NCBI RefSeq assembly: GCF_024298845.1
Contig: NZ_CP101156.1
Coordinates: 1,736,001 to 1,800,000, forward strand
Source of the DNA: Natronosalvus amylolyticus
GTDB taxonomy: Archaea > Halobacteriota > Halobacteria > Halobacteriales > Natrialbaceae
Direction of reading: 5' to 3'
Length of the DNA: 64,000 nucleotides
Shown here piece by piece: positions 1 through 64,000 of this stretch (within the stretch, counting starts at the first letter, position 1; each line of letters begins with the position of its first letter). The position numbers were made by a program, and so were the translations under genes. A model generated the notes under the pieces. It had not been told where the DNA came from. It did no database searches and was given only the letters and a program-made list of their open reading frames with translations.

Positions 1-734
1 TCGGTTCCCTCGACGTCGTAGCCGACGTCGTGGCCGGCAGCCCGCAAGAATAGTTCGCCGACGATGCCGCCCAGACAGAATCGGTCGACGGTGTCGTCGA
101 CGCGTTCGATGACCGGGATCAGGTCTTCAGCTTTCGTGCCGCCGAGGACCATCGTCACGGGGCCATCGAACTCTCGGTCCTGAATCGCGGAGTTAGCGGT
201 GTACTCCGCGTCCATGACTGGGCCGGCGTACGCGTCCATGACGAGCGGGAAGCCGACGAGTGAAGCGTGTGCGCGGTGGGCCGCCGAGTAGGCGTCGTTG
301 ACGTAGGCGTCGAACTTCGGTGCCAGCGTCTGAACGAACTCACTCTGGGCGTGTTCCTCGGGCTCTTTTTCCGGAAGTTCGTCCTCGCACATGCGGACGT
401 TCTCGAGGAGGAGTACTTCGCCGGTCTCGAGCGCCTCGATCGCCTCGAGGGCGTCTTCGCCGAAGGTATCGGAAACGAATCCGACGTCCTGACCGAGATG
501 TTCGCCGAGGATGTCGGCGTGGCTCTCGAGGGAGATGAACGTGTCCCGACCGGGCCGACCCTGATGGGCCATGACCGCGACGGCGTGCCCATCCTCGAGG
601 AGCGTCCGAATGGACGATGCGTGACGTTCGAAACGACGATTGTCCTGTGCGCGGCCGTTTTCGACGGGTGCGTTGATGTCGACTCGAACCAGCACTCGCT
701 GGCCGGAATCGAGGTCACTGACGGTGTTGAACAT
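1..734 (-). CDS. pgk: Phosphoglycerate kinase, 3' part outside the window
   Basis: Converts 1,3-bisphosphoglycerate and ADP to 3-phosphoglycerate and ATP in lower glycolysis. About 244 residues of the N-terminal half are visible; the gene runs off the left edge, so the nucleotide-binding half is missing. The translation starts MFNTVSDLDSGQRVLVRVD and carries the N-terminal substrate-binding features (RVDINAP, then D-N-R-R-F), an AHQGRP loop and VLGGTK. A TATA-like ATAAAA lies at 760-765, about 27 bp before the ATG, so the gene may be transcribed leaderless on its own as well as with gap 126 bp upstream. Recognition is firm; the end is not visible. Confidence 0.93.
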   Translation of the reverse strand, partial: MFNTVSDLDSGQRVLVRVDINAPVENGRAQDNRRFERHASSIRTLLEDGHAVAVMAHQGRPGRDTFISLESHADILGEHLGQDVGFVSDTFGEDALEAIEALETGEVLLLENVRMCEDELPEKEPEEHAQSEFVQTLAPKFDAYVNDAYSAAHRAHASLVGFPLVMDAYAGPVMDAEYTANSAIQDREFDGPVTMVLGGTKAEDLIPVIERVDDTVDRFCLGGIVGELFLRAAGHDVGYDVEGT

Positions 735-860
735 ATCTCTACTCCAGTGACGAACCCGCATAAAACGGATGGATAGCGCCCAGTCCTGCCCACGGGAGCA
801 AGTGACGGGATATACAAGGACACCGCTCGCGCGGCGAACGCCAAAGACGGATACTCGATC

Positions 861-1925
861 TTAGGCCGCAGCTTCGGCTTCAGCTTCCTCCTGTGCGATG
901 ACGTACGTCGCCAGGTCGAGCATTCGGTTGGAGAAGCCATACTCGTTGTCGTACCAGGTGAGGACCTTGACGAGACCGCCTTCGAGGACCATCGCTGCCT
1001 CGAGATCGACGTACGAAGAGAAGGGAAGACCAACGATATCCCGGGAAACGATTTCTTCGTCGGTGTAGCCGAGCACGCCCGCGAGTTCGCCGTTGGCAGC
1101 CTCGCGGATGGCGGCCTCGAGGTCGTCTTTGGTGATGTCGGCTTCGAGGTCGACCGTCAGGTCGGTAATCGAGCCGTTGGGAACGGGGACGCGCATGGCC
1201 ATCCCGTCGAGTTTGCCCTCGAGTTGTGGAAGCACTTCGGTGGTCGCGATAGCGGCACCGGTCGTGGTCGGGATGATGTTCTCGGCGGCGGCACGGCCGC
1301 GACGACGTTTGCCCATCGGTCCGTCGATGAGCGCCTGCGTGCCAGTGTAGGCGTGGACGGTCGTGAGCAGGCCGGATTCGATACCGAACTCCTCGTCGAG
1401 CACTTTCACGACTGGGGCGACGCTGTTGGTCGTACACGAAGCGTTCGAGACGACGTCTTCGCCGTCGTACTCCGCGTGGTTGACGCCGTAGACGAGCGTT
1501 TTGACCGGTTTGTCACCTTTGGCTGGGGCGGAGATGACGACCTTGTCGGCTCCGGCCTCGAGGTGTTGGGCGGCTTCGTCGTGCGTGCGGAACAGACCGG
1601 TCGCCTCGAACGCGACATCGATATCGTGTTCGTCCCACGGCAGTTGGGTGGGGTCACGCTCCGAGAGCAACTGCACGTCGTGCCCAGCGACCGACAGGGT
1701 GTCATCCTCGAGGGTAACGTCGTCGAGTCGGCCGTGTACCGAATCGTACTTGAACAGGTACCGCATGTCCTCGTTATCCATCACGTCGTTGATGGCGACA
1801 ATTTCGACGTTTTCGTACTCCAGGGACGCGCGCAGCACGTTTCGGCCGATACGGCCGAACCCGTTGAGGCCCACGCGAACGACTGCATCGTCCTGACTGT
1901 CGTCTGAAAATGAATGTTCACTCAT
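861..1925 (-). CDS. gap: Type I (bacterial-type) glyceraldehyde-3-phosphate dehydrogenase
   Basis: Oxidises glyceraldehyde 3-phosphate to 1,3-bisphosphoglycerate with NAD+ or NADP+; the product goes to PGK encoded just downstream. 354 aa. The Rossmann motif VGLNGFGRIGRN lies near residues 18-29, the catalytic SNASCTTN near 160-168, and the C-terminal WYDNEYGFSNR is the class I signature. Residues 1-15 are an acidic extension. In haloarchaea with both enzymes, the class I form is generally the catabolic one and is thought to be of bacterial origin. A TATA-like CTTTAAC (plus 1950-1956) sits about 27 bp before the ATG, implying a leaderless transcript. It is divergent from the type II gap at 2218. 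Confidence 0.95.
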   Translation of the reverse strand: MSEHSFSDDSQDDAVVRVGLNGFGRIGRNVLRASLEYENVEIVAINDVMDNEDMRYLFKYDSVHGRLDDVTLEDDTLSVAGHDVQLLSERDPTQLPWDEHDIDVAFEATGLFRTHDEAAQHLEAGADKVVISAPAKGDKPVKTLVYGVNHAEYDGEDVVSNASCTTNSVAPVVKVLDEEFGIESGLLTTVHAYTGTQALIDGPMGKRRRGRAAAENIIPTTTGAAIATTEVLPQLEGKLDGMAMRVPVPNGSITDLTVDLEADITKDDLEAAIREAANGELAGVLGYTDEEIVSRDIVGLPFSSYVDLEAAMVLEGGLVKVLTWYDNEYGFSNRMLDLATYVIAQEEAEAEAAA

Positions 1926-2217
1926 ATGTGAGTAGTATGTTTCCCACCGTTAAAGTAGTTACTCCCTGCAACGGCCACGGCCACCGGTTTCGTCGGGAAG
2001 CGAGTGACAAATCGAACGACGCGTTGCCAATCCGAGAGCCGTGGTTGCCCCATCGATTGACAGTATGTACCAAGAAACAGATACACACAGTTTTTGGAAA
2101 AATTCGATCTTACCCCGGTTACGTCCAGTATTCTCCCCCTTAGTTACTCAATTACGAGTTAACATCTGTCAAATCATCCGAAACGATTATACTCGCTCCC
2201 AGTGGAGCACTACTCGT
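1926..2217. promoter_or_regulatory. Divergent gap/gapB promoter region with a TrmB-like site
   Basis: This 292-bp intergenic region serves both glyceraldehyde-phosphate dehydrogenase genes. TATA-like elements are seen at about 1950-1956 (minus, for gap) and 2185-2191 (plus, for gapB), each about 27-30 bp from its ATG. At 2145-2160 is TACT-N7-GAGTT, one mismatch from the TACT-N7/8-GAGTA site known for the haloarchaeal sugar regulator TrmB; it lies about 30 bp upstream of the gapB TATA, an activating position. GAGTA (1930-1934) and TACTC (1960-1964) flank the gap TATA element. The regulatory role is inferred from position and motif only. Confidence 0.5.
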
Positions 2218-3285
2218 ATGCTTCGTGTCGGAATCAACGGATACGGAACCATCGGCAAACGCGTCGCAGATGCCGTCCGCGCACAACCGGATATGGACGT
2301 CTGCGGCGTTGCCAAAGTCAGCCCCGATTACGTCGCCGTCGGGGCCGTCGAAGCGGGCTATGACCTGTACGCTGTCGATGACGAACGGATCGACGAGTTC
2401 CGGGCTATCGACATCGACGTCGCCGGAACCGTCGACGACCTCGTCGAACAGAGTGACGTCGTCATCGACGCAACCCCAAGCGGGGTCGGCGCACAGAACC
2501 GCCCGCTGTACGAACGACACGACACGCCAGCAATTTTCCAGGGTGGCGAAGACGCCACCGTTGCCGAAGTCAGCTTCAACGCCCGCGTCAACTACGACGA
2601 GGCCACCAATGCCGACTACGTACGCGTCGTCTCCTGTAATACGACCGGGCTCTCTCGGCTCGTCGCCCCACTCGAGGACGCCTACGGCATCGAGAAAGTC
2701 AGAGCAACGCTGATCCGGCGCGGTGGCGACCCCAACCAGACCGGGCGCGGCCCAATCAACGACACCGTCCCAAACCCCGTTTCGATTCCGTCACACCACG
2801 GCCCCGACGTTCAGACCATCTTCCCCAACCTCGACATCGACACCATCGGTCTGAAAGTGCCGACAACGATGATGCACGTCCACGCGATCAACGTCACCCT
2901 CGAGAATCCGCCCGAGGATGATGAAGACGTCCGGGAACTGCTCGGGAGCGAAGACCGCCTCGTGATGATTCCCGACTTCGCCGGTCTCGATGGCGCAGGC
3001 ACCCTGAAAGACTTCGCTGCCGATGCCGGCCGGCCCCGAGCGGACATCTGGGAGAACTGTATCTGGGAAGAGTCAGTGACGATACAGGGCAACGACCTCT
3101 ATTGTATGCAAGCGATTCACCAGGAATCGGACGTCGTCCCCGAAAACATCGATGCACTCCGATCGCTGTCCGGCCACCTTTCCGGCCCGGAAAGTCGCTC
3201 GCTAACTAACGAGACGCTCGGCATCGGCTTTTCCCGATTGAACGGCCGTGTGACCAAACGCCTCGACACACAGACGGCAGACTGA
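2218..3285 (+). CDS. gapB: Type II (archaeal) glyceraldehyde-3-phosphate dehydrogenase
   Basis: 355 aa from ATG 2218, chosen because [16 protein letters not shown] begins the family's Rossmann fold and a TATA element sits 27-30 bp upstream; the frame is open further upstream but that part is not family-like. The catalytic cysteine is in SCNTTG near residue 140. Archaeal type II enzymes are unrelated in detail to type I (about 350 aa) and in Haloferax the type II form works in gluconeogenesis. Its placement back to back with the glycolytic gap/pgk pair suggests reciprocal control of carbon flow from one control region. Confidence 0.93.
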
Positions 3286-3592
3286 ACGACAGACCGCAGA
3301 CACGAGGCCATCCCCCGAATCGACGAGTTCCGCTTCGAATATCCACGACTCCTCGAGGCGGTGACAACACTCCATATGAAGGTTTTGTACCAACTACCGA
3401 TCAGCGACCAGCCCCGTCCGTCGCTGAACCGTACGTCCATAGCGGGTCTCCTCACCAACCGACGGTTCAGGAGTCCCGTTTTCGGCGTCGTGTCCCGGTC
3501 TTTCGTCGGGAAGAGTGAACGCCGACGATACGTCCCCACCACCGAACCCGATCAGGAACAGGTTTTTGCACGTTCCCTGCTTACGGTCGCTC
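3286..3592. other. Intergenic region gapB-hsp20
   Basis: 307 bp without a convincing gene. It holds a perfect 9-bp inverted repeat CTGAACCGT (3424-3432) / ACGGTTCAG (3462-3470) with a 29-nt loop, and a TATA-like GGTTTTTGCA at 3561-3570 that fits a leaderless hsp20 start at 3593. Short open frames here have no family resemblance. Confidence 0.5.
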
Positions 3593-3988
3593 ATGCGAAG
3601 AGACGACCGCGACGAACCCTTCGATGATCTGTTTCGCGAGATCGAACGAATGATGAACGACATGATGAACGGCTCGAATATGGACGTCCATTCGAGCACG
3701 GACGTCGAGAACGGCTTCGGGGCTGACACCCACGTCGACGTCCACGACACCGACGACGAACTGCGAGTCATCGCAGACCTCCCCGGCGTCGAGAAACGAA
3801 ACATCGAACTCGAGTGCGACGGTAAAACGCTCACCATCTCAGCTCGAAGCGACCACCGCGAGTACGACGAGCGCGTCTCGCTCCCTCGCCGCGTGAACGA
3901 GCACACCGCCACCGCGACCTACAACAACGGTGTCCTCGAGGTCGTCTTCGAACCCGCCGACCAGTCTTCGGACATCAGCCTCGAGTAA
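3593..3988 (+). CDS. hsp20: Small heat-shock protein, Hsp20/alpha-crystallin family
   Basis: 131 aa chaperone that should bind unfolding proteins without ATP. The start at ATG 3593 (MRRDDRDEPFDDLF) is preferred over upstream in-frame codons because a TATA-like GTTTTTGC lies 25-30 bp before it. After an acidic, Met-rich N-terminal segment (RMMNDMMNG), the alpha-crystallin domain runs from about residue 42 to the end: VDVHDTDDELRVIADLPGV is the typical first strand region, followed by SLPRRV and the NGVLEVVF strand, which gives the conserved GVL signature. Length is normal for haloarchaeal Hsp20. It stands alone, convergent with the next gene. Confidence 0.9.
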   Translation: MRRDDRDEPFDDLFREIERMMNDMMNGSNMDVHSSTDVENGFGADTHVDVHDTDDELRVIADLPGVEKRNIELECDGKTLTISARSDHREYDERVSLPRRVNEHTATATYNNGVLEVVFEPADQSSDISLE

Positions 3989-4039
3989 TCAGCACGCTCG
4001 TCCGCGCGTCGTTCGTTTTTCTCGCCCGAATCGACGAGA

Positions 4040-4246
4040 TTATTTATCGGAGAACCGGCCAGCGTGCTCCGGGTTGCCGAGTATATTCGACCAGAAAAGG
4101 AGGGAGAGAATAAGCAGCGCCATCAAAAAACCCATCAAGACACCCGATGTGATGGCGTCGTCGAAAAGAAAGGAGACGATACCAATTGCGGTAGGTAACA
4201 CTACCAGAAGAACGACCGACTGTCGTATCGCGAGTGAACTATCCAT
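4040..4246 (-). CDS. Small two-helix membrane protein
   Basis: 68 aa from ATG 4246 (MDSSLAIRQSVVLLVV); an in-frame start 27 bp upstream would overlap the preceding gene. Two hydrophobic segments are visible, about residues 9-27 and 33-54, with a polar C-terminus (GNPEHAGRFSDK). It follows the RimK-like gene by 8 bp in the same direction and is probably co-transcribed with it. I do not recognise a family; many haloarchaea carry short membrane proteins of this kind. The codon use and the tight spacing support a real gene. Confidence 0.65.
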   Translation of the reverse strand: MDSSLAIRQSVVLLVVLPTAIGIVSFLFDDAITSGVLMGFLMALLILSLLFWSNILGNPEHAGRFSDK

Positions 4247-4254
4247 TGCAGTGA

Positions 4255-5130
4255 TTACCGCTCCTCGAGACACCCCGAAATCGCCTCGGCCAACCGGTCG
4301 TAAAACCCCGGTTCGTACTTCGTCGCTGCATCGATCGTCGGCCGGGCGTTCGTTTCGTTGACGAGGACCCGCCCCCCAGCGTCGACGAGTAAATCGACGC
4401 CCAGAAACGGTATCTCGAGTGTCTCCGCAACCGCCAGCGCAATCTCGCGCCAGGCTTCCGGAATCTCGACGCCGGTGGCTTCAGCCCCACGGTGAACGTT
4501 GTGTTTCCAACGACCCTGTTCGCGAGCTACCTCGGGCAGTCGGCGTTCGACAGCTCCGACGATCTCCCCCTGGAGTACCATCACGCGATAGTCCGAGGCG
4601 TCGGGGACGTACTCCTGAACCAGAAACGACTTGTCCCCCGTTGCCCGGTAGTCGTGGACGAGCGAGAGGTACTCACAGATCCCGAGAAACGAATCCAGGT
4701 CGTGGGCCTTCGCGACGCCGACGCCGCGGGTCGTCGAGTTCGGTTTGACGACGACCGGCGGCTCGAAACGCTCGAACACCCGCGCCAGTTCGGCGTCGTC
4801 AACCGGGTTCGAGACGTACACGGAATCCGGGACCGAAATCCCCCCTCGCTCGAGCCTGGCGAGTACACCCCCCTTGTTTCGCGAAGTAACCACCGCCTCG
4901 AGCCCGTTGAGCCAGGGAACCTCGAGCAGTGCGTCAGCGACACCCCCTTCCATCAGTCGACCCGGATAGACGAAACCGACATCGTAGTCCGTCCGCGACC
5001 AGGGCGGGTCCTCGAGCGCCACCGTTCGTTCGCGAACGGGAACGTGGTGACACTCGATACCGCGTTCGGCAAGCGGGGCTGCCATCCGCTCGAACGTCTC
5101 CTCGCGGTTGGCGACGGCGAGATCGATCAT
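4255..5130 (-). CDS. RimK-like ATP-grasp ligase
   Basis: 291 aa ATP-grasp enzyme expected to form an amide bond between a carboxylate (through an acyl phosphate) and an amine; the substrate is unknown. ATP-grasp features are visible in order: an N-terminal pre-ATP-grasp domain (about 1-95), PPVVVKPNSTTRGVGV (Lys and glycine-rich loop), SFLVQEYVP, SDYRVMVLQGEIVGAVER, and the Mg-binding end VNETNARPTI. RimK relatives add glutamate to ribosomal protein S6 or act with LysW in lysine/arginine synthesis, and neither partner is here. ATG 5130 is preferred to GTG 5133 because it overlaps the stop of a short upstream ORF as TGATG. Confidence 0.85.
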   Translation of the reverse strand: MIDLAVANREETFERMAAPLAERGIECHHVPVRERTVALEDPPWSRTDYDVGFVYPGRLMEGGVADALLEVPWLNGLEAVVTSRNKGGVLARLERGGISVPDSVYVSNPVDDAELARVFERFEPPVVVKPNSTTRGVGVAKAHDLDSFLGICEYLSLVHDYRATGDKSFLVQEYVPDASDYRVMVLQGEIVGAVERRLPEVAREQGRWKHNVHRGAEATGVEIPEAWREIALAVAETLEIPFLGVDLLVDAGGRVLVNETNARPTIDAATKYEPGFYDRLAEAISGCLEER

Positions 5131-5237
5131 CACTCGAGGATACCGACCGAATCGACGTGAATATTCCCTTCGCGGAACCGGACGCGGTGCTCACGAGAGA
5201 GGATCGGTGGTGGCTGTTGTGTCCTCACTGGCAGCAC
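5130..5237 (-). CDS. Possible 35-residue ORF coupled to the RimK-like gene
   Basis: A GTG-initiated 35-codon frame whose TGA stop shares a base with the ATG of the ATP-grasp gene (TGATG). It ends REGNIHVDSVGILE. A TATA-like GTTTAC lies about 27 bp before the GTG, so it could be a leaderless first cistron that delivers ribosomes to the next gene. No family is recognised and the coding signal of such a short frame is weak; it could equally be an untranslated leader. Confidence 0.35.
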   Translation of the reverse strand: MLPVRTQQPPPILSREHRVRFREGNIHVDSVGILE

Positions 5238-5303
5238 CGAAGCGGGATGGCCACCGACCGGTAAACGGTTACAACAGCCTGTGAGTCGAAAACTGCGTTC
5301 CGA

Positions 5304-5834
5304 TCAGGAGATCAGCTGCTCTTCGCCTTTCTCGACGACGATACGGCACGGCGGCGTGATCTTGTTGTACGCACGGCGGAACGCGTCTTTTGCGAAGGCG
5401 GCGTCGTCGACATCACACCAGACGGTGAAGATACGGTCGCCTTTCTGGACGCGAGCGGCAGTGCCGACGATTTTCCCGAACGACTGGCGCATCCCGTCGG
5501 AAACACGGTCTGCACCCGCACCGGTTGCCTGCTTGTTCTCACGTAGCACCTGGTGGGGGAACTTCCGGAGGATCATCTTGTACTGGAACTCGCCAGCGTT
5601 TTTGATCATGTGCCGGTTTGCAGACAGACGCGAGGCCTCGAGGCTACCGTGTCGGATCTGACACTCCTCGTCGGCGACCAGACTGATCTGGACCGGGTAA
5701 TCGTCTGCGGTGGCGCTCCGGTCGCCCATCTGGTGCTGAGCGATTTTCGAGCCGGGGATCCCAGTGATGTATTCACGGCGCGTGTACGCCGGCTTGTCGA
5801 TCTTCCGATACATTGAGGCGGGTTTGTCGGACAT
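5304..5834 (-). CDS. rpl10e: 50S ribosomal protein L10e (uL16 family)
   Basis: 176 aa, the usual length. This is the archaeal/eukaryotic L10e form of the L16 family, placed near the peptidyl-transferase centre and tRNA in the large subunit. Recognisable segments are [32 protein letters not shown], the [20 protein letters not shown] loop and [13 protein letters not shown]-like CTTTATT at plus 5866-5872 implies a short 5' leader of a few bases. The gene stands apart from ribosomal operons, which is normal for L10e in haloarchaea. Its 5' flank carries the nested palindromic repeat at 5907-6075. Confidence 0.97.
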
Positions 5835-5906
5835 GGTTACTTGTTGGGAACGAAGCCCACCGCGGGAATAAAGCCTTCGAACCGTCGGTGTGTCTCGAGA
5901 GACGCC

Positions 5907-6075
5907 CTGATACGGTTTACTGTATTCTCTTATCGGCGATTGCCGAACAGGTATAGTAGCCAGTGAACGTCATTGCACACCCTATCGCAAGACTGCATCG
6001 CGGTAGGTGTATAAATTGTTTCACTGGCTACTATATAGGCAATCACCGGCAAGTAGTTACAACAGACCGTATCAG
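5907..6075. repeat. Nested inverted repeat (outer arms around an 84-bp element)
   Basis: The outer arms are 38 nt each: 5907-5944 (starts CTGATACGGTTTACTGTA, ends GATTGCC) and 6038-6075, whose reverse complement matches the left arm at 28 of 38 positions. Between them sits the 84-bp palindromic element 5952-6035, so two inverted repeats share one centre. The left outer arm's GATACGGTTTACTGTA recurs at 57762-57777 with two differences. The structure lies between the 3' end of the winged-helix gene and the rpl10e promoter. Confidence 0.8.
5952..6035. repeat. 84-bp palindromic repeat, copy 1 (MITE-like)
   Basis: Ends are a perfect 16-bp inverted repeat, TATAGTAGCCAGTGAA (5952-5967) and TTCACTGGCTACTATA (6020-6035), with a second inner pair ACACCCTATCGC / GCGGTAGGTGT. 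The same element of exactly 84 bp occurs at 13955-14038 with 70 identical positions. The flanking TATA is palindromic, so a TA or TATA target duplication cannot be told from the terminus. It encodes nothing. Confidence 0.85.
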
Positions 6076-6139
6076 CCTACGAGCGACAGTATCCGAAGAG
6101 AAACGAGCCAAAGGTATTCGGGTCACCGACTACCGACAG

Positions 6140-6370
6140 TCAGGTACAGCATTGGTAGTGTGTTCCGTCACACTCGATGAGGTCATCATCCGCGAGCGAG
6201 CGAACCACGCTCAAGACGTCGATTTTCTGCATCGAAAGCGCCCCGGCCAGTTCATCGAGTGTCGTTTCGCCGGTGACCTCGAGGTAGAGATACACGAGTT
6301 TCGATTGTGGCGAGCTGAGATTTGCTGGGAGTGATTCGACCTGTTTTGAGGTGAGCTGTTGGTGCATCAT
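6140..6370 (-). CDS. Small winged helix-turn-helix protein
   Basis: 76 aa (75 if the second ATG is used). The sequence from LSSPQSKLVYLYLEV through TTLDELAGALSMQKIDVLSVV to LADDDLIECDG is a compact winged helix in the style of TrmB/MarR N-terminal domains; there is no effector domain and the protein ends YQCCT. A TATA-like TTTATATTTG (plus 6397-6406) lies about 27-36 bp upstream, giving a near-leaderless transcript. It is divergent from the metalloprotease gene at 6577 and could regulate it, itself or both; an inverted repeat at 6445-6478 lies between them. Similar mini-regulators are common in haloarchaea. Confidence 0.75.
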   Translation of the reverse strand: MMHQQLTSKQVESLPANLSSPQSKLVYLYLEVTGETTLDELAGALSMQKIDVLSVVRSLADDDLIECDGTHYQCCT

Positions 6371-6444
6371 TGTCTACTCAAGGTCACACCGAACTCAAAT
6401 ATAAATCTATGCCACATGGAATACATATTGAGTAATGCGTAATG

Positions 6445-6478
6445 ATGTCATTATATGTCCTTTGATAAAAGATGACAT
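6445..6478. promoter_or_regulatory. Inverted repeat in the wHTH/M50 divergent promoter
   Basis: Perfect 7-bp arms ATGTCAT (6445-6451) and ATGACAT (6472-6478) separated by 20 bp, inside an AT-rich stretch between two divergent genes. The two arms are two helical turns apart. A role as operator is only inferred. Confidence 0.35.
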
Positions 6479-6576
6479 GACGAATTCCATTTGCCGGCCA
6501 CACTGGCCGCCTGTGGTGAACGAAGAGCAGCGAAAAGGACAGCGTGCTTAAGGGGATGCCACCGGTATGTAGCGAT

Positions 6577-7737
6577 ATGAAGAGTTTTCGGATCGGCTCA
6601 TTGTTTGGCATCCCAATCAAACTCGACATTACGTTTCTCCTCATTTTACCCGTCTTCGCTTATCTCATCGGCCTCCAGATCGAACCCGTCGCCGCCATCC
6701 TGAACGAGACGATGAACGCGGGAATCTCGACTGAAGAGATCACCACCGGGATGACGCCCTGGATACTCGGACTGACCGCTGCAATCGGGTTGTTCGTCGG
6801 CGTCGTTCTTCACGAACTCGGCCACTCGTTGACCGCACAACGGTATGGGTTCCCTATCGAATCGATTACGCTCTGGCTGCTCGGTGGGCTGGCAGCCCTC
6901 TCGGAAATGCCCGAAGATTGGAAACAGGAACTGAACATCGCCATCGCCGGCCCGATCGTCTCTGTGCTCGTCGGTGTAGCATCCTACGGCCTGTTTCTAG
7001 CCACCCCAGCAGAACTCGACGGTATCCGGTTCGTGCTCGGCTATCTCGCTGTATTGAACGTCGCCCTGGCTATCTTCAACATGGTTCCGGCGTTTCCGAT
7101 GGACGGCGGTCGTGTCCTCCGTGCTCTTCTGGCGCGGAACCGACCGTACGCTCGAGCGACCCAACAGGCAGCGAGCATCGGCAAACTGTTTGCAATCATC
7201 ATGGCACTGTTCGGCCTGTTCACCAACATCTTCCTCATCGCTGTTGCCTTTTTCGTCTACATCGCCGCCTCGAGCGAGTCCCGACAGGTGACGATGAAAG
7301 CCGCCTTCGAAGGCGTTTCCGTCCGCGACATCATGACCCCCGCTGGGAGCTTGCACACCGTTATGCCCGGGACGAGTGTCGCCGATCTGATCCGCCGAAT
7401 GTTCAGTGAACGACACACCGGCTATCCGGTCATCGACGACGGCCACCTCGTCGGGCTCGTCACCCTCTCGGACGCTCGAGACATCAAACCGGTCGAGCGG
7501 GACGCGTTCACGGTCGCGGACGTGATGTCGACCGACCTGAAAACCATCGAGCCCGACGCCGACGCGATGACGGCCCTCGAGCGGATGCAAAAAGACGACA
7601 TCGGCCGCCTGCTAGTGATGGATCGCCACGGCGACCTCGTCGGCCTGATCACCCGCACCGATCTGATGACCGCGATGAATATCATCCGACAGAGCGGGGC
7701 GATGAATCCCGCCGCCAACGAGGGCTTTGTGAACTAG
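6577..7737 (+). CDS. Site-2-protease-like M50 metalloprotease with two CBS domains
   Basis: 386 aa integral-membrane protease. ATG 6577 (MKSFRIGSLFGIPIKLD) is chosen because it opens the conserved N-terminus and a TATA-like GCTTAAG lies about 28 bp upstream. Visible: helices near 14-34 and 66-82, the zinc motif HELGHS near residue 79, the second motif FPMDGGRVLRALLA near 170 (Asp is the third zinc ligand), more helices to about 235, then two CBS domains (VRDIMTPAG... and VADVMSTDL...) to the C-terminus. CBS domains commonly bind adenosine nucleotides, so cleavage of a membrane-bound substrate may respond to energy state. The substrate is unknown. Confidence 0.92.
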   Translation: MKSFRIGSLFGIPIKLDITFLLILPVFAYLIGLQIEPVAAILNETMNAGISTEEITTGMTPWILGLTAAIGLFVGVVLHELGHSLTAQRYGFPIESITLWLLGGLAALSEMPEDWKQELNIAIAGPIVSVLVGVASYGLFLATPAELDGIRFVLGYLAVLNVALAIFNMVPAFPMDGGRVLRALLARNRPYARATQQAASIGKLFAIIMALFGLFTNIFLIAVAFFVYIAASSESRQVTMKAAFEGVSVRDIMTPAGSLHTVMPGTSVADLIRRMFSERHTGYPVIDDGHLVGLVTLSDARDIKPVERDAFTVADVMSTDLKTIEPDADAMTALERMQKDDIGRLLVMDRHGDLVGLITRTDLMTAMNIIRQSGAMNPAANEGFVN

Positions 7738-7858
7738 TCCCCTCCCAAACGTCGACGCTTGACAGAATATTAAGCGATTCGTGCTCGACGATTGCCGGTG
7801 CTCGATCTCGGTCCGTCGGTTGTACCCCTCGGTTTACTTGTCACGGTAATGGCCAGAT

Positions 7859-7874
7859 GTGAGAATTGAAGCCG
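7859..7874. repeat. Fragment resembling the tRNA-His T-arm
   Basis: GTGAGAATTGAAGCCG matches 14 of 16 bases of the T-arm segment of the adjacent tRNA-His gene (7965-7980), in the same orientation and about 105 bp away. It could be a decayed attachment-site remnant of an integrated element, or chance. No integrase is nearby. Confidence 0.3.
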
Positions 7875-7955
7875 ACTACGAAACTCACTCGATGAACCCG
7901 CATGAATCAATATCCGAACGGAGTGTTAACTCCTCACGTCTGTTCGTCGCCAGAA

Positions 7956-8030
7956 GGTCCGGGTGCGAGAATTGAACCCGCGTCTCAGCCTCCACAAGGC
8001 TGAAGGATAGTCCACTACCCTAACCCGGAC
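7956..8030 (-). tRNA. tRNA-His (GTG anticodon)
   Basis: A full cloverleaf folds on the minus strand: acceptor stem GTCCGGG/CCCGGAC, D-arm with AGGG/TCCT, anticodon stem CAGCC/GGCTG around loop TTGTGGA (anticodon GTG), and T-arm GCGGG-TTCAATT-CTCGC. The discriminator base is C73 (plus-strand 7956), as in all tRNA-His. The base before position 1 is T in the DNA, so the G-1 needed by histidyl-tRNA synthetase is not encoded and must be added after transcription. CCA is not encoded. A TATA-like TATTTGAAC lies about 35 bp upstream (8061-8069). Confidence 0.95.
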
Positions 8031-8280
8031 ACGCTTGCAAGCCATCTTAGCCCGGTTGAGTTCAAATACGTTACGACTCTCGAGACACCGTGTGTATCTC
8101 TATCGCGTGACACGGTGAGTGTCGAGACAGAGGTTTGGAAAGCATACCAATACAGTATGGGAAATAAAGTATATACTACATACTGCATAGCAAAACAGCC
8201 GATCGTGCACAACGCAAAAATAGTCGGCTCAATCGTGACCGAGGGGCTTTTGACGCCCCCTCGAGTACATCGACCAACGC

Positions 8281-8736
8281 GTGGCCATCACCGACAAAAT
8301 CTACGTCAAAAACCATCGGCAACTCAGCTCCCAGCTGGAGACCAATATCCCAAAGGGGGCGTTCAAAGGTGCCACTCTCGACGTCCTCTTTCAGGGGCAA
8401 GGGCTCGAGAAGCTCGACGATGCGACTCGAGAGCGGGTACTCGATTTCGCGACAGACTTTCTCGACTGTGACTGTCAGGACAATCCCTACTGTGGCTGCC
8501 CGGAACGCAAGTTCATGAAATACCTGCTCGAGTTGCGCGCACAGGGGCTCGGCCCCGAGGCGATCGTCGACGTCATGAGCGACGACTACATGGTGTACGC
8601 CTACACCGGCGACGTCCTCTCGTTTCTCGACAGCGGCGTCCGGACGCTCGAGGCTGCAGAAGGGCTAGCGCGCGTCGATGGGAACCCGGAGGCTGCAGAC
8701 GAAATTCGGCAGGTCAAACGAGAGCTGTCCCGGTGA
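8281..8736 (+). CDS. DUF5814-like haloarchaeal protein
   Basis: 151 aa from a GTG start; a TATA-like CTTTTGA lies about 30 bp upstream within a hairpin (8240-8263), consistent with leaderless GTG initiation. The protein begins with ITDKIYVKNHRQLSSQL and has a cysteine cluster CDCQDNPYCGCPE near residues 62-74 that could bind a metal. From memory this matches DUF5814, a domain also found attached to haloarchaeal DEAD/DEAH helicases; here it stands alone, with no helicase next to it. The function is unknown. The nearby ssDNA-binding operon hints at nucleic-acid work, but this is weak. Confidence 0.75.
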   Translation: MAITDKIYVKNHRQLSSQLETNIPKGAFKGATLDVLFQGQGLEKLDDATRERVLDFATDFLDCDCQDNPYCGCPERKFMKYLLELRAQGLGPEAIVDVMSDDYMVYAYTGDVLSFLDSGVRTLEAAEGLARVDGNPEAADEIRQVKRELSR

Positions 8737-8773
8737 CAGCCGGGCTCGTATAACAGACTATAAAGTGGGCCAG

Positions 8774-9181
8774 TCACCGGACCGTCGACGACCCGTTTGC
8801 CTCGTCGAGGTCGTCGAGCAACAACACTTCCTCCTCTTCTGCATCGAGTCGGTCTCGAAGGTCATTCACGTAGGATTTGTGTTCCTCGAGCTGTTCGCGC
8901 AGGTGCTCGGACTCGAGTTCGAGCCGTTCGTGTTCGCGAACGAAACTCTTTGGAACCTCCACAGTCGGCGGGAACGACGGTTCGTCGTCGTCGTCATCGC
9001 TCCGTCGCTCGAGTTCGTCTTCGGGTACCACAGCCACCTGGCCGTCGTGTTCGACCAGCAAATCGACGTAATCACGGAAGACGGCGGACAACGAGATATC
9101 GCGTTCCTCGGCGATCTCCTGTAACGCGGTGAATGCGTCCTCGTTCACCCGGAACGAGATCGTCTTGTTCTTGTTGCCCAT
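8774..9181 (-). CDS. Ribbon-helix-helix protein with acidic linker and coiled coil
   Basis: 135 aa. Residues 1-45 (KTISFRVNEDAFTALQEIA, ISLSAVFRDYVDLLVEH) form a CopG/MetJ-type ribbon-helix-helix DNA-binding fold. A poly-Asp stretch (RRSDDDDDEPSFPP) links it to a predicted coiled coil at about 85-125 (REHERLELESEHLREQLEEH), which likely drives oligomerisation. An unusually good Shine-Dalgarno, AAAGGAGG (plus 9187-9194), lies 5 nt before the ATG, so this gene is probably leadered. The target is unknown; autoregulation is typical of such proteins. It lies next to, and in the same direction as, the rpa operon. Confidence 0.8.
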   Translation of the reverse strand: MGNKNKTISFRVNEDAFTALQEIAEERDISLSAVFRDYVDLLVEHDGQVAVVPEDELERRSDDDDDEPSFPPTVEVPKSFVREHERLELESEHLREQLEEHKSYVNDLRDRLDAEEEEVLLLDDLDEANGSSTVR

Positions 9182-9318
9182 GCTATCCTCCTTTCTGTAG
9201 CCAGGCCACTTAATGATTCGTCAGACGGGGACACGGCCAGTATGGGTCCGGCTGTCCGTTCGAAATCGACCATCGCGAAAAAACGGGAGCGGTAAATCGC
9301 AGTCGACAGGAAGACGTA

Positions 9319-9945
9319 TCAGGCCGACGCTTCGAGTTCTTCGAGACTCTCGAGGGCAGCGATCACGTCACGACGGTAGTTTTCGACTGGCGAGTCATAG
9401 CGCTCGAGGGCCATCTGAGCGTACTCGTTGGACGGCACCGTCGACCCGCTCTCAGGCGCTTCTTGCTCGGCTTCGAACTCCGCGAACGCTTCGATGCGCT
9501 CGAGGGTGCGCTCGGCAGTTTCGACGACCCAGCGGTCGCGGGTGGCTTCGTCGACGACGGCGATGGATTCCGGTCGGACGGAGACGTTGATCGTGCCGTC
9601 ATCTGTCTCGTAGGTTCGTGGCTTGCCGACGATGGCGACGTACGCCGGCGGTTCCGTGTCACGGAGGACGGCCGCCGCTTCGGGCTGGTACTGCCCGGCG
9701 TAGACGAAGAACGTCCCCGTCGGGTCGACGACGCGGCCGCGCCAGTACTCGCTGTCCTCGCCGACGTCTTCGGTTTCGGTCAGCGTCCCGACGAAGAACA
9801 CACGATTAGCCCGGTCGCCCGTGGGCATGAGCGCATAGTTTGGCGCGCGTTCGTCGTCGGACTCTTTGAAGGCGTACGTGGAATCGTTGAATTCGGATGC
9901 GAAGACGCGTTTAGCGACTTCACGGGTGAGTTGGGTCTGAGACAT
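9319..9945 (-). CDS. rpap: RPA-associated protein
   Basis: 208 aa protein of the COG3390 type that is co-encoded with and binds archaeal RPA. It starts MSQTQLTREVAKRVFASEFN; the OB-fold region with RANRVFFVGTLTE and WRGRVVDPTGTFFVYAGQYQ spans about 40-125. The C-terminal third is helical and acidic. Its ATG directly follows the TAA of rpa with no gap, so the two are translationally linked. In Haloferax, RPA3 and its associated protein form such a two-gene operon and loss affects DNA repair; a two-gene layout with an RPA of about 310 aa fits the RPA3 set best. Confidence 0.88.
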   Translation of the reverse strand: MSQTQLTREVAKRVFASEFNDSTYAFKESDDERAPNYALMPTGDRANRVFFVGTLTETEDVGEDSEYWRGRVVDPTGTFFVYAGQYQPEAAAVLRDTEPPAYVAIVGKPRTYETDDGTINVSVRPESIAVVDEATRDRWVVETAERTLERIEAFAEFEAEQEAPESGSTVPSNEYAQMALERYDSPVENYRRDVIAALESLEELEASA

Positions 9946-10875
9946 TTACATCGACCTCGCTTTGATCAGCAGCGATTCAGCATCGACCGATCCGTCGAGT
10001 TCCTCGACGTCGTCAGCCAGTACGTAGCGGCCGAACGTCGGTCCCTCGATACGGTAGTAGGTGCCGACGATTCGATCGCGGATTTCGTCGGCGACGACCG
10101 TCGTGTCGAGTGCGTCCATCGCCATCTCCTTGGCCTCCTCGAGGCTGATCCCGGTCAGGGATTCGGTCGACTCGGCGTCGAAAATAACCTCGTGAGCGTC
10201 GATGCCGTCGTCGACGACACCTTTGATTCGGAGGTCGAACTCGCCTTCGACCTCACCGTGGTCGGGACAGCGACCGTTCTGGAGAACGTAGGTACAGCCC
10301 TCCTCGGGACAGCGTTTGATCAGGCCGCTCCCGCTCTGCATGTCCACGAGTGCGCCCTCGATCTCGCTGGTGTCGTCGCCGACTTCGATCTCCTCGTCGA
10401 GTTCCTCGACGACCGTCGTCGAGTTGAGTTTGACCGAGTACCGGCCCTGGTACTCGTCAGTGACGACGTTGCGGAGGTCGTAGACGCCGCCTTCCTCGAG
10501 ACTCGGGAGGTCGGATTTGGCCCATTTGGTAAACTTGATCGTGCCCGTGGGGTCACCCAGAAGGCCGACCTGGGCGACGGAGTCGCTGCGGGGCTCCCAG
10601 AGTTCGATGACCTTGGCGCGGAGGTCGATCCACTCTTCTGGTTCGTCGACGTCCTCGATCTGGGCGCGTTCGCTCGAGCCACTCGAGATATCTTCGCGCT
10701 CGAGGCCGGCCTCGTCGAGGTAGTGCGTCGTGACGGAACGGCGCGCCTCGTCCATCGGCACTTTGTACTCGTCGACGAGGGTGCTGAGTCGCTCCTCGAC
10801 GTCTTCGACGGTGACGTCGATGTGGTCTGAAAACTGCTCGTGTATGTCTGCTGCGTGTTGGGGTACGTCGCTCAT
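9946..10875 (-). CDS. rpa: Replication factor A, single-strand DNA-binding protein
   Basis: 309 aa from ATG 10875 (MSDVPQHAADIHEQFSDHID), preceded by a strong Shine-Dalgarno GAGGAGGC (plus 10884-10891) 8 nt away. Binds and protects single-stranded DNA in replication and repair. An N-terminal helical segment (1-60) is followed by OB folds (IDLRAKVIELWEP..., then FDLRIKGVVDDG...) and a zinc-finger motif, CPEEGCTYVLQNGRCPDHG, near the middle. The length and the partner gene suggest the RPA3 class of Haloferax. TATA-like TTTAAATACT is at 10932-10941; the roughly 35-nt leader contains a micro-ORF. Confidence 0.9.
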   Translation of the reverse strand: MSDVPQHAADIHEQFSDHIDVTVEDVEERLSTLVDEYKVPMDEARRSVTTHYLDEAGLEREDISSGSSERAQIEDVDEPEEWIDLRAKVIELWEPRSDSVAQVGLLGDPTGTIKFTKWAKSDLPSLEEGGVYDLRNVVTDEYQGRYSVKLNSTTVVEELDEEIEVGDDTSEIEGALVDMQSGSGLIKRCPEEGCTYVLQNGRCPDHGEVEGEFDLRIKGVVDDGIDAHEVIFDAESTESLTGISLEEAKEMAMDALDTTVVADEIRDRIVGTYYRIEGPTFGRYVLADDVEELDGSVDAESLLIKARSM

Positions 10876-10879
10876 CGGA

Positions 10880-10912
10880 TCACGCCTCCTCTTGTGTATC
10901 CATGGGAGGCAT
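10880..10912 (-). CDS. 10-codon leader micro-ORF of the rpa operon
   Basis: Reads MPPMDTQEEA then TGA. The ATG at 10912 lies about 27 bp from the centre of the TATA element (10932-10941), i.e. at the predicted transcription start, so it would be a leaderless start. Its last sense codons, GAG GAG GCG, are the Shine-Dalgarno of the rpa ATG, which follows the TGA by 4 nt. This arrangement suggests termination-reinitiation or attenuation control of RPA. The peptide itself need not matter. Alternatively transcription begins a little downstream and the micro-ORF is not translated. Confidence 0.45.
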   Translation of the reverse strand: MPPMDTQEEA

Positions 10913-11043
10913 ACCGGTGTTCGCGCCCAATAGTATTTAAACTGCCGCCACCGGAGCGAAAGTGGACATGTGGAGAGGTGCGAGTCGCTCAAGGGGTGTT
11001 ATAGCACGCGTTGGGACAGCCAGTTCGTCGAGATCATCTCCGA

Positions 11044-11451
11044 TCAGCACGTGCTTCCCCCGAACTCCATCCCTCCACGATCTTCACTCGACCAGATGGT
11101 GAACTGGAACGTATTCGTCGCTCGATCACTCTCAGAGCAGGTGATTTCGTACCTGTCTTCGTACTCCCGACCGTCGATCTCGATCCGGGCATCGACGGCG
11201 TCTCCATTGGATACGTTCTCGAGCACCTGTAGCGACAACCCGGCCGCGTCTTCGTCTGGTTCTCGTGCAGGGATATCGACGAAGCCATCCAGCACGACGG
11301 CACTGTCATGTCGAAGCGTGACGTCTGCGGTGAACCGCTCCGCCCTGAAATTGACGATCTCGAACGTCACTGGCGCAGATTCCGCCAATATCGAGAGACA
11401 GCCGCTCGTCACGATGAGTCCAAGCGTACCGAAAAGGGCACGTCTTTTCAT
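11044..11451 (-). CDS. Secreted lipoprotein of unknown function
   Basis: 135 aa. MKRRALFGTLGLIVTSGCLS is a signal peptide with a lipobox (TSGC, Cys at residue 18), so the mature protein should be lipid-anchored outside the cell. The rest is a beta-rich domain (VTFEIVNFRAERFTADVTL, GLSLQVLENVSNGDAV, DRYEITCSE) similar in style to many haloarchaeal extracellular beta-sandwich proteins; two cysteines (about 106 and 135) could pair. It is a single gene. A precise inverted repeat overlaps its TATA and start site (11458-11479), suggesting tight regulation. No family is recognised. Confidence 0.72.
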   Translation of the reverse strand: MKRRALFGTLGLIVTSGCLSILAESAPVTFEIVNFRAERFTADVTLRHDSAVVLDGFVDIPAREPDEDAAGLSLQVLENVSNGDAVDARIEIDGREYEDRYEITCSESDRATNTFQFTIWSSEDRGGMEFGGSTC

Positions 11452-11457
11452 ATTCGG

Positions 11458-11479
11458 TATGACACATTACGCTGTCATA
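11458..11479. promoter_or_regulatory. Candidate operator TATGACA-N8-TGTCATA
   Basis: Perfect 7-bp arms TATGACA (11458-11464) and TGTCATA (11473-11479) with an 8-bp spacer, 6 bp upstream of the lipoprotein ATG and overlapping its TATA-like element on the minus strand. The arm spacing is that of a dimeric regulator binding one face of DNA, and the position predicts repression. The regulator is unknown. Confidence 0.5.
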
Positions 11480-11579
11480 ATATCTCTGATCGATAGTGCA
11501 CGTCGAACGGAAGACGACAGCACACCATCGGGAACTGGGCGACGGGCCTATGTGTCCCGCCCACGAACACCCACCGAGA

Positions 11580-11891
11580 ATGGCAGATCGGCGTCGACTC
11601 GAGCGCTTTATCCGCTCGAAAGTCAGGGAAGCAGGCACGCAGTACGAGTCAGTTCGTCGGTCGGCAGACGGCCAACTCGAGGAAGCCCGTGAGGCCTATC
11701 GAATGGCTCGGAACGCCAAAACCATCCCCACGGACGAGGCCGACCGGGCGAAGATCGTCTGTCGACGCTTTGCCGAAAAACGCGCCGCGAAACTCGACGA
11801 GGAGTATCGGCCAGCGTGTTACGAGGCCGACCATCCCGACTGTGAGGGCTGTGTCGAAGACATCTACGACGGGCGGATCGAAACCTGGTGA
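11580..11891 (+). CDS. Small haloarchaeal protein, DUF7091-like
   Basis: 103 aa from ATG 11580 (MADRRRLERFIRSK), the start expected for the family as I remember it. A charged helical N-terminal half (RSKVREAGTQYESVRR) leads to AKIVCRRFAEKRAAKLDEEYRPAC and a cysteine-bearing C-terminus, DHPDCEGCVEDIYDGRIETW, with C-X2-C. Such paired cysteines may hold a metal. Its stop overlaps the GTG start of the nucleotidyltransferase (GTGA), so the two are translationally coupled. Function is unknown. Confidence 0.72.
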   Translation: MADRRRLERFIRSKVREAGTQYESVRRSADGQLEEAREAYRMARNAKTIPTDEADRAKIVCRRFAEKRAAKLDEEYRPACYEADHPDCEGCVEDIYDGRIETW

Positions 11892-13039
11892 GCACCGTGG
11901 CGAACTCGAGCACGCCGCCGATACTCGCCTGTGTGCTGGCCGGGGGAACCGGGACGCGACTCTACCCCCTCAGCCGTCCCGATCGGCCGAAACAGTTTCT
12001 CGAGATAGGGGGCGACCGATCGCTACTCGAACGCACCCTCGAGCGTGCCGACCGAATCAGCGCGAAAACCTGGATGCTGACCAACGACGCGCTCGAGGAG
12101 CCGATTCGCGAACACGTCACAGACACCGATGCACGGGTGTTAGTCGAACCCGACGCGATGGGAACCGGTCCGGCACTGGTGTACGCCGCCTGGCGGCTTC
12201 ACGAGGAACGTGAGGGGAAGTCCCGCGAGGGCAGGGAGGCGGATGAAGCAGTCGATGGGGACGAGTCCGAAAATCGGACCGACGATCCACCTGTAATCGT
12301 CACCCTCCCCAGCGACCACCACGTCGAGGACGAGGCGGCGTTCGCCCAGACGCTCGAGCGAGCGGCCGCCGTCGCCGTCGACACCGAGAAACTCGTCACG
12401 CTGGGTGTCGAGCCCACGCGAGCGGCTACCGAGTTCGGCTACATCGTTCCCGAAAGCGGGATGGGTCGGGCTGAGCCCGAGGGCGATCTGGCGTACTCGA
12501 GCGTCCGTCGCTTCCGAGAGAAACCGAACCGCGAAGTCGCCCGCTCGTTGCTCGAGGACGGGGCCTACTGGAACGCCGGCGTCTTCGCGTGGACGCCCGA
12601 GGCGTTACTCGGGGCCGCCCGTGACTCGCCGCTCGCACCACTGATCGAGGCTCTCGAGGCCGGCGTCGACCCCCTCGAGGCGTTCGCGAAGGTCGATCCG
12701 ATCAGTATCGACGAGGGGGTCCTCGAGCGCGAGGACGACGTCGCCGTCGTCCCCCTCTCGGCCGGGTGGGCTGACCTCGGGACGTGGGACGCACTGGGCC
12801 GCCTCGAATCGCTGCAGATCGGCGATGGCAACGCCGCACTCGAGGGAGCGACGGTGACGGCCCGTGAAGCAACCGACAACGTGGTCGCCGCCCCGGGAAA
12901 ACACGTCTCGTTGCTGGGTGTCGACGATCTCGTCGTCGTGGCCGTCGACGACCACGTACTGGTCGTCCCGAGAACGGCAGCCAAAAGCGTTCGAGAACTC
13001 GTCGATGTATCTGAGACGGACGACGAAACCGAGGCCTGA
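11888..13039 (+). CDS. Mannose-1-phosphate guanylyltransferase-like sugar nucleotidyltransferase
   Basis: 383 aa from GTG 11888, overlapping the preceding stop. Makes NDP-sugars, most likely GDP-mannose, for surface glycans. The nucleotide-binding signature LAGGTGTRLYPLSRPDRPKQ is at about residues 16-35; EPDAMGTGPAL, LPSDHHVED (metal-binding Asp) and YWNAGVFAW are conserved ManC-type motifs; the C-terminal part (TDNVVAAPGKHVSLLGVDDL) resembles the left-handed beta-helix start of this family. An acidic insertion (EEREGKSREGREADEAVDG region) is typical of halophilic versions. Sugar specificity cannot be proved from sequence. Confidence 0.85.
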   Translation: MSTVANSSTPPILACVLAGGTGTRLYPLSRPDRPKQFLEIGGDRSLLERTLERADRISAKTWMLTNDALEEPIREHVTDTDARVLVEPDAMGTGPALVYAAWRLHEEREGKSREGREADEAVDGDESENRTDDPPVIVTLPSDHHVEDEAAFAQTLERAAAVAVDTEKLVTLGVEPTRAATEFGYIVPESGMGRAEPEGDLAYSSVRRFREKPNREVARSLLEDGAYWNAGVFAWTPEALLGAARDSPLAPLIEALEAGVDPLEAFAKVDPISIDEGVLEREDDVAVVPLSAGWADLGTWDALGRLESLQIGDGNAALEGATVTAREATDNVVAAPGKHVSLLGVDDLVVVAVDDHVLVVPRTAAKSVRELVDVSETDDETEA

Positions 13040-13170
13040 AGCAGTCTGTGATGGGTTGCGTATCGAAGACAATTTCGTCCAGAAACGCCGGATGTGAACC
13101 GAGCGACACAGCAACCAACATAAGCAAAGAGACGAAAAGACTATTGTGTCAAAGTTCCAATCTCTTGTGA

Positions 13171-13953
13171 ATGAAGGCAAAGAAGTGGTATTTGATAACG
13201 GCGATCTGTTGTGTACTTTCGCTGTGTCTATTCACCGGATTTCTGCTCTATCAGCCAGGTGATGAACTACCAGAACGACCACTGGTAGCGGAACATGAGT
13301 ACCCGTACGAGGTGACAGGGGCGTGGGGTGATGACAGCATGAGCACTTCATTTTATACTATTGCGGAAAACGAGACTCACGCCTATTCGATTACGAAAGT
13401 TCACCAAAGAGGGGAGGTGTACAAAAGTTATCAGGAAGGTGGTGTGAAATACACGATGATAGCTGGCCAACCAGAAGGAAAAGAAGATCTCTATGAAGAT
13501 TTAATCGAACGAAACAGTAACGAGCCGATTTACACCGAGTCTGATGACGAAGGGTGGGTTATCGTCAGAGTCGAAGAGAGTTACCCGGGTGACGTCGGTT
13601 CTGAGAACCTGGCGAATACGCTCGTTCAAAGCCTACAACTACCTGGTATCGAACGAGTCGGTACGAAGGGTGACGAGATCGTTGTCTACGAACCGGTCAA
13701 TCAATGGGCTGGCCAGTATCGATTTACGGACGCCGAAGGATCGATTGCCACTGATTCGGACTCCGATGTGGTTCGAGAAGCATCAGTGACCTACACGCAA
13801 ACAGAGGCAACGACGTACTTCGAGTATGTTACTGGAGACCGAGAAAAAAGGGCATACGAGTACGAATACACGCCAGATGCAGACGTCAATCTCGAAACAC
13901 CGACATGGGTAGAGGCTTGTATCTACGACGACGATTGCGAAGCCGTCCGGTAG
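13171..13953 (+). CDS. Orphan membrane-anchored extracellular protein, atypical composition
   Basis: 260 aa. One hydrophobic segment near residues 7-26 (WYLITAICCVLSLCLFTGF) after KAKK suggests an N-in signal anchor; the remainder is acidic, rich in Tyr, Thr and Glu, with beta-strand character and a final pair of cysteines (CIYDDDC). The DNA is clearly richer in A/T than its neighbours and nearly free of the CTCGAG so common around it. The 84-bp palindromic repeat begins 1 bp after its stop codon. These point to an acquired accessory gene. TATA-like GACTATTG lies about 30 bp upstream. No family is recognised. Confidence 0.7.
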   Translation: MKAKKWYLITAICCVLSLCLFTGFLLYQPGDELPERPLVAEHEYPYEVTGAWGDDSMSTSFYTIAENETHAYSITKVHQRGEVYKSYQEGGVKYTMIAGQPEGKEDLYEDLIERNSNEPIYTESDDEGWVIVRVEESYPGDVGSENLANTLVQSLQLPGIERVGTKGDEIVVYEPVNQWAGQYRFTDAEGSIATDSDSDVVREASVTYTQTEATTYFEYVTGDREKRAYEYEYTPDADVNLETPTWVEACIYDDDCEAVR

Positions 13954-13954
13954 C

Positions 13955-14038
13955 TATAGTAGCTATTGAAAGTCATGGCACACTCTATCGCAAGGCAGCG
14001 TCGCGATAGGTGTGTAAATCGTTTCAATGGCTGCTAAA
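13955..14038. repeat. 84-bp palindromic repeat, copy 2
   Basis: Same length as 5952-6035 and identical at 70 of 84 positions. Its ends, TATAGTAGCTATTGAA and TTCAATGGCTGCTAAA, pair with three mismatches, and the inner CTATCGC / GCGATAG pair is kept; the left terminal Tyr-like changes are partly compensated on the other arm (AGTGAA/TTCACT in copy 1, ATTGAA/TTCAAT here), suggesting selection on pairing. It starts 1 bp after the TAG of the preceding gene. Confidence 0.82.
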
Positions 14039-14109
14039 TTTTACCAGACCACAACCGAACACCAGACAGGGTACGACGCCCAGGTTATCGATCCCCGGGA
14101 GAGAGCAGG

Positions 14110-14658
14110 TTACACGTCAGACAGCCACTCGTCGTGGTGGGGATTCGAGCTATCGAATCGGACGTAGACTCGCTCGCCGAGGTGTGGAAACGCGTACGTG
14201 GCGAGGGATCCGGCCAAGACGGCGAGGAGAAGCGACAGGGCCGGAATACCGACCGCTCGAGCCAGCGCCGGTGCGGCAAAGACCACGACGGTGATAACCA
14301 GATTGTAGTACAAAATCCTGAGAACGACCAACCAGAGTGAGATCGACACCCAACCCCGAACGTCGGTGCCGAGCGGGATAATCCAGCCACCGCGGATGAC
14401 CGCCGCGACGGCAGTCATCGTTACCCAGAGGACCAGCGCCGTCGCTCCGACGCCGTAGGGACTCGCGTCCGGGAAAAATAACGCGAGCAACAGCGCTGGT
14501 AATCCGAAGATGGAGATGTCCGCGAAGACGGTGCTCGTGTCGTGGAGAAACCGACGCCACGGCGATTTCTTCGCTCGAGTGAGCGTGCCGTACCCGTACC
14601 AGGTCCGTCGTTCCTCCGAGTACGCCGGGCGGGTGTCACGCCCCGGTGCACGTTTCAT
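14110..14658 (-). CDS. Four-helix membrane protein of unknown function
   Basis: 182 aa. A basic, soluble N-terminus (MKRAPGRDTRPAYSEERRTW) precedes about four membrane segments: near 45-62 (VFADISIFGLPALLLALFF), 68-88, 104-128 and 133-155 (ALSLLLAVLAGSLATYAF). The C-terminal tail VYVRFDSSNPHHDEWLSDV is polar. I do not recognise a family beyond haloarchaeal hypothetical membrane proteins. It is convergent with the accessory gene at 13171 and separated from it by the 84-bp repeat, so the repeat lies between two converging 3' ends. Confidence 0.7.
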   Translation of the reverse strand: MKRAPGRDTRPAYSEERRTWYGYGTLTRAKKSPWRRFLHDTSTVFADISIFGLPALLLALFFPDASPYGVGATALVLWVTMTAVAAVIRGGWIIPLGTDVRGWVSISLWLVVLRILYYNLVITVVVFAAPALARAVGIPALSLLLAVLAGSLATYAFPHLGERVYVRFDSSNPHHDEWLSDV

Positions 14659-14758
14659 TGTCGGCCACTACGACGCGGAAGGGTAAAATTGCTGGCACGC
14701 TGGTGACGTTTGCCCCGATGGCACGCAGATGGCTGCGTTGAGAGGGATTCTTCCCCCT

Positions 14759-15760
14759 TCACTCCGCAAACGTGTCGATGACGGTTCCACTTCCCTCACC
14801 AGTCGTGTAGTGGTAGCCGTCCGCACTCGAGAGCGTGCCCCAGTCGTGCCAGCTTCCCTCGTAGTTGCGCAGTTCCTCGAATCCGAGCAGCCCCAGGATG
14901 AACCAGCCGACAGAGCCGCGAACGGCGGTCGTACAGTAGGTTATCGTCTCCTCGTCGGGCTCGAGGCCGGCGTCGTCCAGCCACAGTTGCTCGAGGTCCT
15001 CGGGCGACCGGAGTCGAGCTCCGCTTTCAACGAGGTTTTGCGGGAAATTGACGTTGATCGCGCCAGTGATATGCCCGTGTCGAGAGGCGCGGTCGTCCTC
15101 GTCTAACCCCCAGTACTCTTCGGGCGTGCGGTTGTCGACGAGCTGGACGTCAGCCCCCTCCTCGTGGACTCGCTCGGCCACGTGGGCTCGCGTCGCGACG
15201 ACATCCATGTCGAGCGCAGGTTCGTACTGACTATCTGCTGCGTCCACGTCGTCAGTTTCGGTTGGAGCGTTTGCTGCCTCCCAGACCGTGTAGCCCCCAT
15301 CGAGCAGCGCCACGGTGCCTTCGTGACCGATGGCTCGCAAAGTGTATATCGCGTAGGTCTCCCAGAGAGTCGACCCCTCGCCGTAGACGGCCACGTCGTC
15401 ACCGCGTTCGATGCCGGCTTGCGCCACGATATCGGCGATGACCTCGGGTGAGGCCTCGTAGCCGTCGTCCGTTTCTGCGTAGTGACCGCGCAGCAACTCC
15501 GTGTCGGGCAATCGATGGGCTCCCTCGATGTGGCCCGATAGAAAGTCCTTCTCCCGCCGGATGTCGAGGAGTTCGACCGCCTCGAGGTTGTCCTCGAGCC
15601 ACTGACTGTCGACGACCGCCTCGTAGGCGACGGCCGCCGGCGTCGAGTAGTTGTCGGGTTGACGCGAGGCGATGGAGCCGAGACAGCCGGCGACCGAGGC
15701 GGCTGTTGCCCCGCTGACTGCGAACAGAAACTGTCGTCTTCCGGTCGTATCGTGCCCCAT
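14759..15760 (-). CDS. Tandem-rhodanese lipoprotein (thiosulfate sulfurtransferase type)
   Basis: 333 aa. GRRQFLFAVSGATAASVAGC is a twin-arginine signal with lipobox (Cys near 26), so it should be exported folded and anchored outside. Two rhodanese domains follow: about 45-165 (VELLDIRREKDFLSGHIEGA) and 185-315 (VQLVDNRTPEEYWG, HITGAINVNFPQ). The second has the active-site loop YCTTAVRGS with the sulfur-carrying Cys; the first has YGEGSTLWE in that place and is inactive, as in classic two-domain sulfurtransferases. Likely role: sulfur transfer outside the membrane, with unknown acceptor. It stands alone. Confidence 0.87.
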   Translation of the reverse strand: MGHDTTGRRQFLFAVSGATAASVAGCLGSIASRQPDNYSTPAAVAYEAVVDSQWLEDNLEAVELLDIRREKDFLSGHIEGAHRLPDTELLRGHYAETDDGYEASPEVIADIVAQAGIERGDDVAVYGEGSTLWETYAIYTLRAIGHEGTVALLDGGYTVWEAANAPTETDDVDAADSQYEPALDMDVVATRAHVAERVHEEGADVQLVDNRTPEEYWGLDEDDRASRHGHITGAINVNFPQNLVESGARLRSPEDLEQLWLDDAGLEPDEETITYCTTAVRGSVGWFILGLLGFEELRNYEGSWHDWGTLSSADGYHYTTGEGSGTVIDTFAE

Positions 15761-15838
15761 CAGTGGGAAACAGTATGAGCCGCAGTCTCACGAGCATTTC
15801 GTGGCTGTGTACCGAAGACGAACAGCCGAGAAGAGCGA

Positions 15839-16624
15839 TTAGCTCCGCATCAACCCGCCGTCGATCGGTAACTCGACACCGTTGACGAAACTCGCGTGCG
15901 GACTGGAAAGATAGGCAACGACCTCGCCGAGTTCTTCGGGTTCGCCGATTCGATCCATCGGAATGTCGCTCGCCAGCTCCTCGAGGCCCTCCTGGTAGCT
16001 CTCGTAGGTGCCGTTCTCGATTCTGGCCTCGACCAGTTCCTCGATACGGGGCGTCTCGATGGTGCCAGGTAAGACCGCGTTGGCTCGAACGTCGGGGGCG
16101 AATTCCCGCGAGATCGTTTTGACGAGGCCGATTACGCCGCGTCTAACGGCGTTCGAGAGCAAGAGCCCGTCAGCGACCTCTTTGACCGTTCGGGAGGTGA
16201 TACAGACGATCGATCCCTCGTCGGACTCGTGCAGGTACGGGTGGGCCTCCTCGATCGTCCAGACGACGCTCATCACCAGCAGGTCGTAGGCCCCATACCA
16301 CTCGCGGTCGTCCGTCTCGAGAAAGGTTGTGCTCGGTGGCCCGCCGGCAGAGGTGACGAGGTGGTCGATGCCACCGAACTCGTCGACGGTCGCTTTCACC
16401 AGCGCCGAAACCTGCTCTGGGTCGGTCAGATCAGTGGGTTTCGCGAGGACGGCGCCGTCGCCCTGGGCCGCAACGTGTTCGCGTGCGGCCTCGAGTCGTT
16501 CCTCGTCTCGCCCGCAGATGGCGACGTTCGCCCCCTGTCGTGCGAGAACGGTCGCACTCGCGAGGCCAAGGCCGCTCGAGGAAGCCGTGACCAGTGCCGT
16601 GTTACCCGCAATATCGAGGTCCAT
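15839..16624 (-). CDS. Short-chain dehydrogenase/reductase-like protein with altered active site
   Basis: 261 aa from ATG 16624 (MDLDIAGNTALVTASSSGLG). The cofactor loop TASSSGLGLA and NVAICGRDEERL (an Arg that favours NADP) are present, as are LVTSAGGPPSTTF and the NAVLPGTIETPRI segment. The serine region is SIVCITSRTVKE, but the place of the usual Tyr-X3-Lys reads LLLSNAVRRGVIGLVKT, with no Tyr. This subgroup of FabG-like proteins exists in many genomes, and its chemistry is unclear. It is a single gene next to the Tfx regulator gene. NAD(P) binding is likely; reaction unknown. Confidence 0.85.
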   Translation of the reverse strand: MDLDIAGNTALVTASSSGLGLASATVLARQGANVAICGRDEERLEAAREHVAAQGDGAVLAKPTDLTDPEQVSALVKATVDEFGGIDHLVTSAGGPPSTTFLETDDREWYGAYDLLVMSVVWTIEEAHPYLHESDEGSIVCITSRTVKEVADGLLLSNAVRRGVIGLVKTISREFAPDVRANAVLPGTIETPRIEELVEARIENGTYESYQEGLEELASDIPMDRIGEPEELGEVVAYLSSPHASFVNGVELPIDGGLMRS

Positions 16625-16679
16625 ACGTAGGTTTACAGCCACGAGTGCCTAATATTCGATGGTTACGGCGAACTCGAGA

Positions 16680-17138
16680 TCACTCCGAGGAGCGAACCCG
16701 CACCGTGCCGTTGGAGGTGACACCGACGATGAGTGATTCGGCGACCCGTCGACCGGTGATGGCACCCCCCGCTCGATCGGAAATTACCTTCATCAGGTCA
16801 GGCGCGGTGTGTTCGACCTTGACGCCGGCCTCGTCACAGGCTTCGTACACCAGATCCGGGACGTCGTACAGGTCCGTTCCTCCCTCGACACGAACGCGAA
16901 CCGGTGCGCGCAACGCTTCGGCGAACGCCACCGTCTCCTTTGCGCGCTCGAGGTTGTCGCGAGCGCTGCCCTCGACGGACGAGACGTTGGCTCGAGAGGT
17001 CCCCAGTGCCTCGGCGATGGCCGCCTGAGAGTGGCCACGTTCGCGCAAGGCGAGTACCTGCGCCTGTCGGTGGGTGAGGATGCTCTCGTCGGGATCGAAG
17101 CCGATCTCTTCGAGCGTCGTTGCTGCCTCCTCGATCAT
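16680..17138 (-). CDS. Tfx-family DNA-binding regulator
   Basis: 152 aa from ATG 17138 (MIEEAATTLEEIGFDPDESI), leaderless with TATA-like GCTTTGAAC about 25-30 bp upstream. The N-terminal helix-turn-helix is of the sigma-4/LuxR-like type: LTHRQAQVLALRERGHSQAA followed by AEALGTSRANVSSVEGSARD. The C-terminal domain (about 70-150, VRVRVEGGTDLYDVPDLVYE) is the archaeal Tfx domain. In Methanothermobacter, Tfx binds downstream of the molybdenum formylmethanofuran dehydrogenase promoter; haloarchaea lack that enzyme, so the target here is unknown. It may control the SDR gene next to it. Confidence 0.85.
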   Translation of the reverse strand: MIEEAATTLEEIGFDPDESILTHRQAQVLALRERGHSQAAIAEALGTSRANVSSVEGSARDNLERAKETVAFAEALRAPVRVRVEGGTDLYDVPDLVYEACDEAGVKVEHTAPDLMKVISDRAGGAITGRRVAESLIVGVTSNGTVRVRSSE

Positions 17139-17279
17139 ACATGCACTAGACGGCGGCGAGTTCAAAGCCTCTCCGGTCACACTCGAGCAGTGGAGGTCAT
17201 GTACTCGCTCCGTAGAGCCATCGCACTCGCTCGAGGTGGGTTACGAAAATCGAAAATCGTTCACGTCGGATAGCGACGC

Positions 17280-18362
17280 TCAGTCGTCGGCAGGAATCGC
17301 TCGAGGGGAGTTCCGCGACGGGTTGGCCATCGCGAGGACGTCGTCGAAGAAGCCGAGGGTGTCCTCTGGGCCAGGGTTCGCTTCGGGGTGGTACTGGCGG
17401 GTGATGATGTCGTGTTCGATACCGTCGAGACCTTCGGGCGTATCGTCGTTGACGTTGAGCTGGGAGACCTCGAGGTGTGGACCGGGCTCGGCGACCGTGT
17501 AGCCGTGGTTCTGGGTCGTCATAACGACCTGTCCGCTTTCGACGTCGAGCACTGGCTGGTTAACGCCGCGGTGACCGAAGGTCATCTTCTCGGTGGTACC
17601 ACCCAGCGCGCGGGCGACGATCTGCTGGCCGAGACAGATGCCAGCGACGGGCGTATCCTCGACGAAGGTTTCGACGAGCGACGCAGCCTGTGGGTAGTTT
17701 TTCGGGTCGCCAGGTCCGTTCGAGACGAACAGCACGTCGGGGTCGACGGCCTCGACGTCGGCAGCACTCGCGTCGTGTGGGAACACGTGAACGGTCGCAT
17801 TGCGGGCGACCAGCGAGTCGATGATCGAACCTTTGACGCCACAGTCGATCAGCGCAACGGTCTCGCCGTCGTTATCTTCACCGTGGACGGCGTGTTCGGC
17901 CACGCTGACCTGCTCGCCGATCTCCGTGTGGTCGCTCATCGCCTGACAGCGCTCGAGTTCGGCGACGGCGTCGTCGGGCGTGGCGTGTTTGCCGACAGCG
18001 ATACCGCATTTCATCGCGCCGCCTTCGCGCACGTCGGTCACGACGTCGCGGGTGTCGAGATGGTCGACGGCCGGCACGCCTTCTTCGGCGAGCCAGGCGG
18101 CCACGTCGTCGGTGAGTTCGCGAGCAAGGACGGCTCGTGGATGAACGCGATCGGATTCGAAGCGTTCCTCTCGGACGCCGTAGTTGCCGATTAGAGGGTA
18201 GGAAAACGTCAGGACCTGCTCCTCGTAAGATGGGTCCGTCAGGCTCTCCTCGTAGCCCGTGTAAGCTGTTGTGAAAACCAGTTCCCCGCGTGCGGTGCCA
18301 GGTGCACGACCACGCCCCTCGAGTACGTGACCGCTTTCCAGCGCAACGTAGGCCGGGTTCAT
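17280..18362 (-). CDS. carA: Carbamoyl-phosphate synthase small (glutamine amidotransferase) subunit
   Basis: 360 aa from ATG 18362 (MNPAYVALESGHVLEGRG). Hydrolyses glutamine and feeds ammonia to CarB for carbamoyl phosphate (pyrimidines, arginine). The N-terminal CPSase_sm domain (1-140, TGYEESLTDPSYEEQ) precedes the class I amidotransferase with the nucleophile in GICLGQQI and the His/Glu pair in YHPEANPGPEDT. carB is not in the window. TATA-like CACTTATG at plus 18390-18396 gives a near-leaderless start, and a perfect palindrome at 18414-18428 sits just upstream, shared with the divergent lrp gene. Confidence 0.95.
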   Translation of the reverse strand: MNPAYVALESGHVLEGRGRAPGTARGELVFTTAYTGYEESLTDPSYEEQVLTFSYPLIGNYGVREERFESDRVHPRAVLARELTDDVAAWLAEEGVPAVDHLDTRDVVTDVREGGAMKCGIAVGKHATPDDAVAELERCQAMSDHTEIGEQVSVAEHAVHGEDNDGETVALIDCGVKGSIIDSLVARNATVHVFPHDASAADVEAVDPDVLFVSNGPGDPKNYPQAASLVETFVEDTPVAGICLGQQIVARALGGTTEKMTFGHRGVNQPVLDVESGQVVMTTQNHGYTVAEPGPHLEVSQLNVNDDTPEGLDGIEHDIITRQYHPEANPGPEDTLGFFDDVLAMANPSRNSPRAIPADD

Positions 18363-18413
18363 TACGAGATACGTACTGACCACAGGCACATAAGTGTTGT
18401 CTTCGAAGCGAGG

Positions 18414-18428
18414 TTACGAATTTCGTAA
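18414..18428. promoter_or_regulatory. Perfect palindrome TTACGAA-T-TTCGTAA between carA and lrp
   Basis: 15-bp palindrome with 7-bp arms, 37 bp before the lrp ATG and 52 bp before the carA ATG. It lies upstream of the carA TATA and near the core promoter of lrp. Lrp/AsnC regulators bind such palindromes and usually control themselves and their neighbour, so this is a good candidate for its operator. Binding is inferred. Confidence 0.6.
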
Positions 18429-18464
18429 TCATCAAGTGGGTGTCACCCCAATCGGTAGATCTCA

Positions 18465-18878
18465 ATGGACGATCTCGACCGAAACATCCTGAACATCCTC
18501 CGACGAGATGCCCGAACGCCGTATACGGAGATCGCAGAAGAGGTGGGCACGAGCGAGGGAACGGTCCGCAATCGCGTCGAGCGGATGAACGACGACGACG
18601 TTATCGAACGGTTTACTGTTACCACGCGCACGGGCAACGTGAAGGCGATGATCGAGATCGGCGTCGCGGTCGACGTCGATACGGCCAGCATCGCCGAGCG
18701 GATGGCCGAGTGGGCTGAAGTCGACTTCGTCTGGCAGGTTTCGGGTGAGCAAGACATCGTGCTGGTCGTCGACGCAGCAGACACCCGGGGCGTCAACGAA
18801 CTCATCACGCAGGCGCGCGAGCAAGAGGAGGTCGTGAGCACGAAAACGCGCCTGATTCTCGACGAAAAACTCGGATAA
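18465..18878 (+). CDS. lrp: Lrp/AsnC-family transcriptional regulator
   Basis: 137 aa. The N-terminal winged helix starts at once (MDDLDRNILNILRRDARTPYTEIAEEV then GTSEGTVRNRVERM), and the C-terminal RAM effector domain spans about 62-135 (IEIGVAVDVDTASIAERMAE, GEQDIVLVVDAADTRGV). Such proteins sense amino acids and form octamers on DNA. Divergent from carA across a palindrome, it probably links carbamoyl phosphate, hence glutamine and arginine metabolism, to an amino-acid signal; the ligand is not readable from sequence. Length is normal for haloarchaeal Lrp. Confidence 0.92.
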   Translation: MDDLDRNILNILRRDARTPYTEIAEEVGTSEGTVRNRVERMNDDDVIERFTVTTRTGNVKAMIEIGVAVDVDTASIAERMAEWAEVDFVWQVSGEQDIVLVVDAADTRGVNELITQAREQEEVVSTKTRLILDEKLG

Positions 18879-19056
18879 GTGCGCCTCGAGAGTACCGCGC
18901 CGCGCCCTCTCAAACGTCGACTAATGAGTGAAAACATCGGTTTCACGCATCCGTTCAGATTTTGGAAGACACGCAGTTCCGTCAAGCGTTGCGGTGTCGT
19001 CTGCACTCTCGAGGAAAGCCGATACTGGTTTTAGGAACCGCCCGTTCAATAGGCCT

Positions 19057-19623
19057 ATGAACGCGACAGCGGAAGACGACGAATTGCCGCACAAAAACGC
19101 CGCCCAGGACGTCATCGCCGTCGACGCCGAGGATACCGAACTTGGACTGGTCAACCGCCTCGAGGCTCACACCGGCGAGGGAACGCGGCATCGGGCGTTT
19201 ACCTCTCTGGTATTCGACGGGGACGACAACATACTGCTCGCCCAGCGGGCACCCGACAAACGCCTCTGGGGGACCTACTGGGACGGAACCGTGGCCTCCC
19301 ATCCAGTCCAGGGACAGAGTCAGGAGGACGCGACCAGACAGCGTCTCGAGGAGGAGCTGGGAGTGACGCCGGACCAGTACGACGACCTGCGCCTGACCGA
19401 CCGCTTCGAGTACAAACGCTACTTCGAGAACGCTGGCGTCGAACACGAGGTCTGTGCGGTGCTCAAACTGACCCTGCAGGACACGTCGCTCGACCCGGAC
19501 GAAGAAGAGGTCGCCGGCCTGATGTGGGTACCCTACGAACGGCTGCACAGCAACCCCGAGTGGTACCGACAACTTCGACTCTGTCCGTGGTTCGAAATCG
19601 CCATGCGTCGAGACGTTCGATAG
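19057..19623 (+). CDS. idi: Isopentenyl-diphosphate isomerase type I-like Nudix protein
   Basis: 188 aa from ATG 19057 (MNATAEDDELPHKNAAQDVI). Interconverts IPP and DMAPP for archaeal lipids and carotenoids. The Nudix fold shows RAFTSLVFDGDDNILLAQRA, KRLWGTYWDGTVASHP, DATRQRLEEELGVTPDQ and HEVCAVLK with the essential-type Glu (131). The residue matching the catalytic Cys67 of the E. coli enzyme is Ala80 (TVASHP in place of VCGHP). As I recall, haloarchaeal proteins annotated Idi share this. The geranylgeranyl synthase gene is 37 kb away. The function is probable, not certain. Confidence 0.8.
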   Translation: MNATAEDDELPHKNAAQDVIAVDAEDTELGLVNRLEAHTGEGTRHRAFTSLVFDGDDNILLAQRAPDKRLWGTYWDGTVASHPVQGQSQEDATRQRLEEELGVTPDQYDDLRLTDRFEYKRYFENAGVEHEVCAVLKLTLQDTSLDPDEEEVAGLMWVPYERLHSNPEWYRQLRLCPWFEIAMRRDVR

Positions 19624-19823
19624 GGAACCGGTTTCTCGAGTACACGGGTATTACGATCACCGCTCCGACAGCGGATTTTCGAGTGTGCCAGGCCCTCGAG
19701 CGAAGCGCAAACCCTGAAAAGACCCACTTCCTCGACAATAGAGAATAGTTAACATACAACAAGGCTTAAGCTCGGGTGGTTCATACTGTCGAGCAGCGGT
19801 CGACGAAATCGACCAGTGACACG

Positions 19824-20117
19824 ATGAGTACACCGCCACAGGAAACCGAAACGCACACGCTTGCACTCTCTCACGAACAGCAGTGGGTCGTCCACCACAC
19901 CCTCGTCGCCACGGCTGACGAGTATCTGGACGACGATGAGCCGGTCCCACCCTGGCTGTTGACCGTCCTCGAGGGTCTCGAATCCGACGAGCAGACGGTT
20001 ACAGACCGGCAGAGTCGCAATCTCAAGGCGTTGCTCGAAGACCGGGAGTTACCCGAAGCCGACGTCCCGGAAACTCGAGCCGTGTGTGCGACACTCGAGG
20101 CGATACTCGAGGACTGA
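19824..20117 (+). CDS. Small acidic haloarchaeal protein of unknown function
   Basis: 97 aa from ATG 19824 (MSTPPQETETHTLALSHEQQ). Strongly acidic and mostly helical: EQQWVVHHTLVATADEYLDD, a PWLLTVLEGLESDEQTV stretch, and a C-terminal helix ETRAVCATLEAILED. A TATA-like GGCTTAAG at about 19762-19769 predicts a leader of roughly 30 nt. There is no recognisable catalytic or DNA-binding motif, and I recall similar short proteins across haloarchaea. The stop codon lies in a 19-bp palindrome (20116-20134). It stands between idi and purS in the same direction. Confidence 0.68.
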   Translation: MSTPPQETETHTLALSHEQQWVVHHTLVATADEYLDDDEPVPPWLLTVLEGLESDEQTVTDRQSRNLKALLEDRELPEADVPETRAVCATLEAILED

Positions 20118-20134
20118 TTGGGACCGTCCCAATC
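20116..20134. terminator. 19-bp perfect palindrome at a stop codon
   Basis: GATTGGGAC-C-GTCCCAATC, 9-bp arms with a 1-bp centre, starting inside the TGA of the preceding gene. As RNA it can form an 8-bp stem with a CCG loop, but no U-run follows, so it may be an RNA 3'-end structure or a protein-binding site rather than an intrinsic terminator. Confidence 0.4.
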
Positions 20135-20338
20135 TACCGTCGAGCGTCGACATCGTAGGGGCGCCCGGCGGTACGTGACGTCAACGGTCCCGACGAGTGG
20201 TTCGTCACGACCGAACGTGTGGGCCGACCGGGACCGGTCGTCAGAGGCTGCTCACACTATGCGACACCGATATTCACGAACGTGTATGACGAGACGAACC
20301 CGAAAGCGTTTTTGAGCACGGTTACGGGGTATCAACTG

Positions 20339-20590
20339 ATGACCGCCTACACCGCCACGGTGACCGTCCGACTCAAACACGGCGTCCTCGACCCCGAGGC
20401 CGAGACCACACGGCGTTCGCTCGAGCGCCTGGGGTTCGACCTCGAGGCGCTTCGCTCGGCAGATCGCTTCGAGATTGATCTCGAGGCCGACGACTCGGCG
20501 GAAGCCGAACAGCGAGTCGACGAGATGGCCGAACGACTGCTGGCAAACCCGACCATCCACGATTACGACGTGGAGGTCGACGAGCGGTAG
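20339..20590 (+). CDS. purS: Phosphoribosylformylglycinamidine synthase, PurS subunit
   Basis: 83 aa from ATG 20339 (MTAYTATVTVRLKHGVLDPE), leaderless with TATA-like CGTTTTTGAG about 27-32 bp upstream. PurS is the small dimeric scaffold that joins PurL and PurQ into FGAM synthetase, step 4 of purine synthesis. The family hallmarks VRLKHGVLDPEAETTRRSL and FDLEALRSADRFEIDLEAD are evident and length is normal. purQ follows after 59 bp that contain a duplicated purQ start. purL is not in the window. Confidence 0.94.
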   Translation: MTAYTATVTVRLKHGVLDPEAETTRRSLERLGFDLEALRSADRFEIDLEADDSAEAEQRVDEMAERLLANPTIHDYDVEVDER

Positions 20591-20653
20591 ATGACGGTCT
20601 CGATCATCCTGACCGACACCGTCAGTTTCGCCACACGGAGGTGTCTGCAGTGA
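20591..20653 (+). CDS. Coupled 20-codon ORF from a duplicated purQ start
   Basis: Starts ATG directly after the purS TAG and reads MTVSIILTDTVSFATRRCLQ before a TGA that overlaps the purQ GTG (GTGA). Its first 18 bases, TGACGGTCTCGATCATCC (20592-20609), are repeated exactly at 20651-20668, the true purQ start. It therefore looks like a slip duplication of the gene start that now works as a translational bridge between purS and purQ. The peptide is unlikely to have its own function. Confidence 0.45.
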   Translation: MTVSIILTDTVSFATRRCLQ

Positions 20654-21348
20654 CGGTCTCGATCATCCGCTTTGGCGGCTCAAACTGCGACCGCGACGCC
20701 GCGGCCGCACTCGAGCATCTGGACATCGACGCCGAAATAGTCTGGCACGAGGACGGCCTTCCAGCGGACACTACCGGTATCGTCCTGCCGGGCGGTTTCT
20801 CGTACGGTGACTACCTTCGTGCCGGCGCGATAGCGGCCCACTCGCCGATCCTCGAAGCGGTCCGCGAGGCGGCCAGAAACGGCATCCCCGTCCTGGGTGT
20901 CTGTAACGGCGCGCAGGTCGGCTGTGAATCGGGACTCACCGACGGTGTGTTCACGACCAACGAGAGCGCTCGTTTCCAGTGTGAGCACGTCTATTTGCGC
21001 GTCGAACGCGACGACACCCCCTGGACGGCCGACTACGAAACGGGTGACGTAATCAAAGTGCCGATCGCCCATGGTGAAGGTCGCTACGAAATCGACGACG
21101 ACCGACTCACCCAACTCGAGACCGACGGACGCGTATTGTTTCGCTACTGCGACGCCGACGGCAATCTCAGCGCCGAGGCAAATCCGAACGGCTCGAAACA
21201 CAACGTCGCCGGCGTCCTCGGTGATCGCGAGACGGTCGCCGTCATGATGCCTCACCCCGAACGGGCAACACTCCCCGACGTCGGCGGGACCGACGGGCAG
21301 GCAATTCTCCGTGGATTCGAACGAATCGACCCCGCTGCACCCCAGTAA
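20650..21348 (+). CDS. purQ: Phosphoribosylformylglycinamidine synthase, PurQ (glutaminase) subunit
   Basis: 232 aa from GTG 20650; an in-frame GTG at 20641 would add three residues, but the repeat with the ATG copy at 20591 supports 20650. Releases ammonia from glutamine for PurL. SIIRFGGSNCDRDAAAALEH, LPGGFSYGDYLRAGAIAA, the nucleophile in LGVCNGAQVG and the His/Glu of MMPHPERA are all present, so the amidotransferase triad is intact. PurS is encoded directly upstream; PurL lies elsewhere. Confidence 0.95.
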   Translation: MTVSIIRFGGSNCDRDAAAALEHLDIDAEIVWHEDGLPADTTGIVLPGGFSYGDYLRAGAIAAHSPILEAVREAARNGIPVLGVCNGAQVGCESGLTDGVFTTNESARFQCEHVYLRVERDDTPWTADYETGDVIKVPIAHGEGRYEIDDDRLTQLETDGRVLFRYCDADGNLSAEANPNGSKHNVAGVLGDRETVAVMMPHPERATLPDVGGTDGQAILRGFERIDPAAPQ

Positions 21349-21484
21349 TCCGACAGGTGGGCAGTAGTTTTATTTTACGCCTGTTAGTAGTAGACTCAAG
21401 TCCTGAGTTGACTCGAGCACTAAAGAGGGTATGGTGCCTTGATAAATCGAGAACAGCGATCAGTAGGCTCCGGGGGAAGACACA

Positions 21485-24400
21485 ATGGGAGAGCGAAACC
21501 ACGTCATCTACGTCGATCCTGACCAGATGGACGGCCTCAGTGCCGGATTTCGGGATGCAGACATAAGCGTCGAACACGTCCGAACACGGCAGGCGTGTCT
21601 CGAGCGCCTCGAGCGGAGCGACCTGACGTGGGATGCACTCATTACCGAACAGGACCTTGGAGACGAGACCGGTATCGACCTCTGTCGAGAGCTGCAGGCT
21701 CGAGGAATCGAGGTTCCGATATTTTTGTACACTGATGCAGGGAACGAGACACTGGCCGGCGAAACGATTGCGGCCGGTGCTGCCGGTTACGTCCCCAAAT
21801 CACAGGGCATCCCGACCCTCCTGACACGAGTGCTCGACGTGCTCTTCGACGGTGAGCCGCCACGGGCGGCGCCGACCGCAGACGCCGAAGCCCACGACTC
21901 GCTCTCGACGATGGCCGAAGACGGATACGCCGAGTCACGAACGCCACACGCGCCCGAACTGACGGAGCGCTCCGAGCGCGTGTTCGACCAGTCGCCGCTG
22001 GCGATCATCGAGTGGAACACCGCGTTCGAGATCGAACACTGGAACTCGGCTGCAACCGAACTCTTCGGGTACAGCGAAGCCGAAGCCGTTGGTGAATTCG
22101 CACCCGAGCTACTGATTCCGCCGGACCAACGAGACAGCGCCAGCGCCTGGTGGGACAACTGGCTCGAGGGAGCGCCGACACAGAGCCACGGTATCAGTCG
22201 CAACCTCGACAGCGCGGGAAACGAGCTTCGCTGTGAGTGGTACAGCATTCCGATAACTGACGGAGACGGAGCCGTCGAAAGCGTGCTCTCGTTCGCCCGA
22301 GACGTCACGACAGAGTTCCGTCGCTCACAGGCACTTGAAACACTGCAGGAAACGACGCGGGCGTTGATGGAAACCAGTTCGGAGAACGAGATTGGCGAGC
22401 TCGTCATCGAGACGACGGATTCCATTATCGACGGAGCCCTCGCCGGCGTTCGACGCTACGACGAAGACGAGACCGTCCTCGAAATCGTTGCCACGAGCGA
22501 ACGCCTCGAGGCAGCCAGTGGTGACCTGGCCCGAATCGAACCGGGTGATGGACCACTCTGGGAAGGCTATGAGTCGGGTGAACCGGTTATCATCGACGAC
22601 GCTGCACCGCACATGGTTCCGTACGATCTCGACAGCGAGGTCGGTAACGCCGTCATCCATCCGCTCGGCGATCACGGACTCCTGACCGTCGCCGCTTCGG
22701 GCGGATTCTCGCTCGAGGACGCCGATATCAATCTCATACAGGTTCTCGCCGCAACCGCCGAATCTGCGCTCGATCGCGCGGCCCGCGAACGAGAACTACA
22801 GCGGAAGAAAGCCGTCATCGAGACCGTCGGCGACAGCGTCTACGCGCTCGACACCGACGGGCGGTTCGTCACCGTCAACGACACGCTAACGGGGATAACT
22901 GGCTACAGCCGTGACGAACTGCTCGGTGAACACGTTTCGATGGTTCTCGATGAAGCGGACCTCGAGCGAGGAAAGATGGCCCTGGAAGCACTCCTCGAGA
23001 GCGATTTAGACGCTGTCAGAAGGTACGACGTAACCGTCCGTACGAAAGCGGGTGAGAAAATCCCGTGTGAAGTGAACACGACCGTCCGAGCAACCGAGGG
23101 AGAAGTCACTGGCAGCGTCGGTATCGTCCGGGACGTCAGCGACCGAAAGCTGATGGAGCGCGAACTCATCCAGCGGAAGGCAAAGATGGAAAAACTCCAC
23201 GAGATCGCCTCACGTCTCGAGGAGTGTACCAGCCCGGAACAGGTGTACGAACTGACCGTCGAGACCGCAGAAGACGTCCTCGAATTTGACGTCTGTGTCG
23301 TCGATAGCGCCCAGGACGGCCACCTGGTGACCGAAGCGGTCTCATCCGATATTCACGAGGATGGCTTTTCGAATCGAACGACGATAAATGACGGTATCGC
23401 CGGGAAGACCTATCGAACTGGCGAGACGTACCGGGTCGGTGACCTCGACAACGACGAGGATGCGAGCCCGGAGCGAGAGGAGTACCAGTCCGTTCTCAGC
23501 GTCCCGATCGGCACAAACGGCGTGTTTCAGGCGGTTTCAACCGAGCCTGAAGCGTTCGGCCGGGAAGACCAGGAACTCACCGAGTTACTCGTTTCACACG
23601 TCACGAACGCGCTCGATCGACTGGCTTTCGAGAGTCGGTTGAAAAGTGAGCGTGATCAGTTCGCCGCCCTGTTCGAGAACGTTCCCGACGCCGTCGTCAG
23701 CACACAGCGGACCCCGGAAGGCCCCATCGTCGAACAGATTAACCCCGCATTCGAACGCATCTTCGGCTACGAGGAAGCCGAACTGGTCGAAGAGCCACTG
23801 GACCAGTTTATCGTCCCCCCGAAGTTGAACGACGAAGCCGCGGAGTTCAATACTCGTGGTAACCGGGGCGAACCGGTCGAGGCCGAGGTCAAACGACGAA
23901 CGGTCGACGGTCTGCGTGATTTCATGATGCGGGTGGTTCCCATCGAGATGAACGAGCACTCAGACCGCGCGTTCGGTCTGTACACCGATATCACCGAACA
24001 GAAACAGCGCCAAAAGCGGGTCGAAATCCTCAATCGCGTGCTCCGTCACGACCTCCGAAACGGCATGAACATCATCAACGGCTGTGCTGAAATGCTGGCA
24101 GATGCCGTCGAGGACACCGACGAAGAAACGTTTGCCGAAGCGATTCAAGAGCGGGCGGGTGAGCTCATCAGTCTGGCTGAAAAGACCCGTGCAGTGGAGC
24201 AAACGCTCGATCACGAAAACACCACGACAGGCCCGCTCGACGTAATCGAAACGACCGAAGCTGCTATCGAGCGACTCGAGGGTGAGTATCCCACCGCCCA
24301 GCTATCGTACTCGCTCACTGACCGACTGAACGTCAGGGCGAACGACTTGCTCGAGGACGCGATTTTCCACGTCCTCGAGAACGCAGCCGAACACAACGAC

Positions 24401-24718
24401 CGCTGTGAGCCCCAGATCCACGTCAGCGTCGAGACCAGCGAGAACGACGACGAGTCGGTCACCATCACGGTCGCCGATAACGGTCCCGGATTACCCGAAG
24501 AAGAGCGTGCCCTCTTGCAGGAAGAACAGGAGATTACCCAGCTCCGACACGCCAGCGGCCTCGGACTGTGGCTCGTCAACTGGGTCGTTACCCAGTCGGG
24601 CGGCCAGCTAACCTTCCACGACCGCGACCCTCGAGGAACGGTGGTCACACTGGAAATCCCGAAATCAGATATCACCCAGGAACTCGTTCGAAGCGACGGC
24701 CGAGCAGCCGGGGACTGA
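21485..24718 (+). CDS. Large multi-sensor histidine kinase (REC-like, PAS, GAF, HisKA-type, HATPase)
   Basis: 1077 aa, soluble. In order: a receiver-like domain (about 5-120) in which Glu55 stands where the phosphorylated Asp is expected, while the Lys of YVPKS is kept; PAS (about 165-285, SPLAIIEWNTAFEIEHWNSA); GAF (about 290-425); PAS (435-555, DSVYALDTDGRFVTVNDTLT); GAF (565-715); PAS (725-835); H-box RVLRHDLRNGMNIINGCAEM near 852; HATPase with VADNGPGLPEEE and GLGLWLVNWVV. Haloarchaeal kinases of this layout are numerous and lack paired regulators nearby, as here. The signal is unknown; GAF and PAS suggest small molecules, light or redox. Confidence 0.9.
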   Translation: MGERNHVIYVDPDQMDGLSAGFRDADISVEHVRTRQACLERLERSDLTWDALITEQDLGDETGIDLCRELQARGIEVPIFLYTDAGNETLAGETIAAGAAGYVPKSQGIPTLLTRVLDVLFDGEPPRAAPTADAEAHDSLSTMAEDGYAESRTPHAPELTERSERVFDQSPLAIIEWNTAFEIEHWNSAATELFGYSEAEAVGEFAPELLIPPDQRDSASAWWDNWLEGAPTQSHGISRNLDSAGNELRCEWYSIPITDGDGAVESVLSFARDVTTEFRRSQALETLQETTRALMETSSENEIGELVIETTDSIIDGALAGVRRYDEDETVLEIVATSERLEAASGDLARIEPGDGPLWEGYESGEPVIIDDAAPHMVPYDLDSEVGNAVIHPLGDHGLLTVAASGGFSLEDADINLIQVLAATAESALDRAARERELQRKKAVIETVGDSVYALDTDGRFVTVNDTLTGITGYSRDELLGEHVSMVLDEADLERGKMALEALLESDLDAVRRYDVTVRTKAGEKIPCEVNTTVRATEGEVTGSVGIVRDVSDRKLMERELIQRKAKMEKLHEIASRLEECTSPEQVYELTVETAEDVLEFDVCVVDSAQDGHLVTEAVSSDIHEDGFSNRTTINDGIAGKTYRTGETYRVGDLDNDEDASPEREEYQSVLSVPIGTNGVFQAVSTEPEAFGREDQELTELLVSHVTNALDRLAFESRLKSERDQFAALFENVPDAVVSTQRTPEGPIVEQINPAFERIFGYEEAELVEEPLDQFIVPPKLNDEAAEFNTRGNRGEPVEAEVKRRTVDGLRDFMMRVVPIEMNEHSDRAFGLYTDITEQKQRQKRVEILNRVLRHDLRNGMNIINGCAEMLADAVEDTDEETFAEAIQERAGELISLAEKTRAVEQTLDHENTTTGPLDVIETTEAAIERLEGEYPTAQLSYSLTDRLNVRANDLLEDAIFHVLENAAEHNDRCEPQIHVSVETSENDDESVTITVADNGPGLPEEERALLQEEQEITQLRHASGLGLWLVNWVVTQSGGQLTFHDRDPRGTVVTLEIPKSDITQELVRSDGRAAGD

Positions 24719-24760
24719 TCCTAACACGAAGGGCCGACGATCGGCGACAAACGTCCGTCG

Positions 24761-25840
24761 TCACCGAGTGAGCGGCTGATTATATCCAGTCTCGTGTTCG
24801 ACGACGTACTCCCAGGTCGCTTTGCACTCACAGTCGACCTGCTCGAAGACCGTCGGGTCCTGTCGCAAGTCGAAGTCCTTGATCGCTTTCTGGACGAGAT
24901 CGTCACACTCTCCACAGTTATGCGCACCGCGGTCGGTACCGTGGCCGACTGGATCGGAGACGACGAGACCATCGACGTGGGCCGTTCGCTCGAGCACGGT
25001 GGCGACCGACCAGAGCCACGGCGGGCGGTACCCCCCGTTGAAGTACAGTTCGTCGACCATGGTGTAGCGCTGGACGTTACACGGATTCATCGAGACGGTG
25101 TGACAGCCGTCGACGGCCAGACAGCGTTCGATCGAGGAGACCATGTCCTCGATAGCTTCCGACTCGGTGAGGAACGGCGGTTTCATCAGAAGATAGGCTT
25201 TGATCCCGGCGCCGTCGACAGCTGCTGCGTCGGTACATGCTGCCTCGAAATCCGCGAAATCGAAGTACTTGTTCACGCAGTCGCGACGAACTCGGTCGGT
25301 CGCCGTCTCGAGGCCCACGGCGACGTCAGTCTGCAGGCCGTACTGGGTGAAATCCTCGAGTTTCTCCCGGTCGACAAAATCCGGCAGCGACTCGAGGACG
25401 ATCCGTTCGCGGTCGCCGAAGGTTTCGGCGATGGCCCGACGGGAGTCCGCACCGACCTCGCGTTCGTCCAGAAACGAGCCGGAGGTGTAGATTTTGACGA
25501 GGGGTGCTGGCTCGTCGGCGTTTTCAGCCTCGTGCTCGAGGCAGACCTCGATCTGATCCATCAACGCCTCGTGAGGGACCGAGCCACCGTCGACGCTTTC
25601 GGCGACGTAGCCACACATGGTACAACCCCCCGCGCGGGCCCAGCGACAGCCGCCGGTGTTGAGAATGATCGTTAAACTTCGTTTGACGCCGTCCGGTGTG
25701 TTGTCCTCGTCGAGCCAGACCCGCGTCGGCTGGTGGGGGTCGTAGCTCTTTTCTTTGCGCGAGCGGATATCCCGCATCACCTGATTGTGGGCGTCCATGC
25801 CCTTGCCCTGCTCGTAGACCTCGGGCGTCGGCTGACTCAT
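24761..25840 (-). CDS. raSEA: Archaeosine biosynthesis radical SAM enzyme RaSEA
   Basis: 359 aa. With ArcS, RaSEA converts a lysine adduct of preQ0 at position 15 of tRNA to archaeosine. The iron-sulfur cluster site is GGCRWARAGGCTMCGY, with C-X7-C-X2-C spacing seen in this Elp3-like family. Other recognisable parts are KIYTSGSFLDEREVG, LESLPDFVD, VGLETATDRVRRDCVNK and a C-terminal Cys-rich end (HNCGECDDL, VDCECKATWEYV). Length fits COG1244. No other tRNA-modification gene is adjacent. TATA-like GCTTTAGCCC lies at plus 25861-25870, so the leader is short. Confidence 0.86.
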   Translation of the reverse strand: MSQPTPEVYEQGKGMDAHNQVMRDIRSRKEKSYDPHQPTRVWLDEDNTPDGVKRSLTIILNTGGCRWARAGGCTMCGYVAESVDGGSVPHEALMDQIEVCLEHEAENADEPAPLVKIYTSGSFLDEREVGADSRRAIAETFGDRERIVLESLPDFVDREKLEDFTQYGLQTDVAVGLETATDRVRRDCVNKYFDFADFEAACTDAAAVDGAGIKAYLLMKPPFLTESEAIEDMVSSIERCLAVDGCHTVSMNPCNVQRYTMVDELYFNGGYRPPWLWSVATVLERTAHVDGLVVSDPVGHGTDRGAHNCGECDDLVQKAIKDFDLRQDPTVFEQVDCECKATWEYVVEHETGYNQPLTR

Positions 25841-26065
25841 TACTCGAGCAAGCGTCTCGAGGGCTAAAGCGGCTTCGTCTGGACGCGGCGATGGCCGTGT
25901 ACAGGAGCGCTCGATTGGCTGCCATTCGCGTGGTCAACGCCCGATTGACGGCCCCGTTTGCGTAACAGATACTATTTTATGACCGCCCTGACGACGAGAA
26001 TGTGTGTCCCGTCGATTCGACCCGCAGGGGTTCACACCGAAGGACAGAGTCAGCGGTGCTTTCGA

Positions 26066-28204
26066 ATGATTCTCGAGAGCGTCTCCACCGGCGCGCTGGT
26101 CGTCTTCGGCCTCATCGCGGTTGCGCTCGTGTTGTTCGTCTCCGAGGTGATTCCGAACGATATGACGGCCATCGGTATTATCGTCGCGCTAGCCCTCCTC
26201 GAACCGCTGACGGGCGTCGGCTCTCGAGCAGCTATTTCGGGCTTTGCAAACACGGCGACGATCACCATCGTCGCGATGTACATGCTCAGTGCGGGGATTC
26301 AGGGAACCGGGCTTGTCCAGCGACTCGGCGTCTATCTCGCCCGATTCGTCAAAGGGAGCGACCGCCGGGCCCTGCTCGCGACGATTGCGACCACGGGACC
26401 CATCGCCGGGTTTATCAACAACACGCCGGTCGTCGCCATCTTCATTCCGATGATTTCCGAACTCGCCGAGAAGACCGGCGTCTCACCGTCGAAACTTCTC
26501 TTGCCGCTCTCTTACGCCGCGATTCTTGGCGGGACGCTGACGCTCATTGGGACGTCGACGAACCTGCTCGCCAGCGAGTTCGCCGTCGACTTGCTCGGGA
26601 GAGACCACATCGGGATGTTCGAGTTCAGTGCACTCGGCCTCGTCATCCTGCTCGTCGGACTTGCCTACCTCGCGACCGTCGGCTGGTGGCTGACGCCCGC
26701 CCGCGTCCCCGTCGACGCCGACCTGGTGACCGAGTTCGACCTCGAGGATCACCTCGGGAAGGTTCGCGTGGGCTCGAAATCCCCCGTCGTGGGCCTCACC
26801 ATCGGCGAACTCGAGGAGCGTAGTGACGCGAACGTGAGAGTCCTCCAGCTTCGGCGTGAGGGTGAGGACGAACCGAGAGGAGACAGCCACGTACTCGAGT
26901 ACGACGACACGACAGCCGACTCGAGCGAACAGGAAGCGAACCGAGAGCGACGTGAACTGAGTCAACGGACCGAGCAGACGAATCGGGACGATGCGGCATC
27001 CGATACCGAACCCGATAATCGATCGGAATCGGCATCCAATACGGACGCCAAGCAGCCCGAATCGACATCCAACACCGACCCAACGCAGCCCGAAACAGGA
27101 ACCGGGTCGGAACCGGCGGCCGCTGCACTCGAGGTCGAGCGCAGTGACCAGTCCCTCGAGACGTACGTCGGCGTTCGTTCCGACCAGCGAATTCGCGAGG
27201 GAGACATCTTGACCGTACACGGCACGTTACAGGCAGTCAACCGCTTTGGCGACGAACAGCGCTTGCGCCAGCTACCGCGCGTGTCCGTGACCGAAGCCAC
27301 GTTCGAAGATGCCCCGAGCGACGACCTGCTCGCGAAAGCCGTCGTGCCGACTGACTCCCCGTTCATCGGGAAATCGCTCGCGGAAACTCGGCTTCGTTCG
27401 TTCTATCGGACGACAGTGCTGGCGATTCGTCGTGAAGGAGAATTGCTTCGCAAGGACCTCCAGCACGTCCGTCTCGAGGCCGGCGACCTGCTCCTGGTCC
27501 AGACGATTCCTGATACCATCGAACACCTGGCGCACACGAGCGACCTCCTCGTGATCGAAGAGGACGCCTTCGATCGATTGCTCGAGACCGACCTGGACGA
27601 ACTGGCCCCGCTCTCGGCGAAGACGCCGGTTGCGGTCGCGATTATGGCCGGCGTGATCGGCACCGCCGCCCTCGGGCTTGCCCCCATCGTCATCACCGCC
27701 CTTGCCGGCGTCGTTCTGATGGTCGTCACTGGCTGTCTGTCCACGACAGACGCCTACGACGCCGTCTCCTGGAACATCATCTTCCTGCTCGCCGGCGTGA
27801 TTCCGCTGGGCGTCGCCCTCGAGGCAACCGGGGGCTCACAGGTTCTTGCAAGCGGCCTCGTTGGAACGGCCGAGTTCCTCCCGCTCGTGGCGGTGTTGCT
27901 GTTGTTCTTCCTCGTCACGGGGCTACTCGCGAACGTCATCACGCCCGTCGCGACCGTCGTGTTGATGATTCCCGTCGCCGTCGACGCCGCCTCGGGTCTG
28001 GGCGCGTCCCAATTTTCGTTCCTGCTCGCGGTGATGTTCGCCTCGGCGACGTCGTTCATGACGCCCGTCGGTTATCAGACGAACCTGATGGTGTACGGGC
28101 CCGGCGGCTACGAGTTCACGGACTTTCTGAAAGTCGGTGGCCCATTACAGCTGTTGCTCGCGGTCGTGACGACGCTAGGGATCGTCTACCTCTGGGGAAT
28201 TTAA
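26066..28204 (+). CDS. SLC13/ArsB-type transporter with cytosolic TrkA-C domains
   Basis: 712 aa from ATG 26066 (MILESVSTGALVVFGLIAVA). A TATA-like TATTTTATG near 25971 would put a leaderless start at ATG 26000 (22 residues longer), so the start is uncertain. N-terminal helices contain FINNTPVVAIFIPM; a large cytosolic part (about 225-510) holds two TrkA-C (RCK_C) domains, LGKVRVGSKSPVVGLTIGEL... and DSPFIGKSLAETRLRSFYRT; C-terminal helices carry LANVITPVATVVLM. Likely a sodium-coupled anion or dicarboxylate transporter gated by a ligand. The first TrkA-C domain is split by an acidic insertion of about 95 residues with SNTD-X-QPE repeats. Confidence 0.87.
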   Translation: MILESVSTGALVVFGLIAVALVLFVSEVIPNDMTAIGIIVALALLEPLTGVGSRAAISGFANTATITIVAMYMLSAGIQGTGLVQRLGVYLARFVKGSDRRALLATIATTGPIAGFINNTPVVAIFIPMISELAEKTGVSPSKLLLPLSYAAILGGTLTLIGTSTNLLASEFAVDLLGRDHIGMFEFSALGLVILLVGLAYLATVGWWLTPARVPVDADLVTEFDLEDHLGKVRVGSKSPVVGLTIGELEERSDANVRVLQLRREGEDEPRGDSHVLEYDDTTADSSEQEANRERRELSQRTEQTNRDDAASDTEPDNRSESASNTDAKQPESTSNTDPTQPETGTGSEPAAAALEVERSDQSLETYVGVRSDQRIREGDILTVHGTLQAVNRFGDEQRLRQLPRVSVTEATFEDAPSDDLLAKAVVPTDSPFIGKSLAETRLRSFYRTTVLAIRREGELLRKDLQHVRLEAGDLLLVQTIPDTIEHLAHTSDLLVIEEDAFDRLLETDLDELAPLSAKTPVAVAIMAGVIGTAALGLAPIVITALAGVVLMVVTGCLSTTDAYDAVSWNIIFLLAGVIPLGVALEATGGSQVLASGLVGTAEFLPLVAVLLLFFLVTGLLANVITPVATVVLMIPVAVDAASGLGASQFSFLLAVMFASATSFMTPVGYQTNLMVYGPGGYEFTDFLKVGGPLQLLLAVVTTLGIVYLWGI

Positions 28205-28265
28205 CAGCAGTTTTTCGTTTCCTGCTCGAGCGAAAAACCGCCATACGAACCCGTACTCGTGAACG

Positions 28266-29000
28266 TCACATGAATCCGTAATCGTCCGTCATTTTCGACT
28301 GCGGCCGTTGTTGGGCCTCGAGTTGGGCCATCAGGCCCTGGTAGTGTTGTTTGGTTCGATCCGCGAATTCCCGAAGTTGGGTCGTATCGACGTCGAATCC
28401 GTACAGGTGATCGATTCCTTCGACGAGACGCAACGCGGCGTTTGCGTCGAGGGGCAACCCCGGATCGACCGACGCCGCGATCACGCCCACGCGAAGACTC
28501 GTGTCCATCGCCCGAGCGACGAGGCTCGCATTGCTCCCAGTCAAAAATCCCCCCTGTAGCGGCGGTATCGAGACGTCGGACAGTCGAACGTCCCGGTAAT
28601 CATCCGATGCGACGTACCACAGCTCGCTAGCCGGTTCCAGGCCCGGGATCGAGGTGAGCAGGGTGACCTCTTCGACCGCCCGTTCGTCGATCCAGTCGAG
28701 CAGAATTCGCCCGAACGGTTCGGACAACTGCACCGGAATCGGCAGTTCGCTGATCAGCAGCGTACACTCGAGGCCCGGGCTCGAGAACAGTCGAGTGTGG
28801 TGGTAGGGTCTGCCGTCGACGTACGGCGTGATCGCCGGCAGCCCGCCCGTCTGGATGTGCCCCGTCTCCGTGAGTTCCAGCTGTTCGATCAGATACTGGG
28901 CCGCCGAAATACCGACCATCCCGGGCCCGGGGAAGGCGACGATCAGTGTCGATTCCGGCGGTTCGTCCGTATCGACCTCGAGCGTCAGTTCGTCGGTCAT
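28266..29000 (-). CDS. PAC2-family protein (proteasome assembly chaperone-like)
   Basis: 244 aa. The PAC2/COG1938 family includes the archaeal PbaA/PbaB-type relatives of eukaryotic proteasome assembly chaperone 2. STLIVAFPGPGMVGISAAQY opens the fold; LPAITPYVDGRPYHHTRLFS, LISELPIP, LLTSIPGL and PPLQGGFLTGSNASLVARAM are typical. The C-terminal helix (REFADRTKQHYQGLMAQLEA) resembles the oligomer-forming tail. The end, DDYGFM, does not have Tyr in the penultimate place, so no canonical HbYX proteasome-docking tail is seen. It lies between two unrelated-direction SLC13-type transporters; proteasome genes are not here. Confidence 0.85.
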   Translation of the reverse strand: MTDELTLEVDTDEPPESTLIVAFPGPGMVGISAAQYLIEQLELTETGHIQTGGLPAITPYVDGRPYHHTRLFSSPGLECTLLISELPIPVQLSEPFGRILLDWIDERAVEEVTLLTSIPGLEPASELWYVASDDYRDVRLSDVSIPPLQGGFLTGSNASLVARAMDTSLRVGVIAASVDPGLPLDANAALRLVEGIDHLYGFDVDTTQLREFADRTKQHYQGLMAQLEAQQRPQSKMTDDYGFM

Positions 29001-29047
29001 ACTTCGAATCTACCCGCCATCGGCACATCCCTGTTTCGACGAGCGGG

Positions 29048-30583
29048 CTACGACCAGACGAGTGGAAGCCACCAGATGGCGAACACGGAAATAGCGAGAA
29101 TAGCCGGAATCGTGATGACCAGCCCGACTTTCGCCATCTCCGGGATGGTCATGTAGCCGCTGGCGAAAACGATCGCGTTCGGAGCGGTCGCCACCGGGAG
29201 CATGAACGCGAAGGAGGCGGCGAAGGCGGCCGTCGCCATCAGCGTTAGCGGTGCGACGCCGGTCGCGAGACCGATACTCAGCGTGATCGGCATGAACAAC
29301 GACGCTGTCGCCGTGTTCGAGGTGACGTTCGTCAGCAGGCAGACAACCGTTGCGAGCAAGATTACCATGCCGGCGAGTTCCGTGACACCCAGACTGATGA
29401 TACCGTCCGCGACGATGGTGTCGAGCCCGCTCACCTGGAAGCCGCGCGCGATCGAAAACCCGGCACCGAGCAGCAAGAGTACGCCCCACGGCACTCGAGA
29501 CGTGTACTCCCAGTCGAGCAAGCGCTCGCCGTCGACGGGCACGAGGAAGACGAGGATCGCGCCGGCGACGGCGATCATCGCGTCGGTGACCGTCGGCAGG
29601 ACGGGCTCGATCAGGAACGGGCGGAGGATCCACGCCCCGGCGACGAGGCCGAACACCGCAAGGACGCGTCGTTCCCCCATCGTCATCGACCCCAGTTCGC
29701 TCAGCTGTCGGTCGATCACATCTTCGCGTCCGGGTTGGCTGTCGACCGTCGGGCGAAGCACTGCCACGAGCAAGAGCCACGTCACGACCAAAAAGACGAC
29801 CGCGAGTGGCACGCCGACCAGCATCCACTCGAGGAAGCCTATCTGAACGCCGAGGTTCGATTCAGCGACGCCGGCCAACACTGCGTTCGGCGGGCTACCG
29901 ATCAACGTCGCGGCCCCGCCGATCGAGGCGCCGTAGGCGATGGCTAGCATCAGTGCCAGCCCGAAGGAGGTGTTCGGGAGCGACTCCGGGTCCTCCTCGA
30001 GGCTGTGGAAGAGTTCTCCCTCGACGTCCAGGGGGTCGTTGGGTTCCACGATATCCTCGCGCTCCAGCGGCGGGTTGCGTCGACCGCCAACAGCGGTGAG
30101 TTCGACGATCACGGCGGAACCGATGGGAACCATCATCATCGCCGTCGCCGTATTCGAGATCCACATCGACAGGAACGCGGTCGCGGCCATGAACCCGAGA
30201 ACGAGCGCCCTGGCGCTGGTCCCAACCGCCGAGAGGATCAACAAGGAGAGTCGATGGTGCAGGTTCCACCGTTCGATCGCCAGCGCGAGCAGGAAGCCCC
30301 CGAGGAGCAAGAACACGATGGGGTCGGCGTAGGGTGCGGTGGCACCGCCGACGGTCGTGACGCCGGTCAACGGAAAGAGAACGACCGGCAACAGCGAGGT
30401 AACCGGAATCGGAATCACTTCTGTCACCCACCAGAGGATGACCCAGGCCGTACTGGCGAGCACGGCCGTCGCCTCGAGCGAGAGGCCGAATGGGGAGGTA
30501 AAGTAGATGCCCAGAAAGCAAACGGGGGCCAAAATAAGCCCGAGATCCTGTCGAGAGAGCGGGCTAGAAAAAGCCATATCCAC
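29048..30583 (-). CDS. SLC13/DASS sodium:dicarboxylate (or sulfate) symporter
   Basis: 511 aa, about 11-12 membrane segments. Both Ser-Asn-Thr sodium/substrate motifs of the DASS family are present: WISNTATAMMMVPIG near residue 140 and NVTSNTATASLFMP near 425, along with ASIGGAATLIGSPPNAVLAG and LPVATAPNAIVFASGYM. A cytosolic loop at about 165-205 is acidic. Imports di- or tricarboxylates such as succinate or malate with Na+. TATA-like CTTATAGG at plus 30606-30613 gives a leaderless start. It precedes the PAC2 gene in the same direction, 47 bp apart, and could share its transcript. Confidence 0.92.
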   Translation of the reverse strand: MDMAFSSPLSRQDLGLILAPVCFLGIYFTSPFGLSLEATAVLASTAWVILWWVTEVIPIPVTSLLPVVLFPLTGVTTVGGATAPYADPIVFLLLGGFLLALAIERWNLHHRLSLLILSAVGTSARALVLGFMAATAFLSMWISNTATAMMMVPIGSAVIVELTAVGGRRNPPLEREDIVEPNDPLDVEGELFHSLEEDPESLPNTSFGLALMLAIAYGASIGGAATLIGSPPNAVLAGVAESNLGVQIGFLEWMLVGVPLAVVFLVVTWLLLVAVLRPTVDSQPGREDVIDRQLSELGSMTMGERRVLAVFGLVAGAWILRPFLIEPVLPTVTDAMIAVAGAILVFLVPVDGERLLDWEYTSRVPWGVLLLLGAGFSIARGFQVSGLDTIVADGIISLGVTELAGMVILLATVVCLLTNVTSNTATASLFMPITLSIGLATGVAPLTLMATAAFAASFAFMLPVATAPNAIVFASGYMTIPEMAKVGLVITIPAILAISVFAIWWLPLVWS

Positions 30584-30665
30584 ACCTCAGAGGAAAACCC
30601 TATAAGTCATCTGAATCGTCGACGCAGTGGGGCAATGCGCGGCCAGACCCTCGAGCGGTCGCCGC

Positions 30666-31781
30666 TCACGCTGATTCCAGCACGCTTCGCACCGCCGACA
30701 CGGCCTCGAGCACGTCCGCCGTCCGGACGTACTCGCGCGGGGAATGGGCAACCGCGCCCTCGTCGTCAGCCAGCACGCCCGGCCCGAAGACGACCGTCGG
30801 GGCGTGTGCGGCGAAGTACGAAGCCTCCGTGGCTGCGCTAAAGGGCCGAACGTCGCCACCACACGCCGATTGCAGGGTTTCGACCACGGGTACACTCGCG
30901 TCGGTCTCCCAGGCCTCGAGGAACGGCGTCGGGCGCTCGGTGAACGCGAAGTCGACGCCCACCCCGTCGGGAACCGAATCACGAAGGTGGGCGAGCAGGG
31001 CCGTCCGAAAGTCTGTCGTCGTCTCGGGTGGAACGCTCCGGCGGTCGACGATGAGCCGAACCGCATCCGGCACCTGATTGGTCGCGTCACCGCCCTCGAC
31101 GACCGTCGGCGTGAGCGTCGGTGCTCCGAGCTGTGGATGGACGGGGGGCGCGTCTGACCGTGCATCGAACGTCTCGAGTGCGCCGAGAACCCCCTCGAGT
31201 GCGCTGATCGCGTTGACACCCGACTGTGGCTCGGCGGCGTGCGCATTGGCTCCAGATAGCGTAATCGTCCCCTCGAAACGTCCTTTGGCGGCCGTACAGA
31301 CGTCGAGTCCGGTCGGTTCGCCGACGATGACGGCGTCGGCTTCGTCGAACAGGTCGATGTTCTCCTCGACCAGCGCGTGCGCACCCGTCGACAGGATCTC
31401 CTCGTCCGGCGTAATCGCCAGGGTCACCTGCGTGTCCTCGAGGTCGGCCGTGAGAAACGCTCCGAGCAGGGTCGCGACCTGGCCTTTGGCGTCACAGGAG
31501 CCACGGCCCCGAATCTCGTCGTCGGTCACCTCGAGCGGAACGTGGGGCGAGACGGTGTCGATGTGGGTGTTCAATACGTACGAACGGGATGGCGAGGAGC
31601 CATCGGTGCGCGTCACCAGCACGTTTCCGGCCGAGTCAACCGAGGGGTCGAAACCGTGTTCCTCGAGCGTGTCGACCAGCAGCGCCCGCATCCGCTCGAC
31701 GCCAGCGTCAGGGTGGGAGGGAATCGCGACGCTTTCTTCGAGGAACGCAAGCGAGTCGAAGTCAGTGTGTTCCCCCGTCAC
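30666..31781 (-). CDS. dapE: M20 deacylase, probable succinyl-diaminopimelate desuccinylase
   Basis: 371 aa zinc peptidase-like enzyme. Last gene of the dap operon, so it most likely removes succinate from N-succinyl-LL-diaminopimelate. Metal and catalytic residues are visible: NTHIDTVSPH (His-X-Asp), GRGSCDAKGQVA (Asp), TPDEEILSTGA (Glu-Glu), VGEPTGLDVC (metal Glu/Asp) and the C-terminal FGPGVLADDEGAVAHSPRE (His). Related M20 enzymes include the LysK deacylase of the LysW route, and the haloarchaeal form may be distant from bacterial DapE, but context favours DapE. It overlaps dapF by 4 bp. Confidence 0.86.
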   Translation of the reverse strand: MTGEHTDFDSLAFLEESVAIPSHPDAGVERMRALLVDTLEEHGFDPSVDSAGNVLVTRTDGSSPSRSYVLNTHIDTVSPHVPLEVTDDEIRGRGSCDAKGQVATLLGAFLTADLEDTQVTLAITPDEEILSTGAHALVEENIDLFDEADAVIVGEPTGLDVCTAAKGRFEGTITLSGANAHAAEPQSGVNAISALEGVLGALETFDARSDAPPVHPQLGAPTLTPTVVEGGDATNQVPDAVRLIVDRRSVPPETTTDFRTALLAHLRDSVPDGVGVDFAFTERPTPFLEAWETDASVPVVETLQSACGGDVRPFSAATEASYFAAHAPTVVFGPGVLADDEGAVAHSPREYVRTADVLEAVSAVRSVLESA

Positions 31782-32674
31782 GGCTCGAACGAGAAGTGGG
31801 TGCTTTTGACGGTGCCGTCGAACTCGTGGACGACCGGACCGATGAGCGTCGCTCGCTCGCCATCGAAGGTGATCTCGAGGTCGCCGCCGATGGGACTGAT
31901 CGGAACCGGTTCGTCCGCCTCGACCATGCCCAGTCGGCGAGCGACGGCGGCGATGGCGACGGCACCCGTCCCGCAGGCATCGGTCTCGCCCTCGACTCCG
32001 CGCTCGAACGTTCGCTGGTCGAAGCCGCCCTCGTCGTTCGCACTCGCGAGCACGACGTTCGTCCCCAGTGGGAAGATATCGGCGTGGCGAACGGGCTTTG
32101 CCACCGCATCGAGATCGACCGCGTCGAGGCGATCGACGCCCGCCTCGAGCGCGTCTTCATCGACGTACTCGTCCGGGACGTTCTCGACGAACGCGACCGC
32201 GTGCGGGACGCCCGTGTTGACCACGCTCACCTCGAGACCCGCGATTTCGATCTCGAGCAGTGGACCCTCGGCCGTGGCGGGAATACCCCGCGGCTGAAAC
32301 GTCGGCACGCCCATTTCGACGGCGATCCGGTCTCCCTCCCGGGCGGCGTGGCGGGTGCCCGACTGCGTGTCGATCATGACCTCGTCGCTGCCGGTGCGTT
32401 CCATCGCCCACTGGCCCGCGACGCGTGCCCCGTTGCCACACATCGGTGCGGTGCCACCGTCAGGCTGGACGAGCGTCATAATGACGCGAGGCGGCGAGTA
32501 CTGGTCTTCGAGCGCGAGATACAGAACCCCGTCGGCACCGACACCGGCCTCGCGGTTGCACTCGCGGGCCGCCAGTCCCCGTCGGTCGGGGACGTACGTC
32601 TCAGCGTCGATAACGAGGAAGTCGTTTCCGGTGCCGTGGTACTTCTCGAAAGGGATGTCGGCGAACGCACTCAT
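31778..32674 (-). CDS. dapF: Diaminopimelate epimerase
   Basis: 298 aa. Converts LL- to meso-diaminopimelate without cofactor, using two cysteines. The first, in GGTAPMCGNGARV near residue 77, and the second, in TDACGTGAVAIAAVAR near 235, are both intact; EKYHGTGNDFLVIDA is the family's N-terminal signature. It overlaps lysA upstream and dapE downstream by 4 bp each (ATGA), so translation is coupled. An unusually acidic stretch (DEYVDEDALEAGVDRLDAVD) is a halophilic feature. Confidence 0.95.
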   Translation of the reverse strand: MSAFADIPFEKYHGTGNDFLVIDAETYVPDRRGLAARECNREAGVGADGVLYLALEDQYSPPRVIMTLVQPDGGTAPMCGNGARVAGQWAMERTGSDEVMIDTQSGTRHAAREGDRIAVEMGVPTFQPRGIPATAEGPLLEIEIAGLEVSVVNTGVPHAVAFVENVPDEYVDEDALEAGVDRLDAVDLDAVAKPVRHADIFPLGTNVVLASANDEGGFDQRTFERGVEGETDACGTGAVAIAAVARRLGMVEADEPVPISPIGGDLEITFDGERATLIGPVVHEFDGTVKSTHFSFEP

Positions 32675-34038
32675 CGGCGCACCTCCGGCGAGCCGGCCGT
32701 TTCCGCCGACTGCGTCTGGCGCTCCTCGCCACTGCGTTCGAGGCGGACCACATCGTCAAGCGTCTCCCGACGCCGGGCAATTCGACTCGAGCCGTCGGCC
32801 TCGAACACGACCGAGGCGGGCCGCGGCCGAGAGTTGTACGTGCTCGCCATTTCGTAGCCGTACGCACCGGCGTTCCCGATAGCGAGCAGGTCGCCGCGGG
32901 CGCTTTCGGGCAGCCGCCGGTCAGTGCAAAAGACATCCGCACTCTCACAGATCGGCCCGGTCACGGTTTGCTCGAGGGTCGACCGGTCGTCGACATCGGA
33001 AGCGAGGTTACAGATCGGGTGATAGGAGCCGTACATCGCGGGCCGTAGGAGGGTCGTCATCCCGGCATCGACGCCGACGACGGTCGTTTCGGGTGCGGGT
33101 TTGACCGTATTGACGCGCGTGAGCAAGACGCCCGCGTCGGCGACGAGATAACGGCCCGGTTCGATCGTCAGTCGAGCGTCGAGTGGTCCGAGCGCGTCTC
33201 GAGTAGCCGTCGCGACCGCCTCGAGATCGAGTGGTGCGTCGGCTTCACGGTAGGGGACGCCGAAGCCGCCACCGACGTCGACGAACTCGAGACCCTTCGA
33301 GACGGCCGATTCAGCGGTACTCGAATCCGTCGCGGCCGATTCGAGCGCCTCGTTCACGTTCCGAGCGAGGTCACCCATCCGCGAGACGAACTCGCGGTGG
33401 GCCTCGAGGTCGTCACTCGAGACGCCGGACCCGACGTGTGCGTGAATGCCGACGACATCGAAGCCGCGTTCGGCGGCCTGGAGGACGGTTTCGACGGCGC
33501 GCTCGGCCGGGACGCCGAACTTGGCATCGGCCCCGGTTCGCACCTTTTCGTGGTGCCCGGCACCGATACCGGGATTCACCCGCAGACAGAGCCGTCCGTC
33601 GTAGCCGCGCTCGGCGAGTCGGTCGATGGTATCCTCGGCGCCGGCAGTGATCGTCATTCGTGGCTGCTCGGCTGCCGCCTCGACGGCAATATCCAGGTCC
33701 GCCGCTGGCGGGTTGACGGCCGTGTAATGGACCTGGTCACCCGTTGCTCCGGCCGCGAGCGCTCGGCGGAGTTCTCCCGCGGACGCACACTCGATACCAC
33801 CACCGGCTTCGAGCACGGTCTCGAGGACGTCGCCGAGCGCGTTGGCCTTCGCCGCGTACAGCACCTCCGCATCGGGGAAGGCGGCCTCGAGGCGGGCGTA
33901 GTTCTGGCGCACTCGCTCGCGGTCGAGGACGTAAAGCGGCGTCCCGTGGTCGTCGGCCAGGTCGCGAAGTCGGCTCGCGTCCCAGTCGGCCAGGCGACGA
34001 ATTTGCGAGTTCGATGCGTCCGATACGGCGTCGCTCAT
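32671..34038 (-). CDS. lysA: Diaminopimelate decarboxylase
   Basis: 455 aa PLP enzyme making lysine from meso-diaminopimelate, the last pathway step. The PLP lysine is in VLYAAKANALGDVL near residue 62; ECASAGELRRALAAGATG, HVGSGV, DVGGGFGVPYR, EPGRYLVADAGVLL and YNSRPRP (the C-terminal Tyr/Arg substrate region) are all present. The cell wall of haloarchaea lacks diaminopimelate, so the route serves lysine only. It overlaps dapD upstream and dapF downstream by 4 bp. An extra N-terminal tail (about 30 residues) precedes the barrel. Confidence 0.96.
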   Translation of the reverse strand: MSDAVSDASNSQIRRLADWDASRLRDLADDHGTPLYVLDRERVRQNYARLEAAFPDAEVLYAAKANALGDVLETVLEAGGGIECASAGELRRALAAGATGDQVHYTAVNPPAADLDIAVEAAAEQPRMTITAGAEDTIDRLAERGYDGRLCLRVNPGIGAGHHEKVRTGADAKFGVPAERAVETVLQAAERGFDVVGIHAHVGSGVSSDDLEAHREFVSRMGDLARNVNEALESAATDSSTAESAVSKGLEFVDVGGGFGVPYREADAPLDLEAVATATRDALGPLDARLTIEPGRYLVADAGVLLTRVNTVKPAPETTVVGVDAGMTTLLRPAMYGSYHPICNLASDVDDRSTLEQTVTGPICESADVFCTDRRLPESARGDLLAIGNAGAYGYEMASTYNSRPRPASVVFEADGSSRIARRRETLDDVVRLERSGEERQTQSAETAGSPEVRR

Positions 34039-34880
34039 TGATCCCGTAACACCTCTTCGCGTTCCGAGCGCTCGAGGGTGCGGTCCTCGAGCGCCGTGGC
34101 GACCACGGCTGGCTTGTAGGCCCCGCCCTCGAACAGGTCGTGGTCCCCGATGGACGATTCGACGAAGCGCGTAAAGGCCCGCCGTTCGGGCGGCAGTTCG
34201 CCGTACAGCACCTCCTCCTCGACGAGGTCGTACACCGGGATTCGCGGTGTCAGGAGCGTGTTCTCGCCGACGACGGAGTTCTCGCCGACGACGAAGCCGG
34301 AGGTGACCCGACAGCCAGCGCCGAGGGAAACGCCGTCTTCGACGATGACCGGCGCGTTCTCGACCGGTTCGAGGACGCCGCCGATGAGCGTGTTCGCGCC
34401 GAGTTTGGCGTTCTCACCAATCTGCGCACAGGAGCCGACAGTGTCACAGGAGTCGACGAGCGCACCGTCGCCGACGTGTGCGCCGATGTTGACGAACGAG
34501 GGGCTCATCAGGATACAGTTCGAGCCGACGCGAGCGCCCCGACGAACGACGGTCCCGTCGGGCGTGTTTCTCGAGCCACGGTCGCCGAAATCCGCCGTCT
34601 GAGCAAGCGGGAGGACGTCGTTGTACGCGACATCGCCGTACTCTCGAACGCGGGTTTCGTGGAGACCGAACGTGAGCAGGATACCCTGTTTGACCCAGGC
34701 GTTTACCTGCCACTCTCCGCCGCGAGGTTCGGCCGCCCGGACGTCGCCCGCCTCGAGTGCGTCGAGAAACGCGCCGAGGGAGGCCAGTTCGTCTTCGCTG
34801 ACGGTCGATTCGTCGACGTCGTCGGTCTGGTAGCGATTCCATAGTTCGGTGATTTCAGATTCGAGTGCGTTAGTGGACAT
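34035..34880 (-). CDS. dapD: Tetrahydrodipicolinate N-succinyltransferase
   Basis: 281 aa. Transfers succinyl from succinyl-CoA to tetrahydrodipicolinate. The middle part is a left-handed beta helix of hexapeptide repeats (VGSNCILMSPSFVNIGAHVG, GALVDSCDTVGSCAQIGENA, VGENSVVGENTLL). The N-terminal helical domain spans 1-75 and the C-terminal end (PERRAFTRFVESSIGDHDLF) is typical. Its presence shows the succinylase branch rather than the dehydrogenase, aminotransferase or acetylase branch. It follows dapB with a 36-bp gap, the only real gap in the operon. Confidence 0.95.
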   Translation of the reverse strand: MSTNALESEITELWNRYQTDDVDESTVSEDELASLGAFLDALEAGDVRAAEPRGGEWQVNAWVKQGILLTFGLHETRVREYGDVAYNDVLPLAQTADFGDRGSRNTPDGTVVRRGARVGSNCILMSPSFVNIGAHVGDGALVDSCDTVGSCAQIGENAKLGANTLIGGVLEPVENAPVIVEDGVSLGAGCRVTSGFVVGENSVVGENTLLTPRIPVYDLVEEEVLYGELPPERRAFTRFVESSIGDHDLFEGGAYKPAVVATALEDRTLERSEREEVLRDQ

Positions 34881-34916
34881 ATATGGATAGTAGTGGCTGT
34901 GTTTGGGTATTGATGG

Positions 34917-35684
34917 TTACGATGAGGTGACGGTCGAAAAGTCGTATTGGCCCGGTTCTTTCCCCGCGAGCCAGACGGCCGCGTCGACGGCCCCCGCAGC
35001 GAACACGCCGCGGTCTTCGGCCCGGTGGGTCAATCGCAGTTCCTCGTGGTTACCCGCGACCACGACCTCGTGTTCGCCGGTTATCGAGCCCGCGCGCAGG
35101 GCGTGTACGCCGATTTCACCAGCTTCGCGGGGCTGGTCACCCTCGCGACCGTGCGTTCGTCCCGTGAAGTCACCCGCGGATTCGATCTCCTCGAGCAGTC
35201 TGTTCGCGGTGCCACTCGGTGCGTCTCGCTTCCCGTTGTGGTGTGTCTCGACCAGTTCGACGTCGTAGCCAGGCAGACTCGAGACGGCGTCGCCGATGAT
35301 GTCGACGAGCGTCTGGACGCCGCGAGCGAAGTTCGGTGCGTGGAGCAACGGAATCGCGTCACCGTAGGCCTCGAGTTGATTACGCTGGGGGGCCGAAAAG
35401 CCGGTCGTCCCCGTCACGAACGCGACGCCCGCCTCCGCACACGCACTCGCGTACTCGAGCGTCGATTCCGGGCCGGTAAAGTCGACGACGACGTCCGGTT
35501 CGCGTTCCTCGAGGAGCGGAACGAACTCGAGTGCGGATTCGATTTCGATGCCTGCGACGGTCTCGACGTCGGAGGATCGGTTGACCGCGAACGCAAGCGA
35601 ACAGTCCTCTCGCTCGAGGACGCGTTCGAGCACGGCCTGGCCCATTCGACCGGTTGCTCCGGTTACGCCGACGCTGACACTCAT
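34917..35684 (-). CDS. dapB: 4-hydroxy-tetrahydrodipicolinate reductase
   Basis: 255 aa. Reduces the DapA product with NAD(P)H. The cofactor loop VGVTGATGRMGQAV is N-terminal; DFTGPESTLEY, FVTGTTGFS, and the catalytic ETHHNGKRDAPSGTANRL (His-His and Lys for substrate) are present. The C-terminal part (GSITGEHEVVVAGNHEELRL) is the tetramerisation domain typical of DapB. Its ATG shares a base with the dapA stop (TAATG). Length is normal. Confidence 0.96.
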   Translation of the reverse strand: MSVSVGVTGATGRMGQAVLERVLEREDCSLAFAVNRSSDVETVAGIEIESALEFVPLLEEREPDVVVDFTGPESTLEYASACAEAGVAFVTGTTGFSAPQRNQLEAYGDAIPLLHAPNFARGVQTLVDIIGDAVSSLPGYDVELVETHHNGKRDAPSGTANRLLEEIESAGDFTGRTHGREGDQPREAGEIGVHALRAGSITGEHEVVVAGNHEELRLTHRAEDRGVFAAGAVDAAVWLAGKEPGQYDFSTVTSS

Positions 35685-36598
35685 TACTCGGCCTCCGCCC
35701 TCGAAACGTCGGCCGTCTCGAGGTCGTTGAGAATGGATTCGAGGGGTTCGCGGTTCTCCTCGCGCAGGCGCGTCAACGGCGATCGCAGTCGACCGGGCCC
35801 GTAGCCGCGGATTTCCATCGCTTCCTTGACCGGTATCGGGTTGGTCTCGACGAACAGTTCGCGCATCAGCGGCCCGAGTTCGTGATGGATCGCCCGAGCG
35901 CGCTCGTAGTCACCCTCGAGTGCGGCCCCGACCATGGCGACGGTTCGCTCGGGTTCGATGTTCGCGACGACGCTGATGGCGCCGCTCCCGCCGACCGACA
36001 GCAACGGCAACGTGAGTGCATCGTCGCCGGAGAGGACCGAAAAATCGTGCTCGGTCGTTCGTTCGACGATTTCGCCGATAACGCCGAGGTCACCCTCTGC
36101 TGCCTTGTACCCCGCAATCGTTGGATGGGAAGCCAGTTCGACCACGGTGTCGGGTTCGATCGTCTGTCCCGTTCGGGAGGGGACGTTGTAAACGATCTGT
36201 GGCACGTCGACGGCGTCCGCGATGGTCCGGTAGTGCTCGAGGAAGCCCTGCTGTTCGGGCTTGTTGTAGTACGGGGAAATCAGGAGGAGGCCGTCGGCAC
36301 CGGCGTCGGCCGCTCGTTCGGAGAGTTCGAGCGCTTCACGCGTATTGTTCGAACCGGTGCCCGCGATGACTGGAACGTCGTCGACGGCGTCGATAACCGC
36401 CTCGACGACCCGGACGTGTTCGTCGTGCGTCAGCGTCGCGGACTCGCCGGTCGAGCCGACGGGAACCAGGCCGTCGACCCCAGCGGCCTCGAGGCGCTGT
36501 GCGTCGGTCTGCAGTGTTTCGAAGTCGATGCGTTCGTCGGCGTCGAAGGGCGTACACATCGCCGGGAAGACGCCCGTAAAGTCGATATCGTGTGTCAT
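35684..36598 (-). CDS. dapA: 4-hydroxy-tetrahydrodipicolinate synthase
   Basis: 304 aa TIM-barrel aldolase condensing pyruvate with aspartate semialdehyde, first committed step to lysine. The class I signatures GVFPAMCTPFDADERIDFET, LVPVGSTGESATLTHDEH, GADGLLLISPYYNKPEQQG (catalytic Tyr) and IVYNVPSRTGQTI are present; the Schiff-base Lys is in AGYKAAEGDLG near 164. First gene of the dapA-dapB-dapD-lysA-dapF-dapE operon. There is no good TATA within 40 bp; an AAAAAA-containing element near 36762 would give a leader of about 140 nt, which holds a long near-palindrome at 36622-36679. Confidence 0.96.
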   Translation of the reverse strand: MTHDIDFTGVFPAMCTPFDADERIDFETLQTDAQRLEAAGVDGLVPVGSTGESATLTHDEHVRVVEAVIDAVDDVPVIAGTGSNNTREALELSERAADAGADGLLLISPYYNKPEQQGFLEHYRTIADAVDVPQIVYNVPSRTGQTIEPDTVVELASHPTIAGYKAAEGDLGVIGEIVERTTEHDFSVLSGDDALTLPLLSVGGSGAISVVANIEPERTVAMVGAALEGDYERARAIHHELGPLMRELFVETNPIPVKEAMEIRGYGPGRLRSPLTRLREENREPLESILNDLETADVSRAEAE

Positions 36599-37003
36599 TG
36601 GTGTGGTCGGTGGAGTGGTGTGGTGACCGATCTCGAGAGCGTGTCTGACCGGTCGACTCCGCCTCGAGTGATGGTCACCTGGTCGGTCGAAGTTCGTGCG
36701 TGCGTTCGGAGTCGCGCCCGAGACGAGGTTGCTACCCTCGCAGCGAGCACTCTCACACGCGTTTTTTCAGAAAACGAGGGGCCGCGTCGCTCACGGTCGA
36801 CGAGCGACCCTCGAGTGTGACGCGGCGCATGTACCAACCCACGAACGCAACGGACTTATCGGTTGTGACTTTCGACAAATGCTGCCTCGTATGGTATCAC
36901 ACGACACAGCAACGGACGGTGCAGGAGAACGTGTCAATCCACATTGGTTGTATCGGTCGATTCCCGCGACTTTTATACGGTCGAATCCCTAAATCGAGGG
37001 CAC
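36599..37003. other. Intergenic region dapA-htpX (divergent)
   Basis: 405 bp with no convincing gene. It contains the near-palindrome 36622-36679 ahead of dapA, an A-rich element near 36762 that may be the dap promoter (minus), and TTTTATA at 36971-36977, the TATA element of htpX about 30 bp before its ATG. Confidence 0.6.
36622..36679. promoter_or_regulatory. 58-bp near-palindrome in the dap operon leader
   Basis: Symmetric blocks occur about one centre: GGTGACC (36622-36628), CTCGAG (36632-36637), central GACCGGTC (36647-36654), CTCGAG (36663-36668), GGTCACC (36673-36679). It ends 24 bp before the dapA ATG. In RNA it could fold into a long hairpin; in DNA it could bind a regulator. CTCGAG is frequent in this genome, so part of the symmetry may be chance. 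Confidence 0.45.
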
Positions 37004-37828
37004 ATGACCGACTTTGGACTAAAAGTTCGAATGGCCGTCGTCGGCACGATCCTCTTTGGATTTTACCTCCTCGTGGCGACGTTCGCCCTGAGCGTCTTTG
37101 GCTTTGGGTACTGGCCCATCGTGGGACTGGGACTGCTCGTGTTGCCTGCCATCCAGTATAAAATCGGCAAGTGGGCCGCACTCCGCGGCGCAGAGCCGAT
37201 GCCGGAAGAGGGGCAGTATCAACAGATCCACTTCATGACCGAGAAACTGAGTCGGAAGATGGGCATCGACAAGCCCAAACTCATGGTGATGGACATGGGC
37301 ACGCCCAACGCCTTCGCCACCGGTCGAAAGGGGGCCGGCGTCGTCGTCGTCTCCACGGAACTCATCCGCCTGCTCGAGAAAGACGAACTCGAGGGTGTCA
37401 TCGCCCACGAACTCGCCCACATCAAAAACCGAGACGTCGTGGCGATGGTCATCGGCAGTTCCATCGCGATGATGGTCGGATACGTCGCCTACTTCGCCGT
37501 TCTCATGGGTGGCGAACGCAACATCGGCACCTACGTCGTGGCGATGGCCGCCTCCATGCTGGCGAACCTGCTCGTCACGATCTTCGTCCTCGCCATCTCG
37601 CGCTATCGCGAGTACGTCGCGGACGACGACGCACGCCAGGCGATCGGGGCCGGCGACCCGCTCGCACGCGCCCTCGAGAAGATCTCTCGCGGCGCGGAAG
37701 GTCGGGAGTCGAATCTCGACGATAGCGTCAGCGCGATGGCGATCTTCAACGGTGACAAGGGCCTGATGGCGACGCTGTTTGCGACCCACCCACCGGCCGA
37801 AAAACGCATCGAAAAGCTTCGATCCTGA
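37004..37828 (+). CDS. htpX: HtpX-family membrane zinc protease (M48)
   Basis: 274 aa from ATG 37004 (MTDFGLKVRMAVVGTILFGF), with TTTTATA about 27-33 bp upstream, so leaderless. Membrane quality-control protease. Two N-terminal helices (about 9-28 and 34-54), then the catalytic domain with VIAHELAHIKNRD (zinc HExxH near residue 132), a second helix pair (about 145-205) and the third ligand region SRYREYVADDDARQAIG. It ends LFATHPPAEKRIEKL, the usual HtpX C-terminus. Cleaves misfolded membrane proteins in bacteria; the archaeal role is inferred from that. Confidence 0.93.
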   Translation: MTDFGLKVRMAVVGTILFGFYLLVATFALSVFGFGYWPIVGLGLLVLPAIQYKIGKWAALRGAEPMPEEGQYQQIHFMTEKLSRKMGIDKPKLMVMDMGTPNAFATGRKGAGVVVVSTELIRLLEKDELEGVIAHELAHIKNRDVVAMVIGSSIAMMVGYVAYFAVLMGGERNIGTYVVAMAASMLANLLVTIFVLAISRYREYVADDDARQAIGAGDPLARALEKISRGAEGRESNLDDSVSAMAIFNGDKGLMATLFATHPPAEKRIEKLRS

Positions 37829-37918
37829 ACCGCTCGTGGCACCACTTTTCCCGATTCCCACTCGAGTAGCGATAGCCATGGCGTAACCACTATCACGCGG
37901 TGTCGTGTCAGTACAGCT

Positions 37919-38416
37919 ATGACGGACGTTCATCCGGGCCAACGCGTCGCCGTGCTCGTCGACGCACAGAACCTGTATCACACGGCCCAGAGCATCTATA
38001 GCCGGAATATCGACTACTCTGCATTACTCGAGGGAGCCGTCGACGGACGTGAACTGACACGCGCAATCGCGTACGTCATCCGTGCGGATTCGCCAGAAGA
38101 GGAGAGTTTTTTCGAGGCGCTGTACGACATCGGCTTCGAGACCAAGATCAAGGACATCAAGCGGTTTTCCGACGGCACCAAAAAGGCCGACTGGGACGTC
38201 GGGATGAGTCTGGACGCCGTCACCCTCGCGAACCACGTCGACGCCATGGTGCTCTGTACGGGCGACGGTGACTTCTCGCGACTCTGTTCGCACCTGCGTC
38301 ACGAAGGTGTCAAGGTCGAAGTGATGGCGTTCGAGGCCTCGACCGCAGAAGAACTCATCGACGCCACGGACGATTTCGAAGACCTGGGTGGCGACCACGA
38401 GACGTATCTGCTCTAA
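37919..38416 (+). CDS. NYN/LabA-type PIN-fold nuclease-like protein
   Basis: 165 aa. The fold's acidic residues are visible in VAVLVDAQNLYHTA, DVGMSLDAVTLANHVD and VLCTGDGDFSRLCSHLR, as in LabA/DUF88 proteins of the NYN superfamily, which are putative metal-dependent RNases. The segment KDIKRFSDGTKKADWDVG is typical. The RNA target is unknown. In this window it stands alone between htpX and an AT-rich intergenic stretch. Length and motif spacing are normal for archaeal members. Confidence 0.87.
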   Translation: MTDVHPGQRVAVLVDAQNLYHTAQSIYSRNIDYSALLEGAVDGRELTRAIAYVIRADSPEEESFFEALYDIGFETKIKDIKRFSDGTKKADWDVGMSLDAVTLANHVDAMVLCTGDGDFSRLCSHLRHEGVKVEVMAFEASTAEELIDATDDFEDLGGDHETYLL

Positions 38417-38417
38417 A

Positions 38418-38540
38418 CTTCAGTTTTAGTAGCATGAGGTATTGCTTCGATAATATGTAGATTTGGATTTGAAACCATATAGCTCTTTTTTCAATATCAT
38501 ACGTATCGTTCTAGCTGAATTGGCTTCAGTTACAGTAGCA
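38418..38540. repeat. AT-rich segment between 17-bp direct repeats
   Basis: CTTCAGTTTTAGTAGCA (38418-38434) and CTTCAGTTACAGTAGCA (38524-38540) are direct repeats with two mismatches, enclosing about 89 bp of distinctly AT-rich, non-coding DNA between the NYN and PUA genes. This could be a remnant of a small insertion or a regulatory region. Confidence 0.5.
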
Positions 38541-38612
38541 AACACTCCGAGATGGAGGCAGACCGGAGTGCGACTCGAAGCCCTTTCCTCGAGCCACACC
38601 AAACACGGACCA

Positions 38613-39110
38613 ATGAGCACACACGCCGAGTCCAACGGTGGCGACGAGTTCGCAGACTTGCGGACCATCGCCGACTACCAGTTCGGGGCCGGAGCCGGAG
38701 CCGCCCTCTTTCCACTCGACGAAGAGAGTGATCTCGAGATCGACCGCACGACCTCGGGTCGGCCCCAGCAGATCCACGCTGCCGCCGGCCGTCTCGTCTC
38801 CTACGGCACCGACGGCCGATTCACCCTCGGCCTCGAAGGCGGCCGTCGACTCCACGAGGCCCTCGAGTATCCCGCCTATCGGGTCGTCGTCGACGACGAG
38901 AGCGAGCCCTTCGTTCGCGACGGCAAGAACGTCTTCTCGAAGTTCGTGCTCGAGGCCGGCGAGGAGATTCGGGCCGGTGACGACGTGGTCGTCGTCCACG
39001 AGCGCGGCGAGGTGATCGCCGTCGGGCGCGCCGAACTCGACGGGCGCTCGATTCTGGATTTCGAGACGGGAATGGCCGTTCACGTTCGGAACGGAGCCGG
39101 GTCCGCCTGA
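38613..39110 (+). CDS. PUA-domain protein
   Basis: 165 aa from ATG 38613 (MSTHAESNGGDEFADLRTIA). The C-terminal half (about 75-160) is a PUA domain: YPAYRVVVDDESEPFVRDGK, NVFSKFV, EIRAGDDVVVVHERGEVIAV, GRAELDGRSILDFETGMAV. PUA domains bind RNA and occur in tRNA/rRNA modification enzymes. The N-terminal half (DYQFGAGAGAALFPLDEESD) matches the pre-PUA part of archaeal proteins similar to the C-terminus of ArcTGT-like enzymes. No catalytic domain is present, so it probably serves as an RNA-binding partner or a stand-alone factor. Confidence 0.85.
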   Translation: MSTHAESNGGDEFADLRTIADYQFGAGAGAALFPLDEESDLEIDRTTSGRPQQIHAAAGRLVSYGTDGRFTLGLEGGRRLHEALEYPAYRVVVDDESEPFVRDGKNVFSKFVLEAGEEIRAGDDVVVVHERGEVIAVGRAELDGRSILDFETGMAVHVRNGAGSA

Positions 39111-39135
39111 CAGTACGGGTGGTACGAACCGCCGG

Positions 39136-39948
39136 TCAAGAGTATCTGGGCGACTCGAGCCGACGCGCCCGAATCAAACACTTGTGGTTCGCGAACGACT
39201 CCACCCGTCCATCCACCACCTCGATTTCGAACGCGGCTTTCGCGTCGGGACTCGCCTCCCGGAGCAGCCGTTGAACCTCGTATCGGGGCTCGCCCGTGCA
39301 CGACTGGCCGTCGGCCCAGTGCTCGAAGTCGAGGCGCTTTTTCGTGCGTTCGGTCGCCTCGATCTCGAACCCAGCGGCGCGCAGCCACCCGAGCCACCGC
39401 TCGGTCGTGTAGCACTCGACGTGGGTCGGGTCGCGAAGCCGTTCGACGTGGTTGATGAACTCGCCGAGACCCTCGTCCTCCGGGGCCACCGAGTCCTCGA
39501 AAGCGAAGGTGCCGCCGGGCTCGAGGACGCGAGCGACTTCCGAGACGAAGGCGACGGGGTCGGGAAAGTGGTGGGCGGCGATCCGGCAGGTGATTGCGTC
39601 GAAGGATCCTGGCGCGAACGGCAGACGCTCGGCGTCGAGGACCGCTCCCTCGAGTCCGTCGTCGGCCTCGAGCGCCGTCGCGACCATGGATGGGGCGGCG
39701 TCGGCGGCGACCACCCTATCGACGCCCCGGGCGGCGACCGCGCCCGCGGTGTGGCCGGCCCCCGTTGCGACGTCCAGCGCCCTCGTCGCGTCGGCACACC
39801 AGTCGGCCAGTCGCTCGAGGTCGGCTCCCCCGCTGTGGGTGTCGCTCTCGAGGTAGTGAGCAGCGGCGTCGTCGAACGCGTTGGCCGCCGCCCGTTTTCG
39901 CTCGCTGGCGGAGCGATCAAATGAGCCAGCATCGACGTCGTCGTCCAT
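39136..39948 (-). CDS. SAM-dependent methyltransferase (class I, UbiE/Methyltransf_11 type)
   Basis: 270 aa. The SAM motifs are readable: ALDVATGAGHTAGAVAARGV (motif I, near 55-75), VVAADAAPSMVATAL (motif II), AERLPFAPGSFDAITCRIAA (motifs post-II to III) and VLEPGGTFAFEDSVAPED. An acidic N-terminus precedes it. The C-terminal part (LGWLRAAGFEIEATERTKKR) fits enzymes acting on small molecules such as quinones or lipids, but the substrate is not clear. It is convergent with the PUA gene with only 25 bp between stops. Confidence 0.86.
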   Translation of the reverse strand: MDDDVDAGSFDRSASERKRAAANAFDDAAAHYLESDTHSGGADLERLADWCADATRALDVATGAGHTAGAVAARGVDRVVAADAAPSMVATALEADDGLEGAVLDAERLPFAPGSFDAITCRIAAHHFPDPVAFVSEVARVLEPGGTFAFEDSVAPEDEGLGEFINHVERLRDPTHVECYTTERWLGWLRAAGFEIEATERTKKRLDFEHWADGQSCTGEPRYEVQRLLREASPDAKAAFEIEVVDGRVESFANHKCLIRARRLESPRYS

Positions 39949-40081
39949 ACCCGCAATGGGTTCGCGGGGGCCGTGAACGTACCGTTCGGATCGAATTCTC
40001 GACTCGGGGGCGGGAAGTCAGGCCGACGACTGCGGGTACGGTTCCGGTGGGTTTTTGGCCGCGGCTGGCAACCACTCGAGT

Positions 40082-40465
40082 ATGTTTGGAGGAGGCGGCG
40101 GACTCAACCCGCGCAAGATGGAACAGATGATGAAGCAGATGGGCATCGACGTCGACGAACTCGAGGCCGAAGAGGTCATCATCCGGACGGCAGACCACGA
40201 CCTCGTGTTCAGCGACGCGGACGTCACCAAGATGGACGCCCGCGGTCAGGAAACCTACCAGATCATCGGCACCCCCGAAGAACGCGAACGCGGCGCGGCC
40301 GGCGGCGAGGCTGCTGGCGACAGCGGCGCTGACGATAGTTCGGCGATTCCGGAGTCGGACATCGAAATCGTGGCTGCCCGAACCGGCGTCAGCGAATCCG
40401 ACGCGAAAGCCGCACTCGAAGCCGTCGACGGCGACCTCGCCGCGGCCGTCGACCGACTCGAGTAA
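40082..40465 (+). CDS. nac: Nascent polypeptide-associated complex protein
   Basis: 127 aa from ATG 40082 ([20 protein letters not shown]), leaderless with TATA-like GGTTTTTGG about 27-32 bp upstream. Archaeal NAC binds nascent chains at the ribosome exit as a homodimer. The NAC domain runs about 5-65 ([31 protein letters not shown]), an acidic Gly/Ala-rich linker follows, and the UBA domain closes the protein ([30 protein letters not shown]). It is the first gene of a pair with trmI, 1 bp apart. Confidence 0.96.
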
Positions 40466-40466
40466 C

Positions 40467-41291
40467 GTGGCAGACTCGAACGCAGACGCCCCGGAGGACG
40501 AGCCAGCAGTGGATGCTGACACGACGGACGAGACAGTGAACCCAGACCTCGAGGACCAGCCACCGGTACTCCTCGTCCACGAGGACCGCGAACACCTGGT
40601 CCAGCCAGGCGAGGAGTTCGGCTCCGATCTGGGCGTTCTCGAGGTTCCCATCGACGTCGAACCCGGACAGGTACTCGAGACCCATCTCGGCACCGAGTTC
40701 CACGTCCGGCGACTTCGCGGGCCGGATCTGTTCCATCACTTCGAGCGCACCGGTGCGCCGATGGTTCCCCGCGACGTCGGCCTCATCATCGGCGAAACCG
40801 GCGTCAGCGTGGGAGACCGCGTCCTCGACACCGGCACCGGAACGGGCGTGCTGGCCGCGTCGATGGCCCGCGCCGGTGCAACGGTGGTGAGCTACGAACG
40901 CAACGCCGAGTTCGCCGACGTGGCCCGCGAGAACATGATCCTCGGCGGCGTCGCCTCGAGCGTCGACGTCCGCACCGGCGATTTGCGGGACGACCTCGAG
41001 GAACTGGCCGACGGACCGGGTTTCGACGTGCTCACGCTCGATACGGGCAACGCCCCCGAAATCGTCGCCCACGCGCCGGACTTGCTTGTCGACGGCGGCT
41101 TCGTCGCCGTCTACAGCCCGTTCGTCGAAACCGCACGCGAAGCGAGTGAAGTCGCCCGAGAGGTCGGCCTCTCGAACGTCGTCACTCGAGAGACGATTCA
41201 GCGGGAGATGACCTTCGACCAGCGCGGTTCGCGCCCCTCGACAGCCCCCGTAGGCCACACCGGCTATCTGCTGCTCGCTCGAGCGGAGTGA
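40467..41291 (+). CDS. trmI: tRNA (adenine-N1)-methyltransferase, TrmI type
   Basis: 274 aa from GTG 40467, one base after the nac stop, so surely co-translated. TrmI makes m1A at positions 57/58 of the tRNA T-loop in archaea. An acidic 35-residue N-terminus is followed by VLLVHEDREHLVQPGEEFGS (the N-terminal beta domain), FHHFERTGAPMVPRDVGLII, the SAM site VLDTGTGTGVLAASMARAGA and LTLDTGNAPEIVAHAPDLL. The C-terminal end (STAPVGHTGYLLLARAE) is typical. Length is normal for archaea. Confidence 0.92.
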   Translation: MADSNADAPEDEPAVDADTTDETVNPDLEDQPPVLLVHEDREHLVQPGEEFGSDLGVLEVPIDVEPGQVLETHLGTEFHVRRLRGPDLFHHFERTGAPMVPRDVGLIIGETGVSVGDRVLDTGTGTGVLAASMARAGATVVSYERNAEFADVARENMILGGVASSVDVRTGDLRDDLEELADGPGFDVLTLDTGNAPEIVAHAPDLLVDGGFVAVYSPFVETAREASEVAREVGLSNVVTRETIQREMTFDQRGSRPSTAPVGHTGYLLLARAE

Positions 41292-41381
41292 TCGATTCGA
41301 TACCGAGTCGCCGCTCGAGTGTTCGGAAGACGGGTGGCGACCAGTTGACGTCAGATATCTGGACCGGTCTTCAACTGGCGG

Positions 41382-41690
41382 TCAGTGGTCGTCTTCGCGC
41401 CACTTGTGCTCGCAGTTGCTACAGATGAAAAACCGAGTTTCGGACTCGTCAGCCGAGCGAATCTGCTGGAGATACCAGTACGCGCGGTCGTGTCCACACT
41501 CGGGACAGCGGGCGTCGGTTTCGGGCAGCGAGGTCTCATCGGAGGATTCGATCACTTCGGTGACTTCCTGGTCTTCGGTGACCGTGTATGCAGCCGTGTC
41601 GCCTTTCGGTTTGGTAAATCCGCAGCTGCCACACTCCCACAGGCCGTCGCTGGCTTTCATCATCGAACCGCATTCGTCGCAGAATTCCAT
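41382..41690 (-). CDS. tfs: Transcription factor S (TFS/TFIIS-like RNA cleavage factor)
   Basis: 102 aa, the usual length. Rescues backtracked RNA polymerase by stimulating transcript cleavage. The N-terminal zinc ribbon is FCDECGSMMKASDGLWECGS, and the C-terminal ribbon is ARCPECGHDRAYWYLQQIRS with FFICSNCEHKWRE; the acidic pair normally placed at the tip (DE in RSADESETRF) is present, so it should be active. TATA-like CAATTAATAGG lies at plus 41714-41724, about 27 bp upstream, so leaderless. Confidence 0.96.
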   Translation of the reverse strand: MEFCDECGSMMKASDGLWECGSCGFTKPKGDTAAYTVTEDQEVTEVIESSDETSLPETDARCPECGHDRAYWYLQQIRSADESETRFFICSNCEHKWREDDH

Positions 41691-41871
41691 GTATCCGGCT
41701 ACGGCGGTCGATACCTATTAATTGCCCGTTCTTCGAGCGGACCCCAGCCGATATCGACGACCGTGATACGAAACGACCCTGCCGAGCGTTTTGACTCGAG
41801 GTGTCGATAAACCGTCGCTACAGGGATCAAAACGGTGAGAGACAGCGTCGGTCGACACACAGATATGACGA

Positions 41872-42144
41872 CTACCCCTCTCCTTCCGACTGGTACCGTT
41901 CGCCAACCGCTTCGACCGGGAGCGTGTTGTGCAGGCTGTACTGTAGCTCTTCCCTCGATTCGTATCGCTCGGTCCCAGTTTCGGCAACCAGCTTTCCGAG
42001 GTCGGCTTCGCCATCGGCGAGCAAGAGCGTGGTCCCATCGAACGCCGCGGCGGCGTCCGCTCGAGAGACCGGGTACGAGAGATCGGCGAGAGCGGGCTCG
42101 AGGCGACTGAGTTTGATCGAGTCTGGTGACACGAACGTAGTCAC
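41872..42144 (-). CDS. DUF5789-like small haloarchaeal protein
   Basis: 90 aa. The pattern IKLSRLEPALADLSYPVSRA, then DGTTLLLADGEADLGKLV and a C-terminal HNTLPVEAVGERYQSEGEG matches the haloarchaeal DUF5789 family as I remember it, including the conserved Leu-Pro-Val-Glu-Ala-Val-Gly end. Acidic and soluble; function unknown. A 27-bp inverted-repeat region (42147-42173) directly precedes its ATG. It is divergent from the MFS transporter gene, which begins 113 bp away. Confidence 0.82.
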   Translation of the reverse strand: MTTFVSPDSIKLSRLEPALADLSYPVSRADAAAAFDGTTLLLADGEADLGKLVAETGTERYESREELQYSLHNTLPVEAVGERYQSEGEG

Positions 42145-42146
42145 GT

Positions 42147-42173
42147 CGCCAACGGACTTGAACGTCGTTGGCG
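42147..42173. promoter_or_regulatory. Inverted repeat CGCCAACG-N11-CGTTGGCG
   Basis: Perfect 8-bp arms (42147-42154, 42166-42173) immediately upstream of the DUF5789-like ATG at 42144 and within the divergent promoter shared with the MFS gene. It may be an operator or, if transcribed, a 5' hairpin. Confidence 0.4.
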
Positions 42174-42257
42174 GTCGGAAAGACAGTCACGGGCCCGCAC
42201 ACGATCGTCGTATCGCTTCCGGAACGGTAAACCCTCTCGAGCGTCGACCGGCTACTA

Positions 42258-43583
42258 ATGGACCCAGTCGGTCGACTCGTTCGGGCGTTTCGTGTCGACC
42301 AACGGGTGCTCGCGCTGGCGTTCGCCCGAATGGCCGACGGGGTCGGTAACTCGTTTCTGATTATCGTCATCCCGCTGTACGTAGGTAGCGAAGTCGTGGG
42401 CGGGCGGACGTTCGGCCTCGAGGAAGCCGTCATCATCGGAATTATCCTCTCGCTGTACGGATTTCTCAACAGTAGCGCCCAGCCGATTACGGGTAGACTT
42501 TCAGACCGGGCCGGCAAGCGAAAGGCGTTCATTCTCGTCGGACTCGCCGGCCTGACGGTCACCAACCTCGCCTACGTCTTCGCGGGAAGCTACGCCCAGT
42601 TGCTCGCCATCCGTGGCCTCCAGGGGGTGAGCGTCGCGTTCATCGTCCCCACCTCGATTGCGCTGGTGAACGAACTCGCGACGACGCGCGACCGCGGCGG
42701 CAACATGGGCGTCTACAACACGTTTCGGCTGATCGGCTTCGGGGCCGGTCCTGTCGTTGCCGGGGCCGTCGTGGCTACAGGCCCCTACACGCTCTCGCTG
42801 CCAGCACTCGAGACGACTGCAGCGCTCGAGGCAATCGGGTCACTGACGATAAGCGGCTTCGACGCCGCGTTCTACGTGGCGACGATTACCGCCGCCATCA
42901 GCTACCTCATGGTCACCGTGCTCGTCTCCGACCCCGAAGCCACGAAAGCAAACGCGAGCGACGACCTGGCGATTGCGGTCCGGGACCCGACCGGAGAGAA
43001 GCTCCTCGATCCGGTTTTCACCCTCGGTATCGCAACCCTCTTTCTGGCGGCTTCGATCGCACTGTTCGCCACGATTCAGCCACAGGTGAACGCCCATCTC
43101 GAGCAGAGTTCGACCTGGTTCGGATTGCAGTTCGCGGCGTTCGTCCTCGCACAGATACTGCTCCAGACGCCGGTCGGACGAGCGTCTGACCGATTCGGTC
43201 GGCGGCCGTTCATCGTCCTCGGAATGGTGTTGCTCGTTCCGACGACGATCGTTCAAGGGTTCGTCCTCACCTCGGAAATGATGTTTCTCGCCCGACTCAG
43301 TCAGGGAGTTGCCGGCGCGATGGTGTTCGCCCCGTCGCTGGCGCTGGCCGGCGATTTAGCGGGCGAGGGCGAATCCGGAACCAAGCTATCAGTGCTGACG
43401 ATGGCCTTCGGATTCGGCATCGCACTCGGGCCGTTCGCTTCGGGCGTCTTGATTAGCTACGGGTTCCAGGTGCCGTTTCTCTTCGGCGGCCTGATCACCG
43501 CCATCGGCGCTGGCCTCGTCTATACACAGGTCGAAGAAACCCTCGAACGACCGCCTCGAGTCCGAGTGGCTGACGACGAGTAA
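42258..43583 (+). CDS. Major facilitator superfamily transporter
   Basis: 441 aa, about 12 membrane segments. The cytosolic loop 2-3 motif GRLSDRAGKRKAFILVG and its second-half copy GRASDRFGRRPFIVLGM are the MFS signatures, and GLQGVSVAFIVPTSIALVNE is helix 4-like. There is an extended loop at about 150-210 between helices 5 and 6/7, with alternating polar residues. Multidrug or sugar efflux is typical for this group; substrate unknown. TATA-like GGTAAACC lies about 27-30 bp upstream, so leaderless. Confidence 0.9.
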   Translation: MDPVGRLVRAFRVDQRVLALAFARMADGVGNSFLIIVIPLYVGSEVVGGRTFGLEEAVIIGIILSLYGFLNSSAQPITGRLSDRAGKRKAFILVGLAGLTVTNLAYVFAGSYAQLLAIRGLQGVSVAFIVPTSIALVNELATTRDRGGNMGVYNTFRLIGFGAGPVVAGAVVATGPYTLSLPALETTAALEAIGSLTISGFDAAFYVATITAAISYLMVTVLVSDPEATKANASDDLAIAVRDPTGEKLLDPVFTLGIATLFLAASIALFATIQPQVNAHLEQSSTWFGLQFAAFVLAQILLQTPVGRASDRFGRRPFIVLGMVLLVPTTIVQGFVLTSEMMFLARLSQGVAGAMVFAPSLALAGDLAGEGESGTKLSVLTMAFGFGIALGPFASGVLISYGFQVPFLFGGLITAIGAGLVYTQVEETLERPPRVRVADDE

Positions 43584-43691
43584 CGAAACCTATCAACCGC
43601 CTCCAGAGACTGTCTCGAGCAGTGATATCGCACTTCAGGAGTGAACGTGTACACACCAACCACTGTGTCTCGAGCGATCTTTCGACCGGAC

Positions 43692-43799
43692 ATGGAAGCC
43701 CTCCCACCCACCCTCGAAGTCGCAATCTTCGGTAGCCTCACCCTCATCATCCTCGCCGGGTTGTACGTGAATCTTCGACTATATCGAACCCGACTCTGA
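43692..43799 (+). CDS. 35-residue single-span membrane protein
   Basis: Reads MEALPPTLEVAIFGSLTLII and then LAGLYVNLRLYRTRL: one membrane helix (about 9-27) followed by a basic end (RLYRTRL), so N-out/C-in by the positive-inside rule. It overlaps the 3' end of the convergent FAD protein gene by 21 bp. The clean helix and basic tail argue for a real gene, perhaps co-transcribed with the MFS gene. Small proteins of this form are common and often missed. Confidence 0.5.
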   Translation: MEALPPTLEVAIFGSLTLIILAGLYVNLRLYRTRL

Positions 43800-45128
43800 A
43801 GGGCTTTCAGCGTGTTGGAGTGTCTCCAGTACGCGTTCGGCACCGGCCTCTCCTGCAGCGACAGCCCCCTCGAAGCGTAACTCCGGATACGTCGCCTTGC
43901 TTGCCGTGCCAGCATAGAATACGCCGTCAGCGACTGCCCCCTCCAGATCGTACGGAACGACTCGCTCGAGATAGCCGGGTGCCGTGATCGGTTTTGGCGT
44001 CCCAATCGTGGTCTCCACCGACTCGAGGTCACTGCGGTCGAATGCCGGAAACAGCGAGCCGAGTGCCGCGAGCCAGCGTCGCTCGAGAGCAGCACCCGGA
44101 GTAGAATCTGTGGACGATTCGCTCGAGCGAGCGTAGCGGACCATGGTGTGGACGGTCCGGTCGTCAGCCCGAGTGCCCTGATCATCACCCGGGGAATCGA
44201 TGGCCGTTGGCGTGACGATACGGTCGAACGGTGCCGAGTCGGCGAGGAACACGTCGTAGCACCCGGTCAACGCCTGCGTTGTCGAAACTGTCACACACGT
44301 CGGCGTCACCGTCTCGATGCCGGCATCGTATCCGGTCAGCCGTCCCTCGTATCCGGTCAGCCGGCCCAATCCTTCAGGGCCAGTTGCGATAACCAGCGCC
44401 TCGAGCGGCTGTGTCGTCACCCTGCTATTTCCCTCGAGGCGAACCGACTGCATCTTTCCCCCCTCTATCACGATGTCGGTCACCGAGGAGTCAGGCCGAA
44501 CGTTTTCCGCGCCGATTTCGGCCACCAGCGCGTCCACGAGGGATTGCGCTCCACCCTCGAGTACCCCACGTCGTCGGGTCTCCCGCCGCCGCCGAATCCA
44601 CTCGAGCAGCGGTGCCGCCGAGAGGTCACTCGCCGCCGTCCCAAACCGACCCTCGACAACGGGCGTCCAGATGGCGGCTGCGGTGTGTTCGGTCGACGCC
44701 GACTCGAGATACGCCTCGAGGAGAACGTCGTCGTAGTTTTCGGGATCGATTGGTACCGACCGACTGATGCCGAAACGTGTGTCTCCATCCCGGCCGAGAC
44801 CCGCAAACAGCGCCTCGAGGCGAGCCGTCTCGCGCAGTGACAGTCGCGGGTGGGTCGCCCGCTCGATTCGCGTATTAAACGGGTGAATCGTCCCGCCGTC
44901 GTAGAAGCCGATACGAGCTTCGTCCCAGCCGAGACGAGCCTCGAGGTTGAGGTCCGTGAGGAGGGTCCTGGCGCTCGAGTCCGAGGGATGAAGGCGGGCA
45001 GGAGGCCAGGTTTGTGCCGGGATGGCGTCGACGCCTGACGCCGCGAAGACGGACACGTCGTAACCCGCCTGAGCGAGTCGATAGGCACACACGAGTCCGG
45101 GGAGCGTCCTGCCGACGACACCGATCAT
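43779..45128 (-). CDS. FAD-dependent oxidoreductase, protoporphyrinogen oxidase/amine oxidase-like
   Basis: 449 aa from ATG 45128 (MIGVVGRTLPGLVCAYRLAQ); the frame stays open upstream but without family features. The N-terminal dinucleotide fold has VVGRTLPGLVCAYRLAQAGY, a variant of GxGxxG in which the second glycine is Arg-Thr. ALVIATGPEGLGRLTG and the C-terminal GVFYAGTASKATYPELRFEG with the second FAD motif are flavin amine-oxidase features. A 21-bp tandem duplication encodes RLTGYEG then RLTGYDA near 270. The substrate is unknown; haem or carotenoid chemistry is possible. Confidence 0.72.
   Translation of the reverse strand: MIGVVGRTLPGLVCAYRLAQAGYDVSVFAASGVDAIPAQTWPPARLHPSDSSARTLLTDLNLEARLGWDEARIGFYDGGTIHPFNTRIERATHPRLSLRETARLEALFAGLGRDGDTRFGISRSVPIDPENYDDVLLEAYLESASTEHTAAAIWTPVVEGRFGTAASDLSAAPLLEWIRRRRETRRRGVLEGGAQSLVDALVAEIGAENVRPDSSVTDIVIEGGKMQSVRLEGNSRVTTQPLEALVIATGPEGLGRLTGYEGRLTGYDAGIETVTPTCVTVSTTQALTGCYDVFLADSAPFDRIVTPTAIDSPGDDQGTRADDRTVHTMVRYARSSESSTDSTPGAALERRWLAALGSLFPAFDRSDLESVETTIGTPKPITAPGYLERVVPYDLEGAVADGVFYAGTASKATYPELRFEGAVAAGEAGAERVLETLQHAESPSESGSI
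44326..44363. repeat. In-frame 21-bp tandem duplication
   Basis: TCGTATCCGGTCAGCCG occurs at 44326-44342 and 44347-44363, a 21-bp period in frame within the FAD protein gene. It doubles a seven-residue unit (RLTGYEG/RLTGYDA). It looks recent because the two 17-bp copies are identical. Confidence 0.85.
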
Positions 45129-45220
45129 GTCTCGAGAGGGGAGCCCACGGCTCTTTGGCGTTGTGGATGCGGGGGATCGCCGGCATCCAGCGCACGATGC
45201 GGTGGAACTGGACGTGCGGA

Positions 45221-45267
45221 AACGGGAATGGGCGCGAGGAAACGAGGATGGGCGCGAGGAAACGGGG
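45221..45267. repeat. 20-bp tandem repeat, 2.3 units
   Basis: AACGGGAATGGGCGCGAGGA (45221-45240), AACGAGGATGGGCGCGAGGA (45241-45260), then AACGGGG. It lies in the gap between the divergent FAD protein gene and thrB and encodes nothing evident. Confidence 0.85.
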
Positions 45268-45358
45268 ACTCGAGCGAAGGCAGCCGTCGTGTCCCCGAAA
45301 GGACGCAACAGACGCACCCTTCGCTACATTTTTGGGGCCGCTGTGGGTACCAGTGTGC

Positions 45359-46237
45359 ATGCGTACCGTCCGTGCACCGGCGACGAGTGCGAACCTGGGG
45401 AGTGGCTTCGACGTCTTCGGACTCGCACTCGAGACACCGGCCGACGTGATCCGCGTCGAACGGGCGAGCGAGACGTCGATCACGGTAACAGGCGTCGGGA
45501 GCACGTACATTCCCGAGGACCCGGCAAAGAACACCGTCGGCGCAGTCGCCGACGCGCTCGATGCGCCAGCACGGATCCACATCGACAAAGGCGTCAGGCC
45601 GGCCTCCGGCCTCGGTTCCTCGGCAGCCAGCGCCGCCGGTGCAGCGGTTGCCCTGAACGCCCTCTACGACCTGGGGCGCAGCAGGGAAGAACTCGTAGGG
45701 GCCGCCGCGGAAGGCGAGGCGCTCGTTTCCGGTGACGCCCACGCCGACAACGTCGCCCCCTCGCTGCTTGGTGGCTTCACTATCGTTACCGACGACGGCG
45801 TCACGCAGGTCGACACCGACCTCTCGCTGGTCGCCTGTCTCCCGGAAATCGTCGTCTCGACTCGAGACGCCCGCGGAGTCATCCCCGACAGCGCATCGCT
45901 CACCGACGTCGCATCGACCGTCGGCAACGCCGCCACCCTCTCCGTCGGAATGACCAGAAGCGACCCCAAACTCGTCGGCCAGGGCATGGACGACCCCGTC
46001 GTGACCCCCGCTCGAGCAGCCCTGATCGACGGCTACGACGCGGTTCGAACGAGCGCCCTCGAGGCCGGTGCCACGGGCGTCACCGTTAGCGGTGCCGGCC
46101 CCGCCTTGCTCGCCGTCTGTCGCGAGGGGCGCCAGGGAGCCGTCGCCGGAGCGATGATCGACGCCTTCGACGACGCCGGCGTCGAGAGTCGTGCCTACCA
46201 GACGAGCGTCGGTGACGGCGCAGTGTTGTACGACTGA
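45359..46237 (+). CDS. thrB: Homoserine kinase
   Basis: 292 aa from ATG 45359 (MRTVRAPATSANLGSGFDVF), leaderless with TATA-like ACATTTTTGG about 27-32 bp upstream. GHMP kinase that phosphorylates homoserine for threonine synthesis. The ATP loop RPASGLGSSAASAAGAAVAL is at about residues 80-99, SANLGSGFD is the N-terminal substrate motif, and GVTVSGAGPALLAVC is GHMP motif 3. Longer in-frame starts upstream would read through the tandem-repeat region and are unlikely. Shares the aspartate pathway with the dap operon 10 kb away. Confidence 0.95.
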   Translation: MRTVRAPATSANLGSGFDVFGLALETPADVIRVERASETSITVTGVGSTYIPEDPAKNTVGAVADALDAPARIHIDKGVRPASGLGSSAASAAGAAVALNALYDLGRSREELVGAAAEGEALVSGDAHADNVAPSLLGGFTIVTDDGVTQVDTDLSLVACLPEIVVSTRDARGVIPDSASLTDVASTVGNAATLSVGMTRSDPKLVGQGMDDPVVTPARAALIDGYDAVRTSALEAGATGVTVSGAGPALLAVCREGRQGAVAGAMIDAFDDAGVESRAYQTSVGDGAVLYD

Positions 46238-46262
46238 CAGCGACGACACAACGTGATATCCC

Positions 46263-46601
46263 ATGAGTGTCGCCCGTGACGGCCTGCTCGCACTCGCCGT
46301 GTTCTTCGTATTCGGTCTGCTTGCCTTCCTCTTCGAGACACCCCTCTCGAGGTGGGCCTTCGCCGTCGGTTGCGGAGCCACGCTGGCGTTCGAGAGTGTC
46401 ACAATCAGGTATCGAGTGGCCGTTCGAACGGTGTGGGAGCAACCGCGCGTGCAAGCGACACTTCTCATCGCGGGTATCTGTACCGGAATCGTTGGTGCGT
46501 TTCTCGCCCCAAAATACGTCCTCGCGGCCGGTATCGGGGCACTGGGTACCTATCTTGTCCTGCTCGGAGCACTGACCATCGTGAACCGCTATCGGCGTTG
46601 A
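46263..46601 (+). CDS. Small four-helix membrane protein
   Basis: 112 aa. About four hydrophobic segments: 7-25 (LLALAVFFVFGLLAFLF), 30-46, 64-82 (ATLLIAGICTGIVGAFLA) and 86-106 (LAAGIGALGTYLVLLGALTI). A polar loop at 47-62 (TIRYRVAVRTVWEQPRVQ) separates the helix pairs. It follows thrB by 25 bp in the same direction and may be co-transcribed. No family recognised; halophile-typical small membrane protein. Confidence 0.72.
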   Translation: MSVARDGLLALAVFFVFGLLAFLFETPLSRWAFAVGCGATLAFESVTIRYRVAVRTVWEQPRVQATLLIAGICTGIVGAFLAPKYVLAAGIGALGTYLVLLGALTIVNRYRR

Positions 46602-46769
46602 CAGCCCCCACATCGAAAGAGACGACATCAACGAGGAAGGTATTCGGATTGTGCATTTCCTCGAGGGTCACCGACCCTTTCGCGTGGCCCGTCAACGGTC
46701 ACCACCGAATAGTGATAGAAGCGCGAAGTGCAGTAACTAACTTTACTCGACAGCGTCAACTCCTACGAA

Positions 46770-47642
46770 ATGGCATACGAGTACACCGGCGATGCACATA
46801 CCGAACTCGTCGAATCGTATCGGGCAGATCGTTCACCCATGCCGACGAGTGCCTCGAGGGTCTACCCCCGTCGCGATTCGCTGCGCGACGAGCCACCGCT
46901 CCTCAAACAGCTCCTGTTCCCCAAGTGCTGGAACGCGACGGAGTTGCTGGATGATTCCGATGCAACTCGTGGCCGCCTGACTGAACTCGGTACCTGCATA
47001 CAAAACGGCATCACGGCCTATTCGGACCGCGACGGTGCCGAGTTGACTGCGATCACAGACGAAACGCTCGATCGGTTGCCAGCAATTAGACGCTCCCTCA
47101 AGAAGGATGTCGAGGCCGCCTACAAAGGCGATCCAGCGGCAAAGAGCTACTGTGAAATTATCCGATCGTATCCCGGGTTCCACGCCATCCTGACCCATCG
47201 GGTGGCCCACCACCTCTACGAAGCGGATTGCGCCGGGTACGCACGCGAGCTTGCCGAATACTCGAAGACCGAGACCGGCATCGATATCCATCCAGGCGCG
47301 AAGATTAGCGAATATTTCTTCATCGATCACGGGACCGGGGTCGTCATCGGGGAAACGGCGACAGTTGGCGACTGGGCCCGGATCTACCAGAACGTCACGT
47401 TGGGCGCACTCCACTTCGAGGAGGAGGAGGGCGAGGACCACATGCTGGCGAAAGACTACAAGCGCCATCCCGACGTCGGCGATCACGTCGTCATCGGCGC
47501 AGGGAGTAACGTGCTCGGACCGGTAGAAATCGGTGATCATGTAAGCATCGGTGCGAACTCCTGGGTGACTGACGATGTTCCGGACAACACGAGCGTGTTC
47601 ATTGCGGATCACCCCGAGCAAAAGCGGAAATCGAACCGATGA
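46770..47642 (+). CDS. cysE: Serine O-acetyltransferase
   Basis: 290 aa. Acetylates serine with acetyl-CoA, first step of cysteine synthesis. The N-terminal helical domain (about 90-180, KKDVEAAYKGDPAAKSYCEI, YPGFHAILTHRVAHHLYEAD) and the hexapeptide beta helix (GIDIHPGAKISEYFFIDHGT, GVVIGETATVGDWARIYQNV, VVIGAGSNVLGPVEIGDHVS) are those of the long EpsC-like form. The catalytic His/Asp are in the FIDHGTG segment. TATA-like AACTTTACTC is about 27 bp upstream. Its codon use is a little less GC-rich than its neighbours. Confidence 0.94.
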   Translation: MAYEYTGDAHTELVESYRADRSPMPTSASRVYPRRDSLRDEPPLLKQLLFPKCWNATELLDDSDATRGRLTELGTCIQNGITAYSDRDGAELTAITDETLDRLPAIRRSLKKDVEAAYKGDPAAKSYCEIIRSYPGFHAILTHRVAHHLYEADCAGYARELAEYSKTETGIDIHPGAKISEYFFIDHGTGVVIGETATVGDWARIYQNVTLGALHFEEEEGEDHMLAKDYKRHPDVGDHVVIGAGSNVLGPVEIGDHVSIGANSWVTDDVPDNTSVFIADHPEQKRKSNR

Positions 47643-47714
47643 TTGGCAACGTGCTCCTCGGGCACTCTGCAGTAACCTTTGAATATACGATGGGCGCGTC
47701 ACTCGAGCGAGCCA

Positions 47715-47728
47715 AACTGTAAACAGTT
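47715..47728. promoter_or_regulatory. Palindrome in the atpD promoter
   Basis: AACTGT-AA-ACAGTT, perfect 6-bp arms with a 2-bp centre, overlapping the TATA-like region (GTAAACAGTTATC) about 31-44 bp before the atpD ATG. A candidate operator, or simply a symmetric TATA environment. Confidence 0.4.
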
Positions 47729-47758
47729 ATCCGACTGCGGGCGCAAGCGACCCACAAG

Positions 47759-48454
47759 ATGGCCAAGGACGTCAAGCCCACCCGGAAAGAGTTGATGCAG
47801 ATCGAAGATCGCATCGACCTCTCCGAGCGTGGCCACGGCACCCTCGAGAAGAAACGCGACGGGCTGATTATGGAGTTTATGGACATTCTGGACCAGGCCC
47901 AGGACGTCCGCGGTGAGCTCTCTGAGGACTACGAGCGCGCTCAAAAGACGATCAACATGGCTCGAGCGATGGAGGGCGACGTCGCCGTCCGCGGAGCCGC
48001 CGCTGCCTTGCAGGAGCACCCCGAAATTACGACCGAGTCCAAAAACATCATGGGCGTCGTCGTCCCGCAGATCGAATCCTCGAAAGTGACGAAAAGCCTC
48101 GACCAGCGTGGCTACGGTATCATGGGCACCTCGGCGCGCATCGACGAGGCAGCCGAAGCCTACGAGGACCTCCTCCAGAGCATCATCCTCGCCGCCGAGG
48201 TCGAAACCGCGATGAAGAAGATGCTGCGAGAGATCGAGACCACGAAACGCCGCGTCAACGCACTCGAGTTCAAACTCCTCCCGGAGCTCTACGAAAACAA
48301 GGAGTTCATCGAGCAGAAACTCGAAGAACAGGAACGCGAGGAGATCTTCCGACTGAAAAAGATCAAAGAGAAGAAAGAGGCCGAAGAGGCAGCAGAAAAG
48401 GCCGAGTCAGAGGCCGAAGCAGCCGCCGTCGAAGAGCCCGTCGCGAGCGACTGA
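47759..48454 (+). CDS. atpD: A-type ATP synthase subunit D
   Basis: 231 aa. Central rotor shaft of the archaeal A1Ao ATP synthase that links catalytic A3B3 turning to the membrane ring. The family starts [20 protein letters not shown], then [20 protein letters not shown]; the long antiparallel helices cover most of the protein, and the helical [20 protein letters not shown] segment is a D-subunit hallmark. The C-terminus (about 195-231) is a halophilic Glu/Ala tail. Other synthase genes are outside the window. It is followed after 20 bp by the DUF6276-like gene. Confidence 0.96.
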
Positions 48455-48474
48455 GCGGAGTTCCCCGCGCCAGT

Positions 48475-48909
48475 ATGGATTGTCCCCACTGTTCACACAC
48501 CGTTCTCGAGTTATCCCTCCCGGAACCCTATCGCGAGCCGACGCACCTGCCAACCCATCTGCGTGATGAGGTGCCAAACCCTCGAGGGGCCACAATCTGC
48601 CCCAACTGTCTCGGCGTGACCCTCGAAGCGACCACGGACGCGCCACCACTCGAGGCCCCGAGAACCCAGACGATCAGCGAGGACTTCCCACGAACGGAAG
48701 CCGGTGCCGTCCCCTTCGCACTCGCCCTCGAGTCCTGCCGGTCGCTGGCGATGAACCGAGGAACGATCGAGAAGTTGCTCGAGGCGACCGAACGCGCCGG
48801 TGTCGACCCGTTGCTCACGCTCGACCGATTGCTCGCCGACCCCGATATCGAGCCTGCAGTCGACCTCGAGCGTCGACGGCACCAGCTCGAGCAGTTTCTG
48901 TACGACTAG
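48475..48909 (+). CDS. DUF6276-like zinc-ribbon protein
   Basis: 144 aa. MDCPHCSHTVLEL and ATICPNCLGVTLEA supply two C-X2-C knuckles (residues 3/6 and about 42/45), probably one zinc ribbon. The C-terminal half is helical (DPLLTLDRLLADPDIEPAVD, ERRRHQLEQFLYD). It comes 20 bp after atpD in the same direction, an association I recall from other haloarchaea, so a role with ATP synthase expression or assembly is possible but unproved. I infer DUF6276 from memory of the pattern. Confidence 0.78.
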   Translation: MDCPHCSHTVLELSLPEPYREPTHLPTHLRDEVPNPRGATICPNCLGVTLEATTDAPPLEAPRTQTISEDFPRTEAGAVPFALALESCRSLAMNRGTIEKLLEATERAGVDPLLTLDRLLADPDIEPAVDLERRRHQLEQFLYD

Positions 48910-48990
48910 TCTCCGTGGAAGGATTCCGTCGACTATATTCGACCGGAGACATGGCGAAAACTATAGTATTCACCATCTCGAGCACAAGCC

Positions 48991-49824
48991 ATGGCCACAT
49001 CGAAGGGGGGCCGGCGATACGGTCGGATTCGTCGGCGGACGTTCGAACTGTTCGAACCGAATCTGGGCGGGCGCATCGGCTACCGTCTCGACTGGGCGAT
49101 CATGCTGTTGATCGTGTTGAACGTCGTCGCGGTGATACTCGAGACCGTCGACACTCTCGCACTCGCCTACGGGAGTTTCTTTTACTGGTTCGAAGTCGCC
49201 TCAGTCATCGTCTTTTCGGTCGAGTACGTGGCTCGTGTTTGGTCAGCCGTCGAAAAGGAGGGCTACACCGGACCGATCACCGGCCGCCTGTCGTTCGCGA
49301 GCAAACCGCTGCTCGTCGTCGATCTGGTTGCAATCCTGCCGTTTTATCTCGCCCTTGGCGGCGTCAACACGGACCTTCGCTTCCTCCGGGCGCTGCGACT
49401 CGTCAGGCTGTTTCGACTCCTCAAACTCGCCCGCTACTCGAGTGCGTTACAGTCACTCGGCGACGTCTTCGCGGATAAAAAAGAAAAGCTCGTTCTGGCA
49501 TTTTTCATGAACGGACTGTTGCTCGTCGTCGCCTCGAGCGTGATGTACTACATCGAACATCCACAGCAACCCGAGGCGTTTTCGTCGATTCCGAAGGCGT
49601 TCTGGTGGGGCGTCGCCACGCTGACGACGGTCGGCTACGGCGACGTGCATCCGATTACCCCCGTCGGTCAGTTCGTCGGCGGCGTCATCGCCATGCTCGG
49701 CATCGGACTGTTCGCGCTCCCGGCCTCGATTCTCGCCTCCGGTTTCATCGAGCAGGCCGACAAGGAAAAGCAGGAGGCGTGTTGCCCGCACTGTGGTGAG
49801 CCACTCGAGGAAGGAGCAGAATAG
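48991..49824 (+). CDS. Voltage-gated potassium channel with C-terminal zinc-knuckle-like end
   Basis: 277 aa Kv-type subunit. Segments S1 (about 32-52), S2 (60-82), S3 (102-120), the S4 voltage sensor RFLRALRLVRLFRLLKLARY (five spaced Arg/Lys), S5 (about 165-185), the selectivity filter TLTTVGYGD near 210 and S6 (about 225-248) are all visible, as in KvAP. Assembles as a tetramer in the membrane. The soluble tail ends QEACCPHCGEPLEEGAE with a C-C-X2-C motif, which could bind metal or sense redox. TATA-like ACTATAG lies 26-32 bp upstream. Confidence 0.93.
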   Translation: MATSKGGRRYGRIRRRTFELFEPNLGGRIGYRLDWAIMLLIVLNVVAVILETVDTLALAYGSFFYWFEVASVIVFSVEYVARVWSAVEKEGYTGPITGRLSFASKPLLVVDLVAILPFYLALGGVNTDLRFLRALRLVRLFRLLKLARYSSALQSLGDVFADKKEKLVLAFFMNGLLLVVASSVMYYIEHPQQPEAFSSIPKAFWWGVATLTTVGYGDVHPITPVGQFVGGVIAMLGIGLFALPASILASGFIEQADKEKQEACCPHCGEPLEEGAE

Positions 49825-49902
49825 CAATTCGGAAACATCTTCGGACACTCTCGGCTTCTCAAAGCCTCTCGGGAGTTCCAAGAATCACCGAAAATCGCCC
49901 GA

Positions 49903-51162
49903 TCAGACGCCCGTATTGTACCGCAAAATACCCGCAATCCCGCCGAAGGCGTTGTACAGCTGTTCGCCTTTCTCGAAATCAGTCGAGATGAACTTGGTCT
50001 CGGTGCCACGCTGTTCGGCCAGCGTCATGAGGTGTTCGATGGCGTCTTCACGGTCGTCTTCTTCGGCCTCGACGGGCGCGTTACACTCACTGCAGTCGTG
50101 AGACGGCGTCGCCTTGCGTCGGTCGATGAGTTCGTAATCCGTGTTGCCACACTCCTCGCAGGCGTAGGTGATGACGTCCTGTCGCAGGTCCTCGCTCAAC
50201 AGCAGATTTTCGACTGCGCCCATCATCAGGTTGCGACGGGTCTGAGCAAATCCGTAGGTAGCGAGTTCGCCGCTGTGCAGTTCCTTGAAAAAGCGGTTCA
50301 TCTGCTTTTTGTCTTTCATCACCTCGGCATCGACCAGCGCCTCTTCGGCGTTGTCGACCAGGTCCTTCAGACCGGATTCGTCGGTGTAGGAGACGTCGAA
50401 CTTGCCGAGGACTTTGTCCTGAATTTCGTGGTGAAGGTAATCGCCGTCGAGGAACTCGTCTTTCGTCGGGGAGGGACCGCCGACGAGGACGCCGTCTAAC
50501 TCGTGGCGCTTGGGAACGAACAGTTCGTTCGCCATACCGGCAACCTCCTGATAGAAGTTGTCGATGGCCTCGAGGCGAAGTCGCGCGAAACGCTGGGCGG
50601 ACTGTCCACCCTTTCGCTGTTTGCCCGGAACCAGCGACGACGCGGACTTGACCGGCTGAATTCGCTTGCCTTTGAGCCACCCGACGTTGGCCTCCCGCCG
50701 GTCGAGAACGACCAGACCGTACAACCCCTGGTCTTCGAGCATGTGCTCGAGTGGCTCGGTCAGGAAGTCAGAGTCGCAGTGATAGCGGAACGATTCGACC
50801 GGCTGCGGCGGTCCCTCGAGCACCTTGGTTACCATATCGGTCTGCCCGCCGCCAGCGTTGACCGCCCCCGAAAAGATGACCAGTCCGTTTTCTGGTGGAA
50901 AGGTGTCGTAGTATCGAAGTCGGTCTTTGATGCTCGTCAACGCGTCCTGGACGTTCGTCCGCGTCTGTTTGGACTTGATGTTGGCCGCCTCGCTATGCTC
51001 CTGGGTGACGTGCGCAACCACGTCGCTGATCTGACGATCCTCGGGGATGTAGATCGTCACGAGTTGCGTCCCCGACCCCTCGAAGTCTTTGAGTTCCTCG
51101 ATCACCTTCTGGAACTCGTATTTCTTCCGGTCGGAAGTCGCAGATTCTCCCTCCTGACTCAT
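49903..51162 (-). CDS. prf1: Peptide chain release factor aRF1
   Basis: 419 aa from ATG 51162 (MSQEGESATSDRKKYEFQKV). Reads all three stop codons and triggers peptide release. The N-domain has the stop-codon motif NIKSKQTR near 75; the M-domain has RKGGQSAQRFARLRLEA with the catalytic GGQ near 187; the C-domain binds aRF3/aIF partners and holds a zinc-ribbon-like minidomain (YACEECGNTDYEL and HDCSECNAPVE). The length is normal for archaea. TATA-like CAAAGGGTACTTAC gives a very short leader. Single gene. Confidence 0.97.
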   Translation of the reverse strand: MSQEGESATSDRKKYEFQKVIEELKDFEGSGTQLVTIYIPEDRQISDVVAHVTQEHSEAANIKSKQTRTNVQDALTSIKDRLRYYDTFPPENGLVIFSGAVNAGGGQTDMVTKVLEGPPQPVESFRYHCDSDFLTEPLEHMLEDQGLYGLVVLDRREANVGWLKGKRIQPVKSASSLVPGKQRKGGQSAQRFARLRLEAIDNFYQEVAGMANELFVPKRHELDGVLVGGPSPTKDEFLDGDYLHHEIQDKVLGKFDVSYTDESGLKDLVDNAEEALVDAEVMKDKKQMNRFFKELHSGELATYGFAQTRRNLMMGAVENLLLSEDLRQDVITYACEECGNTDYELIDRRKATPSHDCSECNAPVEAEEDDREDAIEHLMTLAEQRGTETKFISTDFEKGEQLYNAFGGIAGILRYNTGV

Positions 51163-51361
51163 TGGTCGTCTAGAACAGAGCCGGGGGTAAGTACCCTTTG
51201 ACACGTCCCCAGAACCGTTCTATGGACGCCGAACGGGCGACTCGAGGCCTATAATCTACAGAAAAGCAGGCCGAGTGCCTCGAGGTCAAGCCCCGAGTCG
51301 GTTCACCGTTTCCCGCTCGAGTGACGCCAGCGGCGTTCGCTCGCGGGCCCCGCCTACCCCC

Positions 51362-51513
51362 GCGGCGTCCGCTCGACTACCTGGCACATGCACCTTTTTC
51401 CGGTCGGCTTCGCTCGTCACCCTCGCTCACCACTCCCGCAAAAATCTGCACCAAAAACGCTCGCTCTGTCGTCGCTCGCGGTCAGGCAAGCGGCGTTCGC
51501 TCGACTACCTGGC
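51362..51513. repeat. Gene-end duplication and GAGCG/AAAAA intergenic repeat
   Basis: GCGGCGTCCGCTCGACTACC (51362-51381, continuing TGGC) repeats at 51490-51513 with one mismatch; the second copy spans the stop of the radical SAM gene, so its 3' end is duplicated about 128 bp downstream. Between the copies, 51436-51480 on the minus strand reads as a purine-rich GCGAGCG block, TTTTTGG, TGCAGATTTTTGCGG, a sequence type also seen after the etfA stop at 62136-62181. The two 51.1-51.5 kb genes are both on the minus strand, so this is a 3' region. Confidence 0.7.
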
Positions 51514-52477
51514 CGTCGTACGTCGGATACTGCTCGACGATTTCCCCATCCTCGAGGTCACCCTCCTCGATCATCTCCTCGAGCAGCCACCAGGCGACTT
51601 CGACGTGGTTCGGTTTGACGGTGTAAAACTCCTCCGGGACACCGAGCGCTTCGAAATCGGCCGGTTCGGCCCTCGTCTTTCCATAGACGAGCGTGCCATC
51701 GTCGGTGATGTCGTCGAACTCGCGTCGAATGTTCCGGGCCATCCGTTTGAGCCGGCGTCGGTGCTGGGCGGCGTCTTTGAACACCGAGGTACAGAAGTAA
51801 ACGCGTGGATGGTCGCCCATCACCTCGAGGATCGCGTCCCGGTCGTTGTCGACGGCGCTCATGTGTCCCTCCTTGAGTTCGAACCCTTCTTCTTGCATTC
51901 GTCGGTAGTTGCCGTGGGACATCTCGAACTCGTTGACGTTACAGAAATCGGCGGCTCCCTCGTCGAGGAACTCGAGGAACTCCGGTTCAGGTCGAATGCC
52001 GGGAATTTCGAACGCCGGGGTCAGCCCCTCTTCGCGGGCGATGTAAAGAATCTCCTCCCACTCGGTGCCGTGGAGGTCGCCCCACTGCTCGAGCGGCGGG
52101 TGAAAGCGGATTTCGTCGAGGCCGGCTTCCGAGAGCCGTCGCATATTCTCGCGTCCACCCGGAATACCAGTGTAGAGGTGGGTGTGGTGGTCCTCACCGA
52201 ACTCGTCTTTCAACAGGGAAAGATAGTGGCAGGTTCGCTCGAGGGCTTCCTGTGGCTCCCCACCGGTGATCGAAGTTCCGAGAGCGTCCATCCGATGGGC
52301 TTCGGTGAGCACGTCCTCGTCGGACTCGACGAGTCGTTCGTTCGCGTAGACGTCGGTGACGTTCTTGCGGTTCTCGCCGAGCGGGCAATAAAAGCAGTCG
52401 CGCTGGTCGCAGTAGCCATAGACGAACAGCACCATCTTCCCTCCTTTCGCACACTGCTCACAGCCCTTCGAGATCAT
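51482..52477 (-). CDS. Radical SAM protein of the COG2108 type
   Basis: 331 aa. The cluster motif is in VYGYCDQRDCFYCPLGENR, with C-X4-C-X2-C spacing rather than the usual C-X3-C-X2-C. Another Cys pair, GCEQCAKGGKMV, is at the N-terminus (residues 6 and 9). DALGTSITGGEPQEALERTC is the SAM-binding GGE region, and HLYTGIPGGRENMRRLSEAG and DEIRFHPP are barrel strands. The tail QYPTYDGQVVERTPLA is acidic. The reaction is unknown in any organism as far as I recall. A single gene. Confidence 0.84.
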   Translation of the reverse strand: MISKGCEQCAKGGKMVLFVYGYCDQRDCFYCPLGENRKNVTDVYANERLVESDEDVLTEAHRMDALGTSITGGEPQEALERTCHYLSLLKDEFGEDHHTHLYTGIPGGRENMRRLSEAGLDEIRFHPPLEQWGDLHGTEWEEILYIAREEGLTPAFEIPGIRPEPEFLEFLDEGAADFCNVNEFEMSHGNYRRMQEEGFELKEGHMSAVDNDRDAILEVMGDHPRVYFCTSVFKDAAQHRRRLKRMARNIRREFDDITDDGTLVYGKTRAEPADFEALGVPEEFYTVKPNHVEVAWWLLEEMIEEGDLEDGEIVEQYPTYDGQVVERTPLA

Positions 52478-52621
52478 TCAGTACCATCCATAACGGGCGA
52501 ACGCTGAAAAACTGTGCGAATTCCGTCGTGGGGCCGATCTCCCCCTGGTGACGACGTTCCCCATCAGGCGCCAGCCTGTACGCTTATTTCCCTCGAGTGC
52601 GATTGTGTGCCAATCAATCAA

Positions 52622-54532
52622 ATGTCGACAGGCGTCGTCTACGTTTCACCAACGCATACTACAGAGGACGAAACCATCCTGGACGCACTCGAGTCTGGGG
52701 GCGAGCGAGTGACCACTCGGCAGGTCACACAGCTATCAGAGATTCCGAAGTCGCCGGAGTGTATCGTCTGTAGAGCCCCCGCGGTCACAGCCACGAGTCT
52801 TTCGGAACTCGTCGAACGATTTGCGCCGACGCCGGTTATCGTCGTTCTCGAACCCGATCGTGATACACTCTCACTACAGGACGTGCAAACGGTTGGTGTC
52901 GCGGATTACATTCGCCTTGCAAGCCTCGAGTCGGACGGCACTCGACTCGCCCATCTCAGACACCGGCTCGGGGCTGCCCTCGAACGGCTAGGCCTCGAGT
53001 CCCGCTCGGCGTCACCGCCGCACGGAGCTTCCGAGAGTGCGACAGCAGAGACGCCAGCGTGCGAGTCCAAACAGCACCGGGCAGATGAGGCTGGGCTACC
53101 GCTTGGGCCGAAAGCACTACTCGAGCGAGTACCCACTCCACTGTTCGTCACCGATAGCGACGGGGTCTGTCTGTTCGTGAACGACGCGATGTGTTCGTTT
53201 ACGGGCTACGACCGGGACGTCGTCTGTGGCGAACACGTCGCCACGTTCGTCGGAAACGGCGTATTCGAACGAGCCAGTTCGGCCGCGACGGACGCCGTAT
53301 TCGAGGCCGGTCGAGAGCCAAACCCGGTCGAGTTTTCGCTCGAAACCGCGGATGGGTCGCGACGCGTCGGCGAATCCATGCTGGCCCCGATACTCGATGA
53401 TGAGACCATCGTCGGTACCATCGGGGTGGCCCACGATATCTCCGCACGAAAGCGACGAGAACAGGAACTGGTACAGTACGAATCGATCCTCGAGACTGCT
53501 CCCGTCGGCATGTTCGTCCTCGATTCCGAGGCGACGATTAGCTGGGCCAACCGAGCGTTTGTCGACAGCTTCGAAGAGCCCGCCGCCGAAATCGTCGGCG
53601 CGCCGTTTCCAACACTCGTCGAGCGAGGGTACTTCGGCCCCGAGAACGTCACCGAGTACGTCGAAAACGTCCGGCGGCTCCTTTCGTCGGATACCACCGA
53701 GAAGACGCTCAGCCACGATGTGGAGTTCTATACCGCTGGCGGGGACCGCCGCGAGTACGATGCTCACCTCGGATTGCTCCCCCTCGAGGACGGCGAGTTC
53801 CAGGGCACCGTCCACGCCTTTCGTGACGTCACCGAACAGCGTCACTCCCAGCGCGAACTCGAGCGCCAGAACGAACGCCTCGAGCAGTTTGCGAGCCTCG
53901 TCAGCCACGACTTGCGAAACCCGCTGAACGTCGCTCAGGGGTATCTCGAACTGCTCGAGAGAGACTGTGAGAGCGACGCCCTCGAGGAACTCCAGTGGTC
54001 GCTCGGCCGAATGGAAGCACTCATCGGGGATGTCCTCGAACTCGCCCGACAGGGCCAGACCGTCGGTGAACGAACGCACATACCGATACCGGCGCTGGCA
54101 ACTGGAGCCTGGGATGCGGTCGACACCGGTGATGCACGCCTCGAGGTACGGACCCATGGCACCCTCTCGGTAGACGAAGGGCGTGTTCGAGCTCTGTTCG
54201 AGAACCTCTTTCGGAACGCAATCGAACACGGGACTGGTGAGAGAAAACCGCTGACGATTGCCGTCGGCCAGCTGGGTTCGGAGGCTAAGGGAGACGGGTT
54301 TTTCGTCGAAGACGACGGCAGTGGGTTCGCCAGGTCGCCCGAGGAGTTGTTCGAACTCGGGGCCACGACGAACCCCGACGGAACCGGCTTCGGGCTCAGT
54401 ATCGTCGAACAGATCGCCGACGCCCACGGCTGGTCGGTCCACGCGATCGAAAGCGACGGCGGTGGGGCTCGATTCGAGTTTCACGACGCCCACGTACATC
54501 TCGAATCCGACGCACTCGAGCCAGCCGAGTGA
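52622..54532 (+). CDS. PAS-domain sensor histidine kinase
   Basis: 636 aa from ATG 52622 (MSTGVVYVSPTHTTEDETIL). An N-terminal receiver-like domain (1-115) lacks an obvious phospho-Asp; two PAS domains follow (about 165-285, PTPLFVTDSDGVCLFVNDAM; 290-410, APVGMFVLDSEATISWANRA); a coiled linker (ELERQNERLEQFASLVSHDL) leads to the H-box VSHDLRNPLNVAQGY near 425 and the HATPase with FVEDDGSGFARSPEELFELG and GTGFGLSIVEQIADAHGWSV. Soluble; no regulator gene nearby. TATA-like GCTTATTTC lies about 35 bp upstream. Confidence 0.9.
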   Translation: MSTGVVYVSPTHTTEDETILDALESGGERVTTRQVTQLSEIPKSPECIVCRAPAVTATSLSELVERFAPTPVIVVLEPDRDTLSLQDVQTVGVADYIRLASLESDGTRLAHLRHRLGAALERLGLESRSASPPHGASESATAETPACESKQHRADEAGLPLGPKALLERVPTPLFVTDSDGVCLFVNDAMCSFTGYDRDVVCGEHVATFVGNGVFERASSAATDAVFEAGREPNPVEFSLETADGSRRVGESMLAPILDDETIVGTIGVAHDISARKRREQELVQYESILETAPVGMFVLDSEATISWANRAFVDSFEEPAAEIVGAPFPTLVERGYFGPENVTEYVENVRRLLSSDTTEKTLSHDVEFYTAGGDRREYDAHLGLLPLEDGEFQGTVHAFRDVTEQRHSQRELERQNERLEQFASLVSHDLRNPLNVAQGYLELLERDCESDALEELQWSLGRMEALIGDVLELARQGQTVGERTHIPIPALATGAWDAVDTGDARLEVRTHGTLSVDEGRVRALFENLFRNAIEHGTGERKPLTIAVGQLGSEAKGDGFFVEDDGSGFARSPEELFELGATTNPDGTGFGLSIVEQIADAHGWSVHAIESDGGGARFEFHDAHVHLESDALEPAE

Positions 54533-54547
54533 GAGGGTGGCCGAATC

Positions 54548-55168
54548 TCACAACGAAGACGATTCGAGGTCCTCGAGCAGCGTTGCCGTCTCCGCAATCC
54601 GTGCAAACTCGCCGTTGAGATGGGCCAGTGCGAGTTCGTGACTCAGGCTGGCGTCGTAGTGTGTGCCATCGTAGCCCGTCCGATCGAAGGTAGCTGTGGC
54701 ATCAGCGACGACGAGTGGCGAGAATCCACGGTTTTCGGCCATCCGGGTCGTCGTCGACACACAGTGGTCGGTCGTCAACCCACACAGAACGAGCGTCGAA
54801 ATAGCTCGTTCCCGAAGCCAGGACTCGAGGTCGGTGCCGACGAAGGCACCGTTGACCCGTTTTTCGACGACGTGTTCGTCGGCCAGCGGCTCGCCTTCGG
54901 GTTTGAACGCATTGCCCGGCGAATCGAGGCGCAGCGGCGAATCGGGTTCCGTCGAGCAGTGTTTGACGTGGACGACCGGCCGGTCGCTCGCTCGCCACCC
55001 CTCGAGCAATGCGGCGATGTTCGATTCGGCCTTCGGATTGTTCCGCTCGCCCCACACCGGATCGTCGAACCCCTGCTGGACGTCGATGCAGACGAGTGCC
55101 GCGTTCTCCGGGAGCCTCGAGTCGGTGTCGTCTTCCCCAGCGCATTCACCTTCGGCGTCGCCGTTCAT
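54548..55168 (-). CDS. Isochorismatase-family cysteine hydrolase
   Basis: 206 aa from ATG 55168 ([20 protein letters not shown]). Fold signatures: [17 protein letters not shown] (catalytic Asp), [13 protein letters not shown] (Lys), and [20 protein letters not shown] (nucleophilic Cys), so the Asp-Lys-Cys triad is intact. Related enzymes hydrolyse nicotinamide, isochorismate or other amides. The cis-peptide region GLTTDHCV fits the amidase-like branch. Exact substrate unknown. A perfect inverted repeat abuts the start codon (55169-55189), implying regulation. Confidence 0.87.
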
Positions 55169-55189
55169 ACTAGAGGGTGTGTCTCTAGT
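55169..55189. promoter_or_regulatory. Candidate operator ACTAGAG-N7-CTCTAGT
   Basis: Perfect 7-bp arms, 55169-55175 and 55183-55189, spaced by 7 bp and directly abutting the ATG of the isochorismatase-like gene (minus strand). It covers positions -1 to -21, where a bound repressor would block initiation. If the transcript has a leader it would instead be a 5' hairpin. Confidence 0.5.
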
Positions 55190-55300
55190 GCGTTGAACGC
55201 TGCGGTCGGGCTGACGCCCCAACAGCCGACAGCCGCGAGCACCGTCGCTCGTCTTCGAACCCCAGAAGAGGGAAATACCACGACGTACAACGTTCGCCCG

Positions 55301-56407
55301 ATGCTGCTGGTCCTGTGTGTCGACCTCGACGACGACCTCGGTCGAAAGACTGGTTTCTCCACGCCGGTTATCGGCCGCGAAGCAGTCGAGGAGGCCGCAG
55401 TAGCCTTAGCGACCGCCGACCCCGAAGACTCCGACGTCAACGTCATCTTTCAGGGCATCCACATCTACGACGACCTCGACTCGCGAAACGAGAGCGTCGA
55501 AGTGGCCGTAGTCACGGGCGTCGAGGGTTCAGACGTCGTCGCCAACCGAACCGTCGGTGAGGAGGTCGATACCGTCCTCGCGAGCCTCTCGACCGGCGAG
55601 GACGTCACCGCGTTGCTCGTGACCGACGGCGCACAGGACGAGTCCGTCGTCCCGATCGTCCGCTCTCGAGTGCCAATCGACGGGGTGAGGCGGGTCGTCG
55701 TCAGGCAGTCCCAGAACCTCGAGTCGATGTATTACACCATCAAGCAGGTGCTGGCCGACCCGGAAACGCGTGGGACGATTCTGATTCCGATCGGGATTCT
55801 ATTGCTCGTCTACCCGCTCGTGTTGATCGGCATCGTATTCGAGGTACCGGGGGCGATGCTCGGCCTGACCTCGACGCTGTTCGGTCTCTATCTCATCTCA
55901 CGTGGGTTGGGTATCGGCGAGCGGTTGGACAGTACCGTCGAGGGGGTTCGGCGGTCGCTGTACGCCGGCCGGATGACCCTCATCGCCTACGTGGTCGCTG
56001 CCGCACTGGTCGTACTGGGTGGGGTGAGCGGCCGCAACACCCTCCATGCCTACCAGGACCAGGCGAGCGGCGAACTCGGAGTCCCTCTCGTGCTCGCAGC
56101 GCTGGTGTATGGATCGATCCAGTGGTTCGCAGCCGCCGGCATTACGACGAGTCTCGGTCAAATTACCGACGAGTACATCGCGGGCCGCCTCGAGTGGCGC
56201 TACCTCAACGCTCCGTTTTACGTCCTCGCGATGGCGACCGTCCTACACGCCGTGAGTGCGTTCTTCCTCGGCGAGGTCGAAATCGCTTATCTCGCGACAG
56301 CACTCACGGCCGGAACCCTCGTCGGCATTGCGAGTACGCTCACGTTCGCCGTCGCCGAATCCCGATTTGGCGATGGGGACGAGCGTCAGCGGGCCGGACG
56401 CGCCTGA
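55301..56407 (+). CDS. DUF373-family membrane protein
   Basis: 368 aa from ATG 55301 ([20 protein letters not shown]), with TATA-like GAAATACC about 27 bp upstream. The soluble N-terminal domain (1-135) has the family's acidic [10 protein letters not shown] and [20 protein letters not shown] motifs. At about 145 it becomes membrane-embedded with six or so helices ([38 protein letters not shown], others to 360). The function of DUF373 is unknown; the acidic motif might hold a metal or a nucleotide. Archaeal and widespread. Upstream starts in this long open frame lie within the divergent gene and are rejected. Confidence 0.88.
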
Positions 56408-56568
56408 AAATCAGCGACAGTACACCGTCACTCGAGCGAAGGTCCATCCTCGAATATGAGAGGGAACCAGCTATCGAATGCCCGCTTTTTTCGGAGTCCT
56501 TTACCGTGTTTCCGGTACGCGGGTCCCCGGTTCGAGCACGCTCCGAAAACGGGCGATCAGAGAACGTA

Positions 56569-56724
56569 TCAGTGCGTTTCTGTTCGCTCGAAGCCAAGTA
56601 CGCGTCGGATCCGGTCACTGTAGCTGCCGATTCCCAGTCCGAGAACGAACGCAAGCAACGACGGAGCAGCGACCCAGAGAAGGTTCGGATGCTCGGTACC
56701 GGTGTGTGCAACGATATCGATCAT
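56569..56724 (-). CDS. Small single-span membrane protein next to idsA
   Basis: 51 aa from ATG 56724 (MIDIVAHTGTEHPNLLWVAA). One membrane helix (about 17-36, WVAAPSLLAFVLGLGIGSYS) then a basic end RIRRVLGFERTETH. TATA-like CTCTTTGAC lies about 25-33 bp upstream, so leaderless. A longer frame starting at 56817 adds 31 less convincing residues. I recall similar short proteins (LLWVAAPSLLAF) near prenyl synthase genes in other haloarchaea, so a link to lipid synthesis is possible. Confidence 0.6.
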   Translation of the reverse strand: MIDIVAHTGTEHPNLLWVAAPSLLAFVLGLGIGSYSDRIRRVLGFERTETH

Positions 56725-56858
56725 ATCGAACCGCACGTCGAGCCAGTCAAAGAGGCTGTTGCTTCGGTCAGCTACTACCAATCGTGTCACTGTTGGCCCG
56801 GGGCCACTTCCGATCACGTCCGGGTTCGAGGGCAGGTTACCGATGGTGTCTCGAGTGA

Positions 56859-57701
56859 CTATCGGGTGCGTTCGACGACGAACTCCGCGAGGTCGAGCAG
56901 GTAGCCACGCGCTTCGGTATTGACGACGTCGACGGTCTCGAGGGCGTCGATGGCCCGGTCGGCCTCCGCCCGCGCCCGTTCGTTCGCCTCCTCGGGCGTG
57001 AGGTCTGTGACCTGAACGAGCGATGGGCGATCCATCTCGGCGTCGTGTCCCGTCGGCTTGCCGAGTTCCTCAGCGTCTGACACGGCGTCCAACACGTCGT
57101 CGCGGATCTGGAAGGCGACGCCGACGCGTTCGGCGTACTCACCCAGTGCCTCGACAGTGAACGTATCGGAGCCGGCGGCGATTGCACCGAGTTCAGCCGC
57201 TGCCCGGAACAGGGCTCCCGTCTTTCGCCGGGCCAGCGTCATGTACTCGGCTTCGGTTTCCGGTTTAGCCTCGAGTTCGGTCGCTTCGCCGACGCCGAGT
57301 TCGACCATCGACTCGGCGACGACCTGCATCGCCGCCGGTTCCGACGAGAAGAGGGCGAACGCCTCGCCGAGTAATCCGTCGCTCGCGACGATAGCCGGGC
57401 CGTGACCGAACTCGGCCCAGGCACTCGTCGTGCCGCGTCGCAGCTCAGACCGGTCGATAATGTCGTCGATGACCAGCGATGCCGTGTGGACGAGTTCGAT
57501 GCCGACGCCGAAATCGACCGCATCTTCCGCGGCGCCGCCAACGGTTTCACAGGCGAGTATCGTCACCGTCGGCCGCACCCGTTTCCCGCCAGAGAGTGCG
57601 ACGTGTCGAACGTCATCGCTGAGGGCATCCGGCTCGATCCCGTCGACGACCTCGACGAGCCGATCCTCGATGAGCGTCCGACGATGCTCCAGGGGTTCCA
57701 T
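56859..57701 (-). CDS. idsA: Isoprenyl diphosphate synthase (geranylgeranyl/farnesylgeranyl type)
   Basis: 280 aa. Joins IPP units to allylic diphosphates to make the C20 or C25 chains of archaeal ether lipids. The first Asp-rich motif VIDDIIDRS near 82 and the second FQIRDDVLDAVSD near 207 are intact; HVALSGGKRVRPTVTILACE is the GKR substrate motif. The size of residues before the first motif, which sets chain length, reads GIELVHTASLVID. TATA-like CTACTTTTGAACG is about 27 bp upstream, so leaderless. Confidence 0.93.
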   Translation of the reverse strand: MEPLEHRRTLIEDRLVEVVDGIEPDALSDDVRHVALSGGKRVRPTVTILACETVGGAAEDAVDFGVGIELVHTASLVIDDIIDRSELRRGTTSAWAEFGHGPAIVASDGLLGEAFALFSSEPAAMQVVAESMVELGVGEATELEAKPETEAEYMTLARRKTGALFRAAAELGAIAAGSDTFTVEALGEYAERVGVAFQIRDDVLDAVSDAEELGKPTGHDAEMDRPSLVQVTDLTPEEANERARAEADRAIDALETVDVVNTEARGYLLDLAEFVVERTR

Positions 57702-57761
57702 TGTCCGGGCTTAGGACGGCGTTCAAAAGTAGGTGACGGTTGCCTGGCTACGACAGCCACT

Positions 57762-57777
57762 CATACGGTCTACTGTA
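57762..57777. repeat. Echo of the outer repeat arm
   Basis: CATACGGTCTACTGTA matches the left outer arm GATACGGTTTACTGTA (5910-5925) except for two bases. It directly abuts the stop codon of the zinc-ribbon protein gene at 57778. Single-arm occurrence; no partner arm was found nearby. Confidence 0.6.
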
Positions 57778-58080
57778 TCACGGAATTTCAACACGCCCAC
57801 ACGCAGGACAGCGCAGACGGCCGTGCTCGAACAACAGATGGCAGTCTCCGCAGGCGGTACAGGGCGGTCCAACAGATATGCCTGCGTGCCGTGCCAGCGC
57901 TGCGACCGTATTTGCCAACCGACGATGCTGGCGCTCGAGCCTCTCGACGCGGTCAGCAAGCGGTAGAACGACGCTCGTTTTCGGTGGCCGGCGCGTCGAC
58001 TGACTCGAGTCAGTTTCTCGCTGTCGATTCGTGCCCCGAATGTGATCGCTCGCCCGCCCGGAGTGTGTTCGCGGCGTCAT
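57778..58080 (-). CDS. Small zinc-ribbon protein with coiled segment
   Basis: 100 aa. The C-terminal part has two knuckles, PPCTACGDC (or CTAC) and LRCPACGRV, a treble-clef/zinc-ribbon pair, after a helical stretch LADRVERLERQHRRLANTVA that is probably a coiled coil. The N-terminal 35 residues are basic and of low complexity, so the true start may be further in. There is no Shine-Dalgarno. Function unknown. The repeat-like CATACGGTCTACTGTA sits at its stop. Confidence 0.55.
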   Translation of the reverse strand: MTPRTHSGRASDHIRGTNRQRETDSSQSTRRPPKTSVVLPLADRVERLERQHRRLANTVAALARHAGISVGPPCTACGDCHLLFEHGRLRCPACGRVEIP

Positions 58081-58140
58081 ACAGGAAGGAGGCTGCCAGC
58101 GAGCAAAAGAACAGCGGCGAGCCGTCAGAAAGCGGTGATA

Positions 58141-60546
58141 TTACTCGTTGTCAACGTTGTCACCGAATCTGAACGTTTCGTCGGCTGCCTCGTCTACGGT
58201 GTCATCCTGATCTGCAGGCCCCTCGGCCTCGAGCGCCGTCGTTTCGTCGAATTCGAAATCGGCGGCACCCGCCTCAACGTCCTCGACCCCACTCACGCCG
58301 CCGATATCGCCACGGGACGCGTCCGTATCGAATTTCTCGAGGGCTTCGCTGAGGTGGGCTGCCTGGTCTGCCAGCGAACTCGCACTCGAGGAGACTTCCG
58401 ACAGGGCGGAGGTCTGTTCTTCGGCCGCGGCAGCGACGTGCTGTGATTCCCGCGAGGTCGTCTCGGCGATCTGCGTCGCACTCGAGACCATCGCGACGGC
58501 TTCCTGGGTGCTCGCAGCCTGTTCTTCGGTCGCCGCAGAGATTTCCTGCACGCCGTCGTTGGTTCGCTGTGCGTAGGCGGCGATTTCGTCGAGTGCGGTG
58601 ACCGCGTTTTCGATGGAGTCACTATGGGCAGCGATTCGCTCGGCGGTTCCCTCGATTTCGGCGGCGGTCTCGTCCGTTCGGTCGTTGATTCGGTCGATTC
58701 GACTCTCGATGTCCTCTGCGGTCTCCTTTGCGTCCGCTGCCAACTCTTTGACCTGGGAAGCGACGACGGCAAACCCATCGCCGTTCCCGGCGTTTCCGCC
58801 TCCACGGGAGGCTTCGATGTTCGCGTTGAGCGCGAGCATGTTGGTCTCGCGTGCGATATCGGAGATGAACTCGACCAGTTCGTCGATCTGGCGCATCTCT
58901 GCTTCCAGAGCCGAAATCGCCTCGACCGCGTCGTTGGATTCGGCCTCGATTTCGGCCAACCCTTCGATCGCTTCTTGGGCAGCTGCACGGCCCTCGCGCC
59001 CGGTTTCGGCTGTCCGTGCCGCCAGATCGGCTACCTGATTCGACGAGGCTGCGATCTCTTCTGTCGTCGTCGACAGACCGTCCATTTCACTCGAGACCGC
59101 CTCGAGTTCTTCGTGCTGTCGGTCTGCGCCATCGGAGATTTCCTGCACCGAGCCCGTCACCTGTTCGGAGGCTGACCGGACTTCCTCCGAACTGGCGGTC
59201 ACTTCCTCGCTTGCCGTTGCCACCTCGTAGGCGAACTCCTTGACGTGGGCTGTCGTCTCCTCGAGTTCGTCGACCATCGCGTTGAACGCCAGCGCGATGT
59301 CGGTCATCGCTTCGCTCTCGCTCTCCGGATCGAGCCGCTGCGTCAGATCACCACCCGCACACTCGTCCATCACGGTCCGATACTCGTCGGCTTTCGCCTC
59401 GAGATGACGAGTCATCGCTTCGGATTCTGCCCGTGCGGTTTCGGCTTCTTTGCGTGCGGATTCGGCTTCCTGAATCTGCGTTCGCAGCGATGTACGCATG
59501 CTGTCGAAGCCGTCGAACAACTGCCCGATTTCGTCGATTCGATCCGTCTCGAGGTCGACCTCGAGGTTGCCACCTTCCATCTCGGCGGCCCGGTCGCGAA
59601 GCCGCGTCAGCGGGCCGACGGTCTGTCTGCCAAGAACGACGCCGACGAGACCGAGGCCGATCAGACTCACCGCGAGCATGGCGGCGACGTACTGGCCCAC
59701 GTCTGTCGCGACGCCGTAGGCCGCTTCCGTCGGAACACTCGAGACGGCGACCCACTGGGTGTCCGCCACGGGAACGTACGCCCTGACGAAGTCACCCTCT
59801 TCGGCGACGGACATCCGCCCACCGAGTGCCGCAGCCACGGCCTCGTCGTCGACATCCGCCGCGTCGAAGGTCGTTTCATCCGAGAGCAACACGCCATCCC
59901 CCTCAGCGTCAACGATGATCGTCGACGAGGCCGCACCGGGTTGATCGAGCTGGTTGACCCGATACTCGAGAGTGCCGATCAACACGACAACGCGGTCATC
60001 GCGTTCGGTGACCGGGCTCGCAAAGGCCATCACCTGATCGCCAAGCGTCGAGGACTCGTAGGCCTCGTCGGTGTTCCAGACGGACTCGTCAGCGGCGAGT
60101 TCGCTCGCGAAATCCGCGTCCGTCCACGGTTCGTCGATTTCCTCGAGGGTGATGCCGCGCATTTGAGCGTTCGTGCTGGTTTCGACCGCGCCGCTCTCGG
60201 TGTCGACGACGTGTATGGCTCGCACGTCGACCGAGAGCCTGGCTTGCATCTCGACGATTGCGCCCTGGACTTCCTGTGTATCGTCCGAACGCAACGTCGA
60301 GTCAGTCGACGTGGTTCGCGTCTGGACGCGCATGGTCTCCACCCAGTCGCCGATCCCTTCGGCCTGCAGTTCTGCTGTCGATGCCAGTTGGTCGGTCGAA
60401 TCGGCACGAACAGTCCGGTCGATTTCGGTGTAGCTCACCGCACCGACAGCCCCGATAACCAGCGTCACCGCCAGAATCGAGATCACGAATTTTAGCAGAT
60501 ACCGCCGGCGTATCGCGTTTGGCACCAGGCGCGCGAGCAGGCTCAT
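58141..60546 (-). CDS. Methyl-accepting chemotaxis transducer (BasT-like)
   Basis: 801 aa. Membrane helix 1 (about 20-40, FVISILAVTLVIGAVGAVSY), an extracellular dCache-like sensor (45-265), helix 2 (about 280-305), HAMP (305-360), a linker, and the signalling coil with the hairpin FISDIARETNMLALNANIEA near 580. Many Glu/Gln pairs of methylation type flank it. The ATG overlaps the TGA of the upstream binding-lipoprotein gene (ATGA), so it is made with it. This matches the BasB/BasT arrangement of Halobacterium, in which a periplasmic-type binding protein presents amino acids to its own transducer. Confidence 0.93.
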   Translation of the reverse strand: MSLLARLVPNAIRRRYLLKFVISILAVTLVIGAVGAVSYTEIDRTVRADSTDQLASTAELQAEGIGDWVETMRVQTRTTSTDSTLRSDDTQEVQGAIVEMQARLSVDVRAIHVVDTESGAVETSTNAQMRGITLEEIDEPWTDADFASELAADESVWNTDEAYESSTLGDQVMAFASPVTERDDRVVVLIGTLEYRVNQLDQPGAASSTIIVDAEGDGVLLSDETTFDAADVDDEAVAAALGGRMSVAEEGDFVRAYVPVADTQWVAVSSVPTEAAYGVATDVGQYVAAMLAVSLIGLGLVGVVLGRQTVGPLTRLRDRAAEMEGGNLEVDLETDRIDEIGQLFDGFDSMRTSLRTQIQEAESARKEAETARAESEAMTRHLEAKADEYRTVMDECAGGDLTQRLDPESESEAMTDIALAFNAMVDELEETTAHVKEFAYEVATASEEVTASSEEVRSASEQVTGSVQEISDGADRQHEELEAVSSEMDGLSTTTEEIAASSNQVADLAARTAETGREGRAAAQEAIEGLAEIEAESNDAVEAISALEAEMRQIDELVEFISDIARETNMLALNANIEASRGGGNAGNGDGFAVVASQVKELAADAKETAEDIESRIDRINDRTDETAAEIEGTAERIAAHSDSIENAVTALDEIAAYAQRTNDGVQEISAATEEQAASTQEAVAMVSSATQIAETTSRESQHVAAAAEEQTSALSEVSSSASSLADQAAHLSEALEKFDTDASRGDIGGVSGVEDVEAGAADFEFDETTALEAEGPADQDDTVDEAADETFRFGDNVDNE

Positions 60547-61823
60547 TCGAGTGTCACCTCGTCTATCGTTTCGATACCACCATCGGCGCTCTCGTCGAAC
60601 GCCCAGTACTCGAACGTCGCATCGACCGGGTCACCGTTGGTGTCGAAGACGACCGAACTCGAGGCACCCTGATACTCGACCGGTTCACCGGCCGCTGCCA
60701 ACTCGAGCCCCTCGGCGAGGTTTGACGGAGTAACGACCGTTCCCGGATCGGTCGTGACCGTGTTCATCGCACTGCGAATCGCCGTCCCGTCGTTCTGACC
60801 GGCGAACGCGTTGGCCAGCAACAAGACCGCACTCGCGTCGTAGGCGTGTGCGGTGAAAATTCCAGGGTCCACATCGTACGCCTCGGTGTAGCGTTCGGTA
60901 AATGCCTCGGCACCCGGCCCGGCCGTGAGCGGTGCCGTCCCTCGGATCCCGTCGAGTGAGTAGGGGACGTTCTCGGCGAGCGTCCCATCGCGAAGCCCGT
61001 CAGTGACGAGCACGTCCGCGTCACCGCCCATATCGAAGAAGTCCGTGAAAATCTGGGCTCCCGTCCGCGGATAGCCGATGACGACGAGCAGGTCGGGGTC
61101 CTCGGCCAGTGCCGTCTCGAGTTCCCCGTTGTAGGAGCGATCTTCGCCTTCGGAGAGTTCGTCGAAGGGAACCTGTGCGGTGACCGCCCCGTCGTGTTGG
61201 CTCTGGAACGCCCGAGTGAACGCCTGGCTGAGTTGCCAGCCGTAATCGTTGTTGACGTACATGGTCGCCGCCCGCTCGTGACTCAGATCGGTCGCGGCCT
61301 GATCAGCGAGGATAACGGCCTGTAGCGAATCCGAAAGCGCCGTCCGGAAGACGAGTCCGGCGTCGTTCAGGAACGATATCGTCGGGCTCGTACTCGCCGG
61401 TGAGCAACAGACGGCACGGTAGGGGATCAGCACCTGCTGGGTCACCTGGAGCGTGACACCGGATGCGGCCGGGCCGTTGACCATTGGATAGCCAGCCTCG
61501 ACGAGCGACACCGCTTTCTCAATCGCCCTGATCGGATCAGCACCGGTGTCGACGGTATTGTACTCGATACCGATATCGACGGCATCCCGGACCTGTGTGA
61601 CTGGCAACTCGGCGGCATCCGCAATTGGGTTGCCAACCGCCCCGAGATCACCGGACAACGGTTGCATAATCCCGAGTTGTATCGTCCGATCAGTGCCGCC
61701 GACCGCGTCCGCTTCGGAATCCGACGACAGCCCGCCTATGTCACTGAGACAGCCTGCCAACGCACCCAAACCGCCTGCACCAAGCGTCGATAGCACCGAA
61801 CGTCTTGTAGGGGGTGAAGACAT
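60543..61823 (-). CDS. Branched-chain amino acid-type binding lipoprotein (BasB-like)
   Basis: 426 aa from ATG 61823 (MSSPPTRRSVLSTLGAGGLG), preferred because TATATA at 61866-61871 puts the transcript start near 61841, just downstream of the alternative ATG at 61850. TRRSVLSTLGAGGLGALAGC is a twin-arginine-like signal with a lipobox. The mature part is a type 1 periplasmic-binding fold of the Leu/Ile/Val family (LGIMQPLSGDLGAVGNPIAD, AATMYVNNDYGWQLSQAFTR, VIGYPRTGAQIF). No permease or ATPase gene is near; with the overlapped transducer it should serve chemotaxis, not uptake. Confidence 0.88.
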   Translation of the reverse strand: MSSPPTRRSVLSTLGAGGLGALAGCLSDIGGLSSDSEADAVGGTDRTIQLGIMQPLSGDLGAVGNPIADAAELPVTQVRDAVDIGIEYNTVDTGADPIRAIEKAVSLVEAGYPMVNGPAASGVTLQVTQQVLIPYRAVCCSPASTSPTISFLNDAGLVFRTALSDSLQAVILADQAATDLSHERAATMYVNNDYGWQLSQAFTRAFQSQHDGAVTAQVPFDELSEGEDRSYNGELETALAEDPDLLVVIGYPRTGAQIFTDFFDMGGDADVLVTDGLRDGTLAENVPYSLDGIRGTAPLTAGPGAEAFTERYTEAYDVDPGIFTAHAYDASAVLLLANAFAGQNDGTAIRSAMNTVTTDPGTVVTPSNLAEGLELAAAGEPVEYQGASSSVVFDTNGDPVDATFEYWAFDESADGGIETIDEVTLE

Positions 61824-61986
61824 ACACTCAGCATTCGAGAATACCGCCATAATTCTATCGGGAGATATATAGTAAAACTATCTAATATCCAACCAAATTA
61901 AGTGGTAAGTGTGCTGTATTATTTCACGACAGATTTACTCGCTCGAGACCTCCGATTTGAGTTTTACCGAGACTGTGTGGAGGGAG

Positions 61987-62018
61987 TTAGTTGCGTGTTA
62001 ATAGTAACACACTACTAA
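61987..62018. promoter_or_regulatory. 32-bp inverted repeat upstream of the BasB-like promoter
   Basis: TTAGTTGCGTGTTA (61987-62000), ATAG, TAACACACTACTAA (62005-62018). The arms pair at 12 of 14 positions, with a perfect GTGTTA/TAACAC core. It lies about 120 bp upstream of the predicted transcript start of the lipoprotein-transducer pair and downstream of etfA. It could be an activator site or the 3'-end structure of the etf transcript. Confidence 0.5.
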
Positions 62019-62135
62019 TTCCATATTCACATGAGCGGTGAAGGATCCCACCACCGACTATCAATCCAGTCGGCTCGAGGGGTTGACTCACGGATGACGG
62101 GTGGATCCTCGCAACACAACCGCCGTGAACCAACC

Positions 62136-62181
62136 TCCAAAAATCTCGGCCAAAAAACACGCTCGCTCCGCTCGCGTGAGC
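62136..62181. repeat. 3' repeat type (GCGAGCG / TTTTTTGG / GATTTTTGG)
   Basis: On the minus strand this reads GCTCACGCGAGCGGAGCGAG, then CGTGTTTTTTGGCCGAGATTTTTGG, directly after the etfA stop. The same order of blocks follows the radical SAM gene (51436-51480). Such sequences recur after genes in haloarchaea; T-runs could help end transcription. Confidence 0.6.
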
Positions 62182-62184
62182 AAC

Positions 62185-63141
62185 TTACGAGAACTGCTCG
62201 ATCAGCGCCGGCACCACGTCGAACAGATCGTCGTGAATCGCATAATCCGCGATGTCCATGATCGGCGCGTTCGGGTCCGTGTTGATCGCCACGATCGTAT
62301 CTGACCCTTTCATCCCTGCAACGTGCTGTACAGCGCCGGAGATACCGATCGCTATGTAGACATCTGGTGTGACGACCTTGCCGGACTGACCGACCTGTCG
62401 GTTCGCCGGCAGCCACCCAGCGTCCACGATCGGCCGTGACGACGACATCGTCGCATCTAGCGCCGCTGCCAACTCCTCGATCAACTCGAGGTTCTCCTCT
62501 TCGTCGATACCGCGGCCGACCGACACCAGCAGGTCCGCCTCGCTGATGTCCACGTCGCCGCCCGCGACTTCCTCGAATCCGTTCACGCTCGAGCCGATGG
62601 CGTCCTCGTCGATCTCCGCCTCAAATGCCTCCACGGCGGCTGAACCCTCGCCTTCGGCGACGGGCCACTCCGCGCCACGGATCGTTACCACCGCAGGCGT
62701 TTCCTCGACATCGACGGTCGTTTCGACTTTCCCGCCGTACATCTCGCGCGTCGCCGTCAGCGTCTCCCCAGCCGTCTCGAGGCCGACCACGTCGGTCACC
62801 AGCGGTACATCGAGTCGGGTCGCCACCGCGGGCAGGTAATCCAGGCCGTTCACGCTGTTCGCCCCAAGCACGTAACTCGCGCCGATGGAATCGACCAGTT
62901 GGGTCACCGCCTGCGTATAGACGTCGTGGTTGAACTCCTCGCCGTAGGCGACGGTATGAATTGCGTCCACGCCCTCGCGGTCCAGTTCCTCGGCGTAGGC
63001 GTCTACATCGCCGCTGATGACGGCAACGTGCAGGTCGCCGCCGGTCTCTTCGGCCAGTTCCGCACCCGCCGTGAGCAACTCGAGGCTGACGTCACGAAGT
63101 TCGCCCTGGCGGTGTTCGGCGATGGTGAGGATATCGCTCAT
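62185..63141 (-). CDS. etfA: Electron transfer flavoprotein, alpha subunit
   Basis: 318 aa. With EtfB carries electrons from acyl-CoA and other dehydrogenases to the membrane quinone pool. The C-terminal FAD domain is clear: DAGWLPANRQVGQSGKVVTP, then VYIAIGISGAVQHVAGMKGS and IVAINTDPNAPIMDIADYAI, the alpha-subunit signature. The N-terminal domain starts ILTIAEHRQGELRDVSLELL, with SYVLGANSVNGLDYLPAVAT. It overlaps etfB by 4 bp. EtfA of about 320 aa is the standard form, so bifurcating FixB variants are less likely. Confidence 0.95.
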   Translation of the reverse strand: MSDILTIAEHRQGELRDVSLELLTAGAELAEETGGDLHVAVISGDVDAYAEELDREGVDAIHTVAYGEEFNHDVYTQAVTQLVDSIGASYVLGANSVNGLDYLPAVATRLDVPLVTDVVGLETAGETLTATREMYGGKVETTVDVEETPAVVTIRGAEWPVAEGEGSAAVEAFEAEIDEDAIGSSVNGFEEVAGGDVDISEADLLVSVGRGIDEEENLELIEELAAALDATMSSSRPIVDAGWLPANRQVGQSGKVVTPDVYIAIGISGAVQHVAGMKGSDTIVAINTDPNAPIMDIADYAIHDDLFDVVPALIEQFS

Positions 63142-63929
63142 TGGGCCACCCCCTTCTCGCGCAGCAGTTCAGCCAACTGTCCAGCCGTATCGTCGGCGCT
63201 CCCGTCGAACACGGTCGTATCGCTCTCGCTCTCCGGTTCGTACATCGACGTCAACTCGAGGTCGCCCGCGACAGCCTCGGTCTCGACACCCAGGTCCGCC
63301 AGTGTCTGGTGGTCCAGTTCCTTGCGCTGGGCCATCCGAATGCCCCGGAGACTCGCGTACCGCGGCTCGTTGATACCCGTCTGAATCGACAGTACCGCCG
63401 GCAGGTCGACGTCAGTCAGCTCCTCCATCCCGCCCTCGAGTTCGCGGTGAACCGACGCTACGTCGGCGCCGTTATCCAGGTCGAGCTGGTTGACGACCGC
63501 TGCCCACTGCGTCCCGACGGCTTCAGCCAGTGCGACGCCTGTCGCCCCGAAGCTGTCGTCGCCCGACTGTACGCCAGTCAGCACGAGGTCCGGCTCTTCG
63601 GCTTCGACCACTGACTCGAGAATCGCGACCTTCGCACCGACGTCCAGCAGGTCGACCTCCTCGAGGGCGTCGTCCCACACCCGGATAGCGCGGTCGGCAC
63701 CCTTGGCGAGGGCCTGCCGGATCGTCTGTTCGGTGTCTTCGTCACCGATCGTGACGGTGACGACCTCGTCGACGACGCCGTCTTCCTGGAGCTGGACGGC
63801 CTCCTCGATGGCGTAATCGTCCCACTCGTTGAGATCGGCGCTCAGATAGCGCTCGTCGATAGCGGTGCCGTCGATCTCGAACGCGTCGTCGACGGTGACA
63901 ACCTCTTTGACCGGTACGAGTACCTTCAT
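63138..63929 (-). CDS. etfB: Electron transfer flavoprotein, beta subunit
   Basis: 263 aa from ATG 63929 (MKVLVPVKEVVTVDDAFEID); a second ATG directly before it is also possible. Family motifs are NEWDDYAIEEAVQLQEDGVV, GDEDTEQTIRQALAKGADRA, LTGVQSGDDSFGATGVALAE (AMP/FAD-site region) and LPAVLSIQTGINEPRYASLR, the beta-subunit signature. TATA-like AACGTTTACG lies about 27-35 bp upstream, so the pair starts with a near-leaderless etfB. etfA follows with a 4-bp overlap. Confidence 0.95.
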   Translation of the reverse strand: MKVLVPVKEVVTVDDAFEIDGTAIDERYLSADLNEWDDYAIEEAVQLQEDGVVDEVVTVTIGDEDTEQTIRQALAKGADRAIRVWDDALEEVDLLDVGAKVAILESVVEAEEPDLVLTGVQSGDDSFGATGVALAEAVGTQWAAVVNQLDLDNGADVASVHRELEGGMEELTDVDLPAVLSIQTGINEPRYASLRGIRMAQRKELDHQTLADLGVETEAVAGDLELTSMYEPESESDTTVFDGSADDTAGQLAELLREKGVAQ

Positions 63930-64000
63930 CATGATAGATTGTGGTCTCCTGTGCGTAAACGTTTTCGAAACCGCGATTATCGGGCGTCGAGTTGATTCGT

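Follow-up and report, generated by a model that had tools for sequence, protein, structure and literature searches.

Does the ten-codon open reading frame that precedes a gene for a single-strand DNA-binding protein in Natronosalvus amylolyticus act in its own right, or does it lie over some other conserved element of the leader? The window, by which we mean the whole 64,000-nt stretch of DNA that we analysed, carries on its minus strand (9946..10875, start ATG at 10875) a gene that we identified as haloarchaeal rpa3, encoding a zinc-finger RPA of 309 amino acids (NF005553/PRK07217, E 6.5e-148, above the cut-off). Directly 3' of it is an ORF of 208 amino acids (9319..9945, minus strand) with the position and size of rpap3/rfa8. 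This ORF had no match among the Pfam, NCBIfam and PHROG models, and its name is taken from operon position alone. In Halobacterium the rfa3 operon has the highest expression among the RPA genes, and its extra expression increases radiation resistance (PMC5924565). On the plus strand, 11583-11891 encodes a DUF7091 family protein (PF23367, E 6.7e-37), the function of which is not known.

The rpa3 leader

A preliminary description of this DNA proposed that transcription starts at the ATG of a leaderless micro-ORF, the last codons of which supply the Shine-Dalgarno (SD) sequence of rpa3, so that a ribosome leaving the micro-ORF would finish at the rpa3 start. All the elements of that proposal are present on the minus strand: a TATA box, the micro-ORF (10880..10912) with its ATG at 10912-10910, ten codons (MPPMDTQEEA) ending at 10883 and a TGA at 10882-10880, then TCCG and the rpa3 ATG at 10875. 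The SD region lies within GAGGAGGCG (10891-10883, minus strand). Its GGAGG (10885..10889) was fairly called the SD sequence of rpa3, being complementary to the 3' end GGATCACCTCC of the 16S rRNA of the same genome. Absent from that description was the observation that the stretch from the ATG to GGAGG is an inverted repeat, GCCTCC CATGGATACACAAGA GGAGGC, which runs from the G of the micro-ORF ATG to the C of GAGGAGGC.

RNA folding turns this repeat into a 27-nt hairpin, GCCTCCCATGGATACACAAGAGGAGGC (10884..10910, minus strand), in which a single bulged base interrupts the stem of 7-8 pairs and an A-rich loop caps it. The SD sequence forms the 3' arm. The 5' arm GCCTCC occupies 10910-10905 and the 3' arm GGAGGC 10889-10884 on the minus strand, with an extra pair, C10904-G10891, above the bulged A10890. 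The minimum free energy of the leader RNA is -15 kcal/mol for 53 nt; by folding energy alone it is modestly better than shuffled sequences (z about -2). The predicted probability that GGAGG is unpaired is near 0. Across leaders, the median stem-pair probability is 0.995 and the median unpaired probability of GGAG is 0.001; low pairing values in some leaders come at least partly from an upstream GGAG in GGAGGAGG that was scored as the arm. The outermost U, that of the ATG, pairs with A or G without convincing covariation, so pairing does not account for the preference for T at this position.

Conservation and covariation of the hairpin

We compared 230 rpa3 leaders: 110 belong to the Natrialbaceae, 40 to different families of the same order and 80 to named genomes, with some overlap of species between the sets. 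The named genera include Haloferax, Halogeometricum, Halobellus, Halorubrum, Halobaculum, Halorussus, Halonotius, Natronomonas and Haladaptatus, with Haloferax represented by eleven genomes other than that of H. volcanii. The hairpin is kept in all 230 leaders, with six standard core pairs in 228 and five in the other two. Nearly all of them have a loop of 14-16 nt, which varies in length while the arms persist, and 6-13 nt separate the stem from the rpa3 ATG. Outside the Natrialbaceae the SD sequence is mostly just GGAG and lies farther from the ATG, which makes its use less sure there. The small-genome relatives G135 (L330) and G160 (L331) have lost the rpa3 hairpin or have it in degraded form (GTCACC..GGGGAC). 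Four loci from AT-rich genomes of about 1 Mb (L339-L342, family f2) have it as ATCTCC/GGAGAT or a near form, still with a CACTTTC box upstream, and the ATCTCC/GGAGAT of this distant group is a further compensated pair.

The two arms covary, occurring as GCCTCC/GGAGGC, GTCTCC/GGAGAC and GCCTCT/AGAGGC. In an alignment of 66 sequences, 88.6% of cells are paired, a value that falls to 37-54% when the partner is slid by 1-3 columns. Two-sided changes that preserve pairing account for 47 cells of this alignment, compared with 24.2 +/- 7.7 after shuffling, and none of 500 shuffles was as high. Among the 230 leaders, core position 2 is CG in 163, UA in 61 and UG in 6, and core position 6 is CG in 223, UA in 5 and UG in 2; four stem pairs are invariant and neither support nor refute pairing. 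The intermediates at the two variable core positions are U.G, in 8 loci from several separate lineages, and never C.A, and rpa3 paralogues provide more U.G cases. Intermediates confined to U.G in the direction of the sense strand fit an RNA transcribed from the rpa3 strand, and a DNA palindrome gives no cause for such an asymmetry.

A covariance model made from the alignment (R1) matched 86 of the 99 genomes of the order, mostly once, at rpa3 or its diverged paralogues. In the window the match spans 10916-10871 (39.3 bits, E 1.7e-11) and is the sole one in the genome, where searches with the exact pattern and with the model found no second copy of the hairpin. Rfam release 15, searched at the gathering score with the region and four loci, had no match at the leader. 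One genome (G187) has several rpa3 paralogues, each with a hairpin, and its extra strong matches all precede rpa3 relatives. Apparent tandem hairpins in the same genome, 89-90 nt apart (L292, L293 and L309), were rejected as an assembly artefact with N between duplicated contig ends.

What these comparisons show is a hairpin that is conserved at the level of RNA, belongs specifically to rpa3 and contains the SD sequence. As in SD-sequestering operators, the structure pairs the SD sequence and nearly all strong matches lie at one gene and its paralogues. From these features of the sequence, we infer that it may be a translational control element of rpa3.

Promoter and transcript start

The TATA box TTTAAATA (10934..10941, minus strand) lies 31 nt before the hairpin and 29 nt upstream of the A of the ATG in 108 of the 110 Natrialbaceae. 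The AA of an element like the WW -10 element known for haloarchaea (PMC4983044) is found at 10920..10921 on the minus strand, near-invariant at index -11/-10 counted from the 5' arm. Genomes that have no ATG (the ACG lineages) also keep a 'TA' initiator step at -3/-2. Because this step is kept in those lineages and the distance from TATA is fixed, the A of the micro-ORF ATG is probably the transcription start, with an error of about 2 nt allowed by our calibration. That calibration, on a crude set of 384 ORFs of the same genome, gave a peak at 28-32 nt from T-start to leaderless ATG, which is too broad for placement to 2 nt. The start at 10912 given in the preliminary description is plausible from the TATA spacing, then, with its exact placement uncertain by about 2 nt. 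Were the transcript to begin 1-2 nt farther downstream, the mRNA would lack the ATG.

Farther upstream, a CACTTTCGC box (10956..10964, minus strand) resembles the UV-responsive motif TTTCACTTTCA, an 11-bp UV-B motif published for Halobacterium radA1, top6B and other genes (PMC2556686). The CACTTYC core occurs upstream of TATA in 215 of 229 leaders, at a single fixed offset in 189, and the exact 11-mer in 28. The rpa3 promoter shares the CACTTTC core and its location upstream of TATA with the published motif; unlike the hairpin, the motif is a separate promoter element, and rpa3/rfa3 is outside the motif gene list of that paper (PMC2556686). On the strength of this box, rpa3 may belong to the damage-responsive UV-motif set at the transcriptional level. 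The published induction of rpa3/rfa3 is at the transcript level.

The micro-ORF across lineages

If the leaderless ten-codon micro-ORF were the functional unit, its ribosome would end at the rpa3 start and so couple the translation of the two. Leaderless transcripts make up 72% of the protein-coding transcripts of H. volcanii (PMC4983044), and the micro-ORF is intact and identical in all eight genomes of the genus. It is not conserved order-wide. An ATG occupies the leader site in 98 of 110 Natrialbaceae and in 35 of the 80 named loci of the wider order, so that the start codon is not a conserved feature. ACG, CCG, GCG or similar non-start codons take its place in 42 of 108 distinct leaders from outside the Natrialbaceae, and GTG also occurs. 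One-base indels in the loop change the frame of the micro-ORF, the TGA is gone in many genomes, and the hairpin persists where the ORF is lost.

The layout of ten codons ending 4 nt before rpa3 holds within the Natrialbaceae, in 61 of 110 loci, and is largely confined to that family. Five further loci have a stop at -5, and many others lack the TGA or are frame-shifted. The preliminary description had itself named an SD sequence kept without the micro-ORF as evidence against its proposal, and this is largely the pattern across haloarchaea. Judged from these leaders, conservation does not attach to the micro-ORF itself, which appears to be mostly a by-product of the hairpin, kept in only some lineages.

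The reading frames suggest some use of the AUG. A 5'-AUG that ribosomes never used would be expected to stand in any frame with respect to rpa3, and leaders with non-start codons do show this randomness: the 40 distinct leaders that lack a start codon comprise 13 fusions to rpa3, 13 that run through, 13 that overlap and 1 that ends upstream. In the first sample, the 43 distinct 5'-AUG leaders from outside the Natrialbaceae include none that enters rpa3 out of frame for more than 12 nt. The usual outcomes are a stop just over the rpa3 start, at +4 or +8, and an in-frame fusion. Counted by clusters of similar proteins, which correct roughly for relatedness, run-through was found in 0 of 26 AUG clusters versus 9 of 28 ACG-like clusters (p=0.0013). 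A wider pattern search added three run-through genomes, giving 3 of 29 versus 9 of 28 (p=0.044). Leaders with GTG or TTG resemble the non-starts (8/21). Within the Natrialbaceae, out-of-frame entry into rpa3 occurs in 15 of the 75 distinct AUG leaders, and these and the three others are the exceptions to a stop at or near the rpa3 start in most AUG leaders. The rarity of out-of-frame entry is suggestive of an AUG that is used and of damage to rpa3 that is avoided; it is not proof of conserved coupling.

Several leaders, in Halonotius and others (L205, L208, L215, L223 and L224) and in the Natrialbaceae (L031, L039 and L065), have the hairpin AUG in frame with rpa3. A leaderless start there would add about a dozen N-terminal residues to RPA3 and would place the hairpin inside the coding region.

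Taken together, the replaced start codons, the out-of-frame Natrialbaceae leaders and the loop indels make it doubtful that the micro-ORF is the functional unit, a reading that keeps an appreciable chance through its identity within the genus and the frames of AUG leaders elsewhere. The earlier interpretation is partly supported: leaderless reading of the AUG is plausible, but it would come on top of an RNA hairpin that is itself conserved.

A proposed mechanism and its alternatives

We think it likely that the leader is a 5'-terminal, SD-sequestering translational control element, and that coupling through the leaderless micro-ORF is a lineage-specific layer. The rpa3 mRNA would begin with the hairpin, transcription starting at its base or within about 2 nt of it. 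The 5' arm, G[CT]CTC[CT], would pair with the SD-bearing 3' arm, [GA]GAG[GA]C, and ribosome loading would be held back until the hairpin opens. A factor bound to the hairpin, recognising its GAAAC-type loop and its bulge, would most likely open or clamp it, such recognition being suggested by the conservation of both. On 5'-AUG transcripts such as that predicted in the window, a leaderless ribosome could enter, melt the 5' arm and end near the rpa3 start, freeing the SD sequence. This layer would be missing from the ACG lineages.

The most economical candidate for the factor may be the RPA3/RPAP3 complex itself, acting by negative feedback, which we offer as a guess with a substantial minority chance of being right. 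It is suggested by the autoregulation of other single-strand-binding proteins (T4 gp32) and by the increased radiation resistance that extra expression of the operon confers on Halobacterium. The fuller scheme, in which RPA3/RPAP3 would repress their own mRNA through the hairpin, single-stranded DNA from damage would titrate the protein off and the micro-ORF ribosome would serve as the opener in AUG lineages, we consider rather unlikely.

It is unlikely to a greater degree that the 5'-terminal hairpin gives protection from 5' decay and nothing else, with no translational regulation. Its position as the first element of the predicted transcript in every lineage and the top expression of the rfa3 operon among the Halobacterium RPA genes agree with such a role, but a stabiliser would need neither GGAG in its arm nor a tightly limited spacing from the rpa3 ATG nor a conserved loop, and the hairpin is found at one gene only. 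An SD-sequestering stem of 7-8 pairs before a stress-related gene might also be a ligand-free physical sensor of temperature or salt, melting under stress; this is very unlikely, as stem composition is nearly constant among haloarchaea and a pure melting switch has no need of the conserved loop and bulge. Least probable is that a dimeric regulator binds the inverted repeat as a DNA operator immediately past the start site, a reading that the near-invariant palindromic half-sites and their constant distance from TATA would suit and that we dropped because the wobble intermediates are asymmetric between the strands and the spacer, unlike that of a fixed dimer site, varies by 1-2 nt, the lack of a second copy in the genome also counting against it.

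Comparison with known systems

Structured leaders have been described as an untypical means of controlling translation in haloarchaea, whose mRNAs are mostly leaderless (PMC4983044). A hairpin that covers the SD sequence of one DNA-repair gene at the extreme 5' end, nearly order-wide, is a clear exception to this norm. Its presence argues for control, at the level of translation, of a single-strand-binding protein whose gene also has a UV-type promoter box. Lineages with and without the 5'-AUG have the same hairpin, and so allow leaderless and SD initiation to be compared in a natural experiment.

One report on Haloferax states that 5'-UTRs lower translation and that a stem-loop is needed for its regulation (PMC2636863). 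The hlr and HVO_0721 cases resemble rpa3 as haloarchaeal 5' stem-loops that affect translation. They differ from it in that a 3'-UTR is also required, and the passages compared describe the HVO_0721 stem-loop neither as conserved nor as SD-bearing (PMC2636863). In H. volcanii, uORFs within long 5'-UTRs likewise place a small ORF before the main gene on one mRNA, but those reported encode 15-31 amino acids within leaders of 150-250 nt, and rpa3 (HVO_0292) is not among them (PMC4983044). The micro-ORF of the window, by comparison, encodes 10 amino acids, overlaps the hairpin and is not conserved.

Translational operators that sequester the SD sequence include the coat-protein hairpins of phages, the site of T4 gene 32 autorepression and the archaeal ribosomal protein L1 sites. 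The rpa3 leader is like these in having a conserved hairpin with bulge and loop over the ribosome site of one gene, and unlike them in that its hairpin comes first on the mRNA, in a mostly leaderless archaeon, and its binding protein is a candidate only. In T4, gp32 binds single strands and represses the mRNA from which it is made; at rpa3, too, the product that would be regulated is a single-strand-binding protein. If true, autorepression by RPA3/RPAP3 would give archaea an equivalent of the autoregulation of T4 gene 32.
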